Origin: an uncultured Paracoccaceae bacterium | GTDB lineage: Bacteria > Pseudomonadota > Alphaproteobacteria > Rhodobacterales > Rhodobacteraceae | Assembly: GCA_947503765.1 (NCBI GenBank) | Contig: CANNFA010000011.1 | Coordinates: 1-64,000, forward strand | DNA length: 64,000 bases | Direction: 5' to 3' | Shown: in pieces, positions 1-64,000 of the stretch | Position numbering within the stretch: the first letter of the stretch is position 1 | Layout: each line of letters begins with the position of its first letter | Made by a program: the position numbers and the translations under genes | The notes under the pieces: model-generated | Database searches by the model: none | The model's input: the letters and a program-made list of their open reading frames with translations, nothing else | Told to the model about the DNA's origin: nothing

Positions 1-373
1 CAAAATGTCCATTATCGAGAATGGACACTATCAGCCGCGGTCTCCCCACATCAGAGCGGTCAGACCGGACGCATACACTGGCGGCGTGTGGCTACGCGCT
101 AGAACAAATGCCCAAAGGTGTTCCTGTCAGCCTGTACCCTCGCCGGCGTGGTCATGTTCTGGGCATGAATGAATCCTGATCCTAAGCCAATGGCTTCGCG
201 CGCCGCCTCCTACACCATTCCCAAGGGCACTACCTGTGGAAGTCATTGAGCAACTTGCGAGGTCAGGCATGCAGTTGGCCAAATTTTGGCCTATAAAAGC
301 GACCCTGAAAAACAAATATATTGGCAGGGCTGGAACGACCGTCTAATGTTTCTTTCCAAACATAGAAGGCAGC
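1..373. other. Intergenic/unresolved left edge
   Basis: I see no convincing gene here. The only clear structure is a perfect 8-bp inverted repeat at 6-27 (arms TGTCCATT and AATGGACA, 6-base loop), which could be an operator or a mobile-element end. Base composition is visibly less GC-rich than the chromosome to the right of position 2045. Confidence 0.5.
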
Positions 374-670
374 ATGGCAATGCAGAAACTTCTTATTTCC
401 CTTGTTGCCGTATTCAGTATGGCGGCGCACGCAGACGCAGATTCGATAGGAATGTCGACCAACTTGGGACAAAACGAAGAATTTGGGGGTATCGGTGAAC
501 TTTTTATACAGCTTGCCCAAGGCTATTCGTGCTCCCCAAGAAAGACGTGCTCTCGCACGATAAGAAGTTGCTCGGAAGCTTACTGGTACTACGAAAATTG
601 TTCGTGGGGATATCGCTTAGATCGCGACAATGATGGTGTACCTTGTGAAAACTTCTGTGGTGGCGGCTAG
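374..670 (+). CDS. Secreted Excalibur-domain protein
   Basis: This 98-residue protein starts with a Sec-type signal peptide (residues 1-22, MQKLLISLVAVFSMAAHADA). It ends in a compact Cys-rich segment closing with DRDNDGVPCENFC, which matches the Excalibur calcium-binding motif (DxDxDGxxCE). Excalibur domains are often attached to, or encoded near, extracellular nucleases of the SNase family; here a secreted SNase-type gene lies about 210 bp downstream on the opposite strand. The AGAAGG ahead of the ATG supports this start. The gene is less GC-rich than the chromosome beyond 2045 and sits in a stretch with a transposase remnant, so it may be acquired. Calcium binding and the export route are inferred from motif and signal peptide; the cellular role is unknown. 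Confidence 0.7.
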   Translation: MAMQKLLISLVAVFSMAAHADADSIGMSTNLGQNEEFGGIGELFIQLAQGYSCSPRKTCSRTIRSCSEAYWYYENCSWGYRLDRDNDGVPCENFCGGG

Positions 671-780
671 CGGGCAATCGTAGGAAAAACTCGCGAGCGT
701 CGGTGATGGCTTTGTCAGATTAAACGGACTAGCCGATCTCTTGCTGCCCGAAGACTGGACTCCGGCATAATTCCCTTAAT

Positions 781-800
781 TGCTTGGTTGTCACCAAGCA
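781..800. other. Perfect 8-bp hairpin downstream of the nuclease gene
   Basis: TGCTTGGT and ACCAAGCA form a perfect stem with a 4-base loop. It lies about 80 bp past the stop of the minus-strand thermonuclease gene, so it could end that transcript. No clear T-run follows on either strand, so terminator function is uncertain. Confidence 0.35.
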
Positions 801-882
801 GCGCGCCACCAAGCCAGCCGAATTTCCTACATGGTACCCGAGCAGATCGGTTCAATCTGACAATCCCGGCGCGCCGTGCGCG

Positions 883-1296
883 TCACTCGCAGCTCCGACA
901 CCAGAACTCGCAGCCATCCGGATAGCGCCGCGCAAGACCTTCGGCTATCAGCGCGTCGCCGACATCAACACCGTTAACCGTGACATTGGCCAGCGTGCGA
1001 CCATAGCGATCCGTGCCTGTGCGGAAAATGGAAACCGACCCGCTGTTCATTATCTCCATGAACTTTTTGCTGGCCTGGTGCGCGAGCTCTCGTTCCGCCC
1101 GACCGCCGCACAAGCCGGTTTGTGGTTCGGGTGTGTCATAGCCCTGAACCCGAATCTTCTCGCCCTCGAACCAGAAGGTATCCCCGTCCACGATGCAGGT
1201 GATGCGCTTGCCCGAGCCGCACATTTCGAAGGGCTGAGCAAATGCTGCGGGAGCGGTAAGGATCAGAAGCGACGCAGTAACGAACAAGGACCTCAT
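883..1296 (-). CDS. Secreted thermonuclease (SNase) family protein
   Basis: This 137-residue protein has a signal peptide (MRSLFVTASLLILTAPAAFA) followed by a single SNase-like OB fold. The active-site signature is present: VDGDTFWFEG, then RVQGYDTPE (matching Arg35 and Glu43 of staphylococcal nuclease), then GTDRYGRTLA (matching Arg87). All catalytic positions look intact, so an exported Ca-dependent nuclease is likely. The ATG at 1296 is chosen because the upstream in-frame start at 1332 is a TTG placed before the signal peptide. The C-terminus is Cys-rich (CEFWCRSCE), like other short bacterial SNases. It is convergent with the Excalibur-domain gene; the two may work together on extracellular nucleic acid, which is inference. 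Confidence 0.85.
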   Translation of the reverse strand: MRSLFVTASLLILTAPAAFAQPFEMCGSGKRITCIVDGDTFWFEGEKIRVQGYDTPEPQTGLCGGRAERELAHQASKKFMEIMNSGSVSIFRTGTDRYGRTLANVTVNGVDVGDALIAEGLARRYPDGCEFWCRSCE

Positions 1297-1412
1297 AACG
1301 CGGACACTACGATGCGGCCAGGAGCTGGGCAAGAGTTTATGAGACGTTCCGGGAACGAAAGGTTAATATCGCCGAGAACAAATAACGAACATGAAATTAA
1401 ATAGGACGAATG

Positions 1413-1671
1413 CCCGTGATACCAACTGTCGGTTACGCCGACGCTTCCAGCGCACTTCTGCGCGCTCACCATGGAACAGGGTTTCCAGGAACTGCCGGTG
1501 GATCAGCTGCATGAGCGCCAGGATCACCTCGGGCTTGGCCTGCGGCGCGTAATAGAACGACGATTGCGAGATCGACAGCAGGCGATATTGCGCTCCGATC
1601 GACGGTTTGAGGTGGACGCCATATTCGGCGGCCAGTTCCGACACCGTATCCAGAATCTGTTGCAACTGCAT
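1413..1671 (-). pseudogene. IS3-family transposase (OrfB) remnant
   Basis: The translated stretch LLSISQSSFYYAPQAKPEV followed by ALMQLIHRQFLETLFHG matches the N-terminal region of IS3-group OrfB transposases (pattern LxISRSSxYY...LMxxIDxxFxExPxxG). The DDE catalytic domain is absent and the frame runs into unrelated sequence after about residue 85. It is therefore a decayed fragment. An 8-bp perfect inverted repeat (CTGTCTAG/CTAGACAG, 1734-1758) lies just upstream and may be part of the same remnant. Confidence 0.6.
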
Positions 1672-1954
1672 CGTGGGTAAAGGACTCGGAACGCAGTGTT
1701 TTCTTGTGGCGATGCATACGCGCCGCCAGTTGTCTGTCTAGCGGTACTTGCTAGACAGGTCACCCATAGATGTTGACGAATATATCCACAGGTCCGCGTC
1801 AAAGGATATCGGCGCGCTCGAAACATAAAACGACGCGAGTTCCGAATCATTCAGCGAGCGAAGTCTGCAAAAGTATGCTGGGGGATGGCGAGGGGGACTG
1901 ACAGTGAGTATAAAATTTTTTAGTCAGCCAAAACAATGCTTTGCGCAGACTAGT

Positions 1955-2044
1955 TGGCGGAGAGACAGGGATTCGAACCCTGGAGACGGTTTCCCGCCTA
2001 CACACTTTCCAGGCGTGCGCCTTCGACCACTCGGCCACCTCTCC
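1955..2044 (-). tRNA. tRNA-Ser(GGA)
   Basis: The minus strand folds as a class II tRNA with acceptor GGAGAGG, a long variable arm, TTCGAATCC T-loop and anticodon GGA in the loop CTGGAAA. The 3' CCA is encoded at 1955-1957. The lower-GC stretch with the nuclease genes and transposase remnant begins directly at the 3' end of this tRNA, the usual side for island integration. Confidence 0.95.
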
Positions 2045-2107
2045 GTGGCGCTTCGCTTAGCAGCATTCGCCGGGCGAGGGCAAGCACCCGGAATTCCGCG
2101 CGAACGG

Positions 2108-2135
2108 AAAAAGTGTGACGCCCGCATCCACGGGC
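2108..2135 (-). terminator. Weak terminator-like hairpin after the ABC permease
   Basis: On the minus strand GCCCG and CGGGC form a 5-bp stem, followed after 8 bases by a run of T. It lies about 40 bp past the stop of the permease gene and could end the importer operon. Confidence 0.35.
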
Positions 2136-2176
2136 AGATTTGATGCGCTCTCATGGGTCGGCAAAAACCGACCGCT

Positions 2177-3226
2177 TCAGGGACGCCTGCGCAGCAGCCA
2201 CACGAAGAACAGCCCGCCGATCAGCCCCGTCACGACGCCGATCGGGATGTCGTCGGGGGCCATCACCGTTCGGGCGAGGATGTCACACCAGACAAGGAAG
2301 ATTGCGCCGGTGACCAGGCTTGCCGGCAGGACCCGCAGGTTCGCGCCCCCGACGACCATGCGCACGACATGGGGCACCATCAGTCCGACGAAGCCGATGA
2401 TGCCGGAGAAGGCGACCATGACGCCGGTGATGAGAGCGCCGGCCACGAATGCGGACAGGCGGAATACCGTGACGTTGATGCCGAGTGTGGCGGCCGTTTC
2501 GTCCCCGATCGTCATCGCGTCGAAATCCCGCGCACGCAGGAGGAACCAGAAGGACACGGCCAGGAGAATGGCGAGGGGAAAGACGAGATGCGGCCACTGC
2601 GCCAGCCCCAGCCCTCCGAGCATCCAGAAGACGACCGTGTGAGAGGCTCGCGGGTCGCCGAGAAAGATCATCACGTTCGCCAATGCCATCACGATGAACG
2701 ATACGGCGACCCCCACCAGCACCAGCCGGTCGGGCGAAGTGGCATTGGCGACCCGGCTGACGGCGAGCACCAGCGCCGTTGCGAACAGCGCGCCGCCGAA
2801 GGCGAAGAGCGGCACGGTGGCAAGGCCGAAGACAAGGCCGGTATGCAGGAGTGCGGTGATCGCACCGAAGGCACCGCCCGAGGAAATCCCCAGAAGATGC
2901 GGGTCCGACAGGGGATTGCGCGTCACCGCCTGTAGCGTGGCACCGACCACGGCCAGCCCGGCGCCGACCAGCGCCGCCAGCAAGGTGCGCGGCAGGCGAA
3001 GATGCCAGACGATCGCCTCGTGCGAGGCGTCCCAGCCGCCATGGGGGACAAGACCGGGCAGGATCCGATGCCCGATGACCCCCCAGACCGTGCCCAGCGG
3101 CACATGCACGGCACCGATGCTCACGGCGAGCGACACCGAAACGACCAGCCCCGCCAGACCCAGCAGGAGCCAGGGGACAAAGACGCGGAACACGCCCTTG
3201 CCCGAGGGCAGCGCGGCCTCTGTCAC
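2177..3226 (-). CDS. FecCD/BtuC-type ABC importer permease
   Basis: This 349-residue polytopic membrane protein has the FecCD/BtuC signatures: LRLPRTLLAALVGAGLAVVG, LQAVTRNPLSDPHLLGISSG and a late IGFVGLMVPHVVRM segment. These belong to permeases for iron-siderophore, heme or vitamin B12 import. The start is a GTG overlapping the substrate-binding protein stop (GTGA), so the two are translationally coupled. It is the last gene of a three-gene importer operon (ATPase, binding protein, permease) downstream of a cobalamin riboswitch. Corrinoid uptake is therefore the best guess for the substrate (BtuC-like), but the permease alone cannot separate corrinoids from siderophores. Confidence 0.88.
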   Translation of the reverse strand: MTEAALPSGKGVFRVFVPWLLLGLAGLVVSVSLAVSIGAVHVPLGTVWGVIGHRILPGLVPHGGWDASHEAIVWHLRLPRTLLAALVGAGLAVVGATLQAVTRNPLSDPHLLGISSGGAFGAITALLHTGLVFGLATVPLFAFGGALFATALVLAVSRVANATSPDRLVLVGVAVSFIVMALANVMIFLGDPRASHTVVFWMLGGLGLAQWPHLVFPLAILLAVSFWFLLRARDFDAMTIGDETAATLGINVTVFRLSAFVAGALITGVMVAFSGIIGFVGLMVPHVVRMVVGGANLRVLPASLVTGAIFLVWCDILARTVMAPDDIPIGVVTGLIGGLFFVWLLRRRP

Positions 3227-4167
3227 CGCTCGGCACTTGCGAAAGCCGCGGCCAGGGTCCGGATGGCGGCAATGCTGCGCGGGCCGGGCGTCGCCTCGTT
3301 ATAGTCGAGGGTCACGAAATTGTCGTTCCTGACCGCCGGAATATCCGCGAAGGCCGGGTTCGACAGCATGAAGGCACGTTTCTGTTCCGCCGTCACCTCG
3401 CCGTAATTGACGATGACGATCACTTCGGGCGCGGCGTCGATGACCTCTTCCCAGCCGACGGTGGCCCAGCTTTTTTCGAACCCGTCCATGACGTTGATGC
3501 CGCCCGCCGCTTCGATGAGGGCGGTTGGCATGGCGTAGCGGCCGGCGGTGAACGGCGTATCCTCGCCGCTGTCATAGACGAAGGCCCGGATCGGGTTGGC
3601 GCGGTCGATGTCGGCGGTCAGCTCCGCCACCTCCGCGCGCCAGCTCTCGATCAGTTCTGCCGCGCGATCCTCGACGCCGAAAATGGCGCCGAGATTGGCG
3701 ATGTCGTCATACATGTCGTCGAGCGAGGCCCTCGGTTTATCCATGATATGCGTGCAGCTCTCGGTGAGTTCGTAGACCTGGATACCGAACGGCGCGAGGC
3801 TCTCTGGCGTCACCTCGCCGCCGACGCGCATACCGTAGTTCCAGCCGGCGAAGAAAAAGTCGGCACCGGCCCCCACCAGCACTTCGCGGGTCGGGTATTT
3901 GGCGGAAAGTTCCGGAAGTTCCTCGATGCCCTCGCGCATCTTTTCGTCCAGCGTCTTCCAGCCGGAAATGCCGGTATAGCCGACCATATGGTCGCGCAGG
4001 CCGAGGACCAGCATCATCTCGGTCAGGTTGACGTCGTTGGAAATCGCGGCCTCGGGGGCGTCCGCGAACGTCACCTCGCGGTCGCAGCTTTCAACGGTGA
4101 CAGGAAAGGCGGGTGCGGCGGCGGGCAGCACGATTGCAAGGGCAGAGGCATAGAGGGCCGTTTTCAT
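3223..4167 (-). CDS. Periplasmic binding protein of FecCD-type importer (BtuF/FepB-like)
   Basis: This 314-residue protein begins with a signal peptide (MKTALYASALAIVLPAAAPA) and then the class III binding-protein pattern: a beta strand with CDREVTF, NLTEMMLVLGL, a long linking helix around LDDMYDDIANLGAIFGVED, and PEVIVIVNYGE. The ATG at 4167 overlaps the ATPase stop (ATGA). It would capture the ligand in the periplasm and deliver it to the adjacent permease. Cobalamin or another corrinoid is suggested only by the riboswitch upstream; siderophore-binding paralogues look very similar. Confidence 0.85.
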   Translation of the reverse strand: MKTALYASALAIVLPAAAPAFPVTVESCDREVTFADAPEAAISNDVNLTEMMLVLGLRDHMVGYTGISGWKTLDEKMREGIEELPELSAKYPTREVLVGAGADFFFAGWNYGMRVGGEVTPESLAPFGIQVYELTESCTHIMDKPRASLDDMYDDIANLGAIFGVEDRAAELIESWRAEVAELTADIDRANPIRAFVYDSGEDTPFTAGRYAMPTALIEAAGGINVMDGFEKSWATVGWEEVIDAAPEVIVIVNYGEVTAEQKRAFMLSNPAFADIPAVRNDNFVTLDYNEATPGPRSIAAIRTLAAAFASAER

Positions 4168-4958
4168 GACCATGTCCTTTCGGGATCTGTCAGATGAAAG
4201 GTGAAAAGCGGGGTGTCCGAAGGCTGAAGGCGTTCCAGCCGCGCGGTGACGGCGAAGGCGCGCGAGACGATGTCGGGGGTCAGGGCCTCGTCCGGCGGGC
4301 CAAAGGCAATGGCCCGCCCCTTGTGGAGCACGAGCACATCGTCGCAAAGCACCATGGCCAGGTTGAGGTCATGCAGGCTGGTGACGACCGTGACACCCAG
4401 GTTGCGCACCAGCCCGAGCACTTCGAGCTGATGGCGTATGTCGAGGTGGTTGGTCGGCTCGTCCAGGATCAGAACCTCCGGCTCCTGCGCCAGCGCGCGG
4501 GCGACCATGATGCGCTGTTTCTCGCCGCCCGAAAGGGTGCCGAAGGCGCGTGGGGCGAAACCGTGCAGATCCAGCCGATCAAGCACCTGGTCCACGATCT
4601 CGGCGTCGCGCGCCCCACCGCTGGCAAGGCCGCGGCGATGCGGTGTCCGGCCAAGGGCCACGATCTCGCGCACCGTGAGGGCGAAATCCGTGGGCTGTTC
4701 CTGCAGCACGGCGGCGACGCGGCGCGCCACTGCGCGGGCGGGCATGGACCACAGATCGCGCCCGTCGAACGACACGGCGCCCGCGCTTGGCCGGTAGTAG
4801 CGGTACAGCAACCGCAAGAGCGTCGACTTGCCGGCCCCGTTCGCGCCCACGACGCCCATCGTTCGCCCGGCGGCGAGCGAGAAACTGACACCCTCGAGGA
4901 TCGGTTTTCCCGGCGCGGCCGCCCAGCTTAGCCCGGCTGCGTCAATCGCACCGCGCAT
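4164..4958 (-). CDS. ABC importer ATPase (BtuD/FecE-like)
   Basis: This 264-residue nucleotide-binding domain has Walker A GANGAGKST, signature LSGGEKQR, Walker B LILDEPTNHLD and the switch His in TSLHDLNLA, all intact. It belongs to the FecE/BtuD/HmuV branch. The ATG at 4958 overlaps the TGA of a short upstream reading frame (TGATG), and its own stop overlaps the binding protein start, so the three importer genes form one tightly coupled unit. It powers import through the permease at 2177-3226. Confidence 0.9.
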   Translation of the reverse strand: MRGAIDAAGLSWAAAPGKPILEGVSFSLAAGRTMGVVGANGAGKSTLLRLLYRYYRPSAGAVSFDGRDLWSMPARAVARRVAAVLQEQPTDFALTVREIVALGRTPHRRGLASGGARDAEIVDQVLDRLDLHGFAPRAFGTLSGGEKQRIMVARALAQEPEVLILDEPTNHLDIRHQLEVLGLVRNLGVTVVTSLHDLNLAMVLCDDVLVLHKGRAIAFGPPDEALTPDIVSRAFAVTARLERLQPSDTPLFTFHLTDPERTWS

Positions 4959-5218
4959 CACGCCGCCCCCGGCGCTCGGGCAGGCGCGCCGCCGCAAGGC
5001 TTGCGCGGGCCATCGCGGCCTGTGCCCCATGCGCCCCGAGATCCGGCATCGGCGCACGCATTGCGCGACAGATCGGGCGCGTCATCCGGGCCCTTGGGCA
5101 CCCTGCGCCCAGGCAAGTCAATCAGCGCCGCGCCGGGCCGGATTGCAGCCACGGCATCAATGCGGCGCGCGCTGACTGCTCCTGCATGCTGGTGTCCGTC
5201 CATCGGCCCCTCCGCCAA
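4958..5218 (-). CDS. Possible 86-residue leader or remnant ORF between riboswitch and ABC ATPase
   Basis: An open frame of 86 codons fills most of the 360-bp space between the cobalamin riboswitch and the ATPase start. Its stop overlaps the ATPase ATG as TGATG, the usual geometry of translational coupling. The protein is low-complexity (Gly, Ala, Arg, Pro) and I recognise no domain. The next frame also reads as protein-like at the end (GAHGAQAAMARASLAAARL), so this could be a decayed gene with a frameshift. I cannot tell a true small gene from a remnant. Confidence 0.3.
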   Translation of the reverse strand: MAEGPMDGHQHAGAVSARRIDAVAAIRPGAALIDLPGRRVPKGPDDAPDLSRNACADAGSRGAWGTGRDGPRKPCGGAPARAPGAA

Positions 5219-5317
5219 AGTCGGGGTGGCGGAGCGGAAACGAGATGTGCTGCGGGACGGTCCCGTGGTTCATTTCGGCCTCCTCCGGGGCACCCCGCCC
5301 GGGTTCAAGTTGACGTC

Positions 5318-5476
5318 CGATGGCAGGTCTCCTGACTCGCGGGTCAAAGCTGACCGTCCCTTCCCGGCCCTTTTATCGGGTCAGTGGATTGACGGGGCGC
5401 TAACCGCTTACAGTTGCGGGGGCAGTCACGGATTTGGCGCCTGATGGCTACACCGCACCGTGTTCCCATTTCATCC
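5318..5476 (-). promoter_or_regulatory. Cobalamin (B12) riboswitch
   Basis: On the minus strand the conserved elements appear in the right order: GGGAACACGGTG, then ACTGCCCCCGCAACTGTAA with GCGG, CCACTGA, GGGAAGG, and finally AGTCAGGAGACCTGCC (the B12 box region, 5322-5337). It lies upstream of the FecCD-type importer, so high adenosylcobalamin should repress uptake. This is what points to a corrinoid as the imported ligand. The expression platform probably lies between 5218 and 5318. Confidence 0.92.
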
Positions 5477-5554
5477 TGTCCGCCCTTTCGGGCGTCCTGG
5501 AACCATCGCCGGGAAGGAACCGGATGCGCCCGGCGAAGTCAATCTCGATTTCCG

Positions 5555-6118
5555 TCAGGCGCGTTCCGAATATTCCATCGTCTCGGTGTTCACGACGATA
5601 TCCTCGTCCTGCCCGACAAAGGGCGGCACCATCACCCGCACGCCGCAATCCAGCAGCGCCGGCTTGAAGGAATTGGCGGCGGTCTGGCCCTTTACCACCG
5701 GCTCGGTCTCCACCACCTTGCAGGTCACCTTCTGCGGAAGCGTCGCGTTCAGCGCCTCGGCCTCGTGATACTCGATCTGGACGATCATGCCGTCCTGCAG
5801 GAACGGGCGCCGCTCGCCCAGGATCTCGGCGGGCAGTTCGACCTGCTCGTAGCTTTCGGTGTCCATGAACACCAGCATCCCGTCGGATTCGTACAGGAAT
5901 TGCTGGTCCTTCTGTTCAAGGCGCACACGTTCCACCTTGTCGGCCGAGCGGAAGCGTTCGTTCAGCTTGGAGCCGTTGCGCAGATTGCGCAGCTCGACCT
6001 GGGCAAAGGCGCCGCCCTTGCCGGGCTTGACGTGGTCGACCTTCACGGCCGCCCAAAGGCCGCCGTTATGTTCCAGCACGTTACCGGGCCGAATCTCGTT
6101 TCCGTTTATCTTGGGCAT
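5555..6118 (-). CDS. efp: Elongation factor P
   Basis: This 187-residue protein has the standard EF-P length and three-domain layout. It starts [20 protein letters not shown], and the loop KPGKGGAF places the modifiable lysine at residue 34, as in E. coli. The C-terminal domain carries the [20 protein letters not shown] region. EF-P enters ribosomes stalled at polyproline stretches. The ATG at 6118 is chosen by homology; the frame remains open far upstream but is not conserved there. It is transcribed divergently from the small conserved gene at 6359. Confidence 0.95.
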
Positions 6119-6358
6119 GTGGCGAAACCATGGCAAAAGGTTGATTGGATCTGGGCAAACCCTATATCTGCGCGGTGCGGCCCCCGCAAGCCGACTATAT
6201 ACGGTAATCCCCCAATCGGAGCCATGCGCGCAACGCATGGCTGACATGCCGAAAGGGGAATACCGAATCGATCAGAAAGGGCCATAGTGGCCGCCACGCC
6301 CGGATCCGCCGGAAACGCAAGAGCCATAACACGCAAGGCCACAACAGAAGGACGATGC

Positions 6359-6688
6359 ATGACTGATTTCGTTGACGGAACGGCATTCAATCACGAACAG
6401 GGTCAACGCGCGCGCAAGCTGTTTGCGGCGGTCGTTCTTGCAGCCCTGGACGATGCGATTGCCGATGACAAGAAATATGGCAACGGGCCGGACCAGATCG
6501 CCCGCTGGGCGCGCTCGCGCGATGGCCGCGAGGTGCTGAGCTGTGCCGGTATCGACCCGAACGAACGGGTTGTCGAGGGGCTGATGGCCTTCGTCGGCAA
6601 GGGTGTGCGGACCTCGGTCGCGCTCAGCCGCGAGGAATCCGAGCGTCGCAATGCCGCGCTCCTGGCCGAGCAGGCCGAAGCCGCCTGA
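6359..6688 (+). CDS. Conserved small protein (Rhodobacteraceae DUF6280-like)
   Basis: This 109-residue soluble acidic protein opens [20 protein letters not shown] and contains [20 protein letters not shown] and [14 protein letters not shown]. It resembles a small conserved family in Rhodobacterales (I recall DUF6280); function is unknown. It has no signal peptide or membrane segment and looks all-helical. It is divergent from efp and followed by a strong intrinsic terminator, so it is probably monocistronic. Confidence 0.75.
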
Positions 6689-6716
6689 TCCGAAAATCAC
6701 GCTGCCCGCAGGAAAG

Positions 6717-6743
6717 ACGCGCCCCGATCCGGGCGCGTTTTTC
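6717..6743 (+). terminator. Intrinsic terminator after the 6359-6688 gene
   Basis: ACGCGCCC and GGGCGCGT form an 8-bp GC-rich stem with a short loop, followed directly by a T-run. It separates the small conserved gene from cobQ. Confidence 0.8.
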
Positions 6744-6812
6744 TGTTTTGGCACAAGGCCCTTTCGCTTTGCGCCCTGCCCCGCTAAGCCGATCCGCAAA
6801 ACCGGGGGCCGC

Positions 6813-8264
6813 ATGACACGGGCGATCATGATCCAGGGCGCGGGCTCGAACGTGGGCAAGTCGCTGATCGTGGCGGGGCTGGCGCGTGCCTTTGCCCGGC
6901 GCGGGCTGTCGGTGGCCCCGTTCAAGCCGCAGAACATGTCGAACAATGCCGCCGTCACCGCCGATGGCGGCGAGATCGGCCGCGCGCAGGCGTTGCAGGC
7001 CCGCGCCGCGCACCGCGATCCGGTGATCGACATGAACCCGGTGCTGCTCAAGCCGGAAACCGAGACCGGCGCGCAGGTGATCGTGCAGGGCCGCCGCTTT
7101 GCCACGATGCGCGCCCGCGACTACGGCCGCGCCAAGGCCAGCCTGCTGCCGAGGGTGATGGAGAGTTTCACGCGCCTTGCCGCCAGTGCCGATCTTGTCC
7201 TGGTGGAAGGCGCCGGAAGCCCGGCGGAGCTCAACCTGCGCGAAGGCGACATCGCCAATATGGGCTTTGCCGAGGCGGCGGGCATCCCGGTGATCCTGGC
7301 CGGAGACATCGACCGGGGCGGCGTGATCGCGCAGCTTGTGGGCACAAGCGCGGTTCTGCCCACAGCGGATGTGGATCGGATAAAAGGGTTTCTTGTCAAC
7401 AAGTTTCGCGGCGATGTTGATCTTTTTGATGAAGGTATGCGCGCCGTTGCCGCGCGCACCGGCTGGGCCGCCCTGGGCGTTCTGCCGTGGTTCGCCGATG
7501 CCTGGCGCCTGCCCGCCGAGGATGTGATGGACATCGCCTCGCGCCCCGGCGGGCCGCTGAAGATCGCCGTGCCCCGCCTGGCGCGGATCGCCAATTTCGA
7601 CGATCTCGACCCGCTGGCGGCGGAGCCCGGCGTCACGGTCGAAATTGTCGAGCCAGGCCGCCCCCTGCCCGGCGACGCGGCCCTCGTGCTGCTGCCCGGA
7701 TCGAAATCCACCATCGCCGATCTGGCCGATTTCCGTGCCCAGGGCTGGGATATCGACCTGTTCGCGCATGTGCGGCGCGGCGGGCATGTGCTGGGCCTGT
7801 GCGGCGGCTACCAGATGCTGGGCCGCGACATCGCCGATCCCGAAGGGGTCGAGGGTGGGCCGGGCCGTCATCGGGGTCTGGGGCTGCTGGACGTGTCGAC
7901 GGTGATGCGCCCGGCCAAGCGGCTGGCGCTTGCCGATGCGCGCTATCTGCCGACGGCCGACGCGCTGCGCGGCTACGAGATTCATCTGGGCGACACCGGC
8001 GGCCCCGACAGCGCGCGCGCCTGGCTGAGCGTCGATGGCCGCCCCGAAGGCGCGGCAAGCGCCAGCGGCCGGGTGCGCGGCTGTTATCTGCACGGGCTGT
8101 TCGCCGCGGACGGGTTTCGCGCGGCATACCTGGCGCATCTGGGCGGCGCGTCGGCGCTGGAGAGCTTCGAGGACGGGGTCGACCGCGCGCTCGATGCGCT
8201 GGCGGACCATGTCGCGGCCGCGCTCGACCTGGAGATGCTGTGGGATCTGGCCGCGCCGGTCTGA
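6813..8264 (+). CDS. cobQ: Cobyric acid synthase
   Basis: This 483-residue protein performs the four ATP- and glutamine-dependent amidations that turn adenosyl-cobyrinic a,c-diamide into cobyric acid. The N-terminal half is the dethiobiotin-synthetase-like P-loop domain ([12 protein letters not shown], then [11 protein letters not shown] and [11 protein letters not shown]). The C-terminal half is a class I glutamine amidotransferase domain with the nucleophile in [11 protein letters not shown] and the catalytic His in GCYLHGLF. Length is normal and no key residue is missing. It sits only about 1.3 kb from a B12-riboswitch importer but has its own position after a terminator. The host therefore makes or remodels cobalamin as well as probably importing corrinoids. 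Confidence 0.95.
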
Positions 8265-8278
8265 CGCGGCGCGGCGGG

Positions 8279-9799
8279 TTACTGAAGGTCGCGCATCGCC
8301 AGCGCGCGCTCGATCTCGCGGCGCACCAGCCGGCGCACGTTGCGGGTGATCCGCTCGCCCAGCACGCCCTGCAATTCCTCGCGCACGAAGCCGGCGACCA
8401 TGTCGCGCAGCGCCTCTTCGTCGATCAGGGCCTCTTCCTCGGCGTAAAGGTTGAACCCGTCGTCGTCCTCCTCCTGCGCAGAGGCGGGCGCGTCCGCGGC
8501 AATGGGCGCTTCGCGCGGCTCGGGCCGGTCGGGTTCGGCATCCGCCGCCGGATCGTCGCGGCCGGACTCCCAATCCTCCCAGTCGGTGGCAGCGGGGCCG
8601 TCCAGCGCCTCGGACAAGGCGGCCGAGGCCGCCATCTCCGTCAGCGCGTCCTGCACGGAGCGGGCCGGCTGCGGGTCATCCTCCGCCACCGGGGCGCCCG
8701 GCACCTCTGCGGTCTCGGGCGCGTTCTGCGTTGCATCGTCAGACTCGGCGTGGTCCGGGGTCTCGGCCTGCGCGGAAGCCTCCTGCGAGTCGGCATCCAC
8801 AAGCGCGGCATCCGGGCGGTTCGCATCCGAGTCCGCGGCATCCCTCGACATTTCTTCGGACACGGCTTCGGGTGCCCCGCCCGCGTCCATATCGGCCTGC
8901 GCATCGTCGCCGGCGGCAAGCACGGACGCCTGCGCTGCAACGCTGTCCTCCTCGGCCCCGGCTTCCACACTTTCAATCGCCTCGGGTTCGGTGCTTTCGG
9001 AGACGCCGTCCTCTTCCGCCGCAATCTCCACGGCCTCGGCCGCCGCACCCGCCTCCGCCGCATTCTCCACCGTATCGGCGGCCGCACCCTCCTTCGCCGC
9101 AATCTCGTCGGTCTCCGTGGCCGCACCCGCCTCCGCAGCAATCTCCACCGTCTCGGCGGTCGCATCTTCCGCTGCCGCAATCTCTTCGGTCTCGGGGGGC
9201 GTCCCCTGCTCTGCCGCGACATCCACGGTTTCCGCCGCATCCGCCTCTGGCGCGTTATCGGACTGGCCGGCCGCATCGGTCTCCGGCACATCGCCGCCGG
9301 CCGCCGCCAGGGCAAGCTCGGCTTCCTCGCGTTCCCAGGCTTCGGCGAAATCGGCGCCGGTATCGGCGCTCAGCGGGCGGGTTTCATCGCATTCGCCGGT
9401 TTCGCTGCCATCCGGCTCCCACTCGCCGCCGGATTCGACCAGCGCAGCCTCCAGCCCCGCAATCCGGTCTTTGAGGCTTTGCGAATCGGCCGCCGCGGCA
9501 TCCGCGTCCGGCCCTTCCGGCGCGGCGGTATCACTGTCCCGGCGATCGTCCAGATGCGCGATTTCGGACAGGTCGGGTGCGTCACCGGCTGCGGGCTGCC
9601 ACGCGGCGTCCGGCCCCGGATCGCGTTCCTCGGCATCCGCCTGTTCGGCCACACGCTGCGCGGGGGTCAGGACCAGCCGGTCCTCTTCGGCCGCACGGGT
9701 CCTGCGCTTGCGGCGCAGCGCGTCGGGTTCATCGGAAACGAGGCGGCGGATCGAGGAAAGGACATCCTCGATCTCGGCTTTCGAAACAGGATCGGTCAT
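8279..9799 (-). CDS. Acidic repeat protein with PopZ-like N- and C-terminal motifs
   Basis: This 506-residue protein has three parts. Residues 1-45 contain KAEIEDVLSSIRRLVSDE, close to the short N-terminal helix of PopZ/DUF2497 proteins (EILASIRRIISED). The long middle is extremely rich in Glu, Ala and Ser, and includes six tandem 13-residue repeats. The last 60 residues form a predicted helical unit with ALRDMVAGFVREELQG and NVRRLVRREIERAL, like the oligomerising tail of PopZ. PopZ is a polar scaffold that anchors the chromosome origin in Caulobacter. I infer an analogous self-assembling scaffold here; the weak, low-complexity similarity does not prove it. The ATG at 9799 is preferred to an in-frame TTG six bases upstream. 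It is convergent with cobQ. Confidence 0.6.
   Translation of the reverse strand: MTDPVSKAEIEDVLSSIRRLVSDEPDALRRKRRTRAAEEDRLVLTPAQRVAEQADAEERDPGPDAAWQPAAGDAPDLSEIAHLDDRRDSDTAAPEGPDADAAAADSQSLKDRIAGLEAALVESGGEWEPDGSETGECDETRPLSADTGADFAEAWEREEAELALAAAGGDVPETDAAGQSDNAPEADAAETVDVAAEQGTPPETEEIAAAEDATAETVEIAAEAGAATETDEIAAKEGAAADTVENAAEAGAAAEAVEIAAEEDGVSESTEPEAIESVEAGAEEDSVAAQASVLAAGDDAQADMDAGGAPEAVSEEMSRDAADSDANRPDAALVDADSQEASAQAETPDHAESDDATQNAPETAEVPGAPVAEDDPQPARSVQDALTEMAASAALSEALDGPAATDWEDWESGRDDPAADAEPDRPEPREAPIAADAPASAQEEDDDGFNLYAEEEALIDEEALRDMVAGFVREELQGVLGERITRNVRRLVRREIERALAMRDLQ
8999..9232 (-). repeat. Six tandem 39-bp units encoding a 13-residue acidic repeat
   Basis: Within the PopZ-like gene six consecutive 13-residue units follow the pattern (E/D)(T/A)xE(I/V/N)AA(E/K)xxxxx, for example ETVEIAAEAGAAT, ETDEIAAKEGAAA and DTVENAAEAGAAA. 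The DNA is repeated too, with TCTCCACCG and CGCACCC blocks every 39 bp. Copy number is likely to vary between strains. Confidence 0.85.
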
Positions 9800-9875
9800 G
9801 CGCAATCCATTTGTTTACTGCTCACGGAAAGTGTAGCCGCTCGACTGCTATCACACAACTCTTAGCGCGAGGTTG

Positions 9876-11264
9876 CTATTTCCCGAGGCTTTTGAGGATC
9901 CGATCAAGCTTTTCGCCCTGCGGGCTGACATGACGGGTCGGCGCATGCTTGACGGCATTGTAGTACGCGGCCGGGTCATAGGTCAGGATCCCCAGATCCA
10001 GATGCGTCACCGTCAGCAGCCCCATCGAGGCCAGCAGCGAATAGACCGCGACGAATTGCTGGATCTCGGACTGGATCAGCGAGGCGCGCGCGTCGAGCCA
10101 TTCCTGCTCGGCGTCGAGCACGTCGAGCGTGGTGCGCGCGCCCAGCGTCGCCTCTTCGCGGACCCCCTCATAGGCGACGCGGCTGGCATTGACCTGGCGC
10201 TGGCTGGCGGCGGTGCTGGCGATCGCGACGCGCAGCGCCGACCAGGCATTGGCCACGTCCTGCTTGACCAGAACGACCGCCTGCAACAGTTCCGCCCGGT
10301 CGCCCTCGGCCAGCGCCATCGCCTTGCGCAGCGCCGCGCTGAGCGCGCCGCCCTGGTAGATCGTCTGCCCCATGTTGAGCGTCAGCCGGGTGCTGTCGTT
10401 GAAATCGTCGTCGAAGCCGGTGGTGACACCGCCGGTGATGCGCGGGCGCATGTTGGCGCGAGCGCGGGCGATGTTGATCTCGGCGATGGTCACCTCGCGC
10501 TGGCGCTGGTGGATGCGCGGGTGGTTGCGTACCGCGATGGCGCGCGCCTCGTCCACGGTATCGGCGGTGATCGGCGGCGCGTTGGGCCGCACGAGGTTCT
10601 TGGGATAATGCCCGACGGCGGCCTTGTACGCCTCTCGTGCGACGTTGTAGTCGCCTTCGGCCGCGGCAAGGCCCGACCGGGACGCGGCCAGCCGCGCCTC
10701 GGCCAGCGACACGTCGGTGCGCGTCACCTCGCCGACCTCGAAACGCTCGCGGGCGGCCTGCAATTCGCGGGTGATCAGCCGCACGTTGTTGCGCCGAAGC
10801 TCGACGAAGCGGGCGGCGCGGATCACCTCCATGTAGGCCTGCACGGCGCCCAGAAGCACCTGCTGCTCGACCTGCAGAAGCGCGTCGCGGGTGGCCAGCA
10901 CGCTTTCCTTGGCAGCGTCGATCGCCAGCGGCGTGCGGCCGAAATCGTAGATCGTCATCTGCGCCGTCAGCGACAGCGACGCGCTGAAGCTGCCGGTGAT
11001 CGGCTCGGGCAGGACATAACCGGCGGTGGCCGCCCATTCCAGCACCGGGCGCAAGGCCGACACCGCCGTCGCCACATCCTCGTCGGCGGCGCGCAGCAGG
11101 GCGCGGTTCTGCTCCAGCAGGTTGGAATTGGTGTAGGCGGCGATCAGCGCGTCGGTCAGCGTTTCCGCCCGCGCGGCGGCCGTGCCGGCCAGAAGCGCGG
11201 CCCCCGCCAGCGCGGCGATGGCGGTGCGGCGCAGCCCGGCGATGGCCCTGCCCGCGCCGGTCAC
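9876..11264 (-). CDS. tolC: TolC-family outer-membrane channel protein
   Basis: This 462-residue protein has a signal peptide ([20 protein letters not shown]) and two repeated TolC/OEP domains, each with a long coiled-coil hairpin and beta segments such as [13 protein letters not shown] and [13 protein letters not shown]. The paired pattern and length are typical of the type I secretion/RND outer-membrane channel. The start is a GTG overlapping the PCMT stop (GTGA), the arrangement seen in other alphaproteobacteria with pcm-tolC. No inner-membrane partner is encoded nearby, so it probably serves several export systems. Confidence 0.92.
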
Positions 11265-11914
11265 AGCACGAACTCCCGTGCGCGCTCGAAGCCGGGCAGC
11301 ACCGGCGCGCCGGTATCGAACGCCCAGCGCCAGCTGATCACGCCATCGGCGCGGATGCCCAGCCGGGCCTGCCCGAAAGTGCCGGTCGCGAAGATGCAGC
11401 AGATCCGCCCGCCATCCTTCAGCTGATCGGTCAGCGCATCGGGCAAATCCTCGACCGCGCCTTCGATCAGGATCGCGTCGTAGGGGCCGTGTTTCGGCGC
11501 CCCGCCGGTCAGCGCGCCGTCCACCACCGCGACGTTGTCCGCCTCGGCCTCGGCAAGCTGTGCCTGCGCCTCGGCCGCCATGTCCGCGTCCGGCTCCAGC
11601 GCGATCACCGCCTCGGCCAGCCGCGCCATGACGGCAGAGCCGTAGCCCAGCCCGGCCCCGACATGCAGCACCAGCTCGTCCGGCTGGATATCCAGCGCCT
11701 CCAGCATCTTGGACAGCGTGCGCGGCGCCAGAACGCAGCGCCCGTCCCCGAGCGGGATGTTGTCGTCGACATAGGCGATCTCGCGCGCATCGTCCGGTAC
11801 GAACCGCTCGCGCGGCACGGCCAGCATGGCCTCGATGATCGGGTATTTGGTAACGTCCGACGGACGGACCTGGCTGTCCACCATCATCCTGCGGCGCATG
11901 GCATAATCGGTCAT
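11261..11914 (-). CDS. Protein-L-isoaspartate O-methyltransferase family protein
   Basis: This 217-residue Rossmann-fold methyltransferase carries the PCMT SAM-binding signature [19 protein letters not shown] and an acidic residue at the end of strand 2 ([10 protein letters not shown]). It starts [20 protein letters not shown], as in the alphaproteobacterial PCMT branch paired with tolC. Members of that branch are shorter and diverge from true Pcm, so repair of isoaspartate is a family-level inference. It is the first gene of a two-gene operon with the downstream TolC gene. Confidence 0.85.
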
Positions 11915-12375
11915 GGAAGCGAACTCTTCGGTCTGGTTTCCCGTTGGTGATGCCACAAAGCCCGCGGGCGGACAACGGCCCGCGATGCCGCGCCGCCGGC
12001 AGGGCGCGATTGGCCGCAGCGTCCAGGCCGGGGCCGCGGCGGGGCCGTGCATGGCGGCCCGATCGCGGGGCCGTCTGTAAACAAGGGGTTGCGCCCCCGC
12101 GCGCCATGGGGCCGCCGAATTCGGGGGGCCTGGTCCGGGCGTGATCGCCCGGCCACACCCCGCCCCTCGCGGCGCTGCCCCGCCCCGCCGGCCGCACGGT
12201 ATCCCCGGCCCCGATTCGGCCTCGCCCTGTGCGCTTGCCGAACATGCCGCCCGCCGAGCGCCCGTGCATCCGCCCCCCGCAAACCGGCCTTGCATCCGCC
12301 CCCCGCAAACCGGCCTTGCACCCGCTCCCCGGTTCGGATACTTGAACGCGATACACCACCTAGGCGAGTTGGCAA
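11915..12375. other. Non-coding GC-rich spacer with a 26-bp tandem repeat
   Basis: No gene is supported between the PCMT start and tRNA-Cys. The notable feature is a direct repeat of TGCATCCGCC-CCCCGCAAAC-CGGCCT: two full 26-bp units (12265-12290, 12291-12316) and a degenerate third (12317-12332). Just before the tRNA, the first 11 bases of the tRNA (GGCGAGTTGGC) also occur at 12363-12373. Confidence 0.6.
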
Positions 12376-12449
12376 GGCGAGTTGGCGGAGTGGTGACGCA
12401 GCGGATTGCAAATCCGTGTACACCGGTTCGATTCCGGTACTCGCCTCCA
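12376..12449 (+). tRNA. tRNA-Cys(GCA)
   Basis: The sequence folds as a complete tRNA: acceptor GGCGAGT paired with ACTCGCC, anticodon GCA in the loop ATTGCAAAT, T-loop TTCGATTCC and an encoded CCA at 12447-12449. Its 3' part from 12403 is also the left attachment site of the integrated element; the element restores an intact tRNA on integration. Confidence 0.96.
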
Positions 12450-12450
12450 A
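12403..12450 (+). repeat. attL: Left attachment site (48-bp direct repeat in tRNA-Cys)
   Basis: Forty-eight bases from GGATTGCAAATCC to the tRNA CCA plus one A are identical to 23441-23488. They cover the anticodon arm, variable loop, T arm and acceptor 3' strand. This is the classical target of tyrosine recombinases, and the integrase gene begins its coding end 68 bp away. Confidence 0.93.
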
Positions 12451-12510
12451 TATTTTCAATGACTTGCGTCATGTCACTCTCTCCTTTGCTCGATTTTTGA
12501 AACAGGCGTC

Positions 12511-12528
12511 GAAACTTTCACGTTCTGT
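12511..12528 (+). promoter_or_regulatory. Candidate integrase arm-type site, left end
   Basis: GAAACTTTCACGTTCTGT lies 61 bp inside attL and matches 16 of 18 bases of GAAACTTTCGCGTTCCGT at 23362-23379, inside attR, in the same orientation. Paired short repeats near each attachment site are what tyrosine recombinases use as arm sites. The left copy overlaps the integrase stop codon. Confidence 0.4.
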
Positions 12529-13549
12529 CCTTGTTCTGTTCGAAGCGATTTCGCGCGTCCTGCGCGCGTGTCGCCAATTCTCGTTGGCGGATCGGGCCGC
12601 CATACTTTTTCAGCATCTCGACGCCTGAGTGGCCCGTGACGGCCTTGACCATCTCGTCATCGCAACCGGCCAAATAGAGTTCGATAGTCGCATTCTTTCT
12701 CAGGCCATGCGTGACGTATTTTTCAGCCTCGGGATGCTCCATCTTCGCCTTCACCTTGCGCATCTCGTGCGCGATGTTGTGATAGCGCGAGGGCCGCCCC
12801 GCCTTATCCGTGATGACCGTCAAGCCCTTTTTCTCAACGGTCCCCAGATACGCTCTCAGACGTTCTGTCAGCGGTATCCACATCGGCTTGTCGGTTTTGC
12901 CTTGCGTGAAGTCATAGGCACCATCTTTGATATGGCCCCAGCGCATCTCCACGATATCGCCGATCCGCTGGCCGGTTCCGAGGCACAATTCATAAACCAG
13001 ACGGGCACGAGGGGTTGCGACCTTCTCAAATTCAGCCCGCACATCATCTGGCCAAGGCTCCCACCCCTCGCCTTTCTGTTTGAATAGCGGAATGCCTTTG
13101 GCCGGATTGCCATGCTCTTTTTTCAGAAAGCCTATAAGGCGAGCGTGGTTCATTAGGATCACCATCACCTGCACGAGGTAATTGGCCTGCCGCCAACGGT
13201 CCGCGTTCGCGCGGTGAAGTTCGTAGATGTGCTGCGTCTCGATTTTCTGAGGATCTTTGGAGCCCCAGATTGAGCGAATATGCTCAATGTACTTTCGATA
13301 ATCGGCTTGGGTCCGGGGCTTTAATTTCTTGTAAGCGTCACTCTCAAAATAGCTGAGGATCAGCGCCTCAAAATTGCGTTTCACCGGCGCGGGCGCTGGC
13401 CTGCCCTTCAAGAGTCGGTTGTAGTGATCCCAAAACTCAGGCGATCCGGGCTCTTCTTTCATCATCACAGACATGCCGCGTGAGCGCCTTATAAACCGGA
13501 CGTATCCACGATCAGCATAGACGTATTTCGGCAGAATCTTTTTCGTCAT
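12518..13549 (-). CDS. int: Tyrosine recombinase (phage-type integrase)
   Basis: This 343-residue protein has an N-terminal SAM-like core-binding domain (about 60-165) and a C-terminal catalytic domain. The catalytic set is visible: Arg in GTGQRIGDIVEM, Lys in QGKTDKPMWIPL, His-x-x-Arg in VTHGLRKNA, His in TGHSGVEM and the nucleophile Tyr in LKKYGGP. It lies against attL and is read towards it, as expected for an element integrated in a tRNA 3' end. Its start overlaps the upstream 63-residue gene by 4 bp. No excisionase was recognised; the MerR-like regulator or a small protein could do that job. Confidence 0.95.
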   Translation of the reverse strand: MTKKILPKYVYADRGYVRFIRRSRGMSVMMKEEPGSPEFWDHYNRLLKGRPAPAPVKRNFEALILSYFESDAYKKLKPRTQADYRKYIEHIRSIWGSKDPQKIETQHIYELHRANADRWRQANYLVQVMVILMNHARLIGFLKKEHGNPAKGIPLFKQKGEGWEPWPDDVRAEFEKVATPRARLVYELCLGTGQRIGDIVEMRWGHIKDGAYDFTQGKTDKPMWIPLTERLRAYLGTVEKKGLTVITDKAGRPSRYHNIAHEMRKVKAKMEHPEAEKYVTHGLRKNATIELYLAGCDDEMVKAVTGHSGVEMLKKYGGPIRQRELATRAQDARNRFEQNKDRT

Positions 13550-13737
13550 TCGCCCATCCGCAAATCAGAATTCAAAAAATCATCGTCGTCGTCGCGATCC
13601 GTCATCCCCACATCAACGGTGACGCGCCCATCCGGGCTCATCTCGAATTTGGCACGCGCCCAGCCCGCCTCACGCGCTTCCCTTAGAAGCGCGGCCATCG
13701 TCTGACGTGCGATGGTTTGAGGGCTGGACGCGGCCAT
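13546..13737 (-). CDS. Small element protein upstream of integrase
   Basis: This 63-residue acidic protein starts with a helix (SPQTIARQTMAALLREAREA) and continues AKFEMSPDGRVTVDVGM, ending with a run of five Asp. It overlaps the integrase start as ATGA, so it is co-translated with it. It has no recognised domain; its size and position would fit a recombination accessory factor, but that is speculation. The start is the ATG six bases downstream of the DUF2190 gene's stop. Confidence 0.6.
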   Translation of the reverse strand: MAASSPQTIARQTMAALLREAREAGWARAKFEMSPDGRVTVDVGMTDRDDDDDFLNSDLRMGE

Positions 13738-13742
13738 CGTTC

Positions 13743-14054
13743 TCAGCCGATGCGCACACGCGCGGTCGGATCGTCGGCAGCCGCGTCTACGACTACCACA
13801 CCGATTTTCGGCCCGGCATCAAGAGCCGTAACCTCGCCGCCGGACACCTCGACCTCAGCCCCGAGGGACAGGATTTCGGCGCCCGCCTTGGGCAGGTCGA
13901 ACACACCGCGCAGGGCAAGGGACACATCATCACCCGCCCCTGCATCCGTGGCAGCAACGCCGATCAACGCGCCGATCGTTACGACGTCGCCCGACTTGAT
14001 CGGACCGGGTGCCGGGATGGTCACGCCGTCGCCCGGTTGCACATAGTTCCGCAT
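13743..14054 (-). CDS. DUF2190-family capsid decoration-like protein
   Basis: This 103-residue beta-rich protein starts MRNYVQPGDGVTIPAPGPIK and contains SGDVVTIGALIGVAATD and SLALRGVFDLPKAGAEI, the DUF2190 pattern. In phages such genes sit beside the major capsid gene and encode small decoration or cement proteins on the head surface. Here it follows the connector gene, two genes after the capsid gene, separated from the connector by one base. Function is inferred from family and position. Confidence 0.82.
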   Translation of the reverse strand: MRNYVQPGDGVTIPAPGPIKSGDVVTIGALIGVAATDAGAGDDVSLALRGVFDLPKAGAEILSLGAEVEVSGGEVTALDAGPKIGVVVVDAAADDPTARVRIG

Positions 14055-14055
14055 T

Positions 14056-14319
14056 TCAAACACCTTTCGATGTAGCTGGATAGAAGGTCCGGCGGCGCGC
14101 CGCGTGCGCGCCGCCACAGGCGGCCTCAGCCGCCGCAATTTCCCGGTCGAGGCGAGGCAGGTCGGCAGCACCGTAGCGAACTTGTCGCCGCACGCCGTTA
14201 CCGGCCTCGCTCTCGAACTCGACCACCCCGCCCCCTGTGATGACCTCATCCCGAAGGCCACGCAGAGCGACAGCGCGGGCGCAGGGATCATCGGTTAGGC
14301 TAGGTATAGGGTGAGCCAT
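14056..14319 (-). CDS. gpW-like head-tail connector protein
   Basis: This 87-residue protein has ALRGLRDEVITGGGVVEFE followed by RRQVRYGAADLPRLDREIA, the gpW/head-to-tail joining pattern (helix, two-strand hairpin with VEF, second helix with L-x-x-L-x-x-E-I). gpW closes the DNA-filled lambda head and builds the platform for the tail. It begins just after the capsid fusion stop (TGATATG). In an element without tail genes, this connector would be the interface that accepts a helper phage tail. Confidence 0.7.
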   Translation of the reverse strand: MAHPIPSLTDDPCARAVALRGLRDEVITGGGVVEFESEAGNGVRRQVRYGAADLPRLDREIAAAEAACGGAHAARRRTFYPATSKGV

Positions 14320-14320
14320 A

Positions 14321-16159
14321 TCAGGCCACCTCAACGCGCTGAGCACCACGCCAATCGAGCCATCCAGCCCCAAAGTCGAGGAACGCGCGGAAGGACAGAC
14401 CCAACGTGTTCCATTGCTCTTGGCGCTGAATCTGCACACCTTGCGCTGCCGAAAGATAGGCATACGAAAGCGCGGCGAGACGGGCCGGATCGGCGAAGAC
14501 GAACCACTCGCCATCAGCCAGCCGGGGCTCGACCAGAAGCGTCAAATCGCGCGCAGCGACGTTGGCATCCTCGGTCTTTGCCGGGGTGATCGCGGCGAGT
14601 AGCTTTTCGGCTGTGGTTTCCAGTTCCGGCGGAACCACCAGAAACTTGGGCGCGACCGCGATAGGCTGGCCGCCGATACCTTTGCGCTTTCGCATTGCAA
14701 GGCGCGCTGCCGAAAGGCCAGCCTCATCCAGCGCACCATTGGCGGTATTGCCCCGGCCCGCGTCGAATACCGCCGTGCCGTCCGAAAGGTTGGGATTGGC
14801 GGTAACGAGGTCAACGAGAATCGAGGCTTCGGTCTGCGCCGCCGCCTCGCCAAGCGCGGCGGTCATATCGCCCAGAAGGCCCAGATCGTCATTCACCAGC
14901 AATTCGCGCGACACGTTCAAGGCGCGCGCGAAGGTGTTAAGACGCATGGTCTCGCCAGCCTCACCCCGCGAGGTGTGATTGATCTCCCCATTTTCGGCCA
15001 ACGGTTCAAGCTGCCCAGCCTCGCCAACGCGGATGGCCGCTGAGGGTTTGAAGTTGGGTAGCGTCCGCTGACGGCAGACCCGCTTGAGAGGACTTTCAGC
15101 GGCTTGATACGAGGCCAACGCCACGTTGGTGGCCGCGTTGCTGACAACGAGCGGGAAGTCCGAAGTCGTATGCGCCGCGCGCTGGAAAATCTCATCGGCG
15201 CTTAGGCCCGCCACTGTCTGCCCGGATCGCGTCAGGGCGTCGGTTGCAAGGTCGCGCAGGCTCATGTTGACGAATTGGCGCGAGTGCTCGGCCAGTTCGC
15301 CACCCTGCATCCGATACACCAGAGCATCGGCCTGGCGTTGCTGGATCACCGCCGGATCATCGCCGCCACCGCCATGCACGCGGATACGCGGCGCTTGGCG
15401 TGAGCGTTCGTTGATCGCGTCGAGGATCGCGGCGCGCGCCTCGGTCGTGGTGGCGTTCTGGTCGATCAGATCGTCAGCCACTTCGGAATCGAGGCCGTTC
15501 TGGCGCACGAGCAAACGGATTTCGGTCCGGCGCTCACGTTCGGCATCCTGCCGTGTTTGACCCTGCCCGTCATTGGGCGGGTTTTGCCGGGTCTGCCCGG
15601 TATCTTCTTCGATGGTTTCGGGGTCCATCCCGGCACCTCCATGCTCGCCCTGCCGCAGTCGCGCCGATGGATCGGCGGGATTTGAGGTGAGGGTGATTTC
15701 GGTTAACCGCCAAACGGCGGGCGATTTTGTTCTAATGTCCTGACCTGTCCGGGCCGTGCGCCAGCTTTGCACGGCATAGCCAATGGAAACGCCGCTAAGC
15801 GATCCATCCGCAATTCGTTCTCTCGCCCATTCCGCATCTGCGGCGGCGGTGATCCGCAGGCGCGCCATGACCTTCTCGCCGTCGCGCCAAACCTTCTCGA
15901 CCCGGCCCAATACATGGCGGCCCGAGTCGGTGCGGTGGCTGTCGATCACGGCCAGACCCTCAGCGCCGCGCAGGTCGAGCGTGGCCGCGTCGAGGATTTC
16001 GAGGAAGGGGCCTTGAGCGTCCATCCGGCGCACGGGTGTGGGCGTTGCGATAACCGCCTCGACCGTCCGCGCCTGAGCGTCCCATGTCGAGGGACGGGTT
16101 TGCGCGGTGCGCTGCATGGCGGCACCCGCCGGGGCCTCTCGTGTCAAATAGTCAAGCAT
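14321..16159 (-). CDS. Prohead protease/major capsid protein fusion
   Basis: The 612 residues combine two head proteins. Residues 1-175 are a prohead protease of the HK97/U35 type, with the catalytic His in VIDSHRTDSGRHVLG and Ser in DGSLSGVSIGYAV. Residues 180-290 are a Gln/Arg/Glu-rich, probably coiled-coil linker (GQTRQDAERERRTEIRLLV) that can serve as scaffold. Residues 300-612 are an HK97-fold major capsid domain (Mu gpT-like), with LPNFKPSAAIRVGEAGQLEP and RALNVSRELLVNDDLG. Such fusions are known in phages and self-process during maturation. Its start overlaps the portal stop by 8 bp. Confidence 0.88.
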   Translation of the reverse strand: MLDYLTREAPAGAAMQRTAQTRPSTWDAQARTVEAVIATPTPVRRMDAQGPFLEILDAATLDLRGAEGLAVIDSHRTDSGRHVLGRVEKVWRDGEKVMARLRITAAADAEWARERIADGSLSGVSIGYAVQSWRTARTGQDIRTKSPAVWRLTEITLTSNPADPSARLRQGEHGGAGMDPETIEEDTGQTRQNPPNDGQGQTRQDAERERRTEIRLLVRQNGLDSEVADDLIDQNATTTEARAAILDAINERSRQAPRIRVHGGGGDDPAVIQQRQADALVYRMQGGELAEHSRQFVNMSLRDLATDALTRSGQTVAGLSADEIFQRAAHTTSDFPLVVSNAATNVALASYQAAESPLKRVCRQRTLPNFKPSAAIRVGEAGQLEPLAENGEINHTSRGEAGETMRLNTFARALNVSRELLVNDDLGLLGDMTAALGEAAAQTEASILVDLVTANPNLSDGTAVFDAGRGNTANGALDEAGLSAARLAMRKRKGIGGQPIAVAPKFLVVPPELETTAEKLLAAITPAKTEDANVAARDLTLLVEPRLADGEWFVFADPARLAALSYAYLSAAQGVQIQRQEQWNTLGLSFRAFLDFGAGWLDWRGAQRVEVA

Positions 16160-17534
16160 TGTCGTTTCCGTTCTCAGCTAGGCCAAGGGCGGTTTCCCGG
16201 TTGGAGTCAGCGGCGCGCTCGGCGTCCACATCGTCTGCATTCCAGCCCATTTCGGCGATTGCCGCGCTGCGGCTTGTGAGGCCCGCGTCGAGCGCCTCGC
16301 GGGTTGCGGCCATATCCTTCCCGGGGTCGATCATCTCGAATTTCGGGAACATCCAATCGGAAGCCATCGTGAGCGCATCTGCGCGGCCTTCAAGGGCCTC
16401 GCGAGCCAGCCAACGCCGCCACACCGGGCGCAGGAATTGCGGAACCAAAGTGCCATACTGGACGGCCTCGATCCGGCGTTTGAAGGGCAGCAGGCCAGCG
16501 CGCAGAGACGAATAGCTGGCGTCGGTAAGATCGCCGTCCAGCAGATGCGACGGCACCCCAAGGGCCGCAGCAAGCCCGCGCAGTGAGGTCCGCACAAGGG
16601 CCGGTGCCTCGCGAAGCTGTTGCGGGCTGTTAAATTCGACCGTTGTGCCAGAGGGCAGCCGCGTGAGCGCACCCGGCTCGAAAACCGTCTCGCCGCTCCA
16701 CTCGTCCAGAGTCCCTGCATCTGCGATATCGCGGATGAAACCGGCGTGAAGGGCAGCGACCTTCGCGGACACCAAGAGCGCATCTTGCAACGCGTCGAGT
16801 TCGGACGCGGGCAGGATCGCGGGGGCGAGCCATGACAAGCCGCGCACCTGACCGGGGCCTAACGGGTGAACAATGTGGATCACGTCAGATGCAGGAATGC
16901 GCACCGCTGGGGCCGCAACCGTTACACTCGCCTCGGGGCGCTCGGGCAGTATCCAATACGCCAGTCGGCGGCCCGCCGCGTCATATTCCACGCCCTGCGC
17001 CATGTGTCGGCCATCGGCCAGCACACCCGTCCGCGAACGGTCCAGCAATTCCGGGGGCAACGCTTGAATCCGCAAGCCCTCTTGGCCGTCATGGATCAGG
17101 GCAATAGCCTCGCCAGATACCACCAAATCACGAGCGAATATCGCTTGAAGCCCGTAGAAGTCGGTGCGGCCCGCGTGATCTGCATCTTCTGCCCATGCAT
17201 CGAAGCGTGCGACCAGATCGCGCCGCGTATCAGCATCGGTGGCGCGGGGTGCAGGACGCGCGCCCGTACCGGTTAGATAGGTTTGAAGGTTTCCAACGCC
17301 GTTGCTGATCCACGGGTTATTTTGCGCGAGATATGCTGCACGGCGCGCGACAACCTCGGCAGATGCGCCGATCTCTGCATTTGTGCTTCCAAACGAGCCG
17401 AGAGACGCCCCGCGCCGCGCCACAGTTGCGCCGTCGAGGGACCTACGACTTTCGGATGCAGCGGGAGAGGAAGCCGAGGTGGCGGCCCCGGGACGCGGGG
17501 CGCTACGCCCGAAAACTCTCTGAATCAAGCTCAT
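16152..17534 (-). CDS. Lambda-family phage portal protein
   Basis: This 460-residue protein shows the GpB/lambda portal features: LAQNNPWISNGVGNLQTYLTG near the N-terminus, FARDLVVSGEAIALI, HPLGPGQVRGLSWLAPAI and PFKRRIEAVQYGTLVP. Twelve copies would form the ring through which DNA is pumped. It is slightly shorter than lambda gpB and keeps the Ala/Asn-rich tail. It overlaps the MerR-like regulator upstream (ATGA) and the capsid gene downstream, so the head genes are one operon. Confidence 0.92.
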   Translation of the reverse strand: MSLIQRVFGRSAPRPGAATSASSPAASESRRSLDGATVARRGASLGSFGSTNAEIGASAEVVARRAAYLAQNNPWISNGVGNLQTYLTGTGARPAPRATDADTRRDLVARFDAWAEDADHAGRTDFYGLQAIFARDLVVSGEAIALIHDGQEGLRIQALPPELLDRSRTGVLADGRHMAQGVEYDAAGRRLAYWILPERPEASVTVAAPAVRIPASDVIHIVHPLGPGQVRGLSWLAPAILPASELDALQDALLVSAKVAALHAGFIRDIADAGTLDEWSGETVFEPGALTRLPSGTTVEFNSPQQLREAPALVRTSLRGLAAALGVPSHLLDGDLTDASYSSLRAGLLPFKRRIEAVQYGTLVPQFLRPVWRRWLAREALEGRADALTMASDWMFPKFEMIDPGKDMAATREALDAGLTSRSAAIAEMGWNADDVDAERAADSNRETALGLAENGNDNA

Positions 17535-18001
17535 TCGTGCGACCCTTCTTGCTCTGGGTAGAGTTCGGAAAGGACATTTTGAATCAGATCGGAGAGGCCG
17601 ATAATCATTGCCGATTTGTCCGGGCCAGTCACCGAAAGCAGGTCAGCCCAGTCGAGCGGTGTCCCAGCATCGACGTCATAGCTGGAAAACATCCCCTCGC
17701 GGTAATGTTTGAGAAAAACCCAGACATTTGGCTGGCGCTTTTCAATCGCCTTCTCAATTTTTGAGCGCAGGTGAATTGCGGCAGCAAGCGCATCTGTGTC
17801 CGACATTGGCACGCTGCTTCTGAGACGGGTGGCGAGCGCGAAAACAACAACATCGCGGTCGCTGTAACGTGCGGTCGTGCCATCGGCCTCGTATCCAAGA
17901 TCGACCAATAGCCCGCGACGGCGGTACGAGCGCAATGTGACCGCGTTGATCCCTGTCACGCGCTCCACTACCGCCGCTTTGTGTGTGTTCTCATCCGTCA
18001 T
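17531..18001 (-). CDS. MerR-like DNA-binding regulator of the element
   Basis: This 156-residue protein has an N-terminal winged-helix of the MerR type: VVERVTGINAVTLRSYRRRG, then GTTARYSDRDVVVFALATRL. The C-terminal 70 residues are not a known effector domain. Two matching palindromes (18014-18035 and 18053-18074) lie immediately upstream, so it probably controls its own promoter and the divergent PIN-like gene, and through read-through the portal and capsid genes it overlaps. In satellites of enterobacteria the AlpA activator has this controlling job; this protein is a candidate equivalent. The ATG at 18001 is preferred over an in-frame upstream start at 18028 that would sit inside the operator. 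Confidence 0.75.
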   Translation of the reverse strand: MTDENTHKAAVVERVTGINAVTLRSYRRRGLLVDLGYEADGTTARYSDRDVVVFALATRLRSSVPMSDTDALAAAIHLRSKIEKAIEKRQPNVWVFLKHYREGMFSSYDVDAGTPLDWADLLSVTGPDKSAMIIGLSDLIQNVLSELYPEQEGSHE

Positions 18002-18013
18002 CGTGGCCTCCAG

Positions 18014-18074
18014 TTTCGATGGCACCATATCGGAAAATACCTCACCGTCAAGTTTCGATGTAATCTTATCGAAA
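18014..18074. promoter_or_regulatory. Two palindromic operator-like sites, 39 bp apart
   Basis: Site 1 (18014-18035) is TTTCGAT-8 bases-ATCGGAA and site 2 (18053-18074) is TTTCGAT-8 bases-ATCGAAA. Both have identical geometry; site 2 is a perfect 7-bp inverted repeat. They lie between the divergent MerR-like regulator and the PIN-like gene. The 39-bp spacing is close to four helical turns, allowing co-operative binding on one DNA face. Confidence 0.75.
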
Positions 18075-18197
18075 AGTGCGATGTTGCCATAAACCAGATT
18101 TTGTGCCCAGAATCTTGGTCTCGTGATGCCGAAACAAGCGGAATACCTTTACTTAGGGTTTGAGCTTTAACGCTGACCTTCCCTTGCTTGCCGTACA

Positions 18198-18809
18198 GTG
18201 GATCAAGAAAGAGTGATAACATTTACCTTAGATACGAATTGCATAGTCGATGTAGATGAAAATCGCTCTCAAGCTAAGTATGTCGATGCCTTAATAAGAA
18301 ACCATAGATGCGGAGAAATTGAAGTTTCAGTTGTGGCGATGAGCGCATCGGAAAGGCAAAAAGATGGAACGTACATTTCAAATTATAATGAATTCAGCCA
18401 TCGCTTAACTTCTCTAGGACTTAGTGACCTTAAGCAAATATTCCCTTTGCTATATTGGGACGTTTCGTTTTGGGGCGCTTCCCTTCTAGGCAGCCCGGAA
18501 ATGATAGAATTGGAAAAGAGAATCCACAAAATCCTCTTTCCAGATTTGCCATTTGACTTTTCGGAGTTTGCTAAGCATAAAAATCTTGGCGTCAACGCAA
18601 AAACTAAATCAGAAGGTGCTAAGAAATGGCGAAACGCTTTGTGTGATCGGCAAATGTTCTGGGCACATGTATATTATGGTCATGATGTTTTTGTAACTTC
18701 AGATTCAAACTTCAAGCGGAAACTTGCTGCTAGTTCGGAATTCTCGGAATCAAAAATTATGACTCCAGAGGAAGCCTGTATTTGGATGTGCTTTCCTAAG
18801 ATGAAATAA
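18198..18809 (+). CDS. AT-rich PIN-like domain protein (candidate defence or moron gene)
   Basis: This 203-residue protein is the only plus-strand gene of the element and is strikingly AT-rich compared with its neighbours. It opens ITFTLDTNCIVDVDE, the first conserved Asp of PIN-fold nucleases, and ends VFVTSDSNFKRKLAA, matching the last PIN strand with Asp (S/T-x-D-x-x-F). An acidic centre (MIELEKRIHK) could supply the middle carboxylate. No signal peptide or membrane segment is seen. The start is uncertain: GTG at 18198 or GTG at 18213. It converges on the terminase large subunit and overlaps its 3' end by 14 bp. PIN proteins cut RNA as toxins or defence effectors; the role here is inference. 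Confidence 0.65.
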   Translation: MDQERVITFTLDTNCIVDVDENRSQAKYVDALIRNHRCGEIEVSVVAMSASERQKDGTYISNYNEFSHRLTSLGLSDLKQIFPLLYWDVSFWGASLLGSPEMIELEKRIHKILFPDLPFDFSEFAKHKNLGVNAKTKSEGAKKWRNALCDRQMFWAHVYYGHDVFVTSDSNFKRKLAASSEFSESKIMTPEEACIWMCFPKMK

Positions 18810-20574
18810 ATTTTGAACGCACGGTATTGCGAGATTTGAAATTCTCTTTTTTCTCGCTTGATAGAATGGCAGCGCGGGCGTCCCAGTTTGGTGATAACAC
18901 CTGCCGTGCCGCGAACGCGTAAACCGTGCAATCCAACGTCTCGGCACGCCGTCCCGGTATGCGCTCAAAGCGGCGCTGCGGTTGCCCCCGGCTGTAGCGA
19001 ACGACTAACCTTTCACTGGCAAGCTGCTCAAAAAACACCGGCTCAAGATCATCGCTAAACCGGATCGAGTTGCCACGCGAAAGCCGGTCAAAGATAGCGC
19101 CCTTGATACCGTCTACGCCAATGATCCAAAGCCGCCCGGCGCCGGATTTTCCCTTGCTCGGAGCGATCCATTGGCGCGCGCCGGCCATGCCTTTACCGGC
19201 CAGCACTTTGCGCCGCGCTCTGGCAGCGCAGAATGCCTGAACGCGCGCCATCGTGGTGCCGTCACCCGCGTCGATCACGACAGATTCTATTCCGATCTCC
19301 CCTCCTAGCGGATGCGCCCAGCGGGTCCGCAGCACCTCATCCAGTTCTGCCCATGCGAGGTCATCATCCCATGCGCCCCAAACGATTGCATGCCCAAGGA
19401 CGAACGCTGTGCCATCCCGGCCCCAGCCGATGAACGTGCATTCCGAACGATCATGTTGAACGTCCACGCCCGCAGTTACGATCAAGGATTCGACCGGCAT
19501 CCGATCAAGGCCGAACGGTTCCGCGCGGGCGGCAAGGGCTGTGTCGTCCACCGCCTCGCCCGCAGTTCGCCAGCCTTGGCCTAGGAGCGTATTTGTCCAA
19601 ACTTGAAGGGCCGCCGGATCATCCTTGGCCGTCAGAAATTCCTCAGCAATCTTGCCCCATGATGCATTTGCCATGAGCGAGGTCAGCGCGTTCAATCGGA
19701 AACCCGCATGGCCATTGATCTGAGGGCGGGTGGAGCGCCAAGCGCCCTCCGCTACCATCTGAGCCTTGTAGCGTTCCTCGATGATTTCCTCACAATGGGG
19801 GCACTGCCAGGCGGCCTCATCGGGCTTACCCTCGGGCCATTGAATATCCCGCCAGTTCAGTTCCGAGAACGTGCCGCACGATGGGCATGGCACTTCCCAA
19901 ACTCTGCCATCAGACCCCGCGTAGCTGCGCAAAACCGGACTTGTCTCGGCGAAAATCGGCGTCGAGCCAATCACCAGTTTTCGGTCTGCGAAACTGAGGG
20001 TCCGCCGCTCAGCCAACTTGATAGGATCGCCCTCGGCGGTCGGCTCCATCGCGTCCGCCTCGTCCACGAGCAAAACCCTGACGTTATGCCGGCGAAGGTT
20101 GCGAGGCGCACGGGCTGCGACCACCTTGAGCGATCCGCCGGCGAAGCGGCGGCTCAACAGGGTGTTGCGTCCGCCCTCTGCCGCGTCTTTATCGAGCATC
20201 CCGGAAAGCGAAGGCGAAGCGGCGAACGTCGGTTCAACGTCGCTCACCATGTAATCGCGCGCGTCCGCTTCGGTCGGCAGCAGGGCGAGGATAGGGGCAG
20301 GGTCGTTTGCGACATAGGACGCTAGAGCGCCTGTCAGAAGCGTTGTGAAACCCACGCGGACCGGCTTAACGAGTGTTACCCGCTCGATAGCAGGATCGCC
20401 CAACGCGTCAGCGATCTCGCGTTGGAACGGCCAAAGCCGGACGGCACCCGGCAACGCCGACACACCCTCGGGCAGATAACAGTTCGCCTCGATCCATTCG
20501 CTCAAAGGGAGGCGCGCAGGCGGCCGCAAAGCCGCCAACGCGCTCGATCTCACACGGATCATCGTCTCAGTCAT
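18796..20574 (-). CDS. Terminase large subunit (lambda GpA type)
   Basis: This 592-residue protein has the GpA layout. An ATPase half carries LVKPVRVGFTTLLTGALASY (a P-loop variant), RVLLVDEADAMEP (Walker B) and VIGSTPIFAETSPV (coupling motif). A zinc-ribbon-like pair follows (CPSCGTF, CPHCEE), then an RNase H-like nuclease half with TAGVDVQHDRSECTFIGWG and VVIDAGDGTTM. It packages DNA into the prohead with the small subunit. The last 20 residues come from the AT-rich insert and are Lys/Ser-rich, suggesting that insertion of the PIN-like gene replaced the original C-terminus. It overlaps the small subunit gene by 8 bp. Confidence 0.93.
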   Translation of the reverse strand: MTETMIRVRSSALAALRPPARLPLSEWIEANCYLPEGVSALPGAVRLWPFQREIADALGDPAIERVTLVKPVRVGFTTLLTGALASYVANDPAPILALLPTEADARDYMVSDVEPTFAASPSLSGMLDKDAAEGGRNTLLSRRFAGGSLKVVAARAPRNLRRHNVRVLLVDEADAMEPTAEGDPIKLAERRTLSFADRKLVIGSTPIFAETSPVLRSYAGSDGRVWEVPCPSCGTFSELNWRDIQWPEGKPDEAAWQCPHCEEIIEERYKAQMVAEGAWRSTRPQINGHAGFRLNALTSLMANASWGKIAEEFLTAKDDPAALQVWTNTLLGQGWRTAGEAVDDTALAARAEPFGLDRMPVESLIVTAGVDVQHDRSECTFIGWGRDGTAFVLGHAIVWGAWDDDLAWAELDEVLRTRWAHPLGGEIGIESVVIDAGDGTTMARVQAFCAARARRKVLAGKGMAGARQWIAPSKGKSGAGRLWIIGVDGIKGAIFDRLSRGNSIRFSDDLEPVFFEQLASERLVVRYSRGQPQRRFERIPGRRAETLDCTVYAFAARQVLSPNWDARAAILSSEKKENFKSRNTVRSKFISS

Positions 20575-21022
20575 CGCCTGCTACCTCCGTCAGCACCTCG
20601 CGCAGTTCCGCGTCTATCTGAGCCGCGTCTGCCGCTGTCAGATGGGGGAGGCGTTGGCGCACCCGTGAAGGTGCGGCCAGCACGCCAGCCCGGACCCGCC
20701 GCAGAATCTCCGCCCACTCACGCTCCACGGCCTGCGCCTCGATCAGATCACCGCGCAGCGCAGCCGCTCGCAATTCTTTCTCGTCGGCTTGCGCCTTCGC
20801 CAGCCGCGTTCGCTGATCGTTGAGTTCGGAATTGGCAGTGAGAGGACGGCCATGCTTCGCTGCCAGCGCTCGCAAGTGCTCGACGTAGATTGTCACTGAC
20901 GCGAGCGCGTATTTGCCCCTTCCGGCTTTCTTCAAAAGCCCGTCGCGCACAAGCTGCGCCACGGTCTTTGTCGAGACACCCAAAAGAGCCGCCATCTGTT
21001 GAAGGGTCAGATTTTCAACCAT
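20567..21022 (-). CDS. Terminase small subunit (Nu1-like)
   Basis: This 151-residue protein begins with a winged-helix DNA-binding motif (LTLQQMAALLGVSTKTVAQLV) like lambda Nu1, followed by a helical stretch (RTRLAKAQADEKELRAAALRG) that binds the large subunit, and ends acidic. It should recognise the element's packaging site. Its own terminase would let the element direct packaging of its DNA without using helper terminase. Confidence 0.88.
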   Translation of the reverse strand: MVENLTLQQMAALLGVSTKTVAQLVRDGLLKKAGRGKYALASVTIYVEHLRALAAKHGRPLTANSELNDQRTRLAKAQADEKELRAAALRGDLIEAQAVEREWAEILRRVRAGVLAAPSRVRQRLPHLTAADAAQIDAELREVLTEVAGDD

Positions 21023-21212
21023 CGCGCTTGACCCCTTTCGGCATAGTTTTCAAATCGAGCGATCTCTCGGGGGCTTCCGTCCCCGCACCGAGGCGCGGCG
21101 GGAAGGACCCGCCGCCCCCCTTGGCTGCCGATTTCGGCCAGTGCTGACCCTTCCTACCGCGCAGATCGTGGATCACTCGGTTGCGGAATGTGCGTGCCTG
21201 TTGCGCTCTCAT
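21015..21212 (-). CDS. Small basic element protein
   Basis: This 65-residue Arg/Lys/Gly-rich protein starts MRAQQARTFRNRVIHDLRGR. Its ATG overlaps the stop of the upstream 82-residue gene (ATGA) and its stop overlaps the terminase small subunit start, so it lies inside an unbroken chain of overlapping genes. No domain is recognised. The basic composition would suit nucleic-acid binding, which is only a guess. Confidence 0.5.
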   Translation of the reverse strand: MRAQQARTFRNRVIHDLRGRKGQHWPKSAAKGGGGSFPPRLGAGTEAPERSLDLKTMPKGVKRDG

Positions 21213-21457
21213 GCTACGGCCTCCGCTCTGCGGGCCCGCGCTTCGGCGATGGTGCCCCACGTTGGACCGGCGGAGCGCAGGCCGCTCACGGCTTTGCGCC
21301 CGTCATCGGCCTGCCATTCGAGCAGGTGCGTTGCGGTGCCATCTCGGCGCTCCCAAGGGACGGCAACGATCAGGGTCAGCCAAACCCCGCGATAGCCAAG
21401 GACGCGGGTGCCAATTTGCGGGACGGAATCGAAGTCGATCAGGTATTTCTTTGGCAT
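21209..21457 (-). CDS. Small element protein of unknown function
   Basis: This 82-residue protein starts MPKKYLIDFDSVPQIGTRVL and contains TLIVAVPWERRDGTATHLLE, a predicted beta-rich fold ending in a helix. It overlaps the next gene as ATGA and begins 4 bp after the previous one. No known family is recognised. Confidence 0.6.
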   Translation of the reverse strand: MPKKYLIDFDSVPQIGTRVLGYRGVWLTLIVAVPWERRDGTATHLLEWQADDGRKAVSGLRSAGPTWGTIAEARARRAEAVA

Positions 21458-21460
21458 GTC

Positions 21461-21760
21461 TCAGCCTTTCATTTCGTAGAGTTCATCGGCGAGTTCGCGC
21501 AGCGAATTGGCGATCTCGGATTTTTCCTCGTGGAAGCGATGCGGATCGCGGTGACTGACTGTCAGGCGCGAAACGCGGGCCGCCAGTTTATCGGCGAGCG
21601 CCGCCGGGTCGGGCGTTCCTCGTTCCCGTTCCCGGTCAGCGTTCCCCGCCCCTAGCCCCCCTACGGGGGGCGTAGGGGTTGGGGGCACGACAACATGACG
21701 GCGTTCCCTTTTCGGATGGGAACGGTGGGGGAACGGTAGGGAACGGAAAGATGCACTCAT
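21461..21760 (-). CDS. Small element protein, N-terminus overlapping the repeat cluster
   Basis: This 99-residue protein overlaps the helicase stop as ATGA. Its first half is Pro/Arg/His-rich and is encoded by the GGGAACGG repeats and the GC-rich stem-loop. The second half looks like an ordinary helical domain (AALADKLAARVSRLTVSH, then SEIANSLRELADELYEMKG). Function is unknown. Confidence 0.55.
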   Translation of the reverse strand: MSASFRSLPFPHRSHPKRERRHVVVPPTPTPPVGGLGAGNADRERERGTPDPAALADKLAARVSRLTVSHRDPHRFHEEKSEIANSLRELADELYEMKG

Positions 21761-21962
21761 GGCTGAACCCTCCGAACCGTATCGCCTTTGATTTCCACGA
21801 GACCCTTGCTTTCAAGGGCTTTCTTGACTTTATGGAACGCTGTGCGTCGGCTGCTTTCTCCGTTCCCCAAGTCAGGAACAAGCCGTTCCCAATGGGAACG
21901 CCAGAGGGGAACGGTGGCCCAATTTACCGTTCCCACGGGGGTGGGAACGGTGAGGGAACGGT
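21621..21962. repeat. Cluster of GGGAACGG/CCGTTCCC repeats with stem-loop (candidate origin)
   Basis: At least seven GGGAACG copies lie on the plus strand (21718, 21729, 21739, 21894, 21907, 21943, 21954; most continue as GGGAACGGT). Seven CGTTCCC copies are in the opposite orientation (21621, 21627, 21640, 21702, 21861, 21884, 21928). A GC-rich stem-loop at 21649-21678 (CCCCTAG-CCCCCC / GGGGGGC-GTAGGGG) lies among them. The cluster spans the end of the RepA-like helicase gene and the start of the next gene. Repeated short sites beside a replicative helicase are typical of iteron origins. Confidence 0.75.
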
Positions 21963-22842
21963 CGGCGCGTTTTGAGGCCATATCGAGCGCTTGGAGACCC
22001 TTGCTCTGGCGATCGCTAAGGGGGGCCTCGGGCGCGTTGAGCGCGCCCGGTCCCCTATCCTTGACGACCTCAACAATCGCCGATGACACCGCGTCCCCAT
22101 CGTCATCGACGCCAAGGTGAACCGGGCGAAGCGCGTATGAAAACGCCCCGCCAGAGGCCATGTCGCGCTGCTTTGTGGCCCGTGCCGTCGCCACCTCCCC
22201 GGAGCGCGTGAGGGCAATTTCGGTATCCACCGCCGCGCGTAGGGCGCTGCTGCCACGAGCGCCCTTGGCACCGTCCTTGCCCACATGATGCACCAGCATG
22301 ATATGTGCGCCGGTGGCCCTGCGGATTTCATCAACGGCCCGGATCAGGCGCGCCATGTCTGCGGCGCTGTTTTCATCGCCGGTGCCCATCGCACGGCTGA
22401 GCGTGTCGATCACGATAAGGCCGGGGCGTTCGATCAGGCCGCCGATCTCGTTTAAGATATCGCGGACGCCAAGGCCGCAAGCGCCGTCGAAAAGATCAAC
22501 GGCCTCCGCGAGAATGCGAAACCGCCCATGCGCCTTGTCGGTCAGGCTGGGGCTGTCGGCCTTCAAGGCGGCCAGACGATTGCCAAGCCCACCACCACCC
22601 TCAGTGGCAACGTAGACCACGGGCGCGCGCCTAACGCGCGACCCGTGCCAGCGCTCACCTGCGGCGACGTGCAAGGCCATGTCGAGGGCGAGGAACGTTT
22701 TGCCGGTGTTGCTTTCCCCGTAGAGGACCGACACGGCATCCCGGTCGAGCCATCCCTTGACCGTGTAATTGCAGGTCAGCCGTGGCTTGATCTCATCGAG
22801 GCCGAAAAGGCGCTGGGGCCTAATTGGTGTCACCTGTGTCAC
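21757..22842 (-). CDS. RepA-like (DnaB-type RecA fold) replication helicase/ATPase
   Basis: This 361-residue protein has a RecA-like core of the AAA_25/RepA family: Walker A in YGESNTGKTFLALDMAL, Walker B in GLIVIDTLSRAMGTG and HIMLVHHVGKDGAKGARG, the hallmark His pair of RSF1010 RepA-type helicases. The C-terminal 60 residues form a small winged-helix-like unit (SSRRTAFHKVKKALESKGLV), which could bind the repeats that overlap its own coding sequence. The start is a GTG overlapping the upstream stop (GTGA). It probably drives autonomous replication after excision, in the position of pri-rep genes in other satellites. Confidence 0.82.
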   Translation of the reverse strand: MTQVTPIRPQRLFGLDEIKPRLTCNYTVKGWLDRDAVSVLYGESNTGKTFLALDMALHVAAGERWHGSRVRRAPVVYVATEGGGGLGNRLAALKADSPSLTDKAHGRFRILAEAVDLFDGACGLGVRDILNEIGGLIERPGLIVIDTLSRAMGTGDENSAADMARLIRAVDEIRRATGAHIMLVHHVGKDGAKGARGSSALRAAVDTEIALTRSGEVATARATKQRDMASGGAFSYALRPVHLGVDDDGDAVSSAIVEVVKDRGPGALNAPEAPLSDRQSKGLQALDMASKRADRSLTVPTPVGTVNWATVPLWRSHWERLVPDLGNGESSRRTAFHKVKKALESKGLVEIKGDTVRRVQP

Positions 22843-23183
22843 GCCGCTGCCCTTCCTTGCCCCTGAGCCCATTCGAGGAACGCGGCGCGGTCGCTTTCGG
22901 ACAGAGCCTCCCAGCAAGCCGCCATCGCCGCCTTGCGCTCCACTTCGGACGCCCAGCCTGCCCAGTGGCGCGCCTCATCCATGGCGTTGAGGAAGGGGGG
23001 AATCGGGCCGCAGAACGGACGCAGGAACGCCTCTGCGACCTCGTGTGCCTCATCCTCTGGCAATGTCCCCAGAGCCGCCGTGGCGAGCGCCTGACGCTCG
23101 CCCACGGTCAACCGGATCGCCCAGACCCGAACGGCCCCCAGCCATGAGGATACCACGCCCAAGGTGAGCGCATAGACCAGCAT
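22839..23183 (-). CDS. Element protein upstream of helicase, unknown function
   Basis: This 114-residue mostly helical protein starts MLVYALTLGVVSSWLGAVRV and contains GTLPEDEAHEVAEAFLRPF and AWGxE-like helices ending EWAQGQGRAAA. Trp-rich helices suggest a compact globular fold rather than a membrane protein. It overlaps the helicase start (GTGA). The frame is open well upstream, so a longer protein from a non-ATG start is possible; the ATG at 23183 is the only in-frame one within the element. No family recognised. Confidence 0.5.
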   Translation of the reverse strand: MLVYALTLGVVSSWLGAVRVWAIRLTVGERQALATAALGTLPEDEAHEVAEAFLRPFCGPIPPFLNAMDEARHWAGWASEVERKAAMAACWEALSESDRAAFLEWAQGQGRAAA

Positions 23184-23749
23184 CCGGGCCGCCCTGATAT
23201 GGCGATCCTTGAAGCCGTCTAGGCTTGCCCTTGGGGGCGTTTTCGGGGTATCTTTGTCGTAGGAAATTTGCTCGGCAGCATTTTCCTTGACCGATCTGGC
23301 GCCGCGGGCATCACACTGCCTCGCGGCGTCTTTCGTTTTTGGAGGTGGTGAAACGCCGTTTGAAACTTTCGCGTTCCGTTCACGGTTTGTCAGGGGTATT
23401 TTTGAAACACTACCCTCTGAATTTATTAGATTTTCCGGCTGGATTGCAAATCCGTGTACACCGGTTCGATTCCGGTACTCGCCTCCAAAAATTCCATTCC
23501 TTGACAATCCCTCAAGATTTCTGGTGCCTTGGCGGCTGTGATTGAGGCCAGTACAGGCACTGTTTTGGTGGCCTCCAGGTTTTCGAAGCGGGTTTTCGGA
23601 CGCTGCCTTCCCTCCCAGCGTCCACCACAACCCGAACCGTGCCGGCCATCATCCGCCAAACTTCGTTTTGCAGACCTCCACGCCCCGACCGACCCTGGAG
23701 CGCTGCCGATTGATCGCGTCTGGCGGAGTGCGCACCCGCGCTTGCAGGT
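23184..23749. other. Element right end, attR and host spacer without a gene
   Basis: No gene is supported. 23184-23440 is the right arm of the element and includes the repeat GAAACTTTCGCGTTCCGT at 23362-23379, the counterpart of the left arm site. After attR (23441-23488), 260 bp of host spacer leads to the end of the ROK gene. This spacer is what followed tRNA-Cys before integration. Confidence 0.6.
23441..23488 (+). repeat. attR: Right attachment site (48-bp direct repeat of tRNA-Cys 3' part)
   Basis: This is identical to 12403-12450. It lacks the 5' half of the tRNA, so it is not a second tRNA gene. Flanking bases differ on both sides, which sets the repeat length at 48 bp and the element length at about 11.04 kb from repeat to repeat. 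Confidence 0.93.
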
Positions 23750-24931
23750 TCAGACCGCCTTCGCGTCGCCGCGCGGTGCCTCGTGCCTGACGAGACCGGA
23801 ACATGCGTCCCGCCCGATCAACGCGTCCATCGCCAGCATCGCGGCGCCGGTTGCGCCGATGCGCTCGTCGCCCCGGCCGGTTTCGATGCGCAGTCCCGTC
23901 GTCGCCAGCGGCAGGCAACGTTGATAGACACGCTCGCGTATGCCGGCGAGCATCGCCTCGCCCGCGCGGGCCAGCTGGCCGGAGATGACCAGAAGCTCGG
24001 GGTTGAGGATCGCCACCAGATCGGCTGAGACGGCACCGATCACCCGGCTCGCATCGCCGAGCGCGCGCCGTGCCTCGGGCAGGCCACGGAAATAGCACTC
24101 CATCACGCCGCGCGCATCGGTGCAGTCCAGCCCTTCCTCCCGCAAATCCCGCGCCAGCGCCCAGCCGGCCGCATGAGCCTCGACACAGCCGCGCTTGCCG
24201 CAGCGGCAAAGCCGGCCGGGCGCGGTCGTATGGCTGATATGGCCGATATCGCCCGAAACACCGATCGAGCCGCGCAGCAGGCGGGTATCATTGATGATCC
24301 CGCAACCGATCCCGGTGCCGGCCTTGATGTAGATCATGTCGCGCGCATCGGCCCAATGGTGCCGCCACTCTGCCATGCACATCGCGTTCACGTCGTTTTC
24401 CACGATGACCGGCAGGCCCAGCCGCGCGCCCAGATCGGCGCGCAGATCGCGCCCCTCCCACGCGGCCATGACCGAAGGCGCGGCCACCCGCCCGCGGCGC
24501 ACATCCACCGGCGCCGGCAGACCCACCCCCGCCGCCGCGACCGGCGCCGGCGCGGCCGCCGCCAGATCGCGTGCTCCGGCGGCAAGGAGGTCGAGCGTGC
24601 CGTCCGGCGGGCCATCGAGATCGAGCGGAACAAGCTTTTCGCCCACCACCGCGAAGGCCAGGTCGTAAAGGCACAGGCGCGCCATGCTTTCGCCGATGTC
24701 GATGCCGATGACGCAGCGATGGCGCGCATCGATGGCATAGGTGCGCGCTCGCCGCCCGCCACGCGAGGCAGCACGGCCATGTTCGACCACCAGCCCGGCG
24801 GCAATGAGGTCGTCGAGCCGCTGCGCCGTGGTGGCCCGCGACAGCCCGACAGCCGCTTCGATCTCGCCCGCGGTCAGGGGCGCGGCGTCGAAGAGAAGGC
24901 GGTAGATGGGTGTATGTCCGTCCGGGGTCAT
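23750..24931 (-). CDS. ROK-family sugar-responsive transcriptional regulator
   Basis: This 393-residue protein has an N-terminal winged helix (LTAGEIEAAVGLSRATTAQRLDD) and a ROK/hexokinase-fold domain. The ROK zinc site is present (CRCGKRGCVEAHA, with GHISH upstream), along with the phosphate-binding GIDIGESMARL. It is divergent from a fructose/ribose-type ABC importer. In Sinorhizobium a ROK repressor (FrcR) accompanies frcBCA, so local control of the importer is likely, with a sugar or sugar phosphate as inducer. Confidence 0.9.
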   Translation of the reverse strand: MTPDGHTPIYRLLFDAAPLTAGEIEAAVGLSRATTAQRLDDLIAAGLVVEHGRAASRGGRRARTYAIDARHRCVIGIDIGESMARLCLYDLAFAVVGEKLVPLDLDGPPDGTLDLLAAGARDLAAAAPAPVAAAGVGLPAPVDVRRGRVAAPSVMAAWEGRDLRADLGARLGLPVIVENDVNAMCMAEWRHHWADARDMIYIKAGTGIGCGIINDTRLLRGSIGVSGDIGHISHTTAPGRLCRCGKRGCVEAHAAGWALARDLREEGLDCTDARGVMECYFRGLPEARRALGDASRVIGAVSADLVAILNPELLVISGQLARAGEAMLAGIRERVYQRCLPLATTGLRIETGRGDERIGATGAAMLAMDALIGRDACSGLVRHEAPRGDAKAV

Positions 24932-24949
24932 CGTTCTGCCTGTTCGGTT

Positions 24950-25006
24950 ACTTTTGTACATAGTTAGGCTAAAGTCGGCATAATGACAATTGTTATTGAC
25001 AAAAGT
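24950..25006. promoter_or_regulatory. Operator-like palindromes in the ROK/importer divergent promoter
   Basis: ACTTTTGT (24950-24957) and ACAAAAGT (24999-25006) are perfect inverted repeats. Between them, AATGACAATTGTTATT (24982-24997) is a near-perfect palindrome centred on CAATTG. The spacer is AT-rich and lies between the divergent ROK gene and the importer gene, so these are probable repressor sites. Confidence 0.6.
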
Positions 25007-25063
25007 TTCAACTCGCGGCTGACTTAAGGTCACGCGGCCCGACCGCGTGGATAGGGAGGACAC

Positions 25064-26101
25064 ATGACCAAGATGAAACTGCTGAGCGCGACTGTCTCGA
25101 TGGCGGCGCTGGCGCTGGGAACGACCGGCGCGCTGGCCCAGGATGACGGTATCCTCGTCGGCCTTGTGACCAAGACCGACACCAACCCCTTCTTCGCCAA
25201 GATGCGCGAGGGCGCATCCCAGAAGGCCGAGGAGCTGGGGGTCGAATTCCAGGCATTTGCCGGCAAGTATGACGGCGACAACGACACCCAGATCACCGCG
25301 ATCGAGAACCTGATCTCGGCCGGCGCCGACGGCATCCTGATCGTCGCCAGCGACACGCGCGCGATCGTGCCGACCATCCAGAAGGCGCGGGATGCCGGCA
25401 TCCTCGTGATCGCCCTCGACACCCCGCTGGAGCCGATGGACGCCGCCGATGCCACCTTTGCCACCGACAATTTCCTCGCAGGGCAGATGATCGGCGAATG
25501 GGCGTTCAAGACGCTGGGCGAAGAGGCGGCCGCGGATGCGCGCATCGCGTTCCTCGATGCGCACGAGGCGCAGCCGACCGTCGATGTCCTGCGCGACCAG
25601 GGCTTCATGGACGGCTTCGGCATCGACATCAAGAACCCGGACCGGCGCGGCGACGAGGACGACCCGCGCATCGTCGGCCACGAGATGGCCGGCGGATCCG
25701 AGGTCGGCGGCCGCGACGGCATGGAGACGCTGCTGCAGAAGGATTTCGGCCTCAACGTCGTCTACACCATCAACGAGCCCACCGCCGCCGGTGCCTGGGA
25801 GGCGCTGAAAGCGGCCGGCAAGGATGACGGCAGCGTGCTGGTCACATCCGTCGATGGCGGCTGTCCGGGGGTGCGCAACGTGGGCGACGGCGTGATCGGC
25901 GCGACCTCGATGCAGTTCCCGCTCAAGATGGCCTCGCTCGGGGTCGAGGCGGTGGTCGACTACGTCAAGAACGGCACCATGCCCGAACCGACGCCGGGGC
26001 TGGAATTCTTCAATACCGGCGTGACGCTGGTGACGGATGCGCCGGTCGATGGGCTCGAGTCCATCGGCAGCGAGGAAGCGCTGGATCTCTGCTGGGGCTG
26101 A
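25064..26101 (+). CDS. Sugar ABC importer periplasmic binding protein (FrcB/RbsB-like)
   Basis: This 345-residue protein has a signal peptide ([19 protein letters not shown]) and the type I sugar-binding fold: [47 protein letters not shown] and [18 protein letters not shown]. The repertoire is closest to FrcB and other cluster-B pentose/hexose binders. It starts an operon with permease, ATPase, an aldolase-like protein and a PfkB kinase. Fructose, or another ketose, is a guess from the frc resemblance. Confidence 0.88.
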
Positions 26102-26209
26102 TACCGGCCGAAAACCGGCGGGCGCGGCCGCAACGCCGCGCCCGCCCTGCCCCGGACGACATGAAACCTGCCGCCCGTGAAGACCACATTGCCCGTCGGG
26201 AGAGACACC

Positions 26210-27234
26210 ATGGCAAGCGATGACATAGCCAGCTTCGCCTCCGGGCCCGCGCCGGTGTCGAAACGCATCATGTACATGCTGCACGGCAACCCGACGATCA
26301 TCCCGCTGGTGGTGCTGCTGATCGGCATCGCGATCTTCTCGGTGATCGTGGGCGACCGGTTCTTTCATCCGTTCAACCTGTCGCTGGTGCTGCAACAGGT
26401 CACGATCATCGGCACCGTCGCGCTGGCCCAGACGCTGATCATCCTGACCGCCGGCATCGACCTGTCCGTGGGCGCGATCCTGGTGCTGACATCGGTGGGC
26501 ATGGGGCGCCTGGCGCTGGATCTCGACATGCCGCCGGGCCTGGCGCTGGCGCTGGGCGTCACGGTCGGATCGGCCTGCGGGGCGCTGAACGGGTTCTTCG
26601 TCACGCTGATCCGGCTGCCGCCCTTCATCGTCACGCTCGGCACCTGGAGCGTGTTCAACGCGCTCATACAGCTCTGGTCGGGCGGGCAGACCATCCGCCA
26701 GCAGGAGATCGAGGCGGCCGCCCCCGTCCTGCAATGGACCGGCCACGCGATGCGCATGGGCGCGGCGCAGGTGACGATCGGGTCGATCATGATGCTGCTT
26801 CTGGCGGCATTCCTCTGGTACATGCTCAACCGGACGGCCTTCGGCCGCCACATCTATGCGGTGGGCGACGACGAGACCGCCGCGCGGCTGTCGGGCATCA
26901 ACACCCGGCGCGTGCTGTTCGCCGTCTACCTGATCGCCGGCACGATCTGCGGGCTGGCCGGCTGGCTGCTGATCGGGCGGATCGGCGCGGTGTCGCCGCT
27001 GGGCGGGCAGATGACCAACCTCGACAGCATCACCGCCGTGGTGATCGGCGGCACCAGCCTGTTCGGCGGGCGCGGCTCGATCATCGGCACGCTGCTGGGC
27101 GCGCTGATCGTGGGGCTGTTCCGCAACGGGCTGGCGCTGGCCGGGCTGGACGTGCTCTGGCAGGAATTCACCATCGGCTTCCTGATCATCCTGGCCGTGT
27201 CGGTGGACCAATGGCTACGAAGGATCGCGAACTG

Positions 27235-27235
<1 letters not shown>
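26210..27235 (+). CDS. Sugar ABC importer permease (FrcC/RbsC-like)
   Basis: This 341-residue polytopic protein has the RbsC-family signature segments ILTAGIDLSVGAILVLTS and GMTN-like QMTNLDSITAVVIGGTSLFGG, RGSIIGTLLGALIVG. Eight to ten membrane helices are expected. The ATG at 26210 follows GGGAGAGA and is better placed than an upstream ATG at 26177. It forms the channel for the neighbouring binding protein and ATPase; its stop overlaps the ATPase start (TGATG). Confidence 0.9.
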
Positions 27236-28020
<785 letters not shown>

Positions 28021-28039
28021 CACGAAAGGAAGACCCCCA

Positions 28040-29032
28040 ATGCTGAGACTCGACATGAAACTGGACCGCATCAGGTCCGGCGCCTACCAGGCCGGCGACT
28101 TCATCATCGCCGACGCCAAGGACGGCGATATGGGCCCGTCAATGACCGCGACCGGCCCGCACCGCGAAAAGGACGGCAGCACGACCCGGTTCCGCACCCG
28201 GCACGAATTCCTCGACCAGATCGACGGCATCGTGAAGCAGGACGTGGTCGACATCATGCTGACCTCCGTGTCCAACCTCGAGGCGCTCCGCGCGCGCGGC
28301 ACCTTCGCGGGCAGCCGCATCACGCCGGCGGTTCGCGTGAACGACACCACCGATACCTGGCGCTTCCGCGGCGCGGTCTATGCCGAGCATCCCTCGCGCA
28401 ACTTCCGCAGTGCCGATCTGCACGAGGCGCGGCGGCTGGGCTGCGATCTGGGGCTCTACTCGATCACGTTCAACAACGACCTGGAGGCCGATTTCCGCTC
28501 GCTCGAGGATTTCGCCGATTTCCGTGCCGATGCGCGGGAGGCCGACATGCGCTACTTCCTCGAGGTGTTCAATCCCAACGTCGATTGCGGCCTCGCGGCC
28601 GAGGATATCCCCGCCTATGTCAACGACGCCATCATGCGCAGCCTTGCCGGGCTGACCACGCGCGAGCGGCCCGAATTCCTGAAGGTGGCCTATAACGGCC
28701 CGGACGCCTTGCAGGAACTGGCCGGCTACGATCCTTCCACCGTGGTGGGCGTCCTGGGCGGCGGCGCCGGCACGGTGCGCGACTGCCTGGAGCTGATCGC
28801 CCAGATCGAACGCTACGGCGCGCGGGTGGCGCTGTTCGGGCGCAAGATCAACCTCGCGGACGACCCGCAGGAAATGGTGCGGATGATGCGCGCCGTCGCC
28901 GACCGCGAGATCGGGTCCGAAGAGGCCACGCGCGCCTACCACGCCAGCCTGGACAAGCAGGGCATCACCCCGACCCGCCCGCTGGAAGAGGACATCGCCC
29001 TCACCGAGGACGTTCTGAAGGCGGCCGCCTGA
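28040..29032 (+). CDS. Putative class I aldolase-like TIM-barrel protein
   Basis: This 330-residue soluble protein contains VVDIMLTSVSNLEALRARG, LGLYSITFNNDLEADFRS, DMRYFLEVFNPNVDCG and EFLKVAYNGPDALQELAGY. The spacing of strands ending in acidic or small residues, with a Lys in FLKVAYNG, looks like a class I (Schiff-base) aldolase barrel of the DeoC/FbaB/LacD group; I cannot name the family. The AAGGAAG 9 bp upstream supports the start. It sits between a sugar importer and a PfkB kinase, so it may cleave or rearrange the phosphorylated sugar. Confidence 0.6.
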   Translation: MLRLDMKLDRIRSGAYQAGDFIIADAKDGDMGPSMTATGPHREKDGSTTRFRTRHEFLDQIDGIVKQDVVDIMLTSVSNLEALRARGTFAGSRITPAVRVNDTTDTWRFRGAVYAEHPSRNFRSADLHEARRLGCDLGLYSITFNNDLEADFRSLEDFADFRADAREADMRYFLEVFNPNVDCGLAAEDIPAYVNDAIMRSLAGLTTRERPEFLKVAYNGPDALQELAGYDPSTVVGVLGGGAGTVRDCLELIAQIERYGARVALFGRKINLADDPQEMVRMMRAVADREIGSEEATRAYHASLDKQGITPTRPLEEDIALTEDVLKAAA

Positions 29033-29053
29033 GCGGCCGGCCGGGCGGAGGAC

Positions 29054-30106
29054 ATGATGAGCGAACGGCGCGGTTTCATCACCGGCGGCACCTGGTGCGT
29101 GGATGTCAACGTCACCGTTCCCGCCTGGCCGGTCGAGGAATCCTCGACCCGCATGCACTCGTCCGAGCCGATGGGCGGCGGGTCGAGCTGCAATTTCGCG
29201 ATCGACATGCGGCGGCTGGCCCCCGAGATCCCGGTCGCCACGGTCGGACTGTGCGGCGACGATGCCGACGGGGCGCTGCTGCGCGGCATCGCCCGGAACG
29301 AGGGGATCGACATCTCGCGCTTTCATGTCGAGCCGGGCCTGACCACCCATCGCACCATGGCCTTCACCGCCCGCGACAACGGCCGGCGCACCCATATCTT
29401 CGAGGCGGCATCGAGCGACGCGATGTCGCCCGATCATTTCGATTTCGCCGGATGCGACGCCTGGATGCTGCATCTGGGATTGCCCGGCACGCATGAATTG
29501 CTCGACGCGCCATGGCAGGACGACCCGAGCGGCTGGGTGACGGTGCTGAAAAAGGCGCGTGCGGCCGGGCTCAGGACCAACATGGAACTGATGACCATCG
29601 AGCGCGGCGCGCTGCGCGCCATGCTGCGGCCCTGTCTGCCCTATCTCGATTACCTCGTGGTGAACGATTACGAGATCGGCGCGCTTGCCGGAACCGAGAC
29701 CGTCGCCGGCGGCAGGACCGATGCCGCGCAGGTGGTCGCGGCGGCGCGCGATGTCATGGCGGCCGGGCCCATGGACCTGATCGCGGTGCATTTTCCGCAT
29801 GGCGCCGTGGCGCTGGACCGCGACGGCGCGGTTCACACGCATCCGTCGGTCGCGGTTCCGCCCGGGCAGGTGGTCGGCAGCAACGGCGCCGGCGACGCCT
29901 TTGCCGCCGGGTTCTTCTGCGGGCTGCATCGCGGGCGCGCGCCGCGAGACTGCCTCGCCTACGGGCATGCCGCCGCCGCGGCCTCGCTCGCCTCGCTGGG
30001 CACCTATACCAGCGTGACGGCGATAGAGACCTGCCTTGCCGCGGCGCGGCGCCACGGCTGGCGGCAGGAATTGCCGGTGCCGGATGACAGCGTGGCATCC
30101 GGCTGA
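29054..30106 (+). CDS. PfkB-family carbohydrate kinase
   Basis: This 350-residue ribokinase-fold protein has the N-terminal GGSSCNFAIDMRRLAP substrate region, LVVNDYEIGALAG and the C-terminal PfkB signature VVGSNGAGDAFAAGFFCGL with its catalytic Asp. It would phosphorylate the sugar brought in by the importer at 25064-28020. A fructokinase or a 1- or 6-kinase of another ketose are possible. It is the last gene of the operon. Confidence 0.88.
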   Translation: MMSERRGFITGGTWCVDVNVTVPAWPVEESSTRMHSSEPMGGGSSCNFAIDMRRLAPEIPVATVGLCGDDADGALLRGIARNEGIDISRFHVEPGLTTHRTMAFTARDNGRRTHIFEAASSDAMSPDHFDFAGCDAWMLHLGLPGTHELLDAPWQDDPSGWVTVLKKARAAGLRTNMELMTIERGALRAMLRPCLPYLDYLVVNDYEIGALAGTETVAGGRTDAAQVVAAARDVMAAGPMDLIAVHFPHGAVALDRDGAVHTHPSVAVPPGQVVGSNGAGDAFAAGFFCGLHRGRAPRDCLAYGHAAAAASLASLGTYTSVTAIETCLAAARRHGWRQELPVPDDSVASG

Positions 30107-30229
30107 CCCCCGTGCGCAGCGGGTTCAGCGCTGGTGCGGGCGGAGGTCTACATCACCGCGATGCGCCGTAATCGCCCTGGCAGGTGCCATAAGAGATGCC
30201 GGCGCAATCGCCGCGCGGGCGGCCCTCCC

Positions 30230-31720
30230 TCAGGCCGCGCCGTCCTTCGCATAGCTCTTGAGCGCGGCCAGCGTGCCCTGACCCCAGATCAGCGGCAGCC
30301 AGCGTGAAAACGCATCGGCGAACCGGCCGTCTTGCGCAAGCGGGCCATAGATCTCGGCCTGTTCCAGCCATGCGGCAGGCCGGTCGCGGGCGATCAGGGC
30401 GGCACCTTGCAGCGCGGCCCAGTTCGGATCGTTGTCCGCGATCGCGCTGCCGTCGTCGCGGGTGCCCGCGCACATCCGCGCCCAAAGCGCCTCGACCAGG
30501 CTCAGGCCCTCGACGGGCGCGCCCGCCGCAAGCCCGTCGCGCAGGATCGGCAGGACAAAGCCGGTATGGCGCGACGAGCCGTCGAAGGCCACGCGGCGCG
30601 TCGTGTCGCGGATCGCGGGGTTGGCGAAACGGGTTGCGATCAGCTCTGCATAGGCCAGCGGCGTCATGCCGGGCACCGGGGCGACATGCGGCACGATTTC
30701 CTCGCGCTGGACGCGGTGCCAGAAGGCCGAGATGGCGGGATGCGCCATGCAGTCGGCGATGGTCCCCATGGCCAGAAGCTCTCCGGCATTGGCCAGAACC
30801 TGGTGGCCCGCATTCAGGATGCGGATCTTCATCGTCTCGTAGGCGTGCACATCGCTGGTGAAGGTCGCGCCGACGCGGTCCCAGTCCGGGCGGCCGGCGC
30901 AGAATGCGTCCTCGATCACCCATTGGCGGAAGTTCTCGTGCGTCACGGGCGCGCGATCGTCGATCCCGAAGGCCCCCGCAGCCGCGATTTCCGCCGGGCC
31001 GGTCGCCGGCACGATGCAATCGACCATCGAATTGGGGAAGGTGCAGTGCGTGTCGATCCAGGCCGCCAGATCGGGATCCGACAGGCGCGCGAGGGACACG
31101 ACCGCGGCGCGGGTGATGTTGCCGTTGCCTTGCAGGTTGTCGCAGCTCTGCACGGTGAAGGGGCCTGTGCCCGCATCTCGCCGCATGCGCAGCGCCGCGG
31201 CGATGGCGCCGAACGCGGTGCGCGGGCGTCCCGGCGCGGCCGCGTCATGGGCGATGTCGGGGTGATCGGGGTCGAAGGCGCCGGTGGCGGGGTTCACGAA
31301 ATAGCCGCCCTCGGTCACGGTCAGCGACACGATGCGGATCGCCGGATCGGCCATCTGCGCGATCAGGGCGGCATTGTCCGCCTCGACCGGCAGGAACCCG
31401 ATCATCGCGCCGGTGACTTCCGCCGAACTGCCGTCGGGGCGCAATTCGATCAGCGTCGTCAGCCCATCCTGCGCCAGCAGCCGGCCGCGCATCGCGGCAT
31501 CGCCCGGGCGCACGCCCGCGCCGATGATCGCCCAGTCGCGCGCCTCGCCCTGCTGCATCAGGCGGTGCAGATACCACGCCTGATGCGCGCGGTGGAAATT
31601 GCCGACCCCGACATGCACGATGCCGGGGCTCAGATCGCCCGCCGCATAGGCGGGGCGCAATACGGTCTCGGGCAGATCGTTCAGCGTGGCGCGGCTCAGC
31701 CGGACATGGGGGTCGGTCAT
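30230..31720 (-). CDS. mtlK: Mannitol 2-dehydrogenase
   Basis: This 496-residue protein belongs to the polyol-specific long-chain dehydrogenases. It has VHVGVGNFHRAHQAWYLH (nucleotide-binding entry), FPNSMVDCIVPATG and the active-site motif MKIRILNAGHQVLA, where Lys and His act in catalysis. It oxidises D-mannitol (and often arabitol or sorbitol) to the ketose with NAD. The ATG at 31720 overlaps the smoS stop (TGATG). It ends the smo operon; no xylulokinase gene follows, unlike some relatives. Confidence 0.9.
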   Translation of the reverse strand: MTDPHVRLSRATLNDLPETVLRPAYAAGDLSPGIVHVGVGNFHRAHQAWYLHRLMQQGEARDWAIIGAGVRPGDAAMRGRLLAQDGLTTLIELRPDGSSAEVTGAMIGFLPVEADNAALIAQMADPAIRIVSLTVTEGGYFVNPATGAFDPDHPDIAHDAAAPGRPRTAFGAIAAALRMRRDAGTGPFTVQSCDNLQGNGNITRAAVVSLARLSDPDLAAWIDTHCTFPNSMVDCIVPATGPAEIAAAGAFGIDDRAPVTHENFRQWVIEDAFCAGRPDWDRVGATFTSDVHAYETMKIRILNAGHQVLANAGELLAMGTIADCMAHPAISAFWHRVQREEIVPHVAPVPGMTPLAYAELIATRFANPAIRDTTRRVAFDGSSRHTGFVLPILRDGLAAGAPVEGLSLVEALWARMCAGTRDDGSAIADNDPNWAALQGAALIARDRPAAWLEQAEIYGPLAQDGRFADAFSRWLPLIWGQGTLAALKSYAKDGAA

Positions 31721-32493
31721 CAGCTCATCCATTGTCCGCCATCCACATTGTAGGTCTGCGCAACGATATAGCGGGCCTCGTCGCTGGCAAGGAACACGGC
31801 CATTCCGGTCAGATCCTCCGGCACGCCCATCCGGCCATAGGGCACGGCGGCGGCGACCTCGGCCTTTTTCCGGCCCGGCGCCTTGCCTTCGTATCTGGCA
31901 AAGAACGCATCCACGCCGTCCCAGTGCTCGCCGTCCACCACACCGGGGGAGATCGCGTTCACGTTGATGCGGTGCCCGATCAGGTTCAGGCCCGCCGATT
32001 GCGTCAGGCTGATTATGGCGGCCTTGCTGGCACAATAGACCGCCACCAGCGGCTCGCCCCGGCGACCCGCCTGGCTGGCCATGTTGATGATCCTGCCCCC
32101 CTGCCCGCGCGCGATCATGTGGCGCGCCACGGCCTGCATCGTGAAAAGCGTGCCCTTCACGTTGATGTCGAAGCAGCGGGCAAAGTCGGCTTCGGTGATC
32201 TCGACCAGCGGCGCCGCGGTGAAGATGGCGGCGTTGTTGATCAGGATGTCGATCCCGCCGAACGCCCGGGCCGTGGTTGCGACGGCGGCCTCGATGCTGG
32301 CCGCATCCGTCACGTCCATCGGGACGGCGATCGCGTTCGTCCCGATCTCGGCGGCGCTTGTCCGGGCGCGGGCGATGTCGATATCGCCGATGGCGACGCG
32401 CGCGCCCTCGGACACATACGCCTCGGCGAAGGCACGGCCGATCCCGCGCGCCGCCCCGGTGATCAAGGCCGTCTTTCCTGCCAGGCGCCTCAT
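31720..32493 (-). CDS. smoS: Sorbitol (glucitol) dehydrogenase, short-chain type
   Basis: This 257-residue SDR has the cofactor motif [20 protein letters not shown], and the catalytic Tyr and Lys in [10 protein letters not shown], with [17 protein letters not shown] downstream as in Rhodobacter SmoS. It oxidises sorbitol to fructose and galactitol to tagatose with NAD. It overlaps smoK by 4 bp at its start and mtlK by 1 bp at its end. Confidence 0.92.
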
Positions 32494-33494
32494 GCGATGC
32501 GCAATCCGTCGGCGCCGAAGCGGTGGATATGCTGCGTCTGCGGCGTCAGGTGAACGGTGTCGCCATGCCGCACCGAAACCTCGCCATCCGCGCGCACGGT
32601 CAGCGGGTCGCAGCCGGGGATGCCGTGGATGTGGATGAACGTGTCCGAGCCCAGATGCTCGGCGACGCCGACGGTGCCCTGCCATTGGCCCGCCCCGGTC
32701 GAGACGTCGATATGCTCGGGCCGGATACCCATGGTGTGGGCACCCAGATCGGCGGCGGCGGCGCCTTCGATCAGGTTCATTCTGGGCGAACCGATGAACC
32801 CAGCGACGAAGGTGTTGCGCGGCGTCCGGTACAGCTCGAGCGGAGAGCCGACCTGTTCGATATGGCCCGCCCGCAGCACGACGATCTTGTCGGCCATCGT
32901 CATCGCCTCCACCTGATCGTGGGTGACGTAGATCATCGTGGTGTCGAGCTTCTTGTGCAGCTCGGAGATTTCCATCCGCATCCCCACGCGCAGCGCGGCA
33001 TCGAGGTTCGACAGCGGCTCGTCGAACAGGAACGCCGCCGGCTCGCGCACGATGGCCCGCCCGATGGCGACGCGTTGCCGCTGGCCGCCTGACAGTTGGC
33101 CGGGCCGACGGTCGAGGTAATCGGTCAGGTTCAGCGCCTTGGCGGCGGCCTCGATCCGGCGGTCCTGTTCGTGCTGCGGCATCTTGGCCATGCGCATCGG
33201 AAAGGCGATGTTCTTGCGCACCGACATATGCGGGTAAAGCGCGTAGGACTGGAACACCATCGCCAGCCGGCGCTTGGCGGGCGGCACCATCGTGGCGTCT
33301 TCGCCGTCGATGCGGATCTGGCCGCCCGACACGTCCTCCAGCCCCGCGATCAGCCGCAACAGGGTGGATTTGCCGCAGCCCGAGGGGCCGACGAAGACGA
33401 CGAACTCACCGTCCTCGATGGTCAGGTCCAGCGGCGGGATGACCTCGACCTCGCCGAACGTCTTGCGGACTTTATCCAGGGTGATGCGCCCCAT
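32490..33494 (-). CDS. smoK: Polyol ABC importer ATPase
   Basis: This 334-residue MalK-type ATPase has Walker [10 protein letters not shown], signature [14 protein letters not shown], Walker [16 protein letters not shown] and switch His in VTHDQVEAM, then a TOBE-like C-terminal domain with [11 protein letters not shown]. It energises sorbitol/mannitol uptake through SmoF/SmoG. Confidence 0.93.
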
Positions 33495-33506
33495 GGGTCG
33501 TCTCCT

Positions 33507-34337
33507 TTACTTCACCGCGCCGAATGTCAGGCCGCGGACGAGTTGTTTCTGGCTGAACCAGCCAAGGATCAGGATCGGCGCGATGGCCATGGTCGAGGCC
33601 GCCGAGAGCTTTGCAAAGAACAGCCCCTCGGGCGACGAATAGCTGGCGATGAAGGCCGTCAGCGGCGCCGCATCGACAGAGGTCAGGTTGAGCGTCCAGA
33701 ACGCCTCGTTCCAGGCGAGGATGAAGTTCAGCAGCAGCGTCGACGCGATGCCCGGCACCGCCATGGGGGTCAGCACGTAAAGGATTTCATCCTTGAGCGA
33801 CGCGCCGTCCATCCGCGCGGCTTCGAGGATCTCGCCGGGAATTTCGCGGAAATACGTGTACAGCATCCAGACGATGATCGGCAGGTTGATCAGCATCAGG
33901 ATCACCACCAGCGCGATCCGGCTGTCGAGCAGACCAAGCTGGATGCACAGCAGGTAGATCGGGTAGAGCACGCCGACCGCCGGCAGCATCTTGGTGGACA
34001 GCATCCACAGCAGGATGTCCTTGGTCCGGCGCGACGGCACAAAGGCCATGGACCACGCCGCGGGCACTGCGATGATGACCCCCAGAACCGTCGAGCCGCC
34101 CGCGATGATGACCGAGTTCCACAGGAACCGCATGTAATCGGACCGCTCCATCACCACGCGGTAGTTTTCCAGCGTCCAGTCGAAGTTCAGAAAGACGGGC
34201 GGGTTGGCGATCGCCACCGCTTCGGTCTTGAACGAGGTCAGGATCGTCCACAGGATCGGAAAGAAGATCAGAAGGCCGATCGTCCAGGCGATCGCGGTGT
34301 TCAGGGCCTTGCGGCGGGTCGTGACGGCGCGTGCCAT
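33507..34337 (-). CDS. smoG: Polyol ABC importer permease G
   Basis: This 276-residue MalG-type permease has six expected membrane helices and the EAA loop EILEAARMDGASLKDEILYV that docks on the ATPase. It starts 10 bp after smoF stops and ends 12 bp before smoK. It is one half of the membrane channel for hexitols. Confidence 0.92.
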   Translation of the reverse strand: MARAVTTRRKALNTAIAWTIGLLIFFPILWTILTSFKTEAVAIANPPVFLNFDWTLENYRVVMERSDYMRFLWNSVIIAGGSTVLGVIIAVPAAWSMAFVPSRRTKDILLWMLSTKMLPAVGVLYPIYLLCIQLGLLDSRIALVVILMLINLPIIVWMLYTYFREIPGEILEAARMDGASLKDEILYVLTPMAVPGIASTLLLNFILAWNEAFWTLNLTSVDAAPLTAFIASYSSPEGLFFAKLSAASTMAIAPILILGWFSQKQLVRGLTFGAVK

Positions 34338-34347
34338 GGCTGATCCC

Positions 34348-35253
34348 TCACTTGTCCAGGTTCTTGCCGACGATGCGCATCAGGAAGATGGCAACGATAT
34401 TGGCAAGGATGATTGCGTAGACACCGCCCGCGGAACCAAGGCCGACATTCTGGCTTTCCAGCACGCGCTGGTAGATCAGGTAGGTCAGGGTCCGGGTGCC
34501 GAAGGCGCCGCCCGTGGTCACGAAGATCTCGGCGAAGACGCCCAGAAGAAAGATCGTCTGGATCAGGATCACGATGGTGATCGCGCGGCTCAGATGCGGC
34601 AGCGTGATGAAGGCAAAGCGCGACACCGGGCCGGCGCCGTCCATCTCGGCGGCTTCAAGCTGTTCGCTGTCGAGCGACTGGATCGCGGTCAGCAGGATCA
34701 GCGTGGCAAAGGGCAGCCATTGCCAGGACACGATCAGCACGATCGAGAAGGTCGGCACATCGCTGAGCCAGACCACGGGATCCGCCCCGAAGGCACGCCA
34801 CAGATGGGCGAACAGGCCATTGGTCGGATCCATGAACATGTTCTTCCACACCAGCGCCGACACCGTGGGCATCACGAAGAACGGCGCGATCACCAGGATG
34901 CGGACAAAGCCCTGCGCCCACATCGGCTGATCCAGCAGCATCGCCAGCAGGACACCGAACACGATCGAGATGGCCAGCACCCCGCCCACAATGACCAGCG
35001 TGGTGACGACCGAGGGCCAGAAGGCGCTGGACGACACGAACCGGGTGAAATTGTCGAAGCCGACCCAGTCGAGGCTTGGAAAGAAGGTGACGAAATCCCA
35101 TCCGCTCTCGATCCGGTCGCCGCGCAGCGGCATGAACCGCTTGAACGCGAAGATCAGCGTCAGGCTGAGCGGCACGAGCATCCAGACGAGGAGGACGAAG
35201 ACCGCCGGGGCCATCATGAACCGGGCCGCTGCGCGGGAATGCTGGGTCGCCAT
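34348..35253 (-). CDS. smoF: Polyol ABC importer permease F
   Basis: This 301-residue MalF-type permease carries MLVPLSLTLIFAFKRFMPL near the N-terminus and the EAA loop EQLEAAEMDGAGPVSRFAFI. It pairs with SmoG. The 130-bp space to smoE is the longest within the operon and could hold a processing or attenuation site that gives excess binding protein, which is common in such operons. Confidence 0.92.
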   Translation of the reverse strand: MATQHSRAAARFMMAPAVFVLLVWMLVPLSLTLIFAFKRFMPLRGDRIESGWDFVTFFPSLDWVGFDNFTRFVSSSAFWPSVVTTLVIVGGVLAISIVFGVLLAMLLDQPMWAQGFVRILVIAPFFVMPTVSALVWKNMFMDPTNGLFAHLWRAFGADPVVWLSDVPTFSIVLIVSWQWLPFATLILLTAIQSLDSEQLEAAEMDGAGPVSRFAFITLPHLSRAITIVILIQTIFLLGVFAEIFVTTGGAFGTRTLTYLIYQRVLESQNVGLGSAGGVYAIILANIVAIFLMRIVGKNLDK

Positions 35254-35383
35254 GGCGCATATCCTCCTGGGTCAGGCGCAAGGGGGCGCCCGTGATATCG
35301 CGGGGGGTCGCGGGCGCGACGAAATCGGGTGGCGGAAGGCGGCGGCGCGCGCCGCCTTCCGGTCGTCGCAGAAGGTGCCGGGC

Positions 35384-36691
35384 CTAGTAGCCGGCCGCTT
35401 CCATGGCTTCGGTGGTGATCGCCTGCGCCTTTTCAAGCGCCTCCTCGACGGTCTGCTGACCGGCATAGGCGGCGGCGAATTCCTGGCTCACCTCGGTGGC
35501 GATACCGGCGAATTCGGGGATCGCGGCGAACTGGATGCCGACATAGGGAACGGGATCGACCGTCGGGTTCGTCGGATCGGCCGCGTTGATCGAGTCGAGC
35601 GTCGTCTGCGCGAAGGGAACCGCGATGTAGTCGGGGTTCTCGTAGAGCGAGCTGCGCGCGCCCGGCGGGACGTTGGCCCAGCCTTCGTTCTCGGCCACCA
35701 GTTCGATATAGTCGGTCGACGTCGCCCATTCGATGAAGGTCTGCGCCGCATCGGCCTGCTGCGTGCCCGCCGGGATCGCCAGCGCCCATGCCCAGAGCCA
35801 GTTGGCCTTGCGATCGACGCCTTCGCTGTTCGGCGCCAGCGCGAAGCCGACGCTGTCGGCCACTTCGCTGTCGTCGGGATTGGTCACGAAGGACGCGGCG
35901 ACGGTCGCGTCGATCCACATGCCGCACAGGCCCTGCTGGAACAGCGAAAGGTTCTCGTTGAAGCCGTTGTTCTCATAGCCGTCGGGGCCGTAATCGTTCA
36001 TCAGGTTGACGTAGAAGTTCAGCGCCTCGGCCCATTCCGGCTGATCGAACTGGGGGGTCCAGTCCTCGTCGAACCAGCGCGCGCCGAACGAGTTGCCGGT
36101 CACGGTGATGAAGGCCCCGCCCTCGCCCCAGCCGGGCTTGCCGCGCAGGCAGATGCCGTTGATGCCGGCGTCGGGATCGTCCATGGCCGCCGCCGCTTCG
36201 CGGATGAACTGCCAGGTCGGCGCGTGAGGCATTTCCAGCCCGGCCTTTTCCATCAGGTCGGTGCGATACATCACCATCGAGCTTTCGCCGTAGAATGGCG
36301 CGGCATAGAGCGTGCCGTCATGGCTCAGCCCGTCGCGCATGGCGGGCAGGATGTCGTCGACATCGTAGTCTTCCGACAGGCCGTCAAGCGGGACCAGCCA
36401 GCCATTGGCGCCCCAGATCGGGGTTTCGTACATGCCGATGGTCATGATATCGAACTGACCGCCATTGGTGGTGATGTCCGTGGTCACGCGCTGGCGCAGC
36501 ACGTTTTCCTCCAGCGTCACCCATTCGACGCCGATGCCGGTCTCGGCGGTGAATTGGTCGGTGTAGCCCTGCATCCGGATCATGTCGCCGTTATTGACGG
36601 TCGCGATCGTGATGGTGGTGTCCTGGGCAAGGCTTGCCCCTGCGATCAGCGTAAGCGCCGTGCTGGCGCCGAGAACGCGCTTGAGTGACAT
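35384..36691 (-). CDS. smoE: Polyol ABC importer periplasmic binding protein
   Basis: This 435-residue protein has a signal peptide (VLGASTALTLIAGASLAQ) and the family 1 extracellular solute-binding fold: QGYTDQFTAETGIGVEWVT, GMYETPIWGANGWLVPLDG, VMYRTDLMEKAGL and FIEWATSTDYIELVA. It binds sorbitol and mannitol in the Rhodobacter homologue. It is the first gene of the six-gene operon, preceded by a match to the site also found upstream of the LacI regulator. Confidence 0.92.
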   Translation of the reverse strand: MSLKRVLGASTALTLIAGASLAQDTTITIATVNNGDMIRMQGYTDQFTAETGIGVEWVTLEENVLRQRVTTDITTNGGQFDIMTIGMYETPIWGANGWLVPLDGLSEDYDVDDILPAMRDGLSHDGTLYAAPFYGESSMVMYRTDLMEKAGLEMPHAPTWQFIREAAAAMDDPDAGINGICLRGKPGWGEGGAFITVTGNSFGARWFDEDWTPQFDQPEWAEALNFYVNLMNDYGPDGYENNGFNENLSLFQQGLCGMWIDATVAASFVTNPDDSEVADSVGFALAPNSEGVDRKANWLWAWALAIPAGTQQADAAQTFIEWATSTDYIELVAENEGWANVPPGARSSLYENPDYIAVPFAQTTLDSINAADPTNPTVDPVPYVGIQFAAIPEFAGIATEVSQEFAAAYAGQQTVEEALEKAQAITTEAMEAAGY

Positions 36692-36768
36692 TCGTTATCC
36701 TCCCTGAGCTTGGATGTCGTGCGCCTTTCCTATGCTGAGGGATAGATTCGCGTCAACAAAAAAGTTTC

Positions 36769-36782
36769 CGCGCGTAAAGTTT
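36769..36782. promoter_or_regulatory. Shared LacI-operator-like site upstream of smoE
   Basis: CGCGCGTAAAGTTT is the exact reverse complement of AAACTTTACGCGCG at 37845-37858, upstream of the regulator gene. It overlaps the regulator's stop codon and lies about 80 bp ahead of smoE. Two identical 14-mers at the two promoters suggest one regulator acts on both. Confidence 0.65.
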
Positions 36783-37812
36783 ATGCGGATTTGCGCATCA
36801 CCAGGCTGCCATCGAACAGGGACACGCTCTTGCTGTCCGGCCGCTGGCCCGCGCCGATGATCGACAGAAGGGTCTCAAGGCTGCCCCCCGCGATCTGGTC
36901 GTAATTCTGCGATATCGTCGTCAGGGGCGGACAGGTGAACCGCGAGAACGGGTGATCGTCATGCCCGGCCACGCGCAGCGCATGGCCATCGCCGACCCCC
37001 ACCCGCAGCCCGTGTTCATAGGCCGCCGCCAGAAACCCGATGGCCAGCCGGTCGTTGCCGCACAGAACCGTATCCGTCGGCAAGAGATGCTCGCGGATCA
37101 TGCGGCCGGCCTCGGCGCAGGCGATTTCCTCGAAGGCCCATCCCGTGCCCTCGGCCACAAGGATCATCGGCTCGTGTCCCAGCCTGCGCATCGCCGCCTC
37201 ATAGCCCGCGCGGCGCTTGTTGGCGTTGGGGTTCGGCGCGTTGCGCATTTCGAACAGGGCCGGCGCCTCTCCGGTGCGAACAAGATAATCCACCATCATT
37301 CCAGTGCTTTGCGTGTGATCGGTGCCGAACATGGCATCGCCCACCTGATCCACGTCGCAATCGAAAAGTACGGTCGGAAAATCCTCGGTGAACAGCTTCA
37401 GCGCCTCGGCATGCGATCGCCGCCCGATCGGCGCCAGCAGCAGCCCGGCCGGCCGGATCGCGCGCAAGCTGTCCAGGTTGGCCACCTCCCGATCCGGGTC
37501 GCCGTGCGAGCTGAGCAGGATCGGGTTGAACCCCGATTCCCCGCACAGCAGTTCGAGATTGCGCGCGACCTCTGCAAAAAACGGGTCCGCCAGGTACGGC
37601 ACCACGATCCCCAGGTTCCGGGTCAGCTGTCGGTTCTGGTTGATCGCGTAGACGTTCGGCGTGTAATCGTAGCGCTCCAGCGCCTCTTCGATCCGGGCGC
37701 GGGTGGTGCGCCGAACCGATGTCGGATCGTTGAAATACTTCGACAATGTCGGGCGGGAGATGCCGCTAACCGTGGCCAGTTCCTCCATCGTCTTCAGCCG
37801 TTCCTGCCGCAT
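36781..37812 (-). CDS. LacI-family regulator of the polyol operon
   Basis: This 343-residue protein has the LacI helix-turn-helix and hinge (ELATVSGISRPTLSKYFND, then RIEEALERYDYTPNVYA) and a periplasmic-binding-protein-like effector domain (LGIVVPYLADPFFAEVARNL, TVLCGNDRLAIGFLAAAYEHG). It lies 90 bp upstream of smoE in the same direction, and a shared 14-bp site sits ahead of both genes. It probably responds to a hexitol. The ATG at 37812 is preferred to an in-frame TTG at 37845 that lies inside the operator-like site. Confidence 0.88.
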   Translation of the reverse strand: MRQERLKTMEELATVSGISRPTLSKYFNDPTSVRRTTRARIEEALERYDYTPNVYAINQNRQLTRNLGIVVPYLADPFFAEVARNLELLCGESGFNPILLSSHGDPDREVANLDSLRAIRPAGLLLAPIGRRSHAEALKLFTEDFPTVLFDCDVDQVGDAMFGTDHTQSTGMMVDYLVRTGEAPALFEMRNAPNPNANKRRAGYEAAMRRLGHEPMILVAEGTGWAFEEIACAEAGRMIREHLLPTDTVLCGNDRLAIGFLAAAYEHGLRVGVGDGHALRVAGHDDHPFSRFTCPPLTTISQNYDQIAGGSLETLLSIIGAGQRPDSKSVSLFDGSLVMRKSA

Positions 37813-37844
37813 GGCCCTGCCCACTCCCCAAAAGTCGCAATTCA

Positions 37845-37858
37845 AAACTTTACGCGCG
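37845..37858. promoter_or_regulatory. Shared LacI-operator-like site upstream of the regulator gene
   Basis: AAACTTTACGCGCG is the exact reverse complement of the site at 36769-36782 and is followed by ACATTTTT. Its position 33 bp upstream of the regulator's ATG fits autoregulation. Confidence 0.65.
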
Positions 37859-38102
37859 ACATTTTTCTATCACATGCCGCACCTTGTCAACGCAGAGCCA
37901 ATAGCCCACCACGCGCGGAAAGCCCAATGCCGCCCGCCTTGCGGAACGGATGACGGCGACCCGGCCGGGACCGGCCCTGTTCCCCGTCCGCCGGCACGAA
38001 GTGCCAAGCCAAGGCGTCAACCGGGGGAAAGCCCGGAGAAAATTCGGAAAATCTCGCGCGCCGCCGCGTCCGGCGACGCACATGGCCGCCGGCCGGCGCG
38101 GC

Positions 38103-39032
38103 CTACACGATCAGCGCCAGCGCGGCGCGGACGGTCTCGCCCACGACGGTATCTTCCAGCGCGGAATGCACCCCGGCCGCCGCCATCGCGTAGCCCGAGG
38201 CGCGCAGGCTGCCGCCGGACAAGGCGTTGTAGGACAGCGCGGCCGCGCCCAGCGGCAGCGCGAACAGCGCGGCGGTCGCGCAGATGACATAGGCGGCAGA
38301 GCGCCCGGCGGCGGTATCGGTAAGCTTCGCCGCATTCTTCGCCGCGTCCAGGTCCAGGAATTCGCGTATCGCGGCGCCCAGCACTTCGTCACCGCGCTGC
38401 GGATGTTCGTCCGCGGCGTCCAGCCAGCCGAGGATCTCGGGCGACAGGTCGGGATCCTTGGCGAAGATCTGCCTGCGGATGTCGACGCAGGGCGGCTCGG
38501 TTCCGGTCAGATCCGGCAGCCGGTCGCCGCATTGCATCAGCCAGTCCTCGGCCTCGGTCGCGGTCATGATCCGGTCCAGCCCGGGGCAAAGCACCAGGTC
38601 GGGCTCGGTGACGCTCAGCAGGTAGTCGACCACCTCCCAGACCAGCCGGCGCTTCAGCATGGCGGGGGCCGGGCTGGCCCCGGTCCGGTCCAGCGCGACC
38701 ACGGTCAAGCTGGATTCGTGATCGGCCAGCCGGCGCAGGATACCGCGCCGCACGCCCATATCCTCCGGCGGGCGGGTGATCCCCTCGAACCGGCTGAGCG
38801 CGATCGGCGTGCCGGTCCAGGCGATCAGCAGCCGCAGGTTTCCCGCCGCAAGCTGGATGTAATCGCCCGGCCGGGCGGTCAATTCTTCTACTTCGGCGTG
38901 TATCCGCCCGGTCAGGGCGCAGAGCGCGTCGGTCTCGATCGCGCTCAGAACGTCCGGTTTGCCTGTATAGAGCAGGCGCGCCTCTATATATTCTTTCCGC
39001 ATTTCCCCATTCCCGCGAAAAACCTCATCCAT
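38103..39032 (-). CDS. Unknown protein with C-terminal membrane segments, related to 39300-40088
   Basis: This protein of about 300 residues has a soluble alpha/beta domain (GNLRLLIAWTGTPIALSRF, ADHESSLTVVALDRTG, LKRRLVWEVVDYLLSVTEPD) and a C-terminal hydrophobic region (AAYVICATAALFALPLGAAA). The divergent gene at 39300 shares the order GDLQILV...SLTVLVADRPG...FKEKLCWQVTECL, so the two are paralogues. A start 30 bp downstream (39002) is also possible; both have purine-rich sequence ahead. No named family is recognised. Confidence 0.7.
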   Translation of the reverse strand: MDEVFRGNGEMRKEYIEARLLYTGKPDVLSAIETDALCALTGRIHAEVEELTARPGDYIQLAAGNLRLLIAWTGTPIALSRFEGITRPPEDMGVRRGILRRLADHESSLTVVALDRTGASPAPAMLKRRLVWEVVDYLLSVTEPDLVLCPGLDRIMTATEAEDWLMQCGDRLPDLTGTEPPCVDIRRQIFAKDPDLSPEILGWLDAADEHPQRGDEVLGAAIREFLDLDAAKNAAKLTDTAAGRSAAYVICATAALFALPLGAAALSYNALSGGSLRASGYAMAAAGVHSALEDTVVGETVRAALALIV

Positions 39033-39299
39033 GTTCCCGTTCTGGCGGACAAGTGGGGAAAATTTATGGCCGAATTGAAGCGATTGATCGGTATTCCGGG
39101 CAAAACGCGCGATAATGCCGGCATCGGTGCCGATCCGGAAACGGCACCGCGAATCGGGCGCTGTCGCGGCCCTTGGCGCAACCCAGCGCTCAACCCAAGG
39201 TAGTCACGAAGACGTCACGCCACCACCCGTTTCGCGCCGCATTCTGCCCACATTTCTTAACCTATACTTTAGGACAGGAACGTTCGGAGGATGTGAACA

Positions 39300-40088
39300 A
39301 TGGACCGCACCGGCCCCTCTTTCGAAGCCAGCCTCATGTTTCCGGCTGCGCTGGTGTCCAGTGACCTGGCCATGTTGGCCGACAACGTCAAAACCGTCGC
39401 CGAGGCGCACGGGCTGCCGGCGACGCGCATGCCGACCCACAACGCCGATTGCGTGCTGTTCGGCTGCGGCGACCTGCAGATCCTTGTGATGGGCTGCGAC
39501 CGCCCGCTGGACGTGGCGCATTTCCTTGACGCGGCGCGGCCCGAGGGCGCGCTGCTGCACGACACCGCCGTGCTGTCGCGGCTGACGGCGCACCGCTATT
39601 CGCTGACCGTGCTGGTGGCCGACCGCCCCGGCGCGGCGCCGCCCGCCGGCAAGGACCGCGACACGTTCAAGGAAAAGCTGTGCTGGCAGGTGACGGAATG
39701 CCTGCGCGCGTCGCTGCGCCCGGCGCTGGTGTTCTGGTGCGCCGACGACACGCTCTATTCCAGCTCGGAATTCGTGCATTGCGGCCCGTTCGGCACAAGG
39801 CTGCCGCTGACCGGCCCGGCGACGCTGGCCGAGGGCGCGCGCCAGCACGACCAGCAGCGCGCGCTCGAGGCGCGTGCGCTGACCTTCATTCACACCCAGA
39901 TCATCCAGGGCAAGCACCGCCGCGAGGCGGACACGGCGCCGGACACGTCCCATGCCGGGCCGGTCAGCGGCCTGCTGGCCCTGGCCGAACGGCACAGCAC
40001 GCAGGCGATGCGCGGCGCCACGATGGCCTGTTCCACCGCCGCGGCGGGGATCTGCCTGCTGCCGCTGCTGGCGGGGGGCATCGCCTGA
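39300..40088 (+). CDS. Unknown protein with C-terminal membrane anchor, related to 38103-39032
   Basis: This 262-residue protein has an alpha/beta domain with VLFGCGDLQILVMGCDRPL, RLTAHRYSLTVLVADRPG, FKEKLCWQVTECL and PALVFWCADDTLYSSSEF, and ends in a hydrophobic segment (MACSTAAAGICLLPLLAGG). It shares motif order with its divergent neighbour. The CGGAGG 8 bp before the ATG supports the start. The 267-bp intergenic region is AT-rich near 39240-39270 and probably holds both promoters. Function unknown. Confidence 0.75.
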   Translation: MDRTGPSFEASLMFPAALVSSDLAMLADNVKTVAEAHGLPATRMPTHNADCVLFGCGDLQILVMGCDRPLDVAHFLDAARPEGALLHDTAVLSRLTAHRYSLTVLVADRPGAAPPAGKDRDTFKEKLCWQVTECLRASLRPALVFWCADDTLYSSSEFVHCGPFGTRLPLTGPATLAEGARQHDQQRALEARALTFIHTQIIQGKHRREADTAPDTSHAGPVSGLLALAERHSTQAMRGATMACSTAAAGICLLPLLAGGIA

Positions 40089-40129
40089 GACGACGCCCGG
40101 CGCATGCCGGGTGACCCCGGCATGCCGCC

Positions 40130-41662
40130 TCAGCGGCCCTTGAACAGCGTGCCGAAGATACCGCGCACAAGGCGGCGGCCGGTGGTGCCGCGCAATTCCT
40201 TCTTCAGCGCCTCGGACAGCGCGCCGCCGATGGTGTCGCCGCCGCCGTAGCGCCGGCCGCGCGGTGCGCTCTCAGTGCCCGAACGGCCGGGCGTGTAGCG
40301 CCGGGCACTGCTGAACTCGCGTTCCTCGCCCGCCGCGGCGGTGGCGGCCCCCTCGGCCCCGGTCTCGGCCCGCGCCCGAAGCGTCTCGAACGCGCTTGTC
40401 CGGTCCTGCGCCTCCTCGTACTTGCCGCGCAATGGCGAGGTGTCGATCGCCGCCTGGCGTTCCGCCCCGGTGATCGCCCCCAGCCGCGACGATGGCGGGC
40501 GGATCAGCGTGCGCTCCACCACGCCGGGGGCGCCCTTGGCCTCCAGCATCGAGGTCACGGCCTCGCCCACACCGACATCGCGGATCGCCTCGGCCGTGTC
40601 GAAGCGCGGGTTGGGCCGGTAGGTCTCGGCCGCGCGCGCCAGCGCCTTCTGGTCGCGCGCGGTGAAGGCGCGCAAGGCGTGCTGCACCCGGTTGCCAAGC
40701 TGGCCCAGCACGTCCGGCGGCACGTCGTCGGGGTTCTGGGTGCAGAAAAACACCCCCACCCCCTTGGAGCGGATCAGCCGCGCCACCTGTTCCACCTTGT
40801 CGATCAGCGCCTTGGGCGCGTCGTCGAACAAAAGATGCGCCTCGTCGAAGAAGAAGACCAGCTTGGGCTTGTCGGGATCGCCGATCTCGGGCAGCTCCTC
40901 GAACAGCTCCGACAGCAGCCACAGCAGGAACGTGGCGTACAGCCGGGGCGAGCCCATGAGCCGGTCCGCCGCCAGCACCGAGATCCGGCCGCGCCCGTCC
41001 GCATCGACGCGCATCAGGTCCGCCAGCTCCAGCGCCGGCTCGCCGAAGAACCCGGCGCCGCCCTGGTTTTCCAGCACCAGAAGCTGCCGCTGGATCGCCC
41101 CGATCGAGGCGGCGGCGATATGACCGTAGCGCAGCGACAGGTCGGGCGCGTTCTCGCCCACCCAGACCAGCAGCGCGCGCAGATCCTTCAGATCGAGCAG
41201 CGGCAGACCTTCCTCGTCGGACAGGCGAAAGGCGATGTTCAGAACGCCCTCCTGCGCCTCGGAAAGATCGAGCATCCGCGCCAGCAGCAGCGGCCCCATC
41301 TCGGCGATCGTGGTGCGCACCGGGTGGCCCTTTTCGCCGAACAGATCCCAGAAGGTGACGGGAAAGGCGGCATAGGCGTAATCGTCGAAGCCGATCGTTT
41401 CCGCGCGGCTGCGGAACGCCTCGTGCAGCTTGAACCCGGCCGAGCCCGATTGCGACAGGCCCGCCAGGTCGCCCTTCACGTCCGACACGAAGACCGGGAC
41501 CCCGGCGGCCGAAAACCCCTCGGCCAGGATCTGCACGGTGACGGTCTTGCCGGTGCCCGTCGCCCCGGCGATCAGCCCGTGCCGGTTGGCGTATTTCAGC
41601 GCCAGACCCTGCTTTTCCCCGTAATTCTCGCCGCCGCCCCCCAGGAATACCCGGTCGTCCAT
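40130..41662 (-). CDS. HerA-like DUF853 ATPase
   Basis: This 510-residue protein matches the DUF853/YjgR group of HerA-FtsK-type ATPases: [20 protein letters not shown] at the start, Walker [17 protein letters not shown], Walker [17 protein letters not shown], and [19 protein letters not shown]. The C-terminal 90 residues are low-complexity and basic. No NurA nuclease gene is adjacent. HerA-type proteins act as hexameric DNA pumps; the role of the YjgR group is not known. The ATG at 41662 is chosen on family alignment. Confidence 0.88.
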
Positions 41663-41794
41663 GCCCTGCCCCGCTGTCTTGCCGTGCCCGCACATCCGGC
41701 GCACGGGGCGAAAATACAGTATTAACCATTCCGCGCCATAGTGATCGGGTCCGTGGCGCATGCGCGCCGGGCGGACTTCCTCCCTGTCAGACTG

Positions 41795-41821
41795 GCCGCG
41801 CCTTCGGGCGCGGCTTTTTTT
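41795..41821 (+). terminator. Intrinsic terminator 1 in the herA/ialB spacer
   Basis: GCCGCGCC-TTCG-GGCGCGGC is a perfect 8-bp stem with a stable tetraloop, followed by seven T. The nearest plus-strand gene upstream ends at 40088, and the minus-strand herA-like gene begins at 41662, so it may end a short RNA from about 41700. Confidence 0.75.
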
Positions 41822-41858
41822 GCGTTGCCGCTAACAGCGAAAAAGCGAAATTTTCCCT

Positions 41859-41967
41859 GTTGACGGATCAATTTTCTGACCGTAGCTTTCGGCCCACAAG
41901 ACAAGCCGGCCAGTCCGGCAGGGAGCGACATATCAAGGGAAAAGGGCCTTTTCGGGCCCTTTTTTCA
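41859..41967 (+). ncRNA. Candidate small RNA upstream of ialB-type gene
   Basis: A TTGACG box at about 41859 could be a -35 element, followed by a CGGCCAGTCCGGCAGG hairpin and, at 41939-41967, an intrinsic terminator (AAAGGGCC-TTTTC-GGGCCCTTT then T-run). That gives a structured transcript of about 80-90 bases with no reading frame. No match to a known RNA family is recognised, and the terminator could instead act on read-through ahead of the next gene. Confidence 0.4.
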
Positions 41968-42080
41968 TGTCGAACCCACCGTCCGGCGCGCCGCGATCCG
42001 ACCCGAAAACGGGGAAGACACGGAATGGCGCGCGTGTTACACCCGACGCGATTTTCTCGACCAGACGCGTTGGAGACGAC

Positions 42081-42710
42081 ATGAACGATCTGATTCGCAC
42101 CCTGCCGCTTGCCATGCTGCTTGCCGTTGCCGCGCCGCTTGCCGGCCCCGCCATGGCGCAGGACACCGATGCCGAAACCGCGGTCGACGAGCCGCCGATC
42201 AACCCCATGGAGCTGAACATGGGCGAGAACGCGACCGACGACGAAGGGCCCGGCTCGATCTACATCGACAGCACTCACGGCGACTGGGAAGTGCGCTGCA
42301 TCCGGCTGGAGGACGGCACCGATCCGTGCCAGCTGTACCAGCTTCTGAAGGACGGCAACGGCAACCCGGTCTCGGAGATCAACGTGTTCCCGATCACCGA
42401 TGACAGCTCCGACGCCGCGGCGGGCGCGACCGTGGTCACGCCGCTCGAGACGCTGCTGACCGCGCAGCTGGCCATGCAGATCGACAGCAGCGGCGTGAAA
42501 CGCTACCCGTTCGCCTGGTGCTCGCAGATCGGCTGTTTCGCGCGGCTGGGCTTCACCGATGAGGATCTGGCCGCCTACAAGCGCGGCAAGGAGGCCAAGC
42601 TCTACATCGTTCCCGTCGCCGCCCCCGACCAGCGCGTGACGCTGACGGTGTCGCTGTCCGGCTTCACCGCCGCCTATGACGCCGCGGTGGCGAAGAACAC
42701 CGCCGAGTAG
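42081..42710 (+). CDS. IalB-family (invasion-associated locus B) secreted protein
   Basis: This 209-residue protein has a signal peptide (LAMLLAVAAPLAGPAMAQ) and the IalB domain: IDSTHGDWEVRCIRLEDG, DPCQLYQLL, and the paired-Cys segment AWCSQIGCFARLGF. An acidic linker of about 40 residues separates the two. IalB was first seen in Bartonella; relatives are widespread periplasmic proteins in alphaproteobacteria with unknown activity. The ATG at 42081 places the signal peptide at the N-terminus. Confidence 0.85.
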   Translation: MNDLIRTLPLAMLLAVAAPLAGPAMAQDTDAETAVDEPPINPMELNMGENATDDEGPGSIYIDSTHGDWEVRCIRLEDGTDPCQLYQLLKDGNGNPVSEINVFPITDDSSDAAAGATVVTPLETLLTAQLAMQIDSSGVKRYPFAWCSQIGCFARLGFTDEDLAAYKRGKEAKLYIVPVAAPDQRVTLTVSLSGFTAAYDAAVAKNTAE

Positions 42711-42739
42711 GATCGCGGAGAACGTCGCGCGGCCAGACA

Positions 42740-42870
42740 CCGGCGTGCCCGCCCCTGGGCGGGCGCCGGCGCAACCTCTGATCTGCGCGGTTTATCTCGC
42801 CCTTCCCGCATGACCTAGCTTCGGCGCGGGATATCTGATCAAGCGCCCGCCCTGCGGGAGGGGCGGGCGC
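42740..42870. terminator. Two strong hairpins between convergent genes
   Basis: 42740-42769 folds with CCGGC/GCCGG outer and GCCCGCC/GGCGGGC inner stems. 42843-42870 is a perfect 10-bp stem (GCGCCCGCCC/GGGCGGGCGC). They lie between the convergent IalB-family and ketosynthase genes. T-runs are lacking, so termination is likely but not certain. Confidence 0.45.
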
Positions 42871-42948
42871 GGCAGGGGCTGGTCGCCCCCGCAGATATTA
42901 CTGGCCGCTCGTTTCACAGCCGCGCGCCTCACGGGCATTCGCCCCCGC

Positions 42949-44157
42949 TCAGACCTTCCGCAGCGCCAGCACCGCGTTCAGCCCGCCAAAGGCGAAGGCG
43001 TTGGTCAGCACCGCGGTGACCCTGGCCTCGCGCGCCTCGTTCGGCACCACGTCCAGCGCGCATTCGGGGTCCGGCTCCTCGTAGCCGATGGTCGGCGCGA
43101 TCACCCCGTCGCGCAGCGCCATGATGCAGGCCAGAAGCTCCACCGCGCCGGTACCGCCGATCAGGTGGCCATGCATCGACTTGGTGGACGAGATCATGAT
43201 CCGGTCCGCCTGCGGCCCCAGCGCGTCGGCGACGGCGGCGCATTCGGTCTTGTCATTGGCCAGCGTGCCGGTGCCATGCGCGTTGATGTAACCGATATCC
43301 TCGCGGTTCAGCCCGGCATCGGCCACGGCGCCGGTGATCGCGCGCGCGGCGCCCTGTTTCGACGGCATCACGATGTCGGACGCGTCCGAGGTCATGGCGA
43401 ACCCCGCCACCTCGGCCAGGATCTCGGCGCCGCGCGCCTTGGCGTGGCCGTATTCCTCGAACACGAACACCCCCGCCCCCTCGCCCTGCACCATGCCCGT
43501 GCGGTTGGCCGAGAACGGGCGGCATGCCTCCTTGGACATCACGCGCAGACCCTCCCACGCCTTGACGCCGCCAAAGCACAGCATCGCCTCGGCGCCGCCG
43601 GTGACCATGGCGTCGGCCAGCCCCGAACGGATCATCATGAACGCCTGCCCCATCGCGTGGTTCGACGACGAGCACGCGGTGGCAACGGTAAAGGACGGCC
43701 CCTTGAGGTTGTATTCCATCGACACATGACTGGCGGCCGCGTTGTTCATCAGCTTGGGCACGATGAACGGATGGACGCGGTTCTTGCCCTCTTCGTAGAC
43801 GGCGCGGTAATTGTCGTCCTGCGTCGACAGCCCGCCGCCGGAGGTGCCCATCACCACGCCGGACCGGGCCGCCAACCCGCCGGCAAAGTCCAGCCCGGAC
43901 TGGCCGATCGCCTCGCGCGCGGCCAGGAGCGCGAATTGCGTGAACCGGTCGTATAGGGAAATCTGCTGGCGGTTGAAATGCGCAGTCTCGTCGTAGCCCT
44001 TGATCTGGCCGCCGATCCGGACCGACAGGCGGTCGACGTCGCGGATGTCCAGATCGCCGATGCCGCAACGCCCCTCGCGCATCGCCTCCAGCGTGGCCGG
44101 CACGTCCTGGCCAAGCGCGTTGACCGTTCCCGCGCCGGTGATGACGACGCGCCTCAT
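42949..44157 (-). CDS. Beta-ketoacyl-ACP synthase (FabF/NodE-like)
   Basis: This 402-residue thiolase-fold enzyme has the full Cys-His-His triad: TVATACSSSNHAMG, INAHGTGTLANDKTE and KSMHGHLIGGTGAVE. It extends acyl-ACP by two carbons. It overlaps the dedicated acyl carrier protein gene by 4 bp (ATGA), and an lpxD copy precedes both. It therefore probably makes a special acyl chain, perhaps for lipid A, rather than serving bulk fatty acid synthesis. Confidence 0.9.
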   Translation of the reverse strand: MRRVVITGAGTVNALGQDVPATLEAMREGRCGIGDLDIRDVDRLSVRIGGQIKGYDETAHFNRQQISLYDRFTQFALLAAREAIGQSGLDFAGGLAARSGVVMGTSGGGLSTQDDNYRAVYEEGKNRVHPFIVPKLMNNAAASHVSMEYNLKGPSFTVATACSSSNHAMGQAFMMIRSGLADAMVTGGAEAMLCFGGVKAWEGLRVMSKEACRPFSANRTGMVQGEGAGVFVFEEYGHAKARGAEILAEVAGFAMTSDASDIVMPSKQGAARAITGAVADAGLNREDIGYINAHGTGTLANDKTECAAVADALGPQADRIMISSTKSMHGHLIGGTGAVELLACIMALRDGVIAPTIGYEEPDPECALDVVPNEAREARVTAVLTNAFAFGGLNAVLALRKV

Positions 44158-44420
44158 CCGTGCTGGTCTTTCACCAGCCTCTCCACGGCGGCGGCGATGG
44201 CATCGACGGACGAGATGTCGAAATCGCCGCTATCGGGCGCATTGGCGTTGAACGGCACCTGGATGTCGAACTCCTCCTCGATGGCAAAGATCGATTCGAC
44301 CAGCCCCAGGCTGTCGATCCCGAGATCGGCCAGCGACTGGTCACCGCGCACGTCGCTTACGTCCAGCACGGCCTGTTCGGCGATGATCCCGATCACGCGA
44401 TCCCGGATTGTGCCCGTCAT
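44154..44420 (-). CDS. Dedicated acyl carrier protein
   Basis: This 88-residue acidic protein has the 4'-phosphopantetheine attachment site in DLGIDSLGLVESIFAIEEEF. It resembles AcpXL-type or nodulation-type carriers more than housekeeping AcpP, with an Asp/Ser-rich insertion (NANAPDSGDFDISS). It lies between lpxD and the ketosynthase in one operon, which suggests it hands acyl chains to both. Confidence 0.88.
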   Translation of the reverse strand: MTGTIRDRVIGIIAEQAVLDVSDVRGDQSLADLGIDSLGLVESIFAIEEEFDIQVPFNANAPDSGDFDISSVDAIAAAVERLVKDQHG

Positions 44421-44449
44421 GCGAGTCCCCTCACCCTTTGCCGGGTGAT

Positions 44450-45544
44450 CTAGTCGTTCCCGGACTGTTTTGAAACCGCTTTCTGCAACGCGGCCACGGT
44501 CTGCGCCAGGCGCGGAAGGCGCCGCAGCGCCTTGTACATTTCGACATGCGTCTCCATCTTCACCGCCGGATAGCCCATCACCACCCGCCCCGCCGGCACG
44601 TTCGACAGGATCGAGGTCGCGCCGCCGGCGACGACGTTGGCGCCGACGGTTGTGTTGTCCGCCACGCCGACCTTGCCGCCGAAGATCGCGTTGTCGCCGA
44701 TCACGGCGGATCCGGCAATGCCGACCTGCCCGGCGAACAGGCAGTCGCGGCCGATGACGCAATTGTGGGCGATATGCACGAGGTTGTCGATCTTGGTGCC
44801 GCTGCCGATGCGGGTCGCGCGGATGGTGCCGGCGTCGATGCAGGCATTCGCGCCCAGATCCACGTCGTCGCCGATCTCCACCGCGCCCAGCGAATGGATC
44901 CGCATCCAGGCCTGCGCCTCGGCGCTGCCGGCATCGCCCATCGCGGCGCGCGCGGCCTCGGCGCGGGACGTCTCGGGCGTGGCAAAGCTGAACCCGTCGG
45001 CACCGACCACCGCGCCGGGCTGCGCGATGAACCGGTCCCCGATCCGCACCCGCGCGCCGATCCGCACCCCGGCATGCAGCAGCGCATCGGTGCCCAGCCG
45101 CGCCTCCTCGGCGATGGTGACATGGGCGGCGATGCGCGCGCCCGGCCCGATCCGCACGCCGCGCCCGATCACCGCGAAGGGGCCGATCGCCGCGCCGTCC
45201 CCGATCTCGGCATCCGCCGCGACGATGGCCGAGGGATGCACCCCCGCCGCGATGTCCGGGCCGGGATCGAGCAGCCGCGTCAGCCCCGGCAGCGCGGCGC
45301 GCGCCCGCGCCACCCGGATCGCCGCCGCCAGCCCCAGCGCCTGCCAGTCCGCCCCGTCCCACAGGATCGCGGCCCGCGCCCGCCCCTCGGCCAGCCCGGC
45401 GGCGAATCGCGGATCCATGGCCAGCGCCAGCTCGGCCGGCCCGGCCTCTGCCGGTTCGGCCGCGCCGGTCACCGTCAGATCCGCATCCCCCAGCGCCTCG
45501 GCCCCGAGCGCCGCGGCGATCTCGCGGATGGTGAAGCTGTGCAT
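44450..45544 (-). CDS. lpxD: UDP-3-O-(3-hydroxyacyl)glucosamine N-acyltransferase
   Basis: This 364-residue protein has an N-terminal uridine-binding domain (SFTIREIAAALGAEALGD), a long left-handed beta helix of hexapeptide repeats (IGPFAVIGRGVRIGPGARI) and the catalytic His in NLVHIAHNCVIGRD. It adds the second 3-hydroxyacyl chain in lipid A synthesis. It is not in the usual bamA-lpxD-fabZ-lpxA cluster but in front of its own acyl carrier protein and ketosynthase, so it may be a second, specialised copy. The ATG at 45544 is preferred over one 27 bp upstream. Confidence 0.88.
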   Translation of the reverse strand: MHSFTIREIAAALGAEALGDADLTVTGAAEPAEAGPAELALAMDPRFAAGLAEGRARAAILWDGADWQALGLAAAIRVARARAALPGLTRLLDPGPDIAAGVHPSAIVAADAEIGDGAAIGPFAVIGRGVRIGPGARIAAHVTIAEEARLGTDALLHAGVRIGARVRIGDRFIAQPGAVVGADGFSFATPETSRAEAARAAMGDAGSAEAQAWMRIHSLGAVEIGDDVDLGANACIDAGTIRATRIGSGTKIDNLVHIAHNCVIGRDCLFAGQVGIAGSAVIGDNAIFGGKVGVADNTTVGANVVAGGATSILSNVPAGRVVMGYPAVKMETHVEMYKALRRLPRLAQTVAALQKAVSKQSGND

Positions 45545-45621
45545 GCCGTCTCCCTCGATGACGAACGGCAAACGGCGCGCACCCGAAGGTCCGCGCCGCC
45601 CCGCCCGGATATGCGCCGCCG

Positions 45622-47250
45622 TCAGCCGCGCAGGTCGTTCAGGACCACGCCCGCCCGCATCAGCGCGTCGAAGATGCGCCCGTCGCGTCCATAGACATCA
45701 TGGCGGAAGTTCAGCCGGCCCTTGGGCGAGGTGAACGCCGTGCGGTACACCAGATGCACCGGGATCGGCTGTTCCAGATCGACCCGCGTGTTCTGCCCGG
45801 TATCGAGGATCCGGTGGAAATATTCCTTCGGGTTGTCCACTTGCCGGGCCAGCAGGTGATAGGCGAAATCGAACGGCTCGGCGAGGCGGATGCAGCCATG
45901 GCTGAAATCGCGCCGGTCGCGCTGGAACAGCGACTTGGACGGCGTGTCGTGCAGGTAGATGGCGTAGGGGTTCGGGAACATGAACTTGACCAGCCCCAGC
46001 GCGTTGCCCCGGCTGGGCGGCTGGCGCAGGTTGAACGGGAAGGACCGCGGGCTGTAGGCGCCCCAGTTGACCGCGCCGCGCGGCACCACCTGCCCGCCGC
46101 CGGCGACCAGTTGCAGATGCCGCGACGATGCCCCGCCAGAGGCGATCATGCCCGGCAGGTATTCGTTGACCGCGATGGAATTGGGCACGTTCCAGTAGGG
46201 GTTGATCTCCATGTATTCCATCGTGTCGGAAAATTCCGGGCTGCGCCGGTCGCTGGAATTGGCCCCGATGACCGAACGGGTCCGGAACGTCACCTCGCCG
46301 TGGTCGACGACGCTGGCGGTGAAATCCACCAGGTTGACCCAGATATGCCGCTCGCCGCGCGGGATGTTCATCCAGCGCTCGCGCTCCAGCGCGACCAGGA
46401 TCGACGGCAGCCGGTCCTCGATCTGCACGTTGATCTCGGTCATCGTGGTCGGCCCGGCCACGCCATCGGTGTTCAGCCCCTGGTCGTACTGGAACATCTG
46501 CACCGCCTTCTGCAGCGCGGCGTCATAGACCATGGAGGCCGATTTCTCCATGTAGCCCTTGGCGATCATCCGGTTGCGCAGCGCCACGACCGCGTTGCCG
46601 CTGTCGCCGGGCCGCAACGAGCCGGCCGGCACGCGCGGCCCCCAGCCGCCGGTGCGCAGCTGCTTTTGCAGCTCGATCCGCGCCTTCATCAGGCGGGTAT
46701 ATTCGGGAAATTGCGGCGGCAGCGACCGCAGGAACCGGACCGGGTTTTCCTCGGTCAGCGATTTCAGCAGGTCCTCCGCATCGCGGCGCGGCACGTCGCG
46801 GACGATGCCGCTGTCGACGTCCTTCGGGGTCAGGATCCCGGTGGACACGTCATGGGCGTATTTCACGAAGGTGCGCGACAGCATCACCTCGACCCGGCCC
46901 AGGTCGCGCTGGGTGTCGATGCGGCTCATCGCGGTCTTCAGCGCCGGCAGGTTGTAGCTGTCGATCGGCAGCGCGTGATCGCCCGCCTTCTGAAGCGCCG
47001 CCAGCAGCGCCGCGCGCCGGGCGGTGAATTCCGGCCCCTCGCCGACCCAGACCGGCTCGAACCCGTTATTGCGGTAGAACGCGGCCAGTTCCGGCTCCAG
47101 CGCGGCGCCTTCGGCGATCGCCGACATGAACGGAGTCACCTGCGGCGGCGCGTCCTGTGCCGCGGCCGGCAGCGCCGTGGCAGCGGCCGTACTGGCCAGC
47201 AACACCGCCGCGGCAGCGCGGCGGAACTCGGTCCGAAACTTCAGCAGCAT
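45622..47250 (-). CDS. Murein L,D-transpeptidase (YcbB/LdtD-like)
   Basis: This 542-residue exported protein has a signal peptide (AAAAVLLASTAAATALPAAA), a YcbB scaffold domain, a peptidoglycan-binding domain (LRPGDSGNAVVALRNRMIAKG) and a YkuD catalytic domain with the nucleophile in DFSHGCIRLAEP. It makes 3-3 cross-links or attaches lipoprotein to peptidoglycan. It is divergent from a DUF882 peptidase, an arrangement also known for ycbB-ycbK in enterobacteria. Confidence 0.92.
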   Translation of the reverse strand: MLLKFRTEFRRAAAAVLLASTAAATALPAAAQDAPPQVTPFMSAIAEGAALEPELAAFYRNNGFEPVWVGEGPEFTARRAALLAALQKAGDHALPIDSYNLPALKTAMSRIDTQRDLGRVEVMLSRTFVKYAHDVSTGILTPKDVDSGIVRDVPRRDAEDLLKSLTEENPVRFLRSLPPQFPEYTRLMKARIELQKQLRTGGWGPRVPAGSLRPGDSGNAVVALRNRMIAKGYMEKSASMVYDAALQKAVQMFQYDQGLNTDGVAGPTTMTEINVQIEDRLPSILVALERERWMNIPRGERHIWVNLVDFTASVVDHGEVTFRTRSVIGANSSDRRSPEFSDTMEYMEINPYWNVPNSIAVNEYLPGMIASGGASSRHLQLVAGGGQVVPRGAVNWGAYSPRSFPFNLRQPPSRGNALGLVKFMFPNPYAIYLHDTPSKSLFQRDRRDFSHGCIRLAEPFDFAYHLLARQVDNPKEYFHRILDTGQNTRVDLEQPIPVHLVYRTAFTSPKGRLNFRHDVYGRDGRIFDALMRAGVVLNDLRG

Positions 47251-47585
47251 TCCATTTCCCTTTCCCGGCAGCGCGAGTCGCCCGCGCCTTGAACCCGAAC
47301 CTAACCCGCCCGCCCTGCCTTGAAACGATCACTTTTTGTTCAGGCGCGGCGGGTGTCGCCCGAAGGCAACGCCTCGCCGGCAAACGTACAGGCGGGTGTC
47401 TTAACCTCAATTTAACATCGTTTCAGCAAGATTTCGCCGATTCTGAATGGAAATGGAACTGTGACAACCGGGCATGTTGGAAACGCGGCAAAGCTGTGCC
47501 AGAACGATCCTGCGCCTGGGGATGAGGCAGCACAGAGCCGCGAGACAACAGCGGCAAGAACGGCAAGCGACGGGACGCTTATATC
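47251..47585. other. Divergent promoter region of the transpeptidase and DUF882 genes
   Basis: No gene is supported in these 335 bp. A less GC-rich stretch at 47398-47460 (TTAACCTCAATTTAACATCG) is the most promoter-like part. No clear palindrome or riboswitch was seen. Confidence 0.5.
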
Positions 47586-48152
47586 ATGACCAACAAGACG
47601 ACGAGCCTTTCGAGGCGTGCGTTGTTGGGGGCTTTCGCAGCAAGCGCTGTGGCGGCGGCCCCGACATTCTCGAAAGCGGCCGGGTTCCTGCGCGGAGCGG
47701 GGGATATCCGGCGCATCCATATGTATTCGGGCCGCACCGGCGAGTCGGTCAACACGATCTACTGGATCGAAGGCCAGTACCTGAAAGAGGCGATGCAGGA
47801 GATCACCTATTTCATGCGCGACTGGCGCACGGACGAGCTCAAGGCGATCGACATGCGCACCGTGGACATCATGTCGGCGGCGCACAACCTTCTGGAGATC
47901 AGCGAAGCCTACACGCTGTTTTCCGGCTACCGCTCGCCCTCGACCAACGCGATGCTGCGCGCCCGCTCCAGCGGCGTGGCCAAGAATTCGCTGCACCTTC
48001 AGGGTCAGGCCGCGGACCTGCACCTGAAAAGCCGCAGCGTGAACCAGATGGCCAAAGCCGCAGAGGCGTGCAAGGCCGGCGGTGTCGGCCGGTATACCGG
48101 CTCCAAGTTCGTGCACATGGATTGCGGCGTGGTCCGCAGCTGGGGCCGCTAG
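47586..48152 (+). CDS. DUF882/YcbK-type murein endopeptidase
   Basis: This 188-residue protein starts with a Tat-type signal (SLSRRALLGAFAASAVAAA) and an M15-like metallopeptidase domain: FSGYRSPSTNAMLRARS, SLHLQGQAADLHL and SKFVHMDCGVVRSWG supply the His, Asp and His zinc ligands. YcbK (MepK) cuts 3-3 cross-links, the product of the divergent L,D-transpeptidase, so the pair would build and remodel the same bonds. Start at the ATG after a short AT-rich tract. Confidence 0.9.
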   Translation: MTNKTTSLSRRALLGAFAASAVAAAPTFSKAAGFLRGAGDIRRIHMYSGRTGESVNTIYWIEGQYLKEAMQEITYFMRDWRTDELKAIDMRTVDIMSAAHNLLEISEAYTLFSGYRSPSTNAMLRARSSGVAKNSLHLQGQAADLHLKSRSVNQMAKAAEACKAGGVGRYTGSKFVHMDCGVVRSWGR

Positions 48153-48188
48153 GCCGGCACTTTCTACCCGAATCCAAAAAGTATCTGG

Positions 48189-48215
48189 GCTGTCCTTCGG
48201 GGCGGCTCTTTTTTT
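48189..48215 (+). terminator. Intrinsic terminator after the DUF882 gene
   Basis: GCTGTCC-TTCG-GGGCGGC forms a stem (with two wobble pairs) closed by a tetraloop, then a T-rich run. It lies 37 bp past the stop codon. Confidence 0.65.
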
Positions 48216-48355
48216 CGCGGAAGACGCGGCCCTGCGCGCCGGCGGCAGGATATGCCGGAATGCGATTCCTCCGATAATCCGGCCAGTGCCGGGAAGGCAT
48301 CGTTGATGGCCATCCCCGGCCGCGCCCGCCAATTGCCGGCCCAGCCGCCCGGAGC

Positions 48356-49615
48356 CTACCCCGCACCGAACGCCGAATAGGGCAGGAACCGCACCGGATC
48401 GCCCGGCGCGATCTCGCAGGCGCCGTCGCCCAGCTCGACCAGCCCGCTTGCCCAGGCCAGCCCAGAGATGCGCCCCGATCCTTCGGACCCGAACACCTCT
48501 GCCGAGCCGTCCGGGCCGAGCCGCGCGCGCAGGTACTCGCGCCGCCCCGCCTTCTTGCGCTTGGTAAACGCCGCCGGCACCATCACCCCTTGGGCCTGCC
48601 GCCAGCCGCCGCCCGCCAGCAGCCGCAGCGCCGGTTCCGCGAAGATCAGCGTGCAGACCAGCGCCGCCACCGGGTTGCCCGGCAGCCCGAAGACCGGCAC
48701 GCCGTCCCACAGGCCCAGCGCCAGCGGCCGCCCCGGCTTGACCGCGATGCGCCACACGGCAAGCGATCCGGTATCGCGCAACAGCGCCGAGACGTGATCC
48801 TCGTCGCCCGAGGACGCGCCGCCCGAGGTCAGCATCGCGTCGACCCGCCCGCGTGCCGCATCGAGCCGCGCGCGCAGCGCCGCGCGGTCGTCGCCGACAT
48901 GGCCCAGATCCAGCGGCTCCACCCCCCAGCCGGCCAGCAGCGCCAGCAGCATCGGCCGGTTCGCGTCATAGATCTGATGCGCCTCCGCCGCCGCACCGAC
49001 GGGGCGAATCTCGTCGCCGGTGGACAGAACGCCGACCCTCAGCGGCGCGCGCACCCGGACCTCGTGCACCCCGGTCGCGGCCAGCAGCGCAAGCTCCGGC
49101 GGCCCCAGCCGGGTGCCCGCCGGCAGCGCCAGCGCGCCCGCATCCACGTCTTCACCCGCCGCGCGCGCATTCGCCCCGCGCCGGATTGGGCCGCGGAACG
49201 CCACGCGCCCGGCCTCGACCGTCACGTCCTCTTCCAGCACCACGGTATCCACGCCCTCCGGCAGCGCCGCGCCGGTCAGGATGCGCACCGCCTGCCCCGG
49301 TGCCACCGCCCCGGCAAGGGGCGCGCCGGCCGCCGCGCGGCCCTCGGCCAGCGGCAGGACATGCACCCCCTCGCCCGCGCCGCCCGCAAAGCCGTAGCCG
49401 TCCACCGCCGAATTGGGCAGCGGCGGGTTGGCGCGCGCGGCCACGGCATCGGCCGCCAGGAACCGGCCCGCCGCCTGCATCAGCGGCAGGGTTTCGATCC
49501 CCGCGACGGGCGCCAGCCTTGCGCGCAGACGCGAAAGCGCCTCGTCCACCGGGGTCCAGTCCACGCCGGGCGGCAGGGCGAAGCAATCGTTCTTCAGCGG
49601 TGGCGGCTGCATCAT
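48356..49615 (-). CDS. moeA: Molybdopterin molybdenumtransferase
   Basis: This 419-residue protein has the MoeA layout: NPPLPNSAVDGYGFAGGAG, GAALPEGVDTVVLEEDV, the MoCF-biosynthesis core with VGVLSTGDEIRPVG, MLTSGGASSGDEDHVSALL and VFGLPGNPVAALVC, and a C-terminal domain. It inserts molybdate into molybdopterin. It ends the fdhD-mobA-mobB-moeA operon; its start overlaps the mobB stop. Confidence 0.93.
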   Translation of the reverse strand: MMQPPPLKNDCFALPPGVDWTPVDEALSRLRARLAPVAGIETLPLMQAAGRFLAADAVAARANPPLPNSAVDGYGFAGGAGEGVHVLPLAEGRAAAGAPLAGAVAPGQAVRILTGAALPEGVDTVVLEEDVTVEAGRVAFRGPIRRGANARAAGEDVDAGALALPAGTRLGPPELALLAATGVHEVRVRAPLRVGVLSTGDEIRPVGAAAEAHQIYDANRPMLLALLAGWGVEPLDLGHVGDDRAALRARLDAARGRVDAMLTSGGASSGDEDHVSALLRDTGSLAVWRIAVKPGRPLALGLWDGVPVFGLPGNPVAALVCTLIFAEPALRLLAGGGWRQAQGVMVPAAFTKRKKAGRREYLRARLGPDGSAEVFGSEGSGRISGLAWASGLVELGDGACEIAPGDPVRFLPYSAFGAG

Positions 49616-50127
49616 CCGGCCCTTTCCCTGGAAAGCCCGACATGGTCGAGGATGAAATCGGCGATGCCGGCCGTGTCGTCCAGCGCCAGCACCGGCCGGT
49701 CCAGATCGGGCAGGCCCGTGTCGCTGGCCACCGCCAGGATCGTGGGATCGCCCGGCGCGATCAGCGGCTGGCCGGCGGCGGCGCGGTGCGCCTCGATCTT
49801 CGCATGACGCGCGCGCTTGAACCCCTCGACCAGCACCAGATCGACCGGCGAGAGCCGCGCCAGCAGCGCGTCCAGCCCCGGCTCCGCCGCGCCGCGAAGC
49901 TCGTGCATCAAGGCCCAGCGCGCGCCCGAGGCCAGCAGCACCTCCGACGCGCCGGCCGCGCGGTGGCGGTGGCTGTCGGTGCCGGGCGCGTCCACATCGG
50001 CGGCGTGGTGGGCATGTTTCACGGTGGACACCGCCCAGCCCCGGGCCGCGATCTCCGTCACCAGCCGTTCGACCAGCCCGGTCTTGCCGCAATTCTTCCA
50101 GCCGGTGATGCCGAACACCGCCTTCAT
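49612..50127 (-). CDS. mobB: Molybdopterin-guanine dinucleotide biosynthesis adaptor
   Basis: This 171-residue GTPase has the P-loop FGITGWKNCGKTGLVERL, STVKHAHHAADVDAPGTDSH and LVLVEGFKRARHAKIEAHR. MobB helps MobA attach GMP to molybdopterin. Its start overlaps the mobA stop as ATGA, and its stop overlaps the moeA start as ATGA. Confidence 0.92.
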   Translation of the reverse strand: MKAVFGITGWKNCGKTGLVERLVTEIAARGWAVSTVKHAHHAADVDAPGTDSHRHRAAGASEVLLASGARWALMHELRGAAEPGLDALLARLSPVDLVLVEGFKRARHAKIEAHRAAAGQPLIAPGDPTILAVASDTGLPDLDRPVLALDDTAGIADFILDHVGLSRERAG

Positions 50128-50744
50128 GCCGTCTCCCGCAGGATCGCCTCGGCGCGGTGCATGTCTTCGGCCGTGTTGATGTTGAAGAACGGATCGAACG
50201 GCGTGTCCGGGAATTCCGCGCTGGCCGCGCCGTGGATGTCGGCCCAGGCGACGATCTTGCGGGTGCCGCCCTCCAGCGCCGCGCGCAGATCGCCGCGCAG
50301 CGAGACGGGCCACAGCCCGAAGACCGGGTGCCGGTTGAGCCCGCCGCCCTCGCGTGGGGTGGCGGCCAGGGCGATGGGCGTTCCGGCGCGTTCGGCCGCA
50401 CCCACCAGCCGCGCCACCAGATCGGGCGGAAAGAACGGCGTGTCGGCCGCGACCGTGACGATGCGCGACGCGCCGTGGCCCGCCGCCCAGTCGAGCCCCG
50501 CCAGAACGCCGGCCAGCGGGCCGGGATGGTCCTGCAGCGAATCGGGCAGCACCGGCAGGTCGAAGGCCGCGAACCGCGCCGCGTCGCCATTGGCGTTCAG
50601 CAGCATCGCTCCGACCTGGCCGCGCAGCCGCTCGATCACCCGGCTCAGCACCGTCTGCCCGCCCAGCGGCAGCAACGTCTTGTCGCCGCCGCCCATCCGG
50701 CGCGACTGCCCGCCGGCCAGGATCACGCCCGGAATGTCATGCAT
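50124..50744 (-). CDS. mobA: Molybdenum cofactor guanylyltransferase
   Basis: This 206-residue nucleotidyltransferase has the GTP-binding signature GVILAGGQSRRMGGGDKTLL, IVTVAADTPFFPPDL and a C-terminal FFNINTAEDM. It makes the bis-MGD form of the cofactor used by formate dehydrogenase. It overlaps the end of fdhD by 8 bp. Confidence 0.93.
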   Translation of the reverse strand: MHDIPGVILAGGQSRRMGGGDKTLLPLGGQTVLSRVIERLRGQVGAMLLNANGDAARFAAFDLPVLPDSLQDHPGPLAGVLAGLDWAAGHGASRIVTVAADTPFFPPDLVARLVGAAERAGTPIALAATPREGGGLNRHPVFGLWPVSLRGDLRAALEGGTRKIVAWADIHGAASAEFPDTPFDPFFNINTAEDMHRAEAILRETA

Positions 50745-51606
50745 CGGCGCTTTTCCTTTGATGCTTGCGCGGCTCGTCGGGCACCTTTCCCGGGTCCGCG
50801 TCCCACTCGATCCGTTCGGGCGCGGCGAGGCAGACAAAGCGCCGCCCGCGCATCCGCCCGATCAGCGTCAGCCCGACCTCGCGCGCGATCTCCACCCCCC
50901 AGGCGGTAAAGCCCGACCGGCTGGCCAGCACGGGAATGCCCATCTGCGCCGTCTTGATCACCATTTCCGAGGTCAGCCGCCCGGTCGTGTAGAGGATCTT
51001 GTCACCCGCTTCCACGTTCTCGCGGAACATCCAGCCGGCGATCTTGTCGACCGCATTGTGGCGTCCGACATCCTCCATGTAGACCAGCGGCCGGTCCCGA
51101 TGGCACAGCACCGTGCCGTGGATCGCCCCGGCCTCCAGGTACAGGCTCGGCGCGGTGTTGATGGCGTGCGACAGCGCGTAGAGCCAGGAGGTTCTGATGG
51201 TTGAAGGCGGCAGCGCAACCCCTTGCAATCCCTCCATCATGTCGCCGAACACGGTGCCCACCGCACAGCCCGATGTGCGGGTCTTCTTCTTCAGCTTGTC
51301 CTCGTAATCGGTCGCCCGCGCGGTGCGCACCACCACCACCTCAAGCTCGTCGTCGTAGTCCACCGCCGTCACCGCGTCGTCGCGCCGCAGCATCCCCTGG
51401 TTCAGAAGGAACCCCAGCGCCAGGTATTCGGGATAATCGCCGATGGTCATGGCGGTCACGATTTCCTGGCCGTTCAGGTAGATCGTCAGCGGCCGTTCCA
51501 TCACCACGTTCAGCGAGACGGGGCGCCCGTCATGGTCGGTCCCCTCGACCGCGCGGGTCAGGCGCGGGTCGGTCGGATCGGGGGAAATCAGCATTCCGCC
51601 GGGCAT
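50737..51606 (-). CDS. fdhD: Formate dehydrogenase sulfur-transfer protein FdhD
   Basis: This 289-residue protein has YPEYLALGFLLNQGML, then TRTSGCAVGTVFGDMMEG and VYMEDVGRHNAVDKIAGWM with SRSGFTAWGVEIAREVGLTL. FdhD hands sulfur from a cysteine desulfurase to the formate dehydrogenase cofactor. The loop that is CxxC in E. coli has a single Cys here (SGCAVG), as in other alphaproteobacterial members. It leads the Mo-cofactor operon, implying a formate dehydrogenase elsewhere on the chromosome. Confidence 0.93.
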   Translation of the reverse strand: MPGGMLISPDPTDPRLTRAVEGTDHDGRPVSLNVVMERPLTIYLNGQEIVTAMTIGDYPEYLALGFLLNQGMLRRDDAVTAVDYDDELEVVVVRTARATDYEDKLKKKTRTSGCAVGTVFGDMMEGLQGVALPPSTIRTSWLYALSHAINTAPSLYLEAGAIHGTVLCHRDRPLVYMEDVGRHNAVDKIAGWMFRENVEAGDKILYTTGRLTSEMVIKTAQMGIPVLASRSGFTAWGVEIAREVGLTLIGRMRGRRFVCLAAPERIEWDADPGKVPDEPRKHQRKSADA

Positions 51607-51741
51607 GTCGGGGCCTCCTGCAAGGCCCGGCGATTCCGCCGGGCGCGGTCAGCCTAGAACAGCCCGCCCGCCTTGGCCATGCGCCTTGCCGATGCCGCCT
51701 GCGCGCCCTACCGTTCGGGCGAACGAATGGCGGAGGGCGAA

Positions 51742-52713
51742 ATGGCGCGCACGGTGGTGGTCGAGGAACATGGCGGGCCGGAGGCCCTGAAACTGGTGGA
51801 CCGCGAGGTGGGCGAGCCCGGCCCCGGCGAGATCCGCATCCGGCAAAAGGCGGTCGGCCTGAACTTCATCGACACCTACCAGCGGTCGGGCCTCTACAAG
51901 CTGGACCTGCCCCACGCGCTGGGGATGGAGGGCGCCGGCGTGGTCGAGGCCGTGGGGGACGGCGTCGCGCACCTGAAACCCGGCGACCGGGCCGCCTATG
52001 CCGCCACCCCGCCCGGCGCCTATGCCGAGGCGCGGGTGATGTCCGCCGCCCACGTCTGCCCGCTGCCCGAAGGCATATCCTTCGAGCAGGCCGCGGCGAT
52101 GATGTTGCAGGGCATGACGGTGGAATACCTGTTCCACCGCATCGTGCCGCTGGAGCGGGGCGATACCGTGCTGTTCCACGCCGCCGCGGGCGGGGTCGGG
52201 CAGATCGCCTGCGGCTGGGCCCGCTCGGAAGGGATCGAGCTGATCGGCACGGCCGGCTCGGACGAGAAATGCGAGATGGCGCTTGCCGCCGGCGCCGCCC
52301 ATTGCATCAACTACCGCACCGACGACTTCGTGGCAGGTGTGAAGAAGATCACCGGCGGCAAGGGCGTGCGCGCGGTGATGGACGGGGTCGGCAAGGACAC
52401 CTTCCAGGGCTCGCTCGACTGCCTGAGGCCGGTGGGGATGATGATGTCCTTCGGCAATGCCTCCGGCCCGGTGCCGCCGATCAGCCTGCTGGATCTGGCC
52501 GCGAAATCGCTTCAGGTGACACGGCCCACGCTGTTCACCTTCCTTGCCGATTTCGATACCTGCCAGGAGATGGGAAAACACCTTTTCACCAAGGCCTTGT
52601 CAGGCGAAGTTCAGGTGAATATCGGGCAGCGTTTCGCGCTGGAGGACGTGGCAGAGGCGCACCGCGCGCTGGAGGCGCGGGAAACCGCCGGCTCGACGAT
52701 CCTGACGCTGTAG
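51742..52713 (+). CDS. NADPH:quinone oxidoreductase (zeta-crystallin-like)
   Basis: This 323-residue medium-chain reductase has LNFIDTYQRSGLYKLDLPH, GMEGAGVVEAVGDGV, the NADPH loop LFHAAAGGVGQIACGWA and no zinc ligands, as in QOR. The GGAGGG 7 bp upstream of the ATG sets the start; the open frame upstream is not conserved. Quinone or enone reduction is expected. Confidence 0.88.
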   Translation: MARTVVVEEHGGPEALKLVDREVGEPGPGEIRIRQKAVGLNFIDTYQRSGLYKLDLPHALGMEGAGVVEAVGDGVAHLKPGDRAAYAATPPGAYAEARVMSAAHVCPLPEGISFEQAAAMMLQGMTVEYLFHRIVPLERGDTVLFHAAAGGVGQIACGWARSEGIELIGTAGSDEKCEMALAAGAAHCINYRTDDFVAGVKKITGGKGVRAVMDGVGKDTFQGSLDCLRPVGMMMSFGNASGPVPPISLLDLAAKSLQVTRPTLFTFLADFDTCQEMGKHLFTKALSGEVQVNIGQRFALEDVAEAHRALEARETAGSTILTL

Positions 52714-52741
52714 GGCCCGACGCCGCGAGGGCGCGCGCATT

Positions 52742-53398
52742 CTATCCCTGGTGGCCGTAGCCCTTCATCCGCTCGGCCACCCGCGCGATCTCGGCCTCGT
52801 CCAGCAGCGGCGGCTCGCCGAACGGCAGGCAGCCCAGATATTGCCGCGCCAGCGTCTCGACCTCCACCGCCAGCCACATCGCGCGGTCCAGCGTCGCGCC
52901 GCAGGCGATCATGCCGTGATGCGCCAGCAGGCAGGCATCGCGCCCCTCCAGCGCGGCCAGCGCGTGCGCCGACAATTCGGCCGTGCCGAAGGTCGCATAG
53001 GGCGCACAGCGGATATCCGGCCCGCCCGCCGCCGCGATCATGTAGTGGATCGGCGGGATGCCCTTTCCCATGATCGCCAGCGTCGTGCAGGCGGTCGAAT
53101 GGGTGTGCACCACCGCGCCGATCTCGGGCCGGGTGCGCAGGATATCAAGGTGAAAGCGCCACTCGGTCGATGGCGCGGCCGCCCCCTCCGCCACGCTGCC
53201 GTCCGCCGCGACAGGGACGATGTCCGCCGGCGTCATCCGCTCGTAGGCCATTGCCGAGGGCGTGATCAGCATCCCCGCCCCGGCGCGGACCGAAATATTG
53301 CCCGACGTGCCCTGGTTCAGGCCGCTGCGGTTCATCTCGCGGCAGGCGGCGACGATCGCCGCCCGGTCTGCCTGCCGGTCCTGGTTGCTGCCCGTCAT
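52742..53398 (-). CDS. Class II aldolase/adducin family protein (FucA-like)
   Basis: This 218-residue protein has GLNQGTSGNISVRAGAG (phosphate site), GAVVHTHSTACTTLAI with two zinc His, and ACLLAHHGMIACGATLD for the third. The catalytic acid is probably the Glu in PSTEWRFH. It is close to L-fuculose-phosphate aldolase and related zinc lyases; the true sugar phosphate is unknown. It is convergent with the quinone reductase gene. Confidence 0.88.
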   Translation of the reverse strand: MTGSNQDRQADRAAIVAACREMNRSGLNQGTSGNISVRAGAGMLITPSAMAYERMTPADIVPVAADGSVAEGAAAPSTEWRFHLDILRTRPEIGAVVHTHSTACTTLAIMGKGIPPIHYMIAAAGGPDIRCAPYATFGTAELSAHALAALEGRDACLLAHHGMIACGATLDRAMWLAVEVETLARQYLGCLPFGEPPLLDEAEIARVAERMKGYGHQG

Positions 53399-53462
53399 GT
53401 CCTGCCTCTTGCCGTCATTGCCGCGCCGGCCCGGCCCATCCGCCGCACGGCCGCGGTGCGTG

Positions 53463-53548
53463 TGGTGCCCGAGGCGAGACTCGAACTCGCACGGTATCGC
53501 TACCGGCGGATTTTGAATCCGCTGCGTCTACCATTCCGCCACTCGGGC
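53463..53548 (-). tRNA. tRNA-Leu(CAA)
   Basis: On the minus strand: acceptor GCCCGAG, anticodon CAA in the loop TTCAAAA, a class II variable arm (CGGTAGCGATACCG) and T-loop TTCGAGTCT. The CCA is encoded at 53463-53465. No island-like sequence adjoins it. Confidence 0.95.
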
Positions 53549-53667
53549 CACCGGGCACCGGATTAGCGCGGGTCTTCGCGCCCGTAAACCGCAATCTTCG
53601 CCGCAGCCGCGCTTGACGCGCCCGGCCGGGCGTGGATTAAGGCCGCAAAACGCGCATCGAGGCAGGC

Positions 53668-54246
53668 ATGATCAGGCGGCTCTACGACTGGACGGTATCG
53701 CTGGCGGCATCGCCGCATGCGCTGTGGGCGCTGGCGCTGGTGGCCTTCGTGGAAAGCTCGGTCTTCCCGCTTCCGCCCGACATCCTGATGATCCCGATGA
53801 TCATCGCGGTGCCGCGCCGCGCCTTCGTGATCGCCGGCGTCGCCACCGTTTCCTCGGTGCTGGGCGGCATGTTCGGCTATTACATCGGCTACGGGCTGTT
53901 CGAAAGCGTCGGGCGCCCGGTGCTCGAATTCTACGGCAAGGACGCCTATTTCGACGAATTCCGCACCCGCTACAACGAATGGGGCGCCTGGGCGGTGCTG
54001 ATCGCGGGCGTCACGCCGTTCCCCTACAAGGTGATCACCATCCTGTCGGGCACCACCGGGTTGAACCTTGCCGTGTTCACAATCGCCTCGATCGTCGCGC
54101 GGGGGCTGCGGTTCTTCGTGCTCGCGGCGCTGCTCTGGCGGTTCGGCGCACCGATACGTGACTTCATAGAGCGCCGTCTGGGCTTGATGTTCACCCTGTT
54201 CGTGGTGATCCTGCTGGGCGGATTTATCCTGGTGAAATACATATGA
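53668..54246 (+). CDS. DedA-family membrane protein (YqaA type)
   Basis: This 192-residue protein has the DedA hallmark FVESSVFPLPPDILMIPM followed by GYYIGYGLFESVGRP and AGVTPFPYKVITILSGTTG, with four to six membrane segments. DedA proteins are lipid carrier flippases or transporters. It overlaps dsbB by 4 bp, a common roseobacter pairing. Confidence 0.88.
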   Translation: MIRRLYDWTVSLAASPHALWALALVAFVESSVFPLPPDILMIPMIIAVPRRAFVIAGVATVSSVLGGMFGYYIGYGLFESVGRPVLEFYGKDAYFDEFRTRYNEWGAWAVLIAGVTPFPYKVITILSGTTGLNLAVFTIASIVARGLRFFVLAALLWRFGAPIRDFIERRLGLMFTLFVVILLGGFILVKYI

Positions 54247-54731
54247 ACGCACGATTGAACGCACGGGTCCTCATCCTTCTGGCCGCCGCCGGATCCGCCG
54301 CCGCGCTGGCCGGCGCCTGGATCTCGCAATACGGCTTCGGCCTCGCCCCGTGCGAGATGTGCATCTGGCAGCGCTGGCCGCATGGCGCGGCGGTGCTGAT
54401 CGGCGCGGCGGCGCTGCTGCTGCCCTGGGCGGCGCTGCCGCTGCTGGGCGCGCTGGCGGCCGCGATCACCGGCGGGATCGGCGTCTTCCACACCGGGGTT
54501 GAGCGCCACTGGTGGGAGGGCATCACCGAATGCGCCGGCGCGGGCGGGCTGGGCGGGCTGACCCCGGACCAGCTGATCGACCCGACCCGCGATCTCGGCC
54601 CGCCGCTGGTGCGCTGCGACGTCGTCGCGTTCGAATTCCTGGGTCTGTCCATGGCCAGCTGGAACGCGCTGGCCAGCTTCGCGCTGGTCCTCGTCTGGCT
54701 TGCCGCCTGGCGCCGCGCCGTGCGCGCCTGA
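54243..54731 (+). CDS. dsbB: Disulfide bond formation protein B
   Basis: This 162-residue four-helix membrane protein has the redox pair CEMCIWQRWPH in the first periplasmic loop and a second Cys pair (ECAGAGG, VRCDVVAFEFLGLSMASWN). It re-oxidises DsbA and passes electrons to quinone. It is co-translated with the DedA gene. Confidence 0.9.
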   Translation: MNARLNARVLILLAAAGSAAALAGAWISQYGFGLAPCEMCIWQRWPHGAAVLIGAAALLLPWAALPLLGALAAAITGGIGVFHTGVERHWWEGITECAGAGGLGGLTPDQLIDPTRDLGPPLVRCDVVAFEFLGLSMASWNALASFALVLVWLAAWRRAVRA

Positions 54732-54841
54732 CCCCCCGGCTTCTTCGGTTCCGAAATATCCCCGCCGGAGGCTCCCGCCGCGGCCGAAGGCTGCGGCGGA
54801 AGGAAAGATCCCGCCCCCGGCAGCGCCGGGGCTCCGCATGC

Positions 54842-55717
54842 TCAGCCGTCCAGCGCGCGCAGCCGCCTGATCAGCGACGAGGTGTCCCAGCGGCCGCCGC
54901 CGATATTGACCACCTCCTTGTAGAACTGGTCGACCAGCGCCGTCACCGGCAGCGCCGCGCCGATCTCGTCGGCGGTATCGAGGCAGATCTTCAGATCCTT
55001 GCGCATCCAGTCCACCGCGAAGCCGTGCTCGAACTGGCCGTCCAGCATCGTCTCGTAGCGGTTCATCATCTGCCACGAGCCGGCCGCGCCGCCGCCGATC
55101 ACGTCGACCACCGCGCGCCCGTCAAGCCCGGCCTTCTGCGCGAAATGCAGCCCCTCGGACAGGCCCTGCACCAGCCCGGCGATGCAGATCTGGTTGACCG
55201 ACTTGCACAGCTGGCCCGCGCCGCTGTCGCCCAGCCGCCGCGCCAGCTTGGCATAGGCGTCCATCAGCGGGGCGGCGCGGTCGTAATCGGCCTTGTCGCC
55301 GCCGCACATGATCACCAGCTGGCCGTTCTCGGCCCCCGCCTGCCCGCCGGAGACCGGCGCATCGACGAAACCGGCGCCGATTTCGGCTGCGGCCGCGTGC
55401 ATCTCGCGGGTGATCGCCGCCGACACGGTGGTGTGATCGACGAACACCGCGCCCTTCTCCATGCCGCCGAACGCGCCATCCTTGCCGGTGCACACCTCGT
55501 GCAGGTCGTCGTCATTGCCCACGCAGGCCATCACGAATTCGGCCCCCGCCGCCGCCTCTCGCGGGGTGGCGCGCGCGGTGCCGCCATGCTCGGCGACCCA
55601 GGCGTCGGCCTTCGCGGCGGTGCGGTTGTACACGGTCACCTCGTGGCCCTTGGCCGCCAGGTGGCCCGCCATCGGATACCCCATGACCCCGAGGCCCAGG
55701 AATGCAACTTTCGCCAT
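54842..55717 (-). CDS. Beta-hydroxyacid dehydrogenase (3-hydroxyisobutyrate/tartronate semialdehyde reductase type)
   Basis: This 291-residue protein has the Rossmann motif VAFLGLGVMGYPMAGHLA, the substrate loop FVDAPVSGGQAGAENGQL and the catalytic Lys in GQLCKSVNQICIAGLVQG. Length is normal. The exact substrate within the family (3-hydroxyisobutyrate, tartronate semialdehyde or succinic semialdehyde) is not determined from sequence. Confidence 0.88.
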   Translation of the reverse strand: MAKVAFLGLGVMGYPMAGHLAAKGHEVTVYNRTAAKADAWVAEHGGTARATPREAAAGAEFVMACVGNDDDLHEVCTGKDGAFGGMEKGAVFVDHTTVSAAITREMHAAAAEIGAGFVDAPVSGGQAGAENGQLVIMCGGDKADYDRAAPLMDAYAKLARRLGDSGAGQLCKSVNQICIAGLVQGLSEGLHFAQKAGLDGRAVVDVIGGGAAGSWQMMNRYETMLDGQFEHGFAVDWMRKDLKICLDTADEIGAALPVTALVDQFYKEVVNIGGGRWDTSSLIRRLRALDG

Positions 55718-55804
55718 GACGCGGAACTCCCCATTGCTATGCGTGCCAGTGCCGACTAACTAACGGCTCCAACCCTGCGGTCAAGCACAGGACGCGCGCA
55801 CGCA

Positions 55805-58282
55805 ATGGCGACCGCCTTTCGATGGCTCCTCAGGCTTTTCCTTGTCGCGGCCGGGCTGGGCATCGCGGCATTGCTGCTGGCCTGGTACATGGCGGCGCGG
55901 TCGCTGCCCGACTATTCCGCCACGCTCGAGGTCGAGGGGCTGTCCGCCCCGGTCGAGATCGTGCGCGATCACGCCAACGTGCCGCATATCTTCGGGCAGG
56001 CCGACCCGGACGTGTATTTCGGCCTCGGCTATGCCCATGCTCAGGACCGTCTGTGGCAGATGCTGATGCTGCGCCGCACCGCGCAGGGCCGCCTGTCGGA
56101 ACTGTTCGGCCGGCGCACCTTCGAGTTCGACGAGCTGATGCGCCGGCTCGACATCTACAACCTTGCCGTGCGCTCGGTCGAGGCGCAGGATCCGGCCACG
56201 ATGGCGGCCCTGCGCGGCTATTCGGCGGGGATCAACGCCCGTCTGGCCGAGGTGAACGCGGGCGCGCTGGGGCGCGGCGCGCCGGAATTCTTCCTGTTCC
56301 CGCCGCAGATCGCCCCGTGGCAGCCGGCGGATTCGCTGTCGGTGGCCAAGCTGATGGCGCTGCGGCTCAGCTCGCACCTGGCGGACGAGGTGCTGCGCGC
56401 GCGCACCTCGCTGCTGCTGCCCCCCGAACGGGTGCGCGACATCCTGCCGGACAGCCCCGGCGCCGGCATCGCCGCGCTGCCGGAATACGCGGCGCTGTTT
56501 CCCGGTGCCGATTTCGCGGGCGCGCGCCGCCTTGCCGGGGCGGCCGCCCCCGCCGATCCCGACCCGCTGGCACCGTTCGCGCCGCGCGGGCTGGCGGGTG
56601 CGTCGAACGCCTGGGCCGCCGCGCCCAGCCGCGCCGCCAGCGGCGCCACGCTGCTGGCGAACGACCCGCATCTGGGCCTGACCGCCCCGTCGATCTGGTA
56701 TCTCGCGCGGCTCGACCTGCGATCGGGGGGCGTCATCGGCGCGACCATTCCGGGGATGCCCGCGGTACTGCTGGGCCGGTCCGAGCATTTCGGCTGGGGG
56801 CTCACCTCGTCCTACATGGACGACCAGGATCTCTATATCGAGGAGCTGAACCCCGAGAACCCCGGCGAGGTGCGCACCCCGGACGGCTTTGCCCCGATGC
56901 AGACCCGCGCCTCGATCATCCGCATCAAGGACGCGGCCCCCGTCACCATCACCCTGCGCTGGACGGAGAACGGCCCGGTCCTGCCCGGCACCCAGTTCGG
57001 GCTGGCCGCGATCACGCCCCCCGGCCATGTCGTGTCGCTGGCCTGGACGGCGCTGTCGCCCGAGGACACGTCGCTCGCGGCCGCGCTGGACGTGATGCAG
57101 GCCGGATCGGTGGCCGAGGGGATCGAAGCGGGCGAGCGCTACATCGCGCCGTCGCAGAACCTGGTGCTGGCCGACGCGGACGGCATCGCGCTGAAGGTGA
57201 TCGGCGCCATGCCGCGCCGCGACGCCGCGCACCAGACGCGCGGGCGCATCCCCTCGCCCGGCTGGATCCCCGGGAACCGCTGGCAGGGGCGCGCCAATTA
57301 CCGCGCCAACCCCGAATTCATAAACCCCGCCGGCGGCATCGTCGGCAACACCAACAACAAGGTGGTGGACCGCCCCTTTCCGCTGCACATGTCCTACCTG
57401 TGGGGCGACACGCAGCGCATCCAGCGCTGGCGGCGGCTGATGCAGGCGCGCGAGGTGCATACCCGCGAAAGCTTTGTCGATGCGCAGCTCGACACCGTAT
57501 CCTACGCGGCGCGCGCGCTTCTGCCGCTGGTCGCGGCCGACCTGTGGTTCACCGGCGATCCCGCCCCCGCCGGCACGCCCGAGCGGCTGCGCCAGGACGC
57601 GCTCAAGCTCCTGGCCGACTGGAACGGCGAGATGAACGAGCACCAGCCCGAGCCGCTGATCTACGCCGCCTGGATGCGCGCCTTGCAGGACCGGCTGATC
57701 CGCGACGAGCTGGGAACGCTGGCGCGCGAATTCACCCATGTCGAGCCGGTCTTCATCGAGCGGGTGTTCCGCAATGTGGACGGCGCGGGCGTCTGGTGCG
57801 ACGTAATCCAGTCGGCGGCGACCGAGACCTGCACCGAGATCGCCCGGCAGGCGCTGGACGACGCGCTGATCCGCATCGGCGAGGAATACGGCTCCGCGCT
57901 CGAATCGCTGCGCTGGGGCGACGCGCACGAGGCGCGGCAGGACCACCCGGTGCTGGGCGACGTGCCGCTGCTCGGCTGGATCGTGAACATCCGGCAATCG
58001 ACCTCGGGCGGTGACCAGACGCTGATGCGCGGGCTGACCTCGGGGCGCGGCGCGGACCCCTATGCCAACGTGCACGGGGCCGGCTATCGCGGGGTCTACG
58101 ATTTCGCCGACCCCGATTCGTCTGTCTTCGTCATCGCCACCGGCCAGTCCGGCCACCCGCTGAGCCGTCATTACGACGATCTGGGCGAATTGTGGCGGCG
58201 CGGCGAATACATCCCGATGTCGCTCGACCCCGCGCTGGCGCGCGCCGCCTCGGTCGGGGTGACGACGCTGCGCCCGCGCTGA
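55805..58282 (+). CDS. Penicillin acylase family protein (Ntn hydrolase)
   Basis: This 825-residue protein has an N-terminal membrane anchor (residues 5-30), an alpha chain region beginning VEIVRDHANVPHIFGQADPD and LGYAHAQDRLWQMLMLRRTAQG, and the processing site at GASNAWAAAP, where the Ser becomes the N-terminal nucleophile of the beta chain. NDPHLGLTAPSIWYLARLDL and NTNNKVVDRPFPLHMSYL follow. Family members cut penicillins, acyl-homoserine lactones or other amides; quorum-signal turnover is possible but not shown. Confidence 0.9.
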   Translation: MATAFRWLLRLFLVAAGLGIAALLLAWYMAARSLPDYSATLEVEGLSAPVEIVRDHANVPHIFGQADPDVYFGLGYAHAQDRLWQMLMLRRTAQGRLSELFGRRTFEFDELMRRLDIYNLAVRSVEAQDPATMAALRGYSAGINARLAEVNAGALGRGAPEFFLFPPQIAPWQPADSLSVAKLMALRLSSHLADEVLRARTSLLLPPERVRDILPDSPGAGIAALPEYAALFPGADFAGARRLAGAAAPADPDPLAPFAPRGLAGASNAWAAAPSRAASGATLLANDPHLGLTAPSIWYLARLDLRSGGVIGATIPGMPAVLLGRSEHFGWGLTSSYMDDQDLYIEELNPENPGEVRTPDGFAPMQTRASIIRIKDAAPVTITLRWTENGPVLPGTQFGLAAITPPGHVVSLAWTALSPEDTSLAAALDVMQAGSVAEGIEAGERYIAPSQNLVLADADGIALKVIGAMPRRDAAHQTRGRIPSPGWIPGNRWQGRANYRANPEFINPAGGIVGNTNNKVVDRPFPLHMSYLWGDTQRIQRWRRLMQAREVHTRESFVDAQLDTVSYAARALLPLVAADLWFTGDPAPAGTPERLRQDALKLLADWNGEMNEHQPEPLIYAAWMRALQDRLIRDELGTLAREFTHVEPVFIERVFRNVDGAGVWCDVIQSAATETCTEIARQALDDALIRIGEEYGSALESLRWGDAHEARQDHPVLGDVPLLGWIVNIRQSTSGGDQTLMRGLTSGRGADPYANVHGAGYRGVYDFADPDSSVFVIATGQSGHPLSRHYDDLGELWRRGEYIPMSLDPALARAASVGVTTLRPR

Positions 58283-58285
58283 CGT

Positions 58286-58681
58286 TCAGGTCAATGCGCG
58301 GGTGATCGCCACCCCCGACACCGCCGACACGGTGGTCAGCACCGTGCCCCAGGTCAGGTCCACCGCCACCATCGACCAGTGCCAGGGGCGCAGCGTGGCG
58401 AGGTTGGTGAACTCGTAGGTGCCATAGGCGACCGCCCCGAACAGCGCCGCGTTCAGCACCAGCACCCCGTAGCCGCTGCCTGCCAGCGCCGGCAGGCTGA
58501 CCAGCCAGACCAGCACCGCGACATAGAACAGGTAGAACGCCGCCGCCGGGCCAAGCCGGAAGTCCAGCAGGTGCCCGACATGCGGCTCGAAGGCGGGGCG
58601 CACGATAAAGGTCAGCCCGACCGCATCCAGCGCCAGAAAGATCGCGCCGGTGGACACGTAAAGGATCAGGATCGTCATCAT
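58286..58681 (-). CDS. DUF2177-family membrane protein
   Basis: This 131-residue protein has four hydrophobic segments and the family's YGTYEFTNLATLRPWHWSM motif with VDLTWGTVLTTVSA. Function is unknown. The ATG pair at 58681/58678 is the likely start; an upstream frame extension is not membrane-like. It is convergent with the acylase gene, with only 3 bp between stops. Confidence 0.88.
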   Translation of the reverse strand: MMTILILYVSTGAIFLALDAVGLTFIVRPAFEPHVGHLLDFRLGPAAAFYLFYVAVLVWLVSLPALAGSGYGVLVLNAALFGAVAYGTYEFTNLATLRPWHWSMVAVDLTWGTVLTTVSAVSGVAITRALT

Positions 58682-58765
58682 CGGGCTCGGCCTTTCGGTT
58701 TCGGGTTTGCAAAGGGATACGCGCCGCGCCGTCCGGCGGATCAACCGCGGCCCGGCCGGTGCGCT

Positions 58766-60391
58766 TCAGCCCGGCAGCACCCGCTCCAGCACCGGCGCGG
58801 TGTCCAGCCCGCGCGCGGTGCCCGCCGTCAGCCCGTGCTCCCCCGCCAGCCGCGCGGCGACATAGGCGCCGGCCACGTCGGGCGCGCTGTCCATCAGCAC
58901 CGCCGCCGTGAGAAGCTGCGCCGCCCGTTCGGCAAAGGCGCGCGCCTCGGCCTCGGGCGGGGGGCCGGGCCAGCGGGCACGGAACGCCTCCAGCGCGGCA
59001 TCGAACACCGCGTCGCCGCCGCGCGCCGCGTCCAGCTCTGCCTCAAGCGCCCCGGATGCGGCCTCGTCGCGCGCCAGCGTGCGCGCCGCGTCGAGGCAGA
59101 TCACGTTGCCCGACCCTTCCCAGATCGAGTTCAGCGGCGCCTCGCGGTAGAGCATCGGCATCGGCGTCTCCTCGACATAGCCGCTGCCGCCGATCGCCTC
59201 CATCGCCTCGTAGATCATGCAAGGCGCGCGCTTGTTGTTCAGGTACTTGGCCAGCGCCACGCCGATCCGCGCAAAGCCCGCATCCGCCTCGGTGCCGCCG
59301 CCGAAGGCGCGCGCCACCCGCAGCCCCAGCGCCAGCGCGCCCTCCACCTCCAGCGCGATGTCGGCCAGCACCGCGCGCATCAGCGGCTGGTCGATCAGCC
59401 GCCGCTGGAACGCGCAGCGATGCCGCGCCCAGTGCACCGCATGGACCAGCGCGGCGCGCATCAGCCCGGCGGGCGCCATCGCCGTGTCGAGCCGCGTTTC
59501 GTGCACCATGCGGATGATCGCGCGCACGCCCTGCCCCTCTTCGCCGACACGCCAGGCGCGCGCGCCGTCATACTCGATCTCGGCCGAGGCATTGGCGCGG
59601 TTGCCCAGCTTGTCCTTCAGCCGCATCAGCCGGATGGTGTTGCGCCCCTCCTCCAGCCAGCGCGGCACCAGGAAACAGGTCAACCCGCCTTCCGCCTGGG
59701 CCAGCGTCAGGAACCCGTCCGACATCGGCGCCGAGCAGAACCACTTGTGCCCGGTCAGCCGCCAGGCCCCGCCCCCCGCATCGCCATCCGGTTCGGCCCG
59801 CGTGGTGTTGGCCCGCACGTCCGAGCCGCCCTGCTTTTCCGTCATCGCCATGCCCAGCGTCGCCGCGCGCTTGCCCGCCAGCGGCCGCACGGCCGGATCG
59901 TAGGCGCGCGCGGCGAGTTTCGGGATCCACGCTTCGGCCAGCTCGGGCGCGGCCCCGAGCGCCGGGATCGCGGCATGGCTCATGGTCAGCGGGCAGCACA
60001 CCCCCGGCTCCACCTGGCTGAGCAGGTAGACCATCGCGGCATGCGCCACATGCCCGCCCGCCGTGCCGTCATGGGAAATCGCGGCATAGCCGGCCTCGGC
60101 GCCGGCGCGCATCAGCGCGTGATAGCCCGGATCAAACACCACCTCGTCCAGCCGCCGCCCGCCCGCATCGAAAACGCGCAGCTCCGGCGGATGGTGCCGC
60201 GCGGCCTCGGCCGACGCCTGCATCTCGGGCGCCGCCAGCCTGCCTGCAAAGGCTTGCACCGGCGCCGACGCGCCGCCCTGGGCGGCAAGCGCCTGGCGCA
60301 GCGGCGCATCCGACGCCCAGTAGTCCGACACGCGCGGCGGCGGCTGGTTCTCGACCCGGTGGGTCGCAAGATCGCTGCGGGGTTCAGACAT
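58766..60391 (-). CDS. Acyl-CoA dehydrogenase, AidB-like
   Basis: This 541-residue flavoprotein has the AidB length and motifs: PPRVSDYWASDAPLRQALAA, GMAMTEKQGGSDVRANTTRA, LTGHKWFCSAPMSDGFLTLA and YEAMEAIGGSGYVEETPMP. AidB of E. coli binds DNA and is induced by alkylation; many relatives are isovaleryl-CoA-type dehydrogenases. No ada or alkB neighbour is seen, so either use is possible. Confidence 0.9.
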   Translation of the reverse strand: MSEPRSDLATHRVENQPPPRVSDYWASDAPLRQALAAQGGASAPVQAFAGRLAAPEMQASAEAARHHPPELRVFDAGGRRLDEVVFDPGYHALMRAGAEAGYAAISHDGTAGGHVAHAAMVYLLSQVEPGVCCPLTMSHAAIPALGAAPELAEAWIPKLAARAYDPAVRPLAGKRAATLGMAMTEKQGGSDVRANTTRAEPDGDAGGGAWRLTGHKWFCSAPMSDGFLTLAQAEGGLTCFLVPRWLEEGRNTIRLMRLKDKLGNRANASAEIEYDGARAWRVGEEGQGVRAIIRMVHETRLDTAMAPAGLMRAALVHAVHWARHRCAFQRRLIDQPLMRAVLADIALEVEGALALGLRVARAFGGGTEADAGFARIGVALAKYLNNKRAPCMIYEAMEAIGGSGYVEETPMPMLYREAPLNSIWEGSGNVICLDAARTLARDEAASGALEAELDAARGGDAVFDAALEAFRARWPGPPPEAEARAFAERAAQLLTAAVLMDSAPDVAGAYVAARLAGEHGLTAGTARGLDTAPVLERVLPG

Positions 60392-60504
60392 GGTAAAATC
60401 CTCCCACCCGCAGCCTGCCCGCGATTTCGGCAATTCACAAAACCAAATCCCTGTGCCACAAAGGCGCAGGACCGTTCACGAAGAAACGGCAAAGAGGCAG
60501 TGAC

Positions 60505-60807
60505 ATGGGCAGACCCCGCAAGACCCCCGCATTCGGCGCCGCCGTGTTCTTCACGATCGTCTTCATGCTGGGCAGCTATTTCACCTTCGCCAGCGTGCAG
60601 GGCGATTTCGGCCTGTTCCGGCGCATCCAGATCGAGGCCGAGGCAGAGCTTCTGCGCAGCGAGGCCGCGACGCTTCACGCCGAGGTCGCGATCCTGCGCA
60701 ACCGCACGCGGCGGCTGTCCGACGACTTCCTCGATCTCGACCTGCTCGACCAGCAGGCGCGCGAGGTGCTGGGCATGGTGCGCGGCGACGAGGTTGTCCT
60801 GCGCTGA
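60505..60807 (+). CDS. ftsB: Septum formation initiator FtsB/DivIC
   Basis: This 100-residue bitopic protein has one membrane helix (AAVFFTIVFMLGSYFTFAS) and a coiled coil (IEAEAELLRSEAATLHAEVA), ending in the conserved DLDLLDQQAREVLGMVRGDE. It joins FtsL and FtsQ at the division site. In alphaproteobacteria it usually lies just ahead of the pyruvate dehydrogenase genes, as here. Confidence 0.93.
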   Translation: MGRPRKTPAFGAAVFFTIVFMLGSYFTFASVQGDFGLFRRIQIEAEAELLRSEAATLHAEVAILRNRTRRLSDDFLDLDLLDQQAREVLGMVRGDEVVLR

Positions 60808-60822
60808 GCCGCGCCCCGCGCT

Positions 60823-60843
60823 GCCCGAAGCCCCGCTTCGGGC
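60823..60843 (+). terminator. Hairpin after ftsB
   Basis: GCCCGAAG and CTTCGGGC form a perfect 8-bp stem with a 5-base loop, 16 bp past the ftsB stop. There is no T-run, so it may be a weak terminator or an mRNA stabiliser. Confidence 0.4.
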
Positions 60844-60996
60844 GCCTGCCTCTGGACAATCCGATCCCCCGCAACAGGTATTCCGGCCGTGCATGGCAGC
60901 CCGCCGCATGGCCCGGCAATTTCCGGTCGCAATCCGCCCAAGCCTGCGCTATGTGATTGTTTAATGCTAAACTATCTTTGCGAGGAGGAGCGCCAG

Positions 60997-62013
60997 ATGG
61001 CCACCCGCAGTCGTGCGAAGAAAACAGCGGCCTCGAAAGAGGACCTGCTGCACTACTACCGCGAAATGCTGCTCATCCGCCGGTTCGAGGAAAAGGCCGG
61101 CCAGCTTTACGGGATGGGGCTGATCGGCGGTTTCTGTCACCTCTATATCGGCCAGGAGGCGGTCGTCGTCGGGCTGGAGGCCGCGGCGAAGGACGGCGAT
61201 CAGCGCATCACCGCCTACCGCGATCACGGCCACATGCTGGCCTGCGACATGGACCCCAAGGGCGTCATGGCGGAACTGACGGGGCGCGAGGGCGGCTATT
61301 CCAGGGGCAAGGGCGGCTCGATGCACATGTTCTCCAAGGAAAAGGAGTTCTATGGCGGGCACGGCATCGTCGGGGCCAACGTGCCGCTGGGCGCGGGCAT
61401 CGCGTTTTCCAACAAGTATCGCGGCAACGACAACGTGTGCTTCACCTATTTCGGCGACGGCGCGTCGAACCAGGGCCAGGTCTACGAGACGTTCAACATG
61501 GCCGCCCTGTGGGATCTGCCGGTCGTCTTCGTGATCGAGAACAACCAGTACGCGATGGGCACCTCGCAGAAACGCTCCACCTCCACGCCCGCGATCTACA
61601 CCCGCGGCGAGGCGTTCGGCATCCCCGGCGAAGAGGTCGACGGCATGGACGTGCTGGCGGTCAAGGCGGCGGGCGAGAAGGCGGTGAAACACTGCCGGTC
61701 GGGCAAGGGCCCCTACATCCTCGAGGTCAAGACCTACCGCTACCGCGGCCATTCGATGTCGGACCCGGCCAAGTACCGCACCCGCGAGGAAGTGCAGAAG
61801 ATGCGCGAGGAACGCGACCCGATCGAGGGCGTGCGCAAGCGCATCCTCGACGGCAAGCACGCCTCCGAGGACGAGCTGAAGGCGATCGACAAGGAGATCA
61901 AGGAAATCGTCAACGACGCCGCCGATTTCGCCCGCGAAAGCCCGGAGCCGGCGCTCGAGGAATTGTGGACCGACATCTATGCTGCGGAAATCCCGCAGGA
62001 AGGCGCCGCCTGA
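60997..62013 (+). CDS. pdhA: Pyruvate dehydrogenase E1 component, alpha subunit
   Basis: This 338-residue protein has the thiamine diphosphate motif GDGASNQGQVYETFNMAALW ending NN, and the phosphorylation-loop-like YRGHSMSDPAKYRTREEVQ. The GAGGAGGAG 7 bp upstream marks the start at 60997. With PdhB it decarboxylates pyruvate and transfers acetyl to lipoyl groups. First gene of pdhABC. Confidence 0.95.
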   Translation: MATRSRAKKTAASKEDLLHYYREMLLIRRFEEKAGQLYGMGLIGGFCHLYIGQEAVVVGLEAAAKDGDQRITAYRDHGHMLACDMDPKGVMAELTGREGGYSRGKGGSMHMFSKEKEFYGGHGIVGANVPLGAGIAFSNKYRGNDNVCFTYFGDGASNQGQVYETFNMAALWDLPVVFVIENNQYAMGTSQKRSTSTPAIYTRGEAFGIPGEEVDGMDVLAVKAAGEKAVKHCRSGKGPYILEVKTYRYRGHSMSDPAKYRTREEVQKMREERDPIEGVRKRILDGKHASEDELKAIDKEIKEIVNDAADFARESPEPALEELWTDIYAAEIPQEGAA

Positions 62014-62050
62014 GCGGCGCGGATTGCAGGGATTGAAGGAGATTTGACGA

Positions 62051-63451
62051 ATGGCGACTGAAATTCTCATGCCGGCGCTCTCGCCCACGATGGAAGAGGG
62101 CACGCTGGCCAAGTGGCTGGTCAAGGAGGGCGACACCGTCTCGTCCGGCGACATCCTGGCCGAGATCGAGACCGACAAGGCGACGATGGAATTCGAGGCC
62201 GTGGACGAGGGCGTGATCGGCAAGATCCTGATCGCCGAGGGCACCGAGGGCGTGAAGGTCAACACCCCCATCGCCGTGATCGGCGAGGAGGGCGAGGACA
62301 TGAGCGCCGCCGAGGCCGCACCCGCACCCGCCAAGACCGCCGAAACGGACGAGCCCGAGACCGGCGACAGCGGCGCGGGCCAAGACGCCGCCCCCGCCGC
62401 CTCTTCCACCATGCAATCGCCCATCTCGCTGAAGATCCCGGCCGAACCCGACATCCCCGAGGGGACGGAAATGAAATCCACCCCCGTCCGCGAGGCGCTG
62501 CGCGACGCCATGGCCGAGGAAATGCGCCGCGACGGCGACGTCTTCGTCATGGGCGAGGAAGTGGCCGAGTACGAGGGCGCCTACAAGGTCACCCAGGGGC
62601 TGCTTGACGAATTCGGCGCCCGCCGGGTCATCGACACGCCGATCACCGAACACGGCTTTGCCGGTCTGGGCGTCGGCGCCGCCTTTGCGGGCCTCAAGCC
62701 GGTCGTCGAGTTCATGACCTTCAACTTCGCCATGCAAGCCATTGACCAGATCGTCAATTCGGCGGCCAAGACCCTGTACATGTCGGGCGGGCAGATGGGC
62801 TGTCCCATCGTGTTCCGCGGCCCCAACGGCGCCGCCGCCCGCGTCGCCGCGCAGCACAGCCAGGACTACGCCGCATGGTATTCGCAGGTGCCCGGCCTCA
62901 AGGTCGTGCAGCCCTATTCGGCCTCCGACGCCAAGGGCCTGCTGAAATCCGCGATCCGCGATCCGAACCCGGTGATCTTCCTGGAAAACGAGATCCTCTA
63001 CGGCAAGTCCTTCGATGTGCCCGATCTCGACGATTACACCGTCCCGCTGGGCCGCGCGCGCATCTGGCGCGAGGGTACCGACGTGACAATCGTCAGCTTC
63101 GGCATCGGCATGACCTATGCGCTGGAAGCGGCGGATGCGCTGGCCGAACAGGGCATCTCGGCCGAGGTGATCGACCTGCGCACCCTGCGCCCGATGGACA
63201 CCGAAACCGTCATCCGCTCGGTGCAGAAGACCAACCGCTGCGTCACCGTCGAAGAGGGCTGGCCGGTCTGCTCGATCGGCAACCACATCTCGGCGGTGCT
63301 GATGCAGGAGGCGTTCGACTATCTCGACGCGCCGGTCATCAACTGCACCGGCAAGGACGTGCCGATGCCCTATGCGGCGAACCTCGAAAAGCTCGCGCTG
63401 ACATCCACCAAGGAAGTGATGGACGCGGTGAAAGCCGTCACCTACCGCTGA
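62051..63451 (+). CDS. pdhB: Pyruvate dehydrogenase E1 component, beta subunit with lipoyl domain
   Basis: This 466-residue protein starts with a complete lipoyl domain (residues 1-80, lipoylated Lys in [12 protein letters not shown]), followed by an acidic Ala/Pro linker and a transketolase-like E1 beta core ([46 protein letters not shown]). The extra lipoyl domain on E1 beta is known in alphaproteobacteria. Its lipoyl part is nearly identical to that of the next gene at the DNA level. Confidence 0.95.
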
Positions 63452-63464
63452 AGGGAGCGACGCA

Positions 63465-64000
63465 ATGCCAACGGAAATCCTGATGCCCGCGCTCTCCCCC
63501 ACGATGGAGGAAGGCACGCTGGCGAAATGGCTGGTCAAGGAGGGTGACACCGTCTCCTCCGGCGACCTTCTGGCCGAGATCGAGACCGACAAGGCGACCA
63601 TGGAATTCGAGGCGGTGGACGAAGGCACCGTCGGCAAGCTTCTGGTCGCCGAGGGCACCGAGGGGGTCGCGGTCAACACGCCCATCGCCGTCCTTCTGGA
63701 AGAGGGCGAAAGCGCCGACGACATCGGCGATGCCGCCTCGGCCCCCAAGGACGTGGACGAGCCCACCGGCACGCAGCCCGCCGCCCCCGCCGAGGGCAGC
63801 AAACCCGCCGGCGGCTATGCCGGCGAGGAACAGGTTGCCAGGTCGCCCGAGGGCGGCAAGGACGTGACCCCCGCCCCCGCCGCGCCCGAAGGCGCGGACG
63901 GCAAGCGCATCTTCGCCTCGCCGCTCGCCCGCCGCATTGCGGCGGACAAGGGGCTGGACCTGGCGCAGATCAAGGGCTCCGGCCCCAAGGGCCGCATCGT
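63465..64000 (+). CDS. pdhC: Pyruvate dehydrogenase E2 (dihydrolipoamide acetyltransferase), partial
   Basis: The gene starts 13 bp after pdhB and runs off the window at about residue 178. Visible parts are a lipoyl domain ([20 protein letters not shown], Lys in [12 protein letters not shown]), an Ala/Pro/Glu linker and the start of the E1/E3-binding domain (FASPLARRIAADKGLDLAQI, then GSGPKGRI). The catalytic acetyltransferase domain is beyond the edge. AAGGGAGCGA precedes the ATG. Confidence 0.95.
   Translation, partial: MPTEILMPALSPTMEEGTLAKWLVKEGDTVSSGDLLAEIETDKATMEFEAVDEGTVGKLLVAEGTEGVAVNTPIAVLLEEGESADDIGDAASAPKDVDEPTGTQPAAPAEGSKPAGGYAGEEQVARSPEGGKDVTPAPAAPEGADGKRIFASPLARRIAADKGLDLAQIKGSGPKGRI

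Follow-up and report, generated by a model that had tools for sequence, protein, structure and literature searches.

Copies of a 7-base word crowd the end of a helicase gene in an uncultured Paracoccaceae bacterium, and we asked what these repeats are for. The preliminary description of the window, by which we mean the whole 64-kb stretch of DNA analysed, offered two interpretations: the replication origin of a mobile element, or a packaging site of the cos type recognized by a small terminase encoded nearby. The repeats lie within an integrated element of 11,038 bp, measured from one att repeat to the other (Table 1). Among its ORFs (15 compared with Pfam and 10 with PHROGs, with small match-less ORFs remaining) we found no match to tail, lysis, head-tail connector, or HNH genes, and the genome gave no second match to the large terminase subunit at E 1e-5. 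With capsid genes of its own and none for a tail among those found, the element resembles a capsid-forming satellite. A locus in Rhodobacter sp. SW2 (L003) has a like gene order, with identities of 66% for TerL, 46% for TerS, and 36% for the portal protein, and in G001, a genome of the same family as that of the window, an 82% identical integrase is encoded about 50 bp or less from the tRNA-Cys match. Extra partial copies of the tRNA-Cys 3' end are present in genomes G005 and G007, about 14 to 41 kb off on the same contig, as other elements in this site would leave, and the gene seems to be a hot spot for integration. The opposite-strand ORF, flanked by terL and the MerR-portal genes, sits in the lowest-GC kilobase of the window. 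This slot is occupied by other ORFs in several related loci and looks like a cargo position. The ORF in the window has PIN-like motifs, judged by eye only, and our search for defence genes in the slot gave nothing convincing, with one weak DarT match (E 0.004) in locus L193.

Table 1. Features of the integrated element and of the proposed origin in the window
Feature	Position	Strand	Remarks
Cobalamin riboswitch	5305-5522	-	Rfam RF00174, 118.8 bits; unrelated to the element
tRNA-Cys gene	12376-12449		
Left att repeat	12403-12450	+	tRNA-Cys 3' end; 48 bp identical to right repeat
Tyrosine integrase	12518-13549	-	Adjoins the tRNA; PF00589 6e-17
Phage cement protein	13743-14075	-	PF09956 9e-20
Prohead protease-major capsid fusion	14321-16159	-	phrog_4523 1.6e-151, PF25209
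Portal protein	16152-17534	-	PF05136 8.8e-76
MerR-like helix-turn-helix protein	17531-18028	-	PF13411 9e-6
Opposite-strand ORF, possibly cargo	18198-18809	+	Without family match
Terminase large subunit (gpA type)	18796-20574	-	
Terminase small subunit	20567-21022	-	phrog_57 1.4e-23
ORF99	21461-21760	-	ATG overlaps helicase stop (ATGA); N-terminal half holds half of the array
Iteron array	21621-21960		14 GGGAACG, 7 per strand; proposed replication origin
GC-rich hairpin inside array	21649-21678	-	At the site where relatives have a CTWWAG-type palindrome
Relatively AT-rich spacer between two iteron groups	21747-21833		47% GC; element 60%
RepA-fold (AAA_25) helicase, proposed initiator	21757-22917	-	PF13481 2.8e-40, AlphaFold, Foldseek
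Palindrome of two inverted iterons	21926-21951		Hairpin score 11; 0 of 25 Markov copies as good
Right att repeat	23441-23488	+	48 bp identical to left repeat

The preliminary description had estimated about fourteen copies of a 7-base core in both orientations within 340 bp, and an exact count of GGGAACG agrees with it: 14 of the 24 copies in the 64-kb window lie inside the array. The 8-mer GGGAACGG has 10 exact copies in the array and 14 in the whole window, compared with a maximum of two in any 342-bp stretch of 30 order-3 Markov simulations of the window. A genome-wide count of the motif had been suggested as a check. Across the 3,981,048 bp of the genome, GGGAACG occurs 497 times and GGGAACGG 204 times, and control words made by reading the two backwards are about twice as common (985 and 487 copies, respectively). 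Since the word itself is not rare in this genome, it is the clustering that is exceptional: of nine same-orientation GGGAACG pairs at most 30 bp apart, eight are in the array (the backwards-read control has 13 such places genome-wide, with locations not listed).

As stated before, the array runs through coding sequence: the final 207 nt of the helicase gene contain seven copies, and the next ORF, which overlaps this gene, has another seven in its first 150 nt. The copies in the helicase gene encode about residues 319 to 352, just ahead of the predicted recognition helix. Because the genome is GC-rich and the copies are coding, they could in principle reflect chance or a codon or peptide repeat with no role at the DNA level. 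However, 5,000 synonymous recodings gave at most three copies at the helicase end and five in the next ORF (means of 0.60 and 0.76, respectively). That none of them reached the observed copy number points to selection of the pattern as DNA, and together with the concentration of close pairs and the different words that relatives have at the same place, it makes an array without DNA-level function hardly credible. The array-coded N-terminal half of ORF99 is variable, while the last 35 to 50 residues, in the C-terminal half, are conserved; ORF99-like ends of this kind are kept even in L198 and L201, loci without a detected helicase relative.

We gathered relatives by helicase similarity and not by the presence of an array, reducing 279 loci to 206 by removal of those at least 90% identical and dropping loci with less than 200 bp past the stop codon. 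An array (P ≤ 0.02 against Markov copies) was present at the end of the helicase gene in 143 of the 206 relatives, compared with 13 of 206 windows placed at random in these loci, and at least seven repeat copies were present in 113 relatives and in four control windows. The Markov test detected no array in the remaining 63 relatives. By subset, arrays were found in 63 of 93 loci of the first set (redundancy included), 45 of 61 viral contigs, and 80 of 125 loci of the third set. Most arrays (126 of 140) extend past the helicase stop and have their start no further than 150 bp beyond the stop codon. The repeat words vary, with 77 seed hexamers among 140 arrays; examples are CGTTCCC (in the window), CGTTACC, CGTCACA, CGGGACA, CCGGACA, CGGGATA, and CGTGACA. 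An ATG or GTG overlaps the helicase stop in 52 of 152 loci, a raw count without background.

Arrays adjoin the helicase gene in phage isolates, too. We hand-picked 19 named phage, plasmid, and E. coli records for diversity from 1,169 phage and 19 plasmid matches (L066 and L096 to L113), all except L066 before their arrays had been seen. Thirteen of them have an array, and none was found in L101, L106, L107, L110, L111, and L113. Four circular phage-like records in the plasmid collection (L096 to L099) carry this helicase together with an array. The type thus spans phage isolates (of Roseobacter and others), phage-like records of the plasmid collection, satellite-like elements, and alpha-, beta-, and gammaproteobacterial genomes.

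A packaging site (cos or pac) recognized by the small terminase would fit an element that encodes its own terminase and whose small-subunit gene, correctly placed nearby by the preliminary description, is 600 bp from the array; moreover, lambda-type cosB sites are repeats near terS, as described in PMC6092414. The origin and packaging readings differ in what they predict for related terminase loci, because arrays that follow the type of replication gene are expected of an origin and not of a terminase site. We compared 12 loci, including the window, out of 38 matches to its TerS. Arrays were present in three of five loci with an AAA_25 helicase, in all four with a VapE-type helicase, and in none of three with an HTH_36 or unknown replication gene. 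Six of the seven arrays overlap the last 250 bp of the helicase gene or start within 100 bp past its stop, the exception being that of L202, which lies 378 bp further on. Four of the seven follow VapE-type helicases, which belong to another Pfam family than AAA_25. No array was counted in L194 and L195 despite a related TerS and an AAA_25 helicase. The arrays hence track the replication gene rather than TerS, and phage isolates and phage-like plasmid records have them next to the helicase as well, which makes a packaging site very unlikely. Of the two earlier interpretations, the origin has good support from the relatives and from the block exchange and word covariation described below, whereas the packaging site is not borne out by the 12 terminase loci.

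Two side observations concern these loci. Loci L193 to L202 combine one TerS-TerL-portal-capsid cassette with at least three replication modules, namely, an AAA_25 helicase, a VapE-type helicase, and a small HTH_36 protein. In L195 (7095 region), the peptide after the helicase repeats ANPRELPANS twice, which hints at a longer DNA repeat.

A pair of E. coli PICI-like elements at one roxA-phoQ site allowed a direct comparison of replication modules. They are 82% identical on the side that reaches into the rep gene and 92% identical on the side beyond the array, with an unrelated block between, which starts within the rep gene and ends past the array. In L179, the block contains a D5-type pri-rep followed by GGTAGACA-type repeats (identified by eye); in the other element, L100, it contains a RepA-like helicase with AAGTGA repeats. 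As the block between the conserved flanks is unrelated, initiator and array differ as a unit. From its gene content, we take L179 to be EcCICFT073, for which PMC6092414 reports plasmid maintenance in E. coli by rep plus ori and a reduction of it on deletion of ori.

An AlphaFold model of the helicase in the window (13-row alignment, mean pLDDT of 80) has a RecA-type core, and the best PDB matches of the predicted monomer in Foldseek were structures of RSF1010 RepA (1nlf, 1olo, and 1g8y). The core is followed by predicted helices at residues 302 to 317, 336 to 346, and 354 to 370 and then by a two-strand wing; from this secondary structure, the C-terminus (about residues 302 to 383) is predicted to be a winged helix. 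Across 109 training and hold-out loci, repeat-word similarity and winged-helix identity were correlated (r = 0.46). The correlation persisted in a partial Mantel test controlling for the ATPase core (r = 0.44; 0 of 500 permutations as high), while that between words and the ATPase core was −0.07 in the same loci once the winged helix was accounted for.

We scanned 85 C-terminal columns in 68 training loci for residues associated with the repeat word. A recognition-helix residue, aromatic anchor +2, ranked first with a z of 11.4, ahead of 6.4 for the runner-up. Of 44 loci with R at this position, 39 have ACA words, and of 24 with another residue, 18 have other words. Of 10 changes between R and non-R, seven fell on a tree branch with a change of repeat class (14 such changes, 134 branches, P = 2.7e-6). 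The training P values are optimistic, as the word classes (ACA, ACC, CCC, or other) were defined after viewing the training arrays. The column scan and the tree test rest on the same training loci.

The rule was fixed in writing before the hold-out test. The hold-out comprised 126 loci, of which 125 had at least 200 bp past the stop and 80 had an array; after 15 that were at least 90% like training loci had been dropped, 48 non-redundant loci were left, 40 of them with an aligned helix. Among these 40, there were 13 loci with R and ACA, four with R and another class, nine with a non-R residue and ACA, and 14 with neither (Fisher P = 0.027), in an automatic classification that is crude, since words such as TGTATGAA were scored as ACA via the opposite strand. 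Small residues predicted ACC in four of seven cases. A strict one-residue recognition code was rejected by the hold-out: K predicted CCC in one of three cases, and L303 has the FHKVK helix of the window yet a CGTTACC array. Covariation and hold-out together implicate the winged-helix domain, with the single-residue code as only part of the specificity, and the C-terminal winged helix of the helicase apparently reads the repeats, insofar as sequence comparison can tell.

Linkage to the helicase would be expected of two other kinds of site as well. The repeats could be an autoregulatory operator, bound by the helicase to repress or fine-tune the operon it belongs to, and words and helix would covary in this case, too; origin and operator functions are often combined. 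However, the array lies at the 3' end of the helicase gene instead of ahead of it, a number of 14 copies is high for an operator, and in EcCICFT073 deletion of ori reduced plasmid maintenance (PMC6092414). We consider a purely regulatory site quite unlikely. The second candidate is a partition or incompatibility site of the parS type instead of a start site. Plasmid iterons also serve incompatibility, and arrays are present in the circular phage-like plasmid records. But the array tracks the helicase, and it also occurs where no partition should be needed, in integrated elements and in phage isolates; we regard this function as extremely unlikely.

Overall, the position of the arrays in relatives, the covariation of the words, the block exchange, the phage-like circles, the predicted fold, and the recoding control lead us to propose, with a probability of about 0.86, that the array serves an integrated, capsid-forming satellite-like element as its origin of replication.

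The proposed origin contains structures besides the iterons. The stem-loop reported in the preliminary description is real: the single-stranded fold of positions 21640 to 21690 (minus strand) has −19.8 kcal/mol, compared with −12.5 kcal/mol for shuffled sequences (z = −3.3; 1 of 200 shuffles as good). Its sequence, C6-TAC-G6, lacks the CTWWAG core of relatives but is in an equal position. The CTWWAG hexamer is present around the stop in 78 of 139 array loci, compared with 328 of 2,901 control windows. It forms the centre of an inverted-repeat hairpin in L002 and L003, and close variants of it do so in L014 and L115 (fold z of −7.6, −4.9, −9.2, and −5.7 for L002, L003, L014, and L115, respectively). 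In rep-ori regions of the PICI and SaPI type, an AT-rich region is flanked by two sets of iterons; in the window, the relatively AT-rich spacer, a candidate melting region, lies between iteron groups, but the GC-rich hairpin (76.5% GC at 21647 to 21680) sits between other iterons.

From this arrangement, we infer binding, melting, priming, excision, and a helper dependence of the element as follows. The element would be induced and excised to give a circle, and the helicase encoded by the neighbouring gene would bind the 7- to 8-bp repeats through its C-terminal winged helix and assemble on them as a ring. It could then open weaker DNA nearby or an extruded hairpin, so that replication of the circle would start without a separate initiator protein, with priming provided by the host, a helper phage, or the hairpin.

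We regard a wider proposal as an even bet, namely, that RepA-fold helicases with a C-terminal winged helix, each reading the origin at the end of its gene, constitute one widespread, exchangeable, and self-sufficient replicon in satellites, phages, and phage-plasmids. Its origin word would drift with a readable recognition helix and could be predicted or rewritten from the protein, and a CTWWAG-type hairpin between inverted iterons would be its conserved second element. If the winged helix reads the repeats, a rule could suffice to find the replication origins in many phages, satellites, and phage-plasmids. One helix could then serve to predict incompatibility between elements that share a cell, and more than 100 natural pairs could show how a protein-DNA recognition code evolves. 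The locus also points to capsid-forming satellite-like elements in alphaproteobacteria, with replication modules that look interchangeable. We found no earlier description of a RepA-fold type with co-diversifying arrays in the open-access literature searched.

Several known systems share parts of this organization. The element is like the cf-PICIs in being satellite-sized and integrated and in encoding its own capsid, protease, portal, TerL, and TerS, according to the definition in PMC10690885. It also has an integrase, 48-bp att repeats, and no tail match in the ORFs scanned. Because head-tail connector and HNH matches were likewise not found in the scanned ORFs, we call it cf-PICI-like and do not count it as a member.

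The helicase core is closest, as a predicted monomer, to RepA of the IncQ plasmid RSF1010, whose oriV has iterons plus hairpins. RSF1010 uses the RepA helicase, the RepB primase, and a separate iteron-binding protein, RepC. In the window, by contrast, the predicted winged helix is fused to the helicase, and no separate RepC initiator or RepB primase was found among the element ORFs scanned. In the crenarchaeal plasmid pRN1, the replication protein has a winged helix at its C-terminus, and an essential stem-loop directly follows its gene, a layout that the authors propose for some phages; this stem-loop is 100 bp long and free of iterons, and the helicase-primase of pRN1 is of the SF3 type (PMC4234260).

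The layout is already known from SaPIs and E. coli PICIs. SaPIs and Gram-positive PICIs have a helicase gene with short repeats at its 3' end, and the window has its array at and across the helicase stop. The C-terminal domain of the SaPI Rep has been proposed to read iterons located directly downstream of the gene (PMC7581432, citing Ubeda 2007). The SaPI Reps named in that paper belong to DUF927 or D5-type families, whereas the helicase here is of the RepA/RecA-fold AAA_25 type, and the array of the window differs in running through both coding sequences and in holding a GC-rich hairpin. EcCICFT073 is a functional replicon with iterons immediately 3' of rep, as described in PMC6092414. The gene we take as its rep encodes a D5_N-type primase-helicase, unlike the AAA_25 helicase of the window, and the other E. 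coli element at this chromosomal site (L100) has a RepA-like helicase with its own array. Hence, the origin type described here differs from SaPI and PICI origins in helicase family, breadth, and co-diversification, and what appears to be new is the RepA-fold type, its breadth, its co-diversifying arrays, and a recognition helix that can be read only in part.
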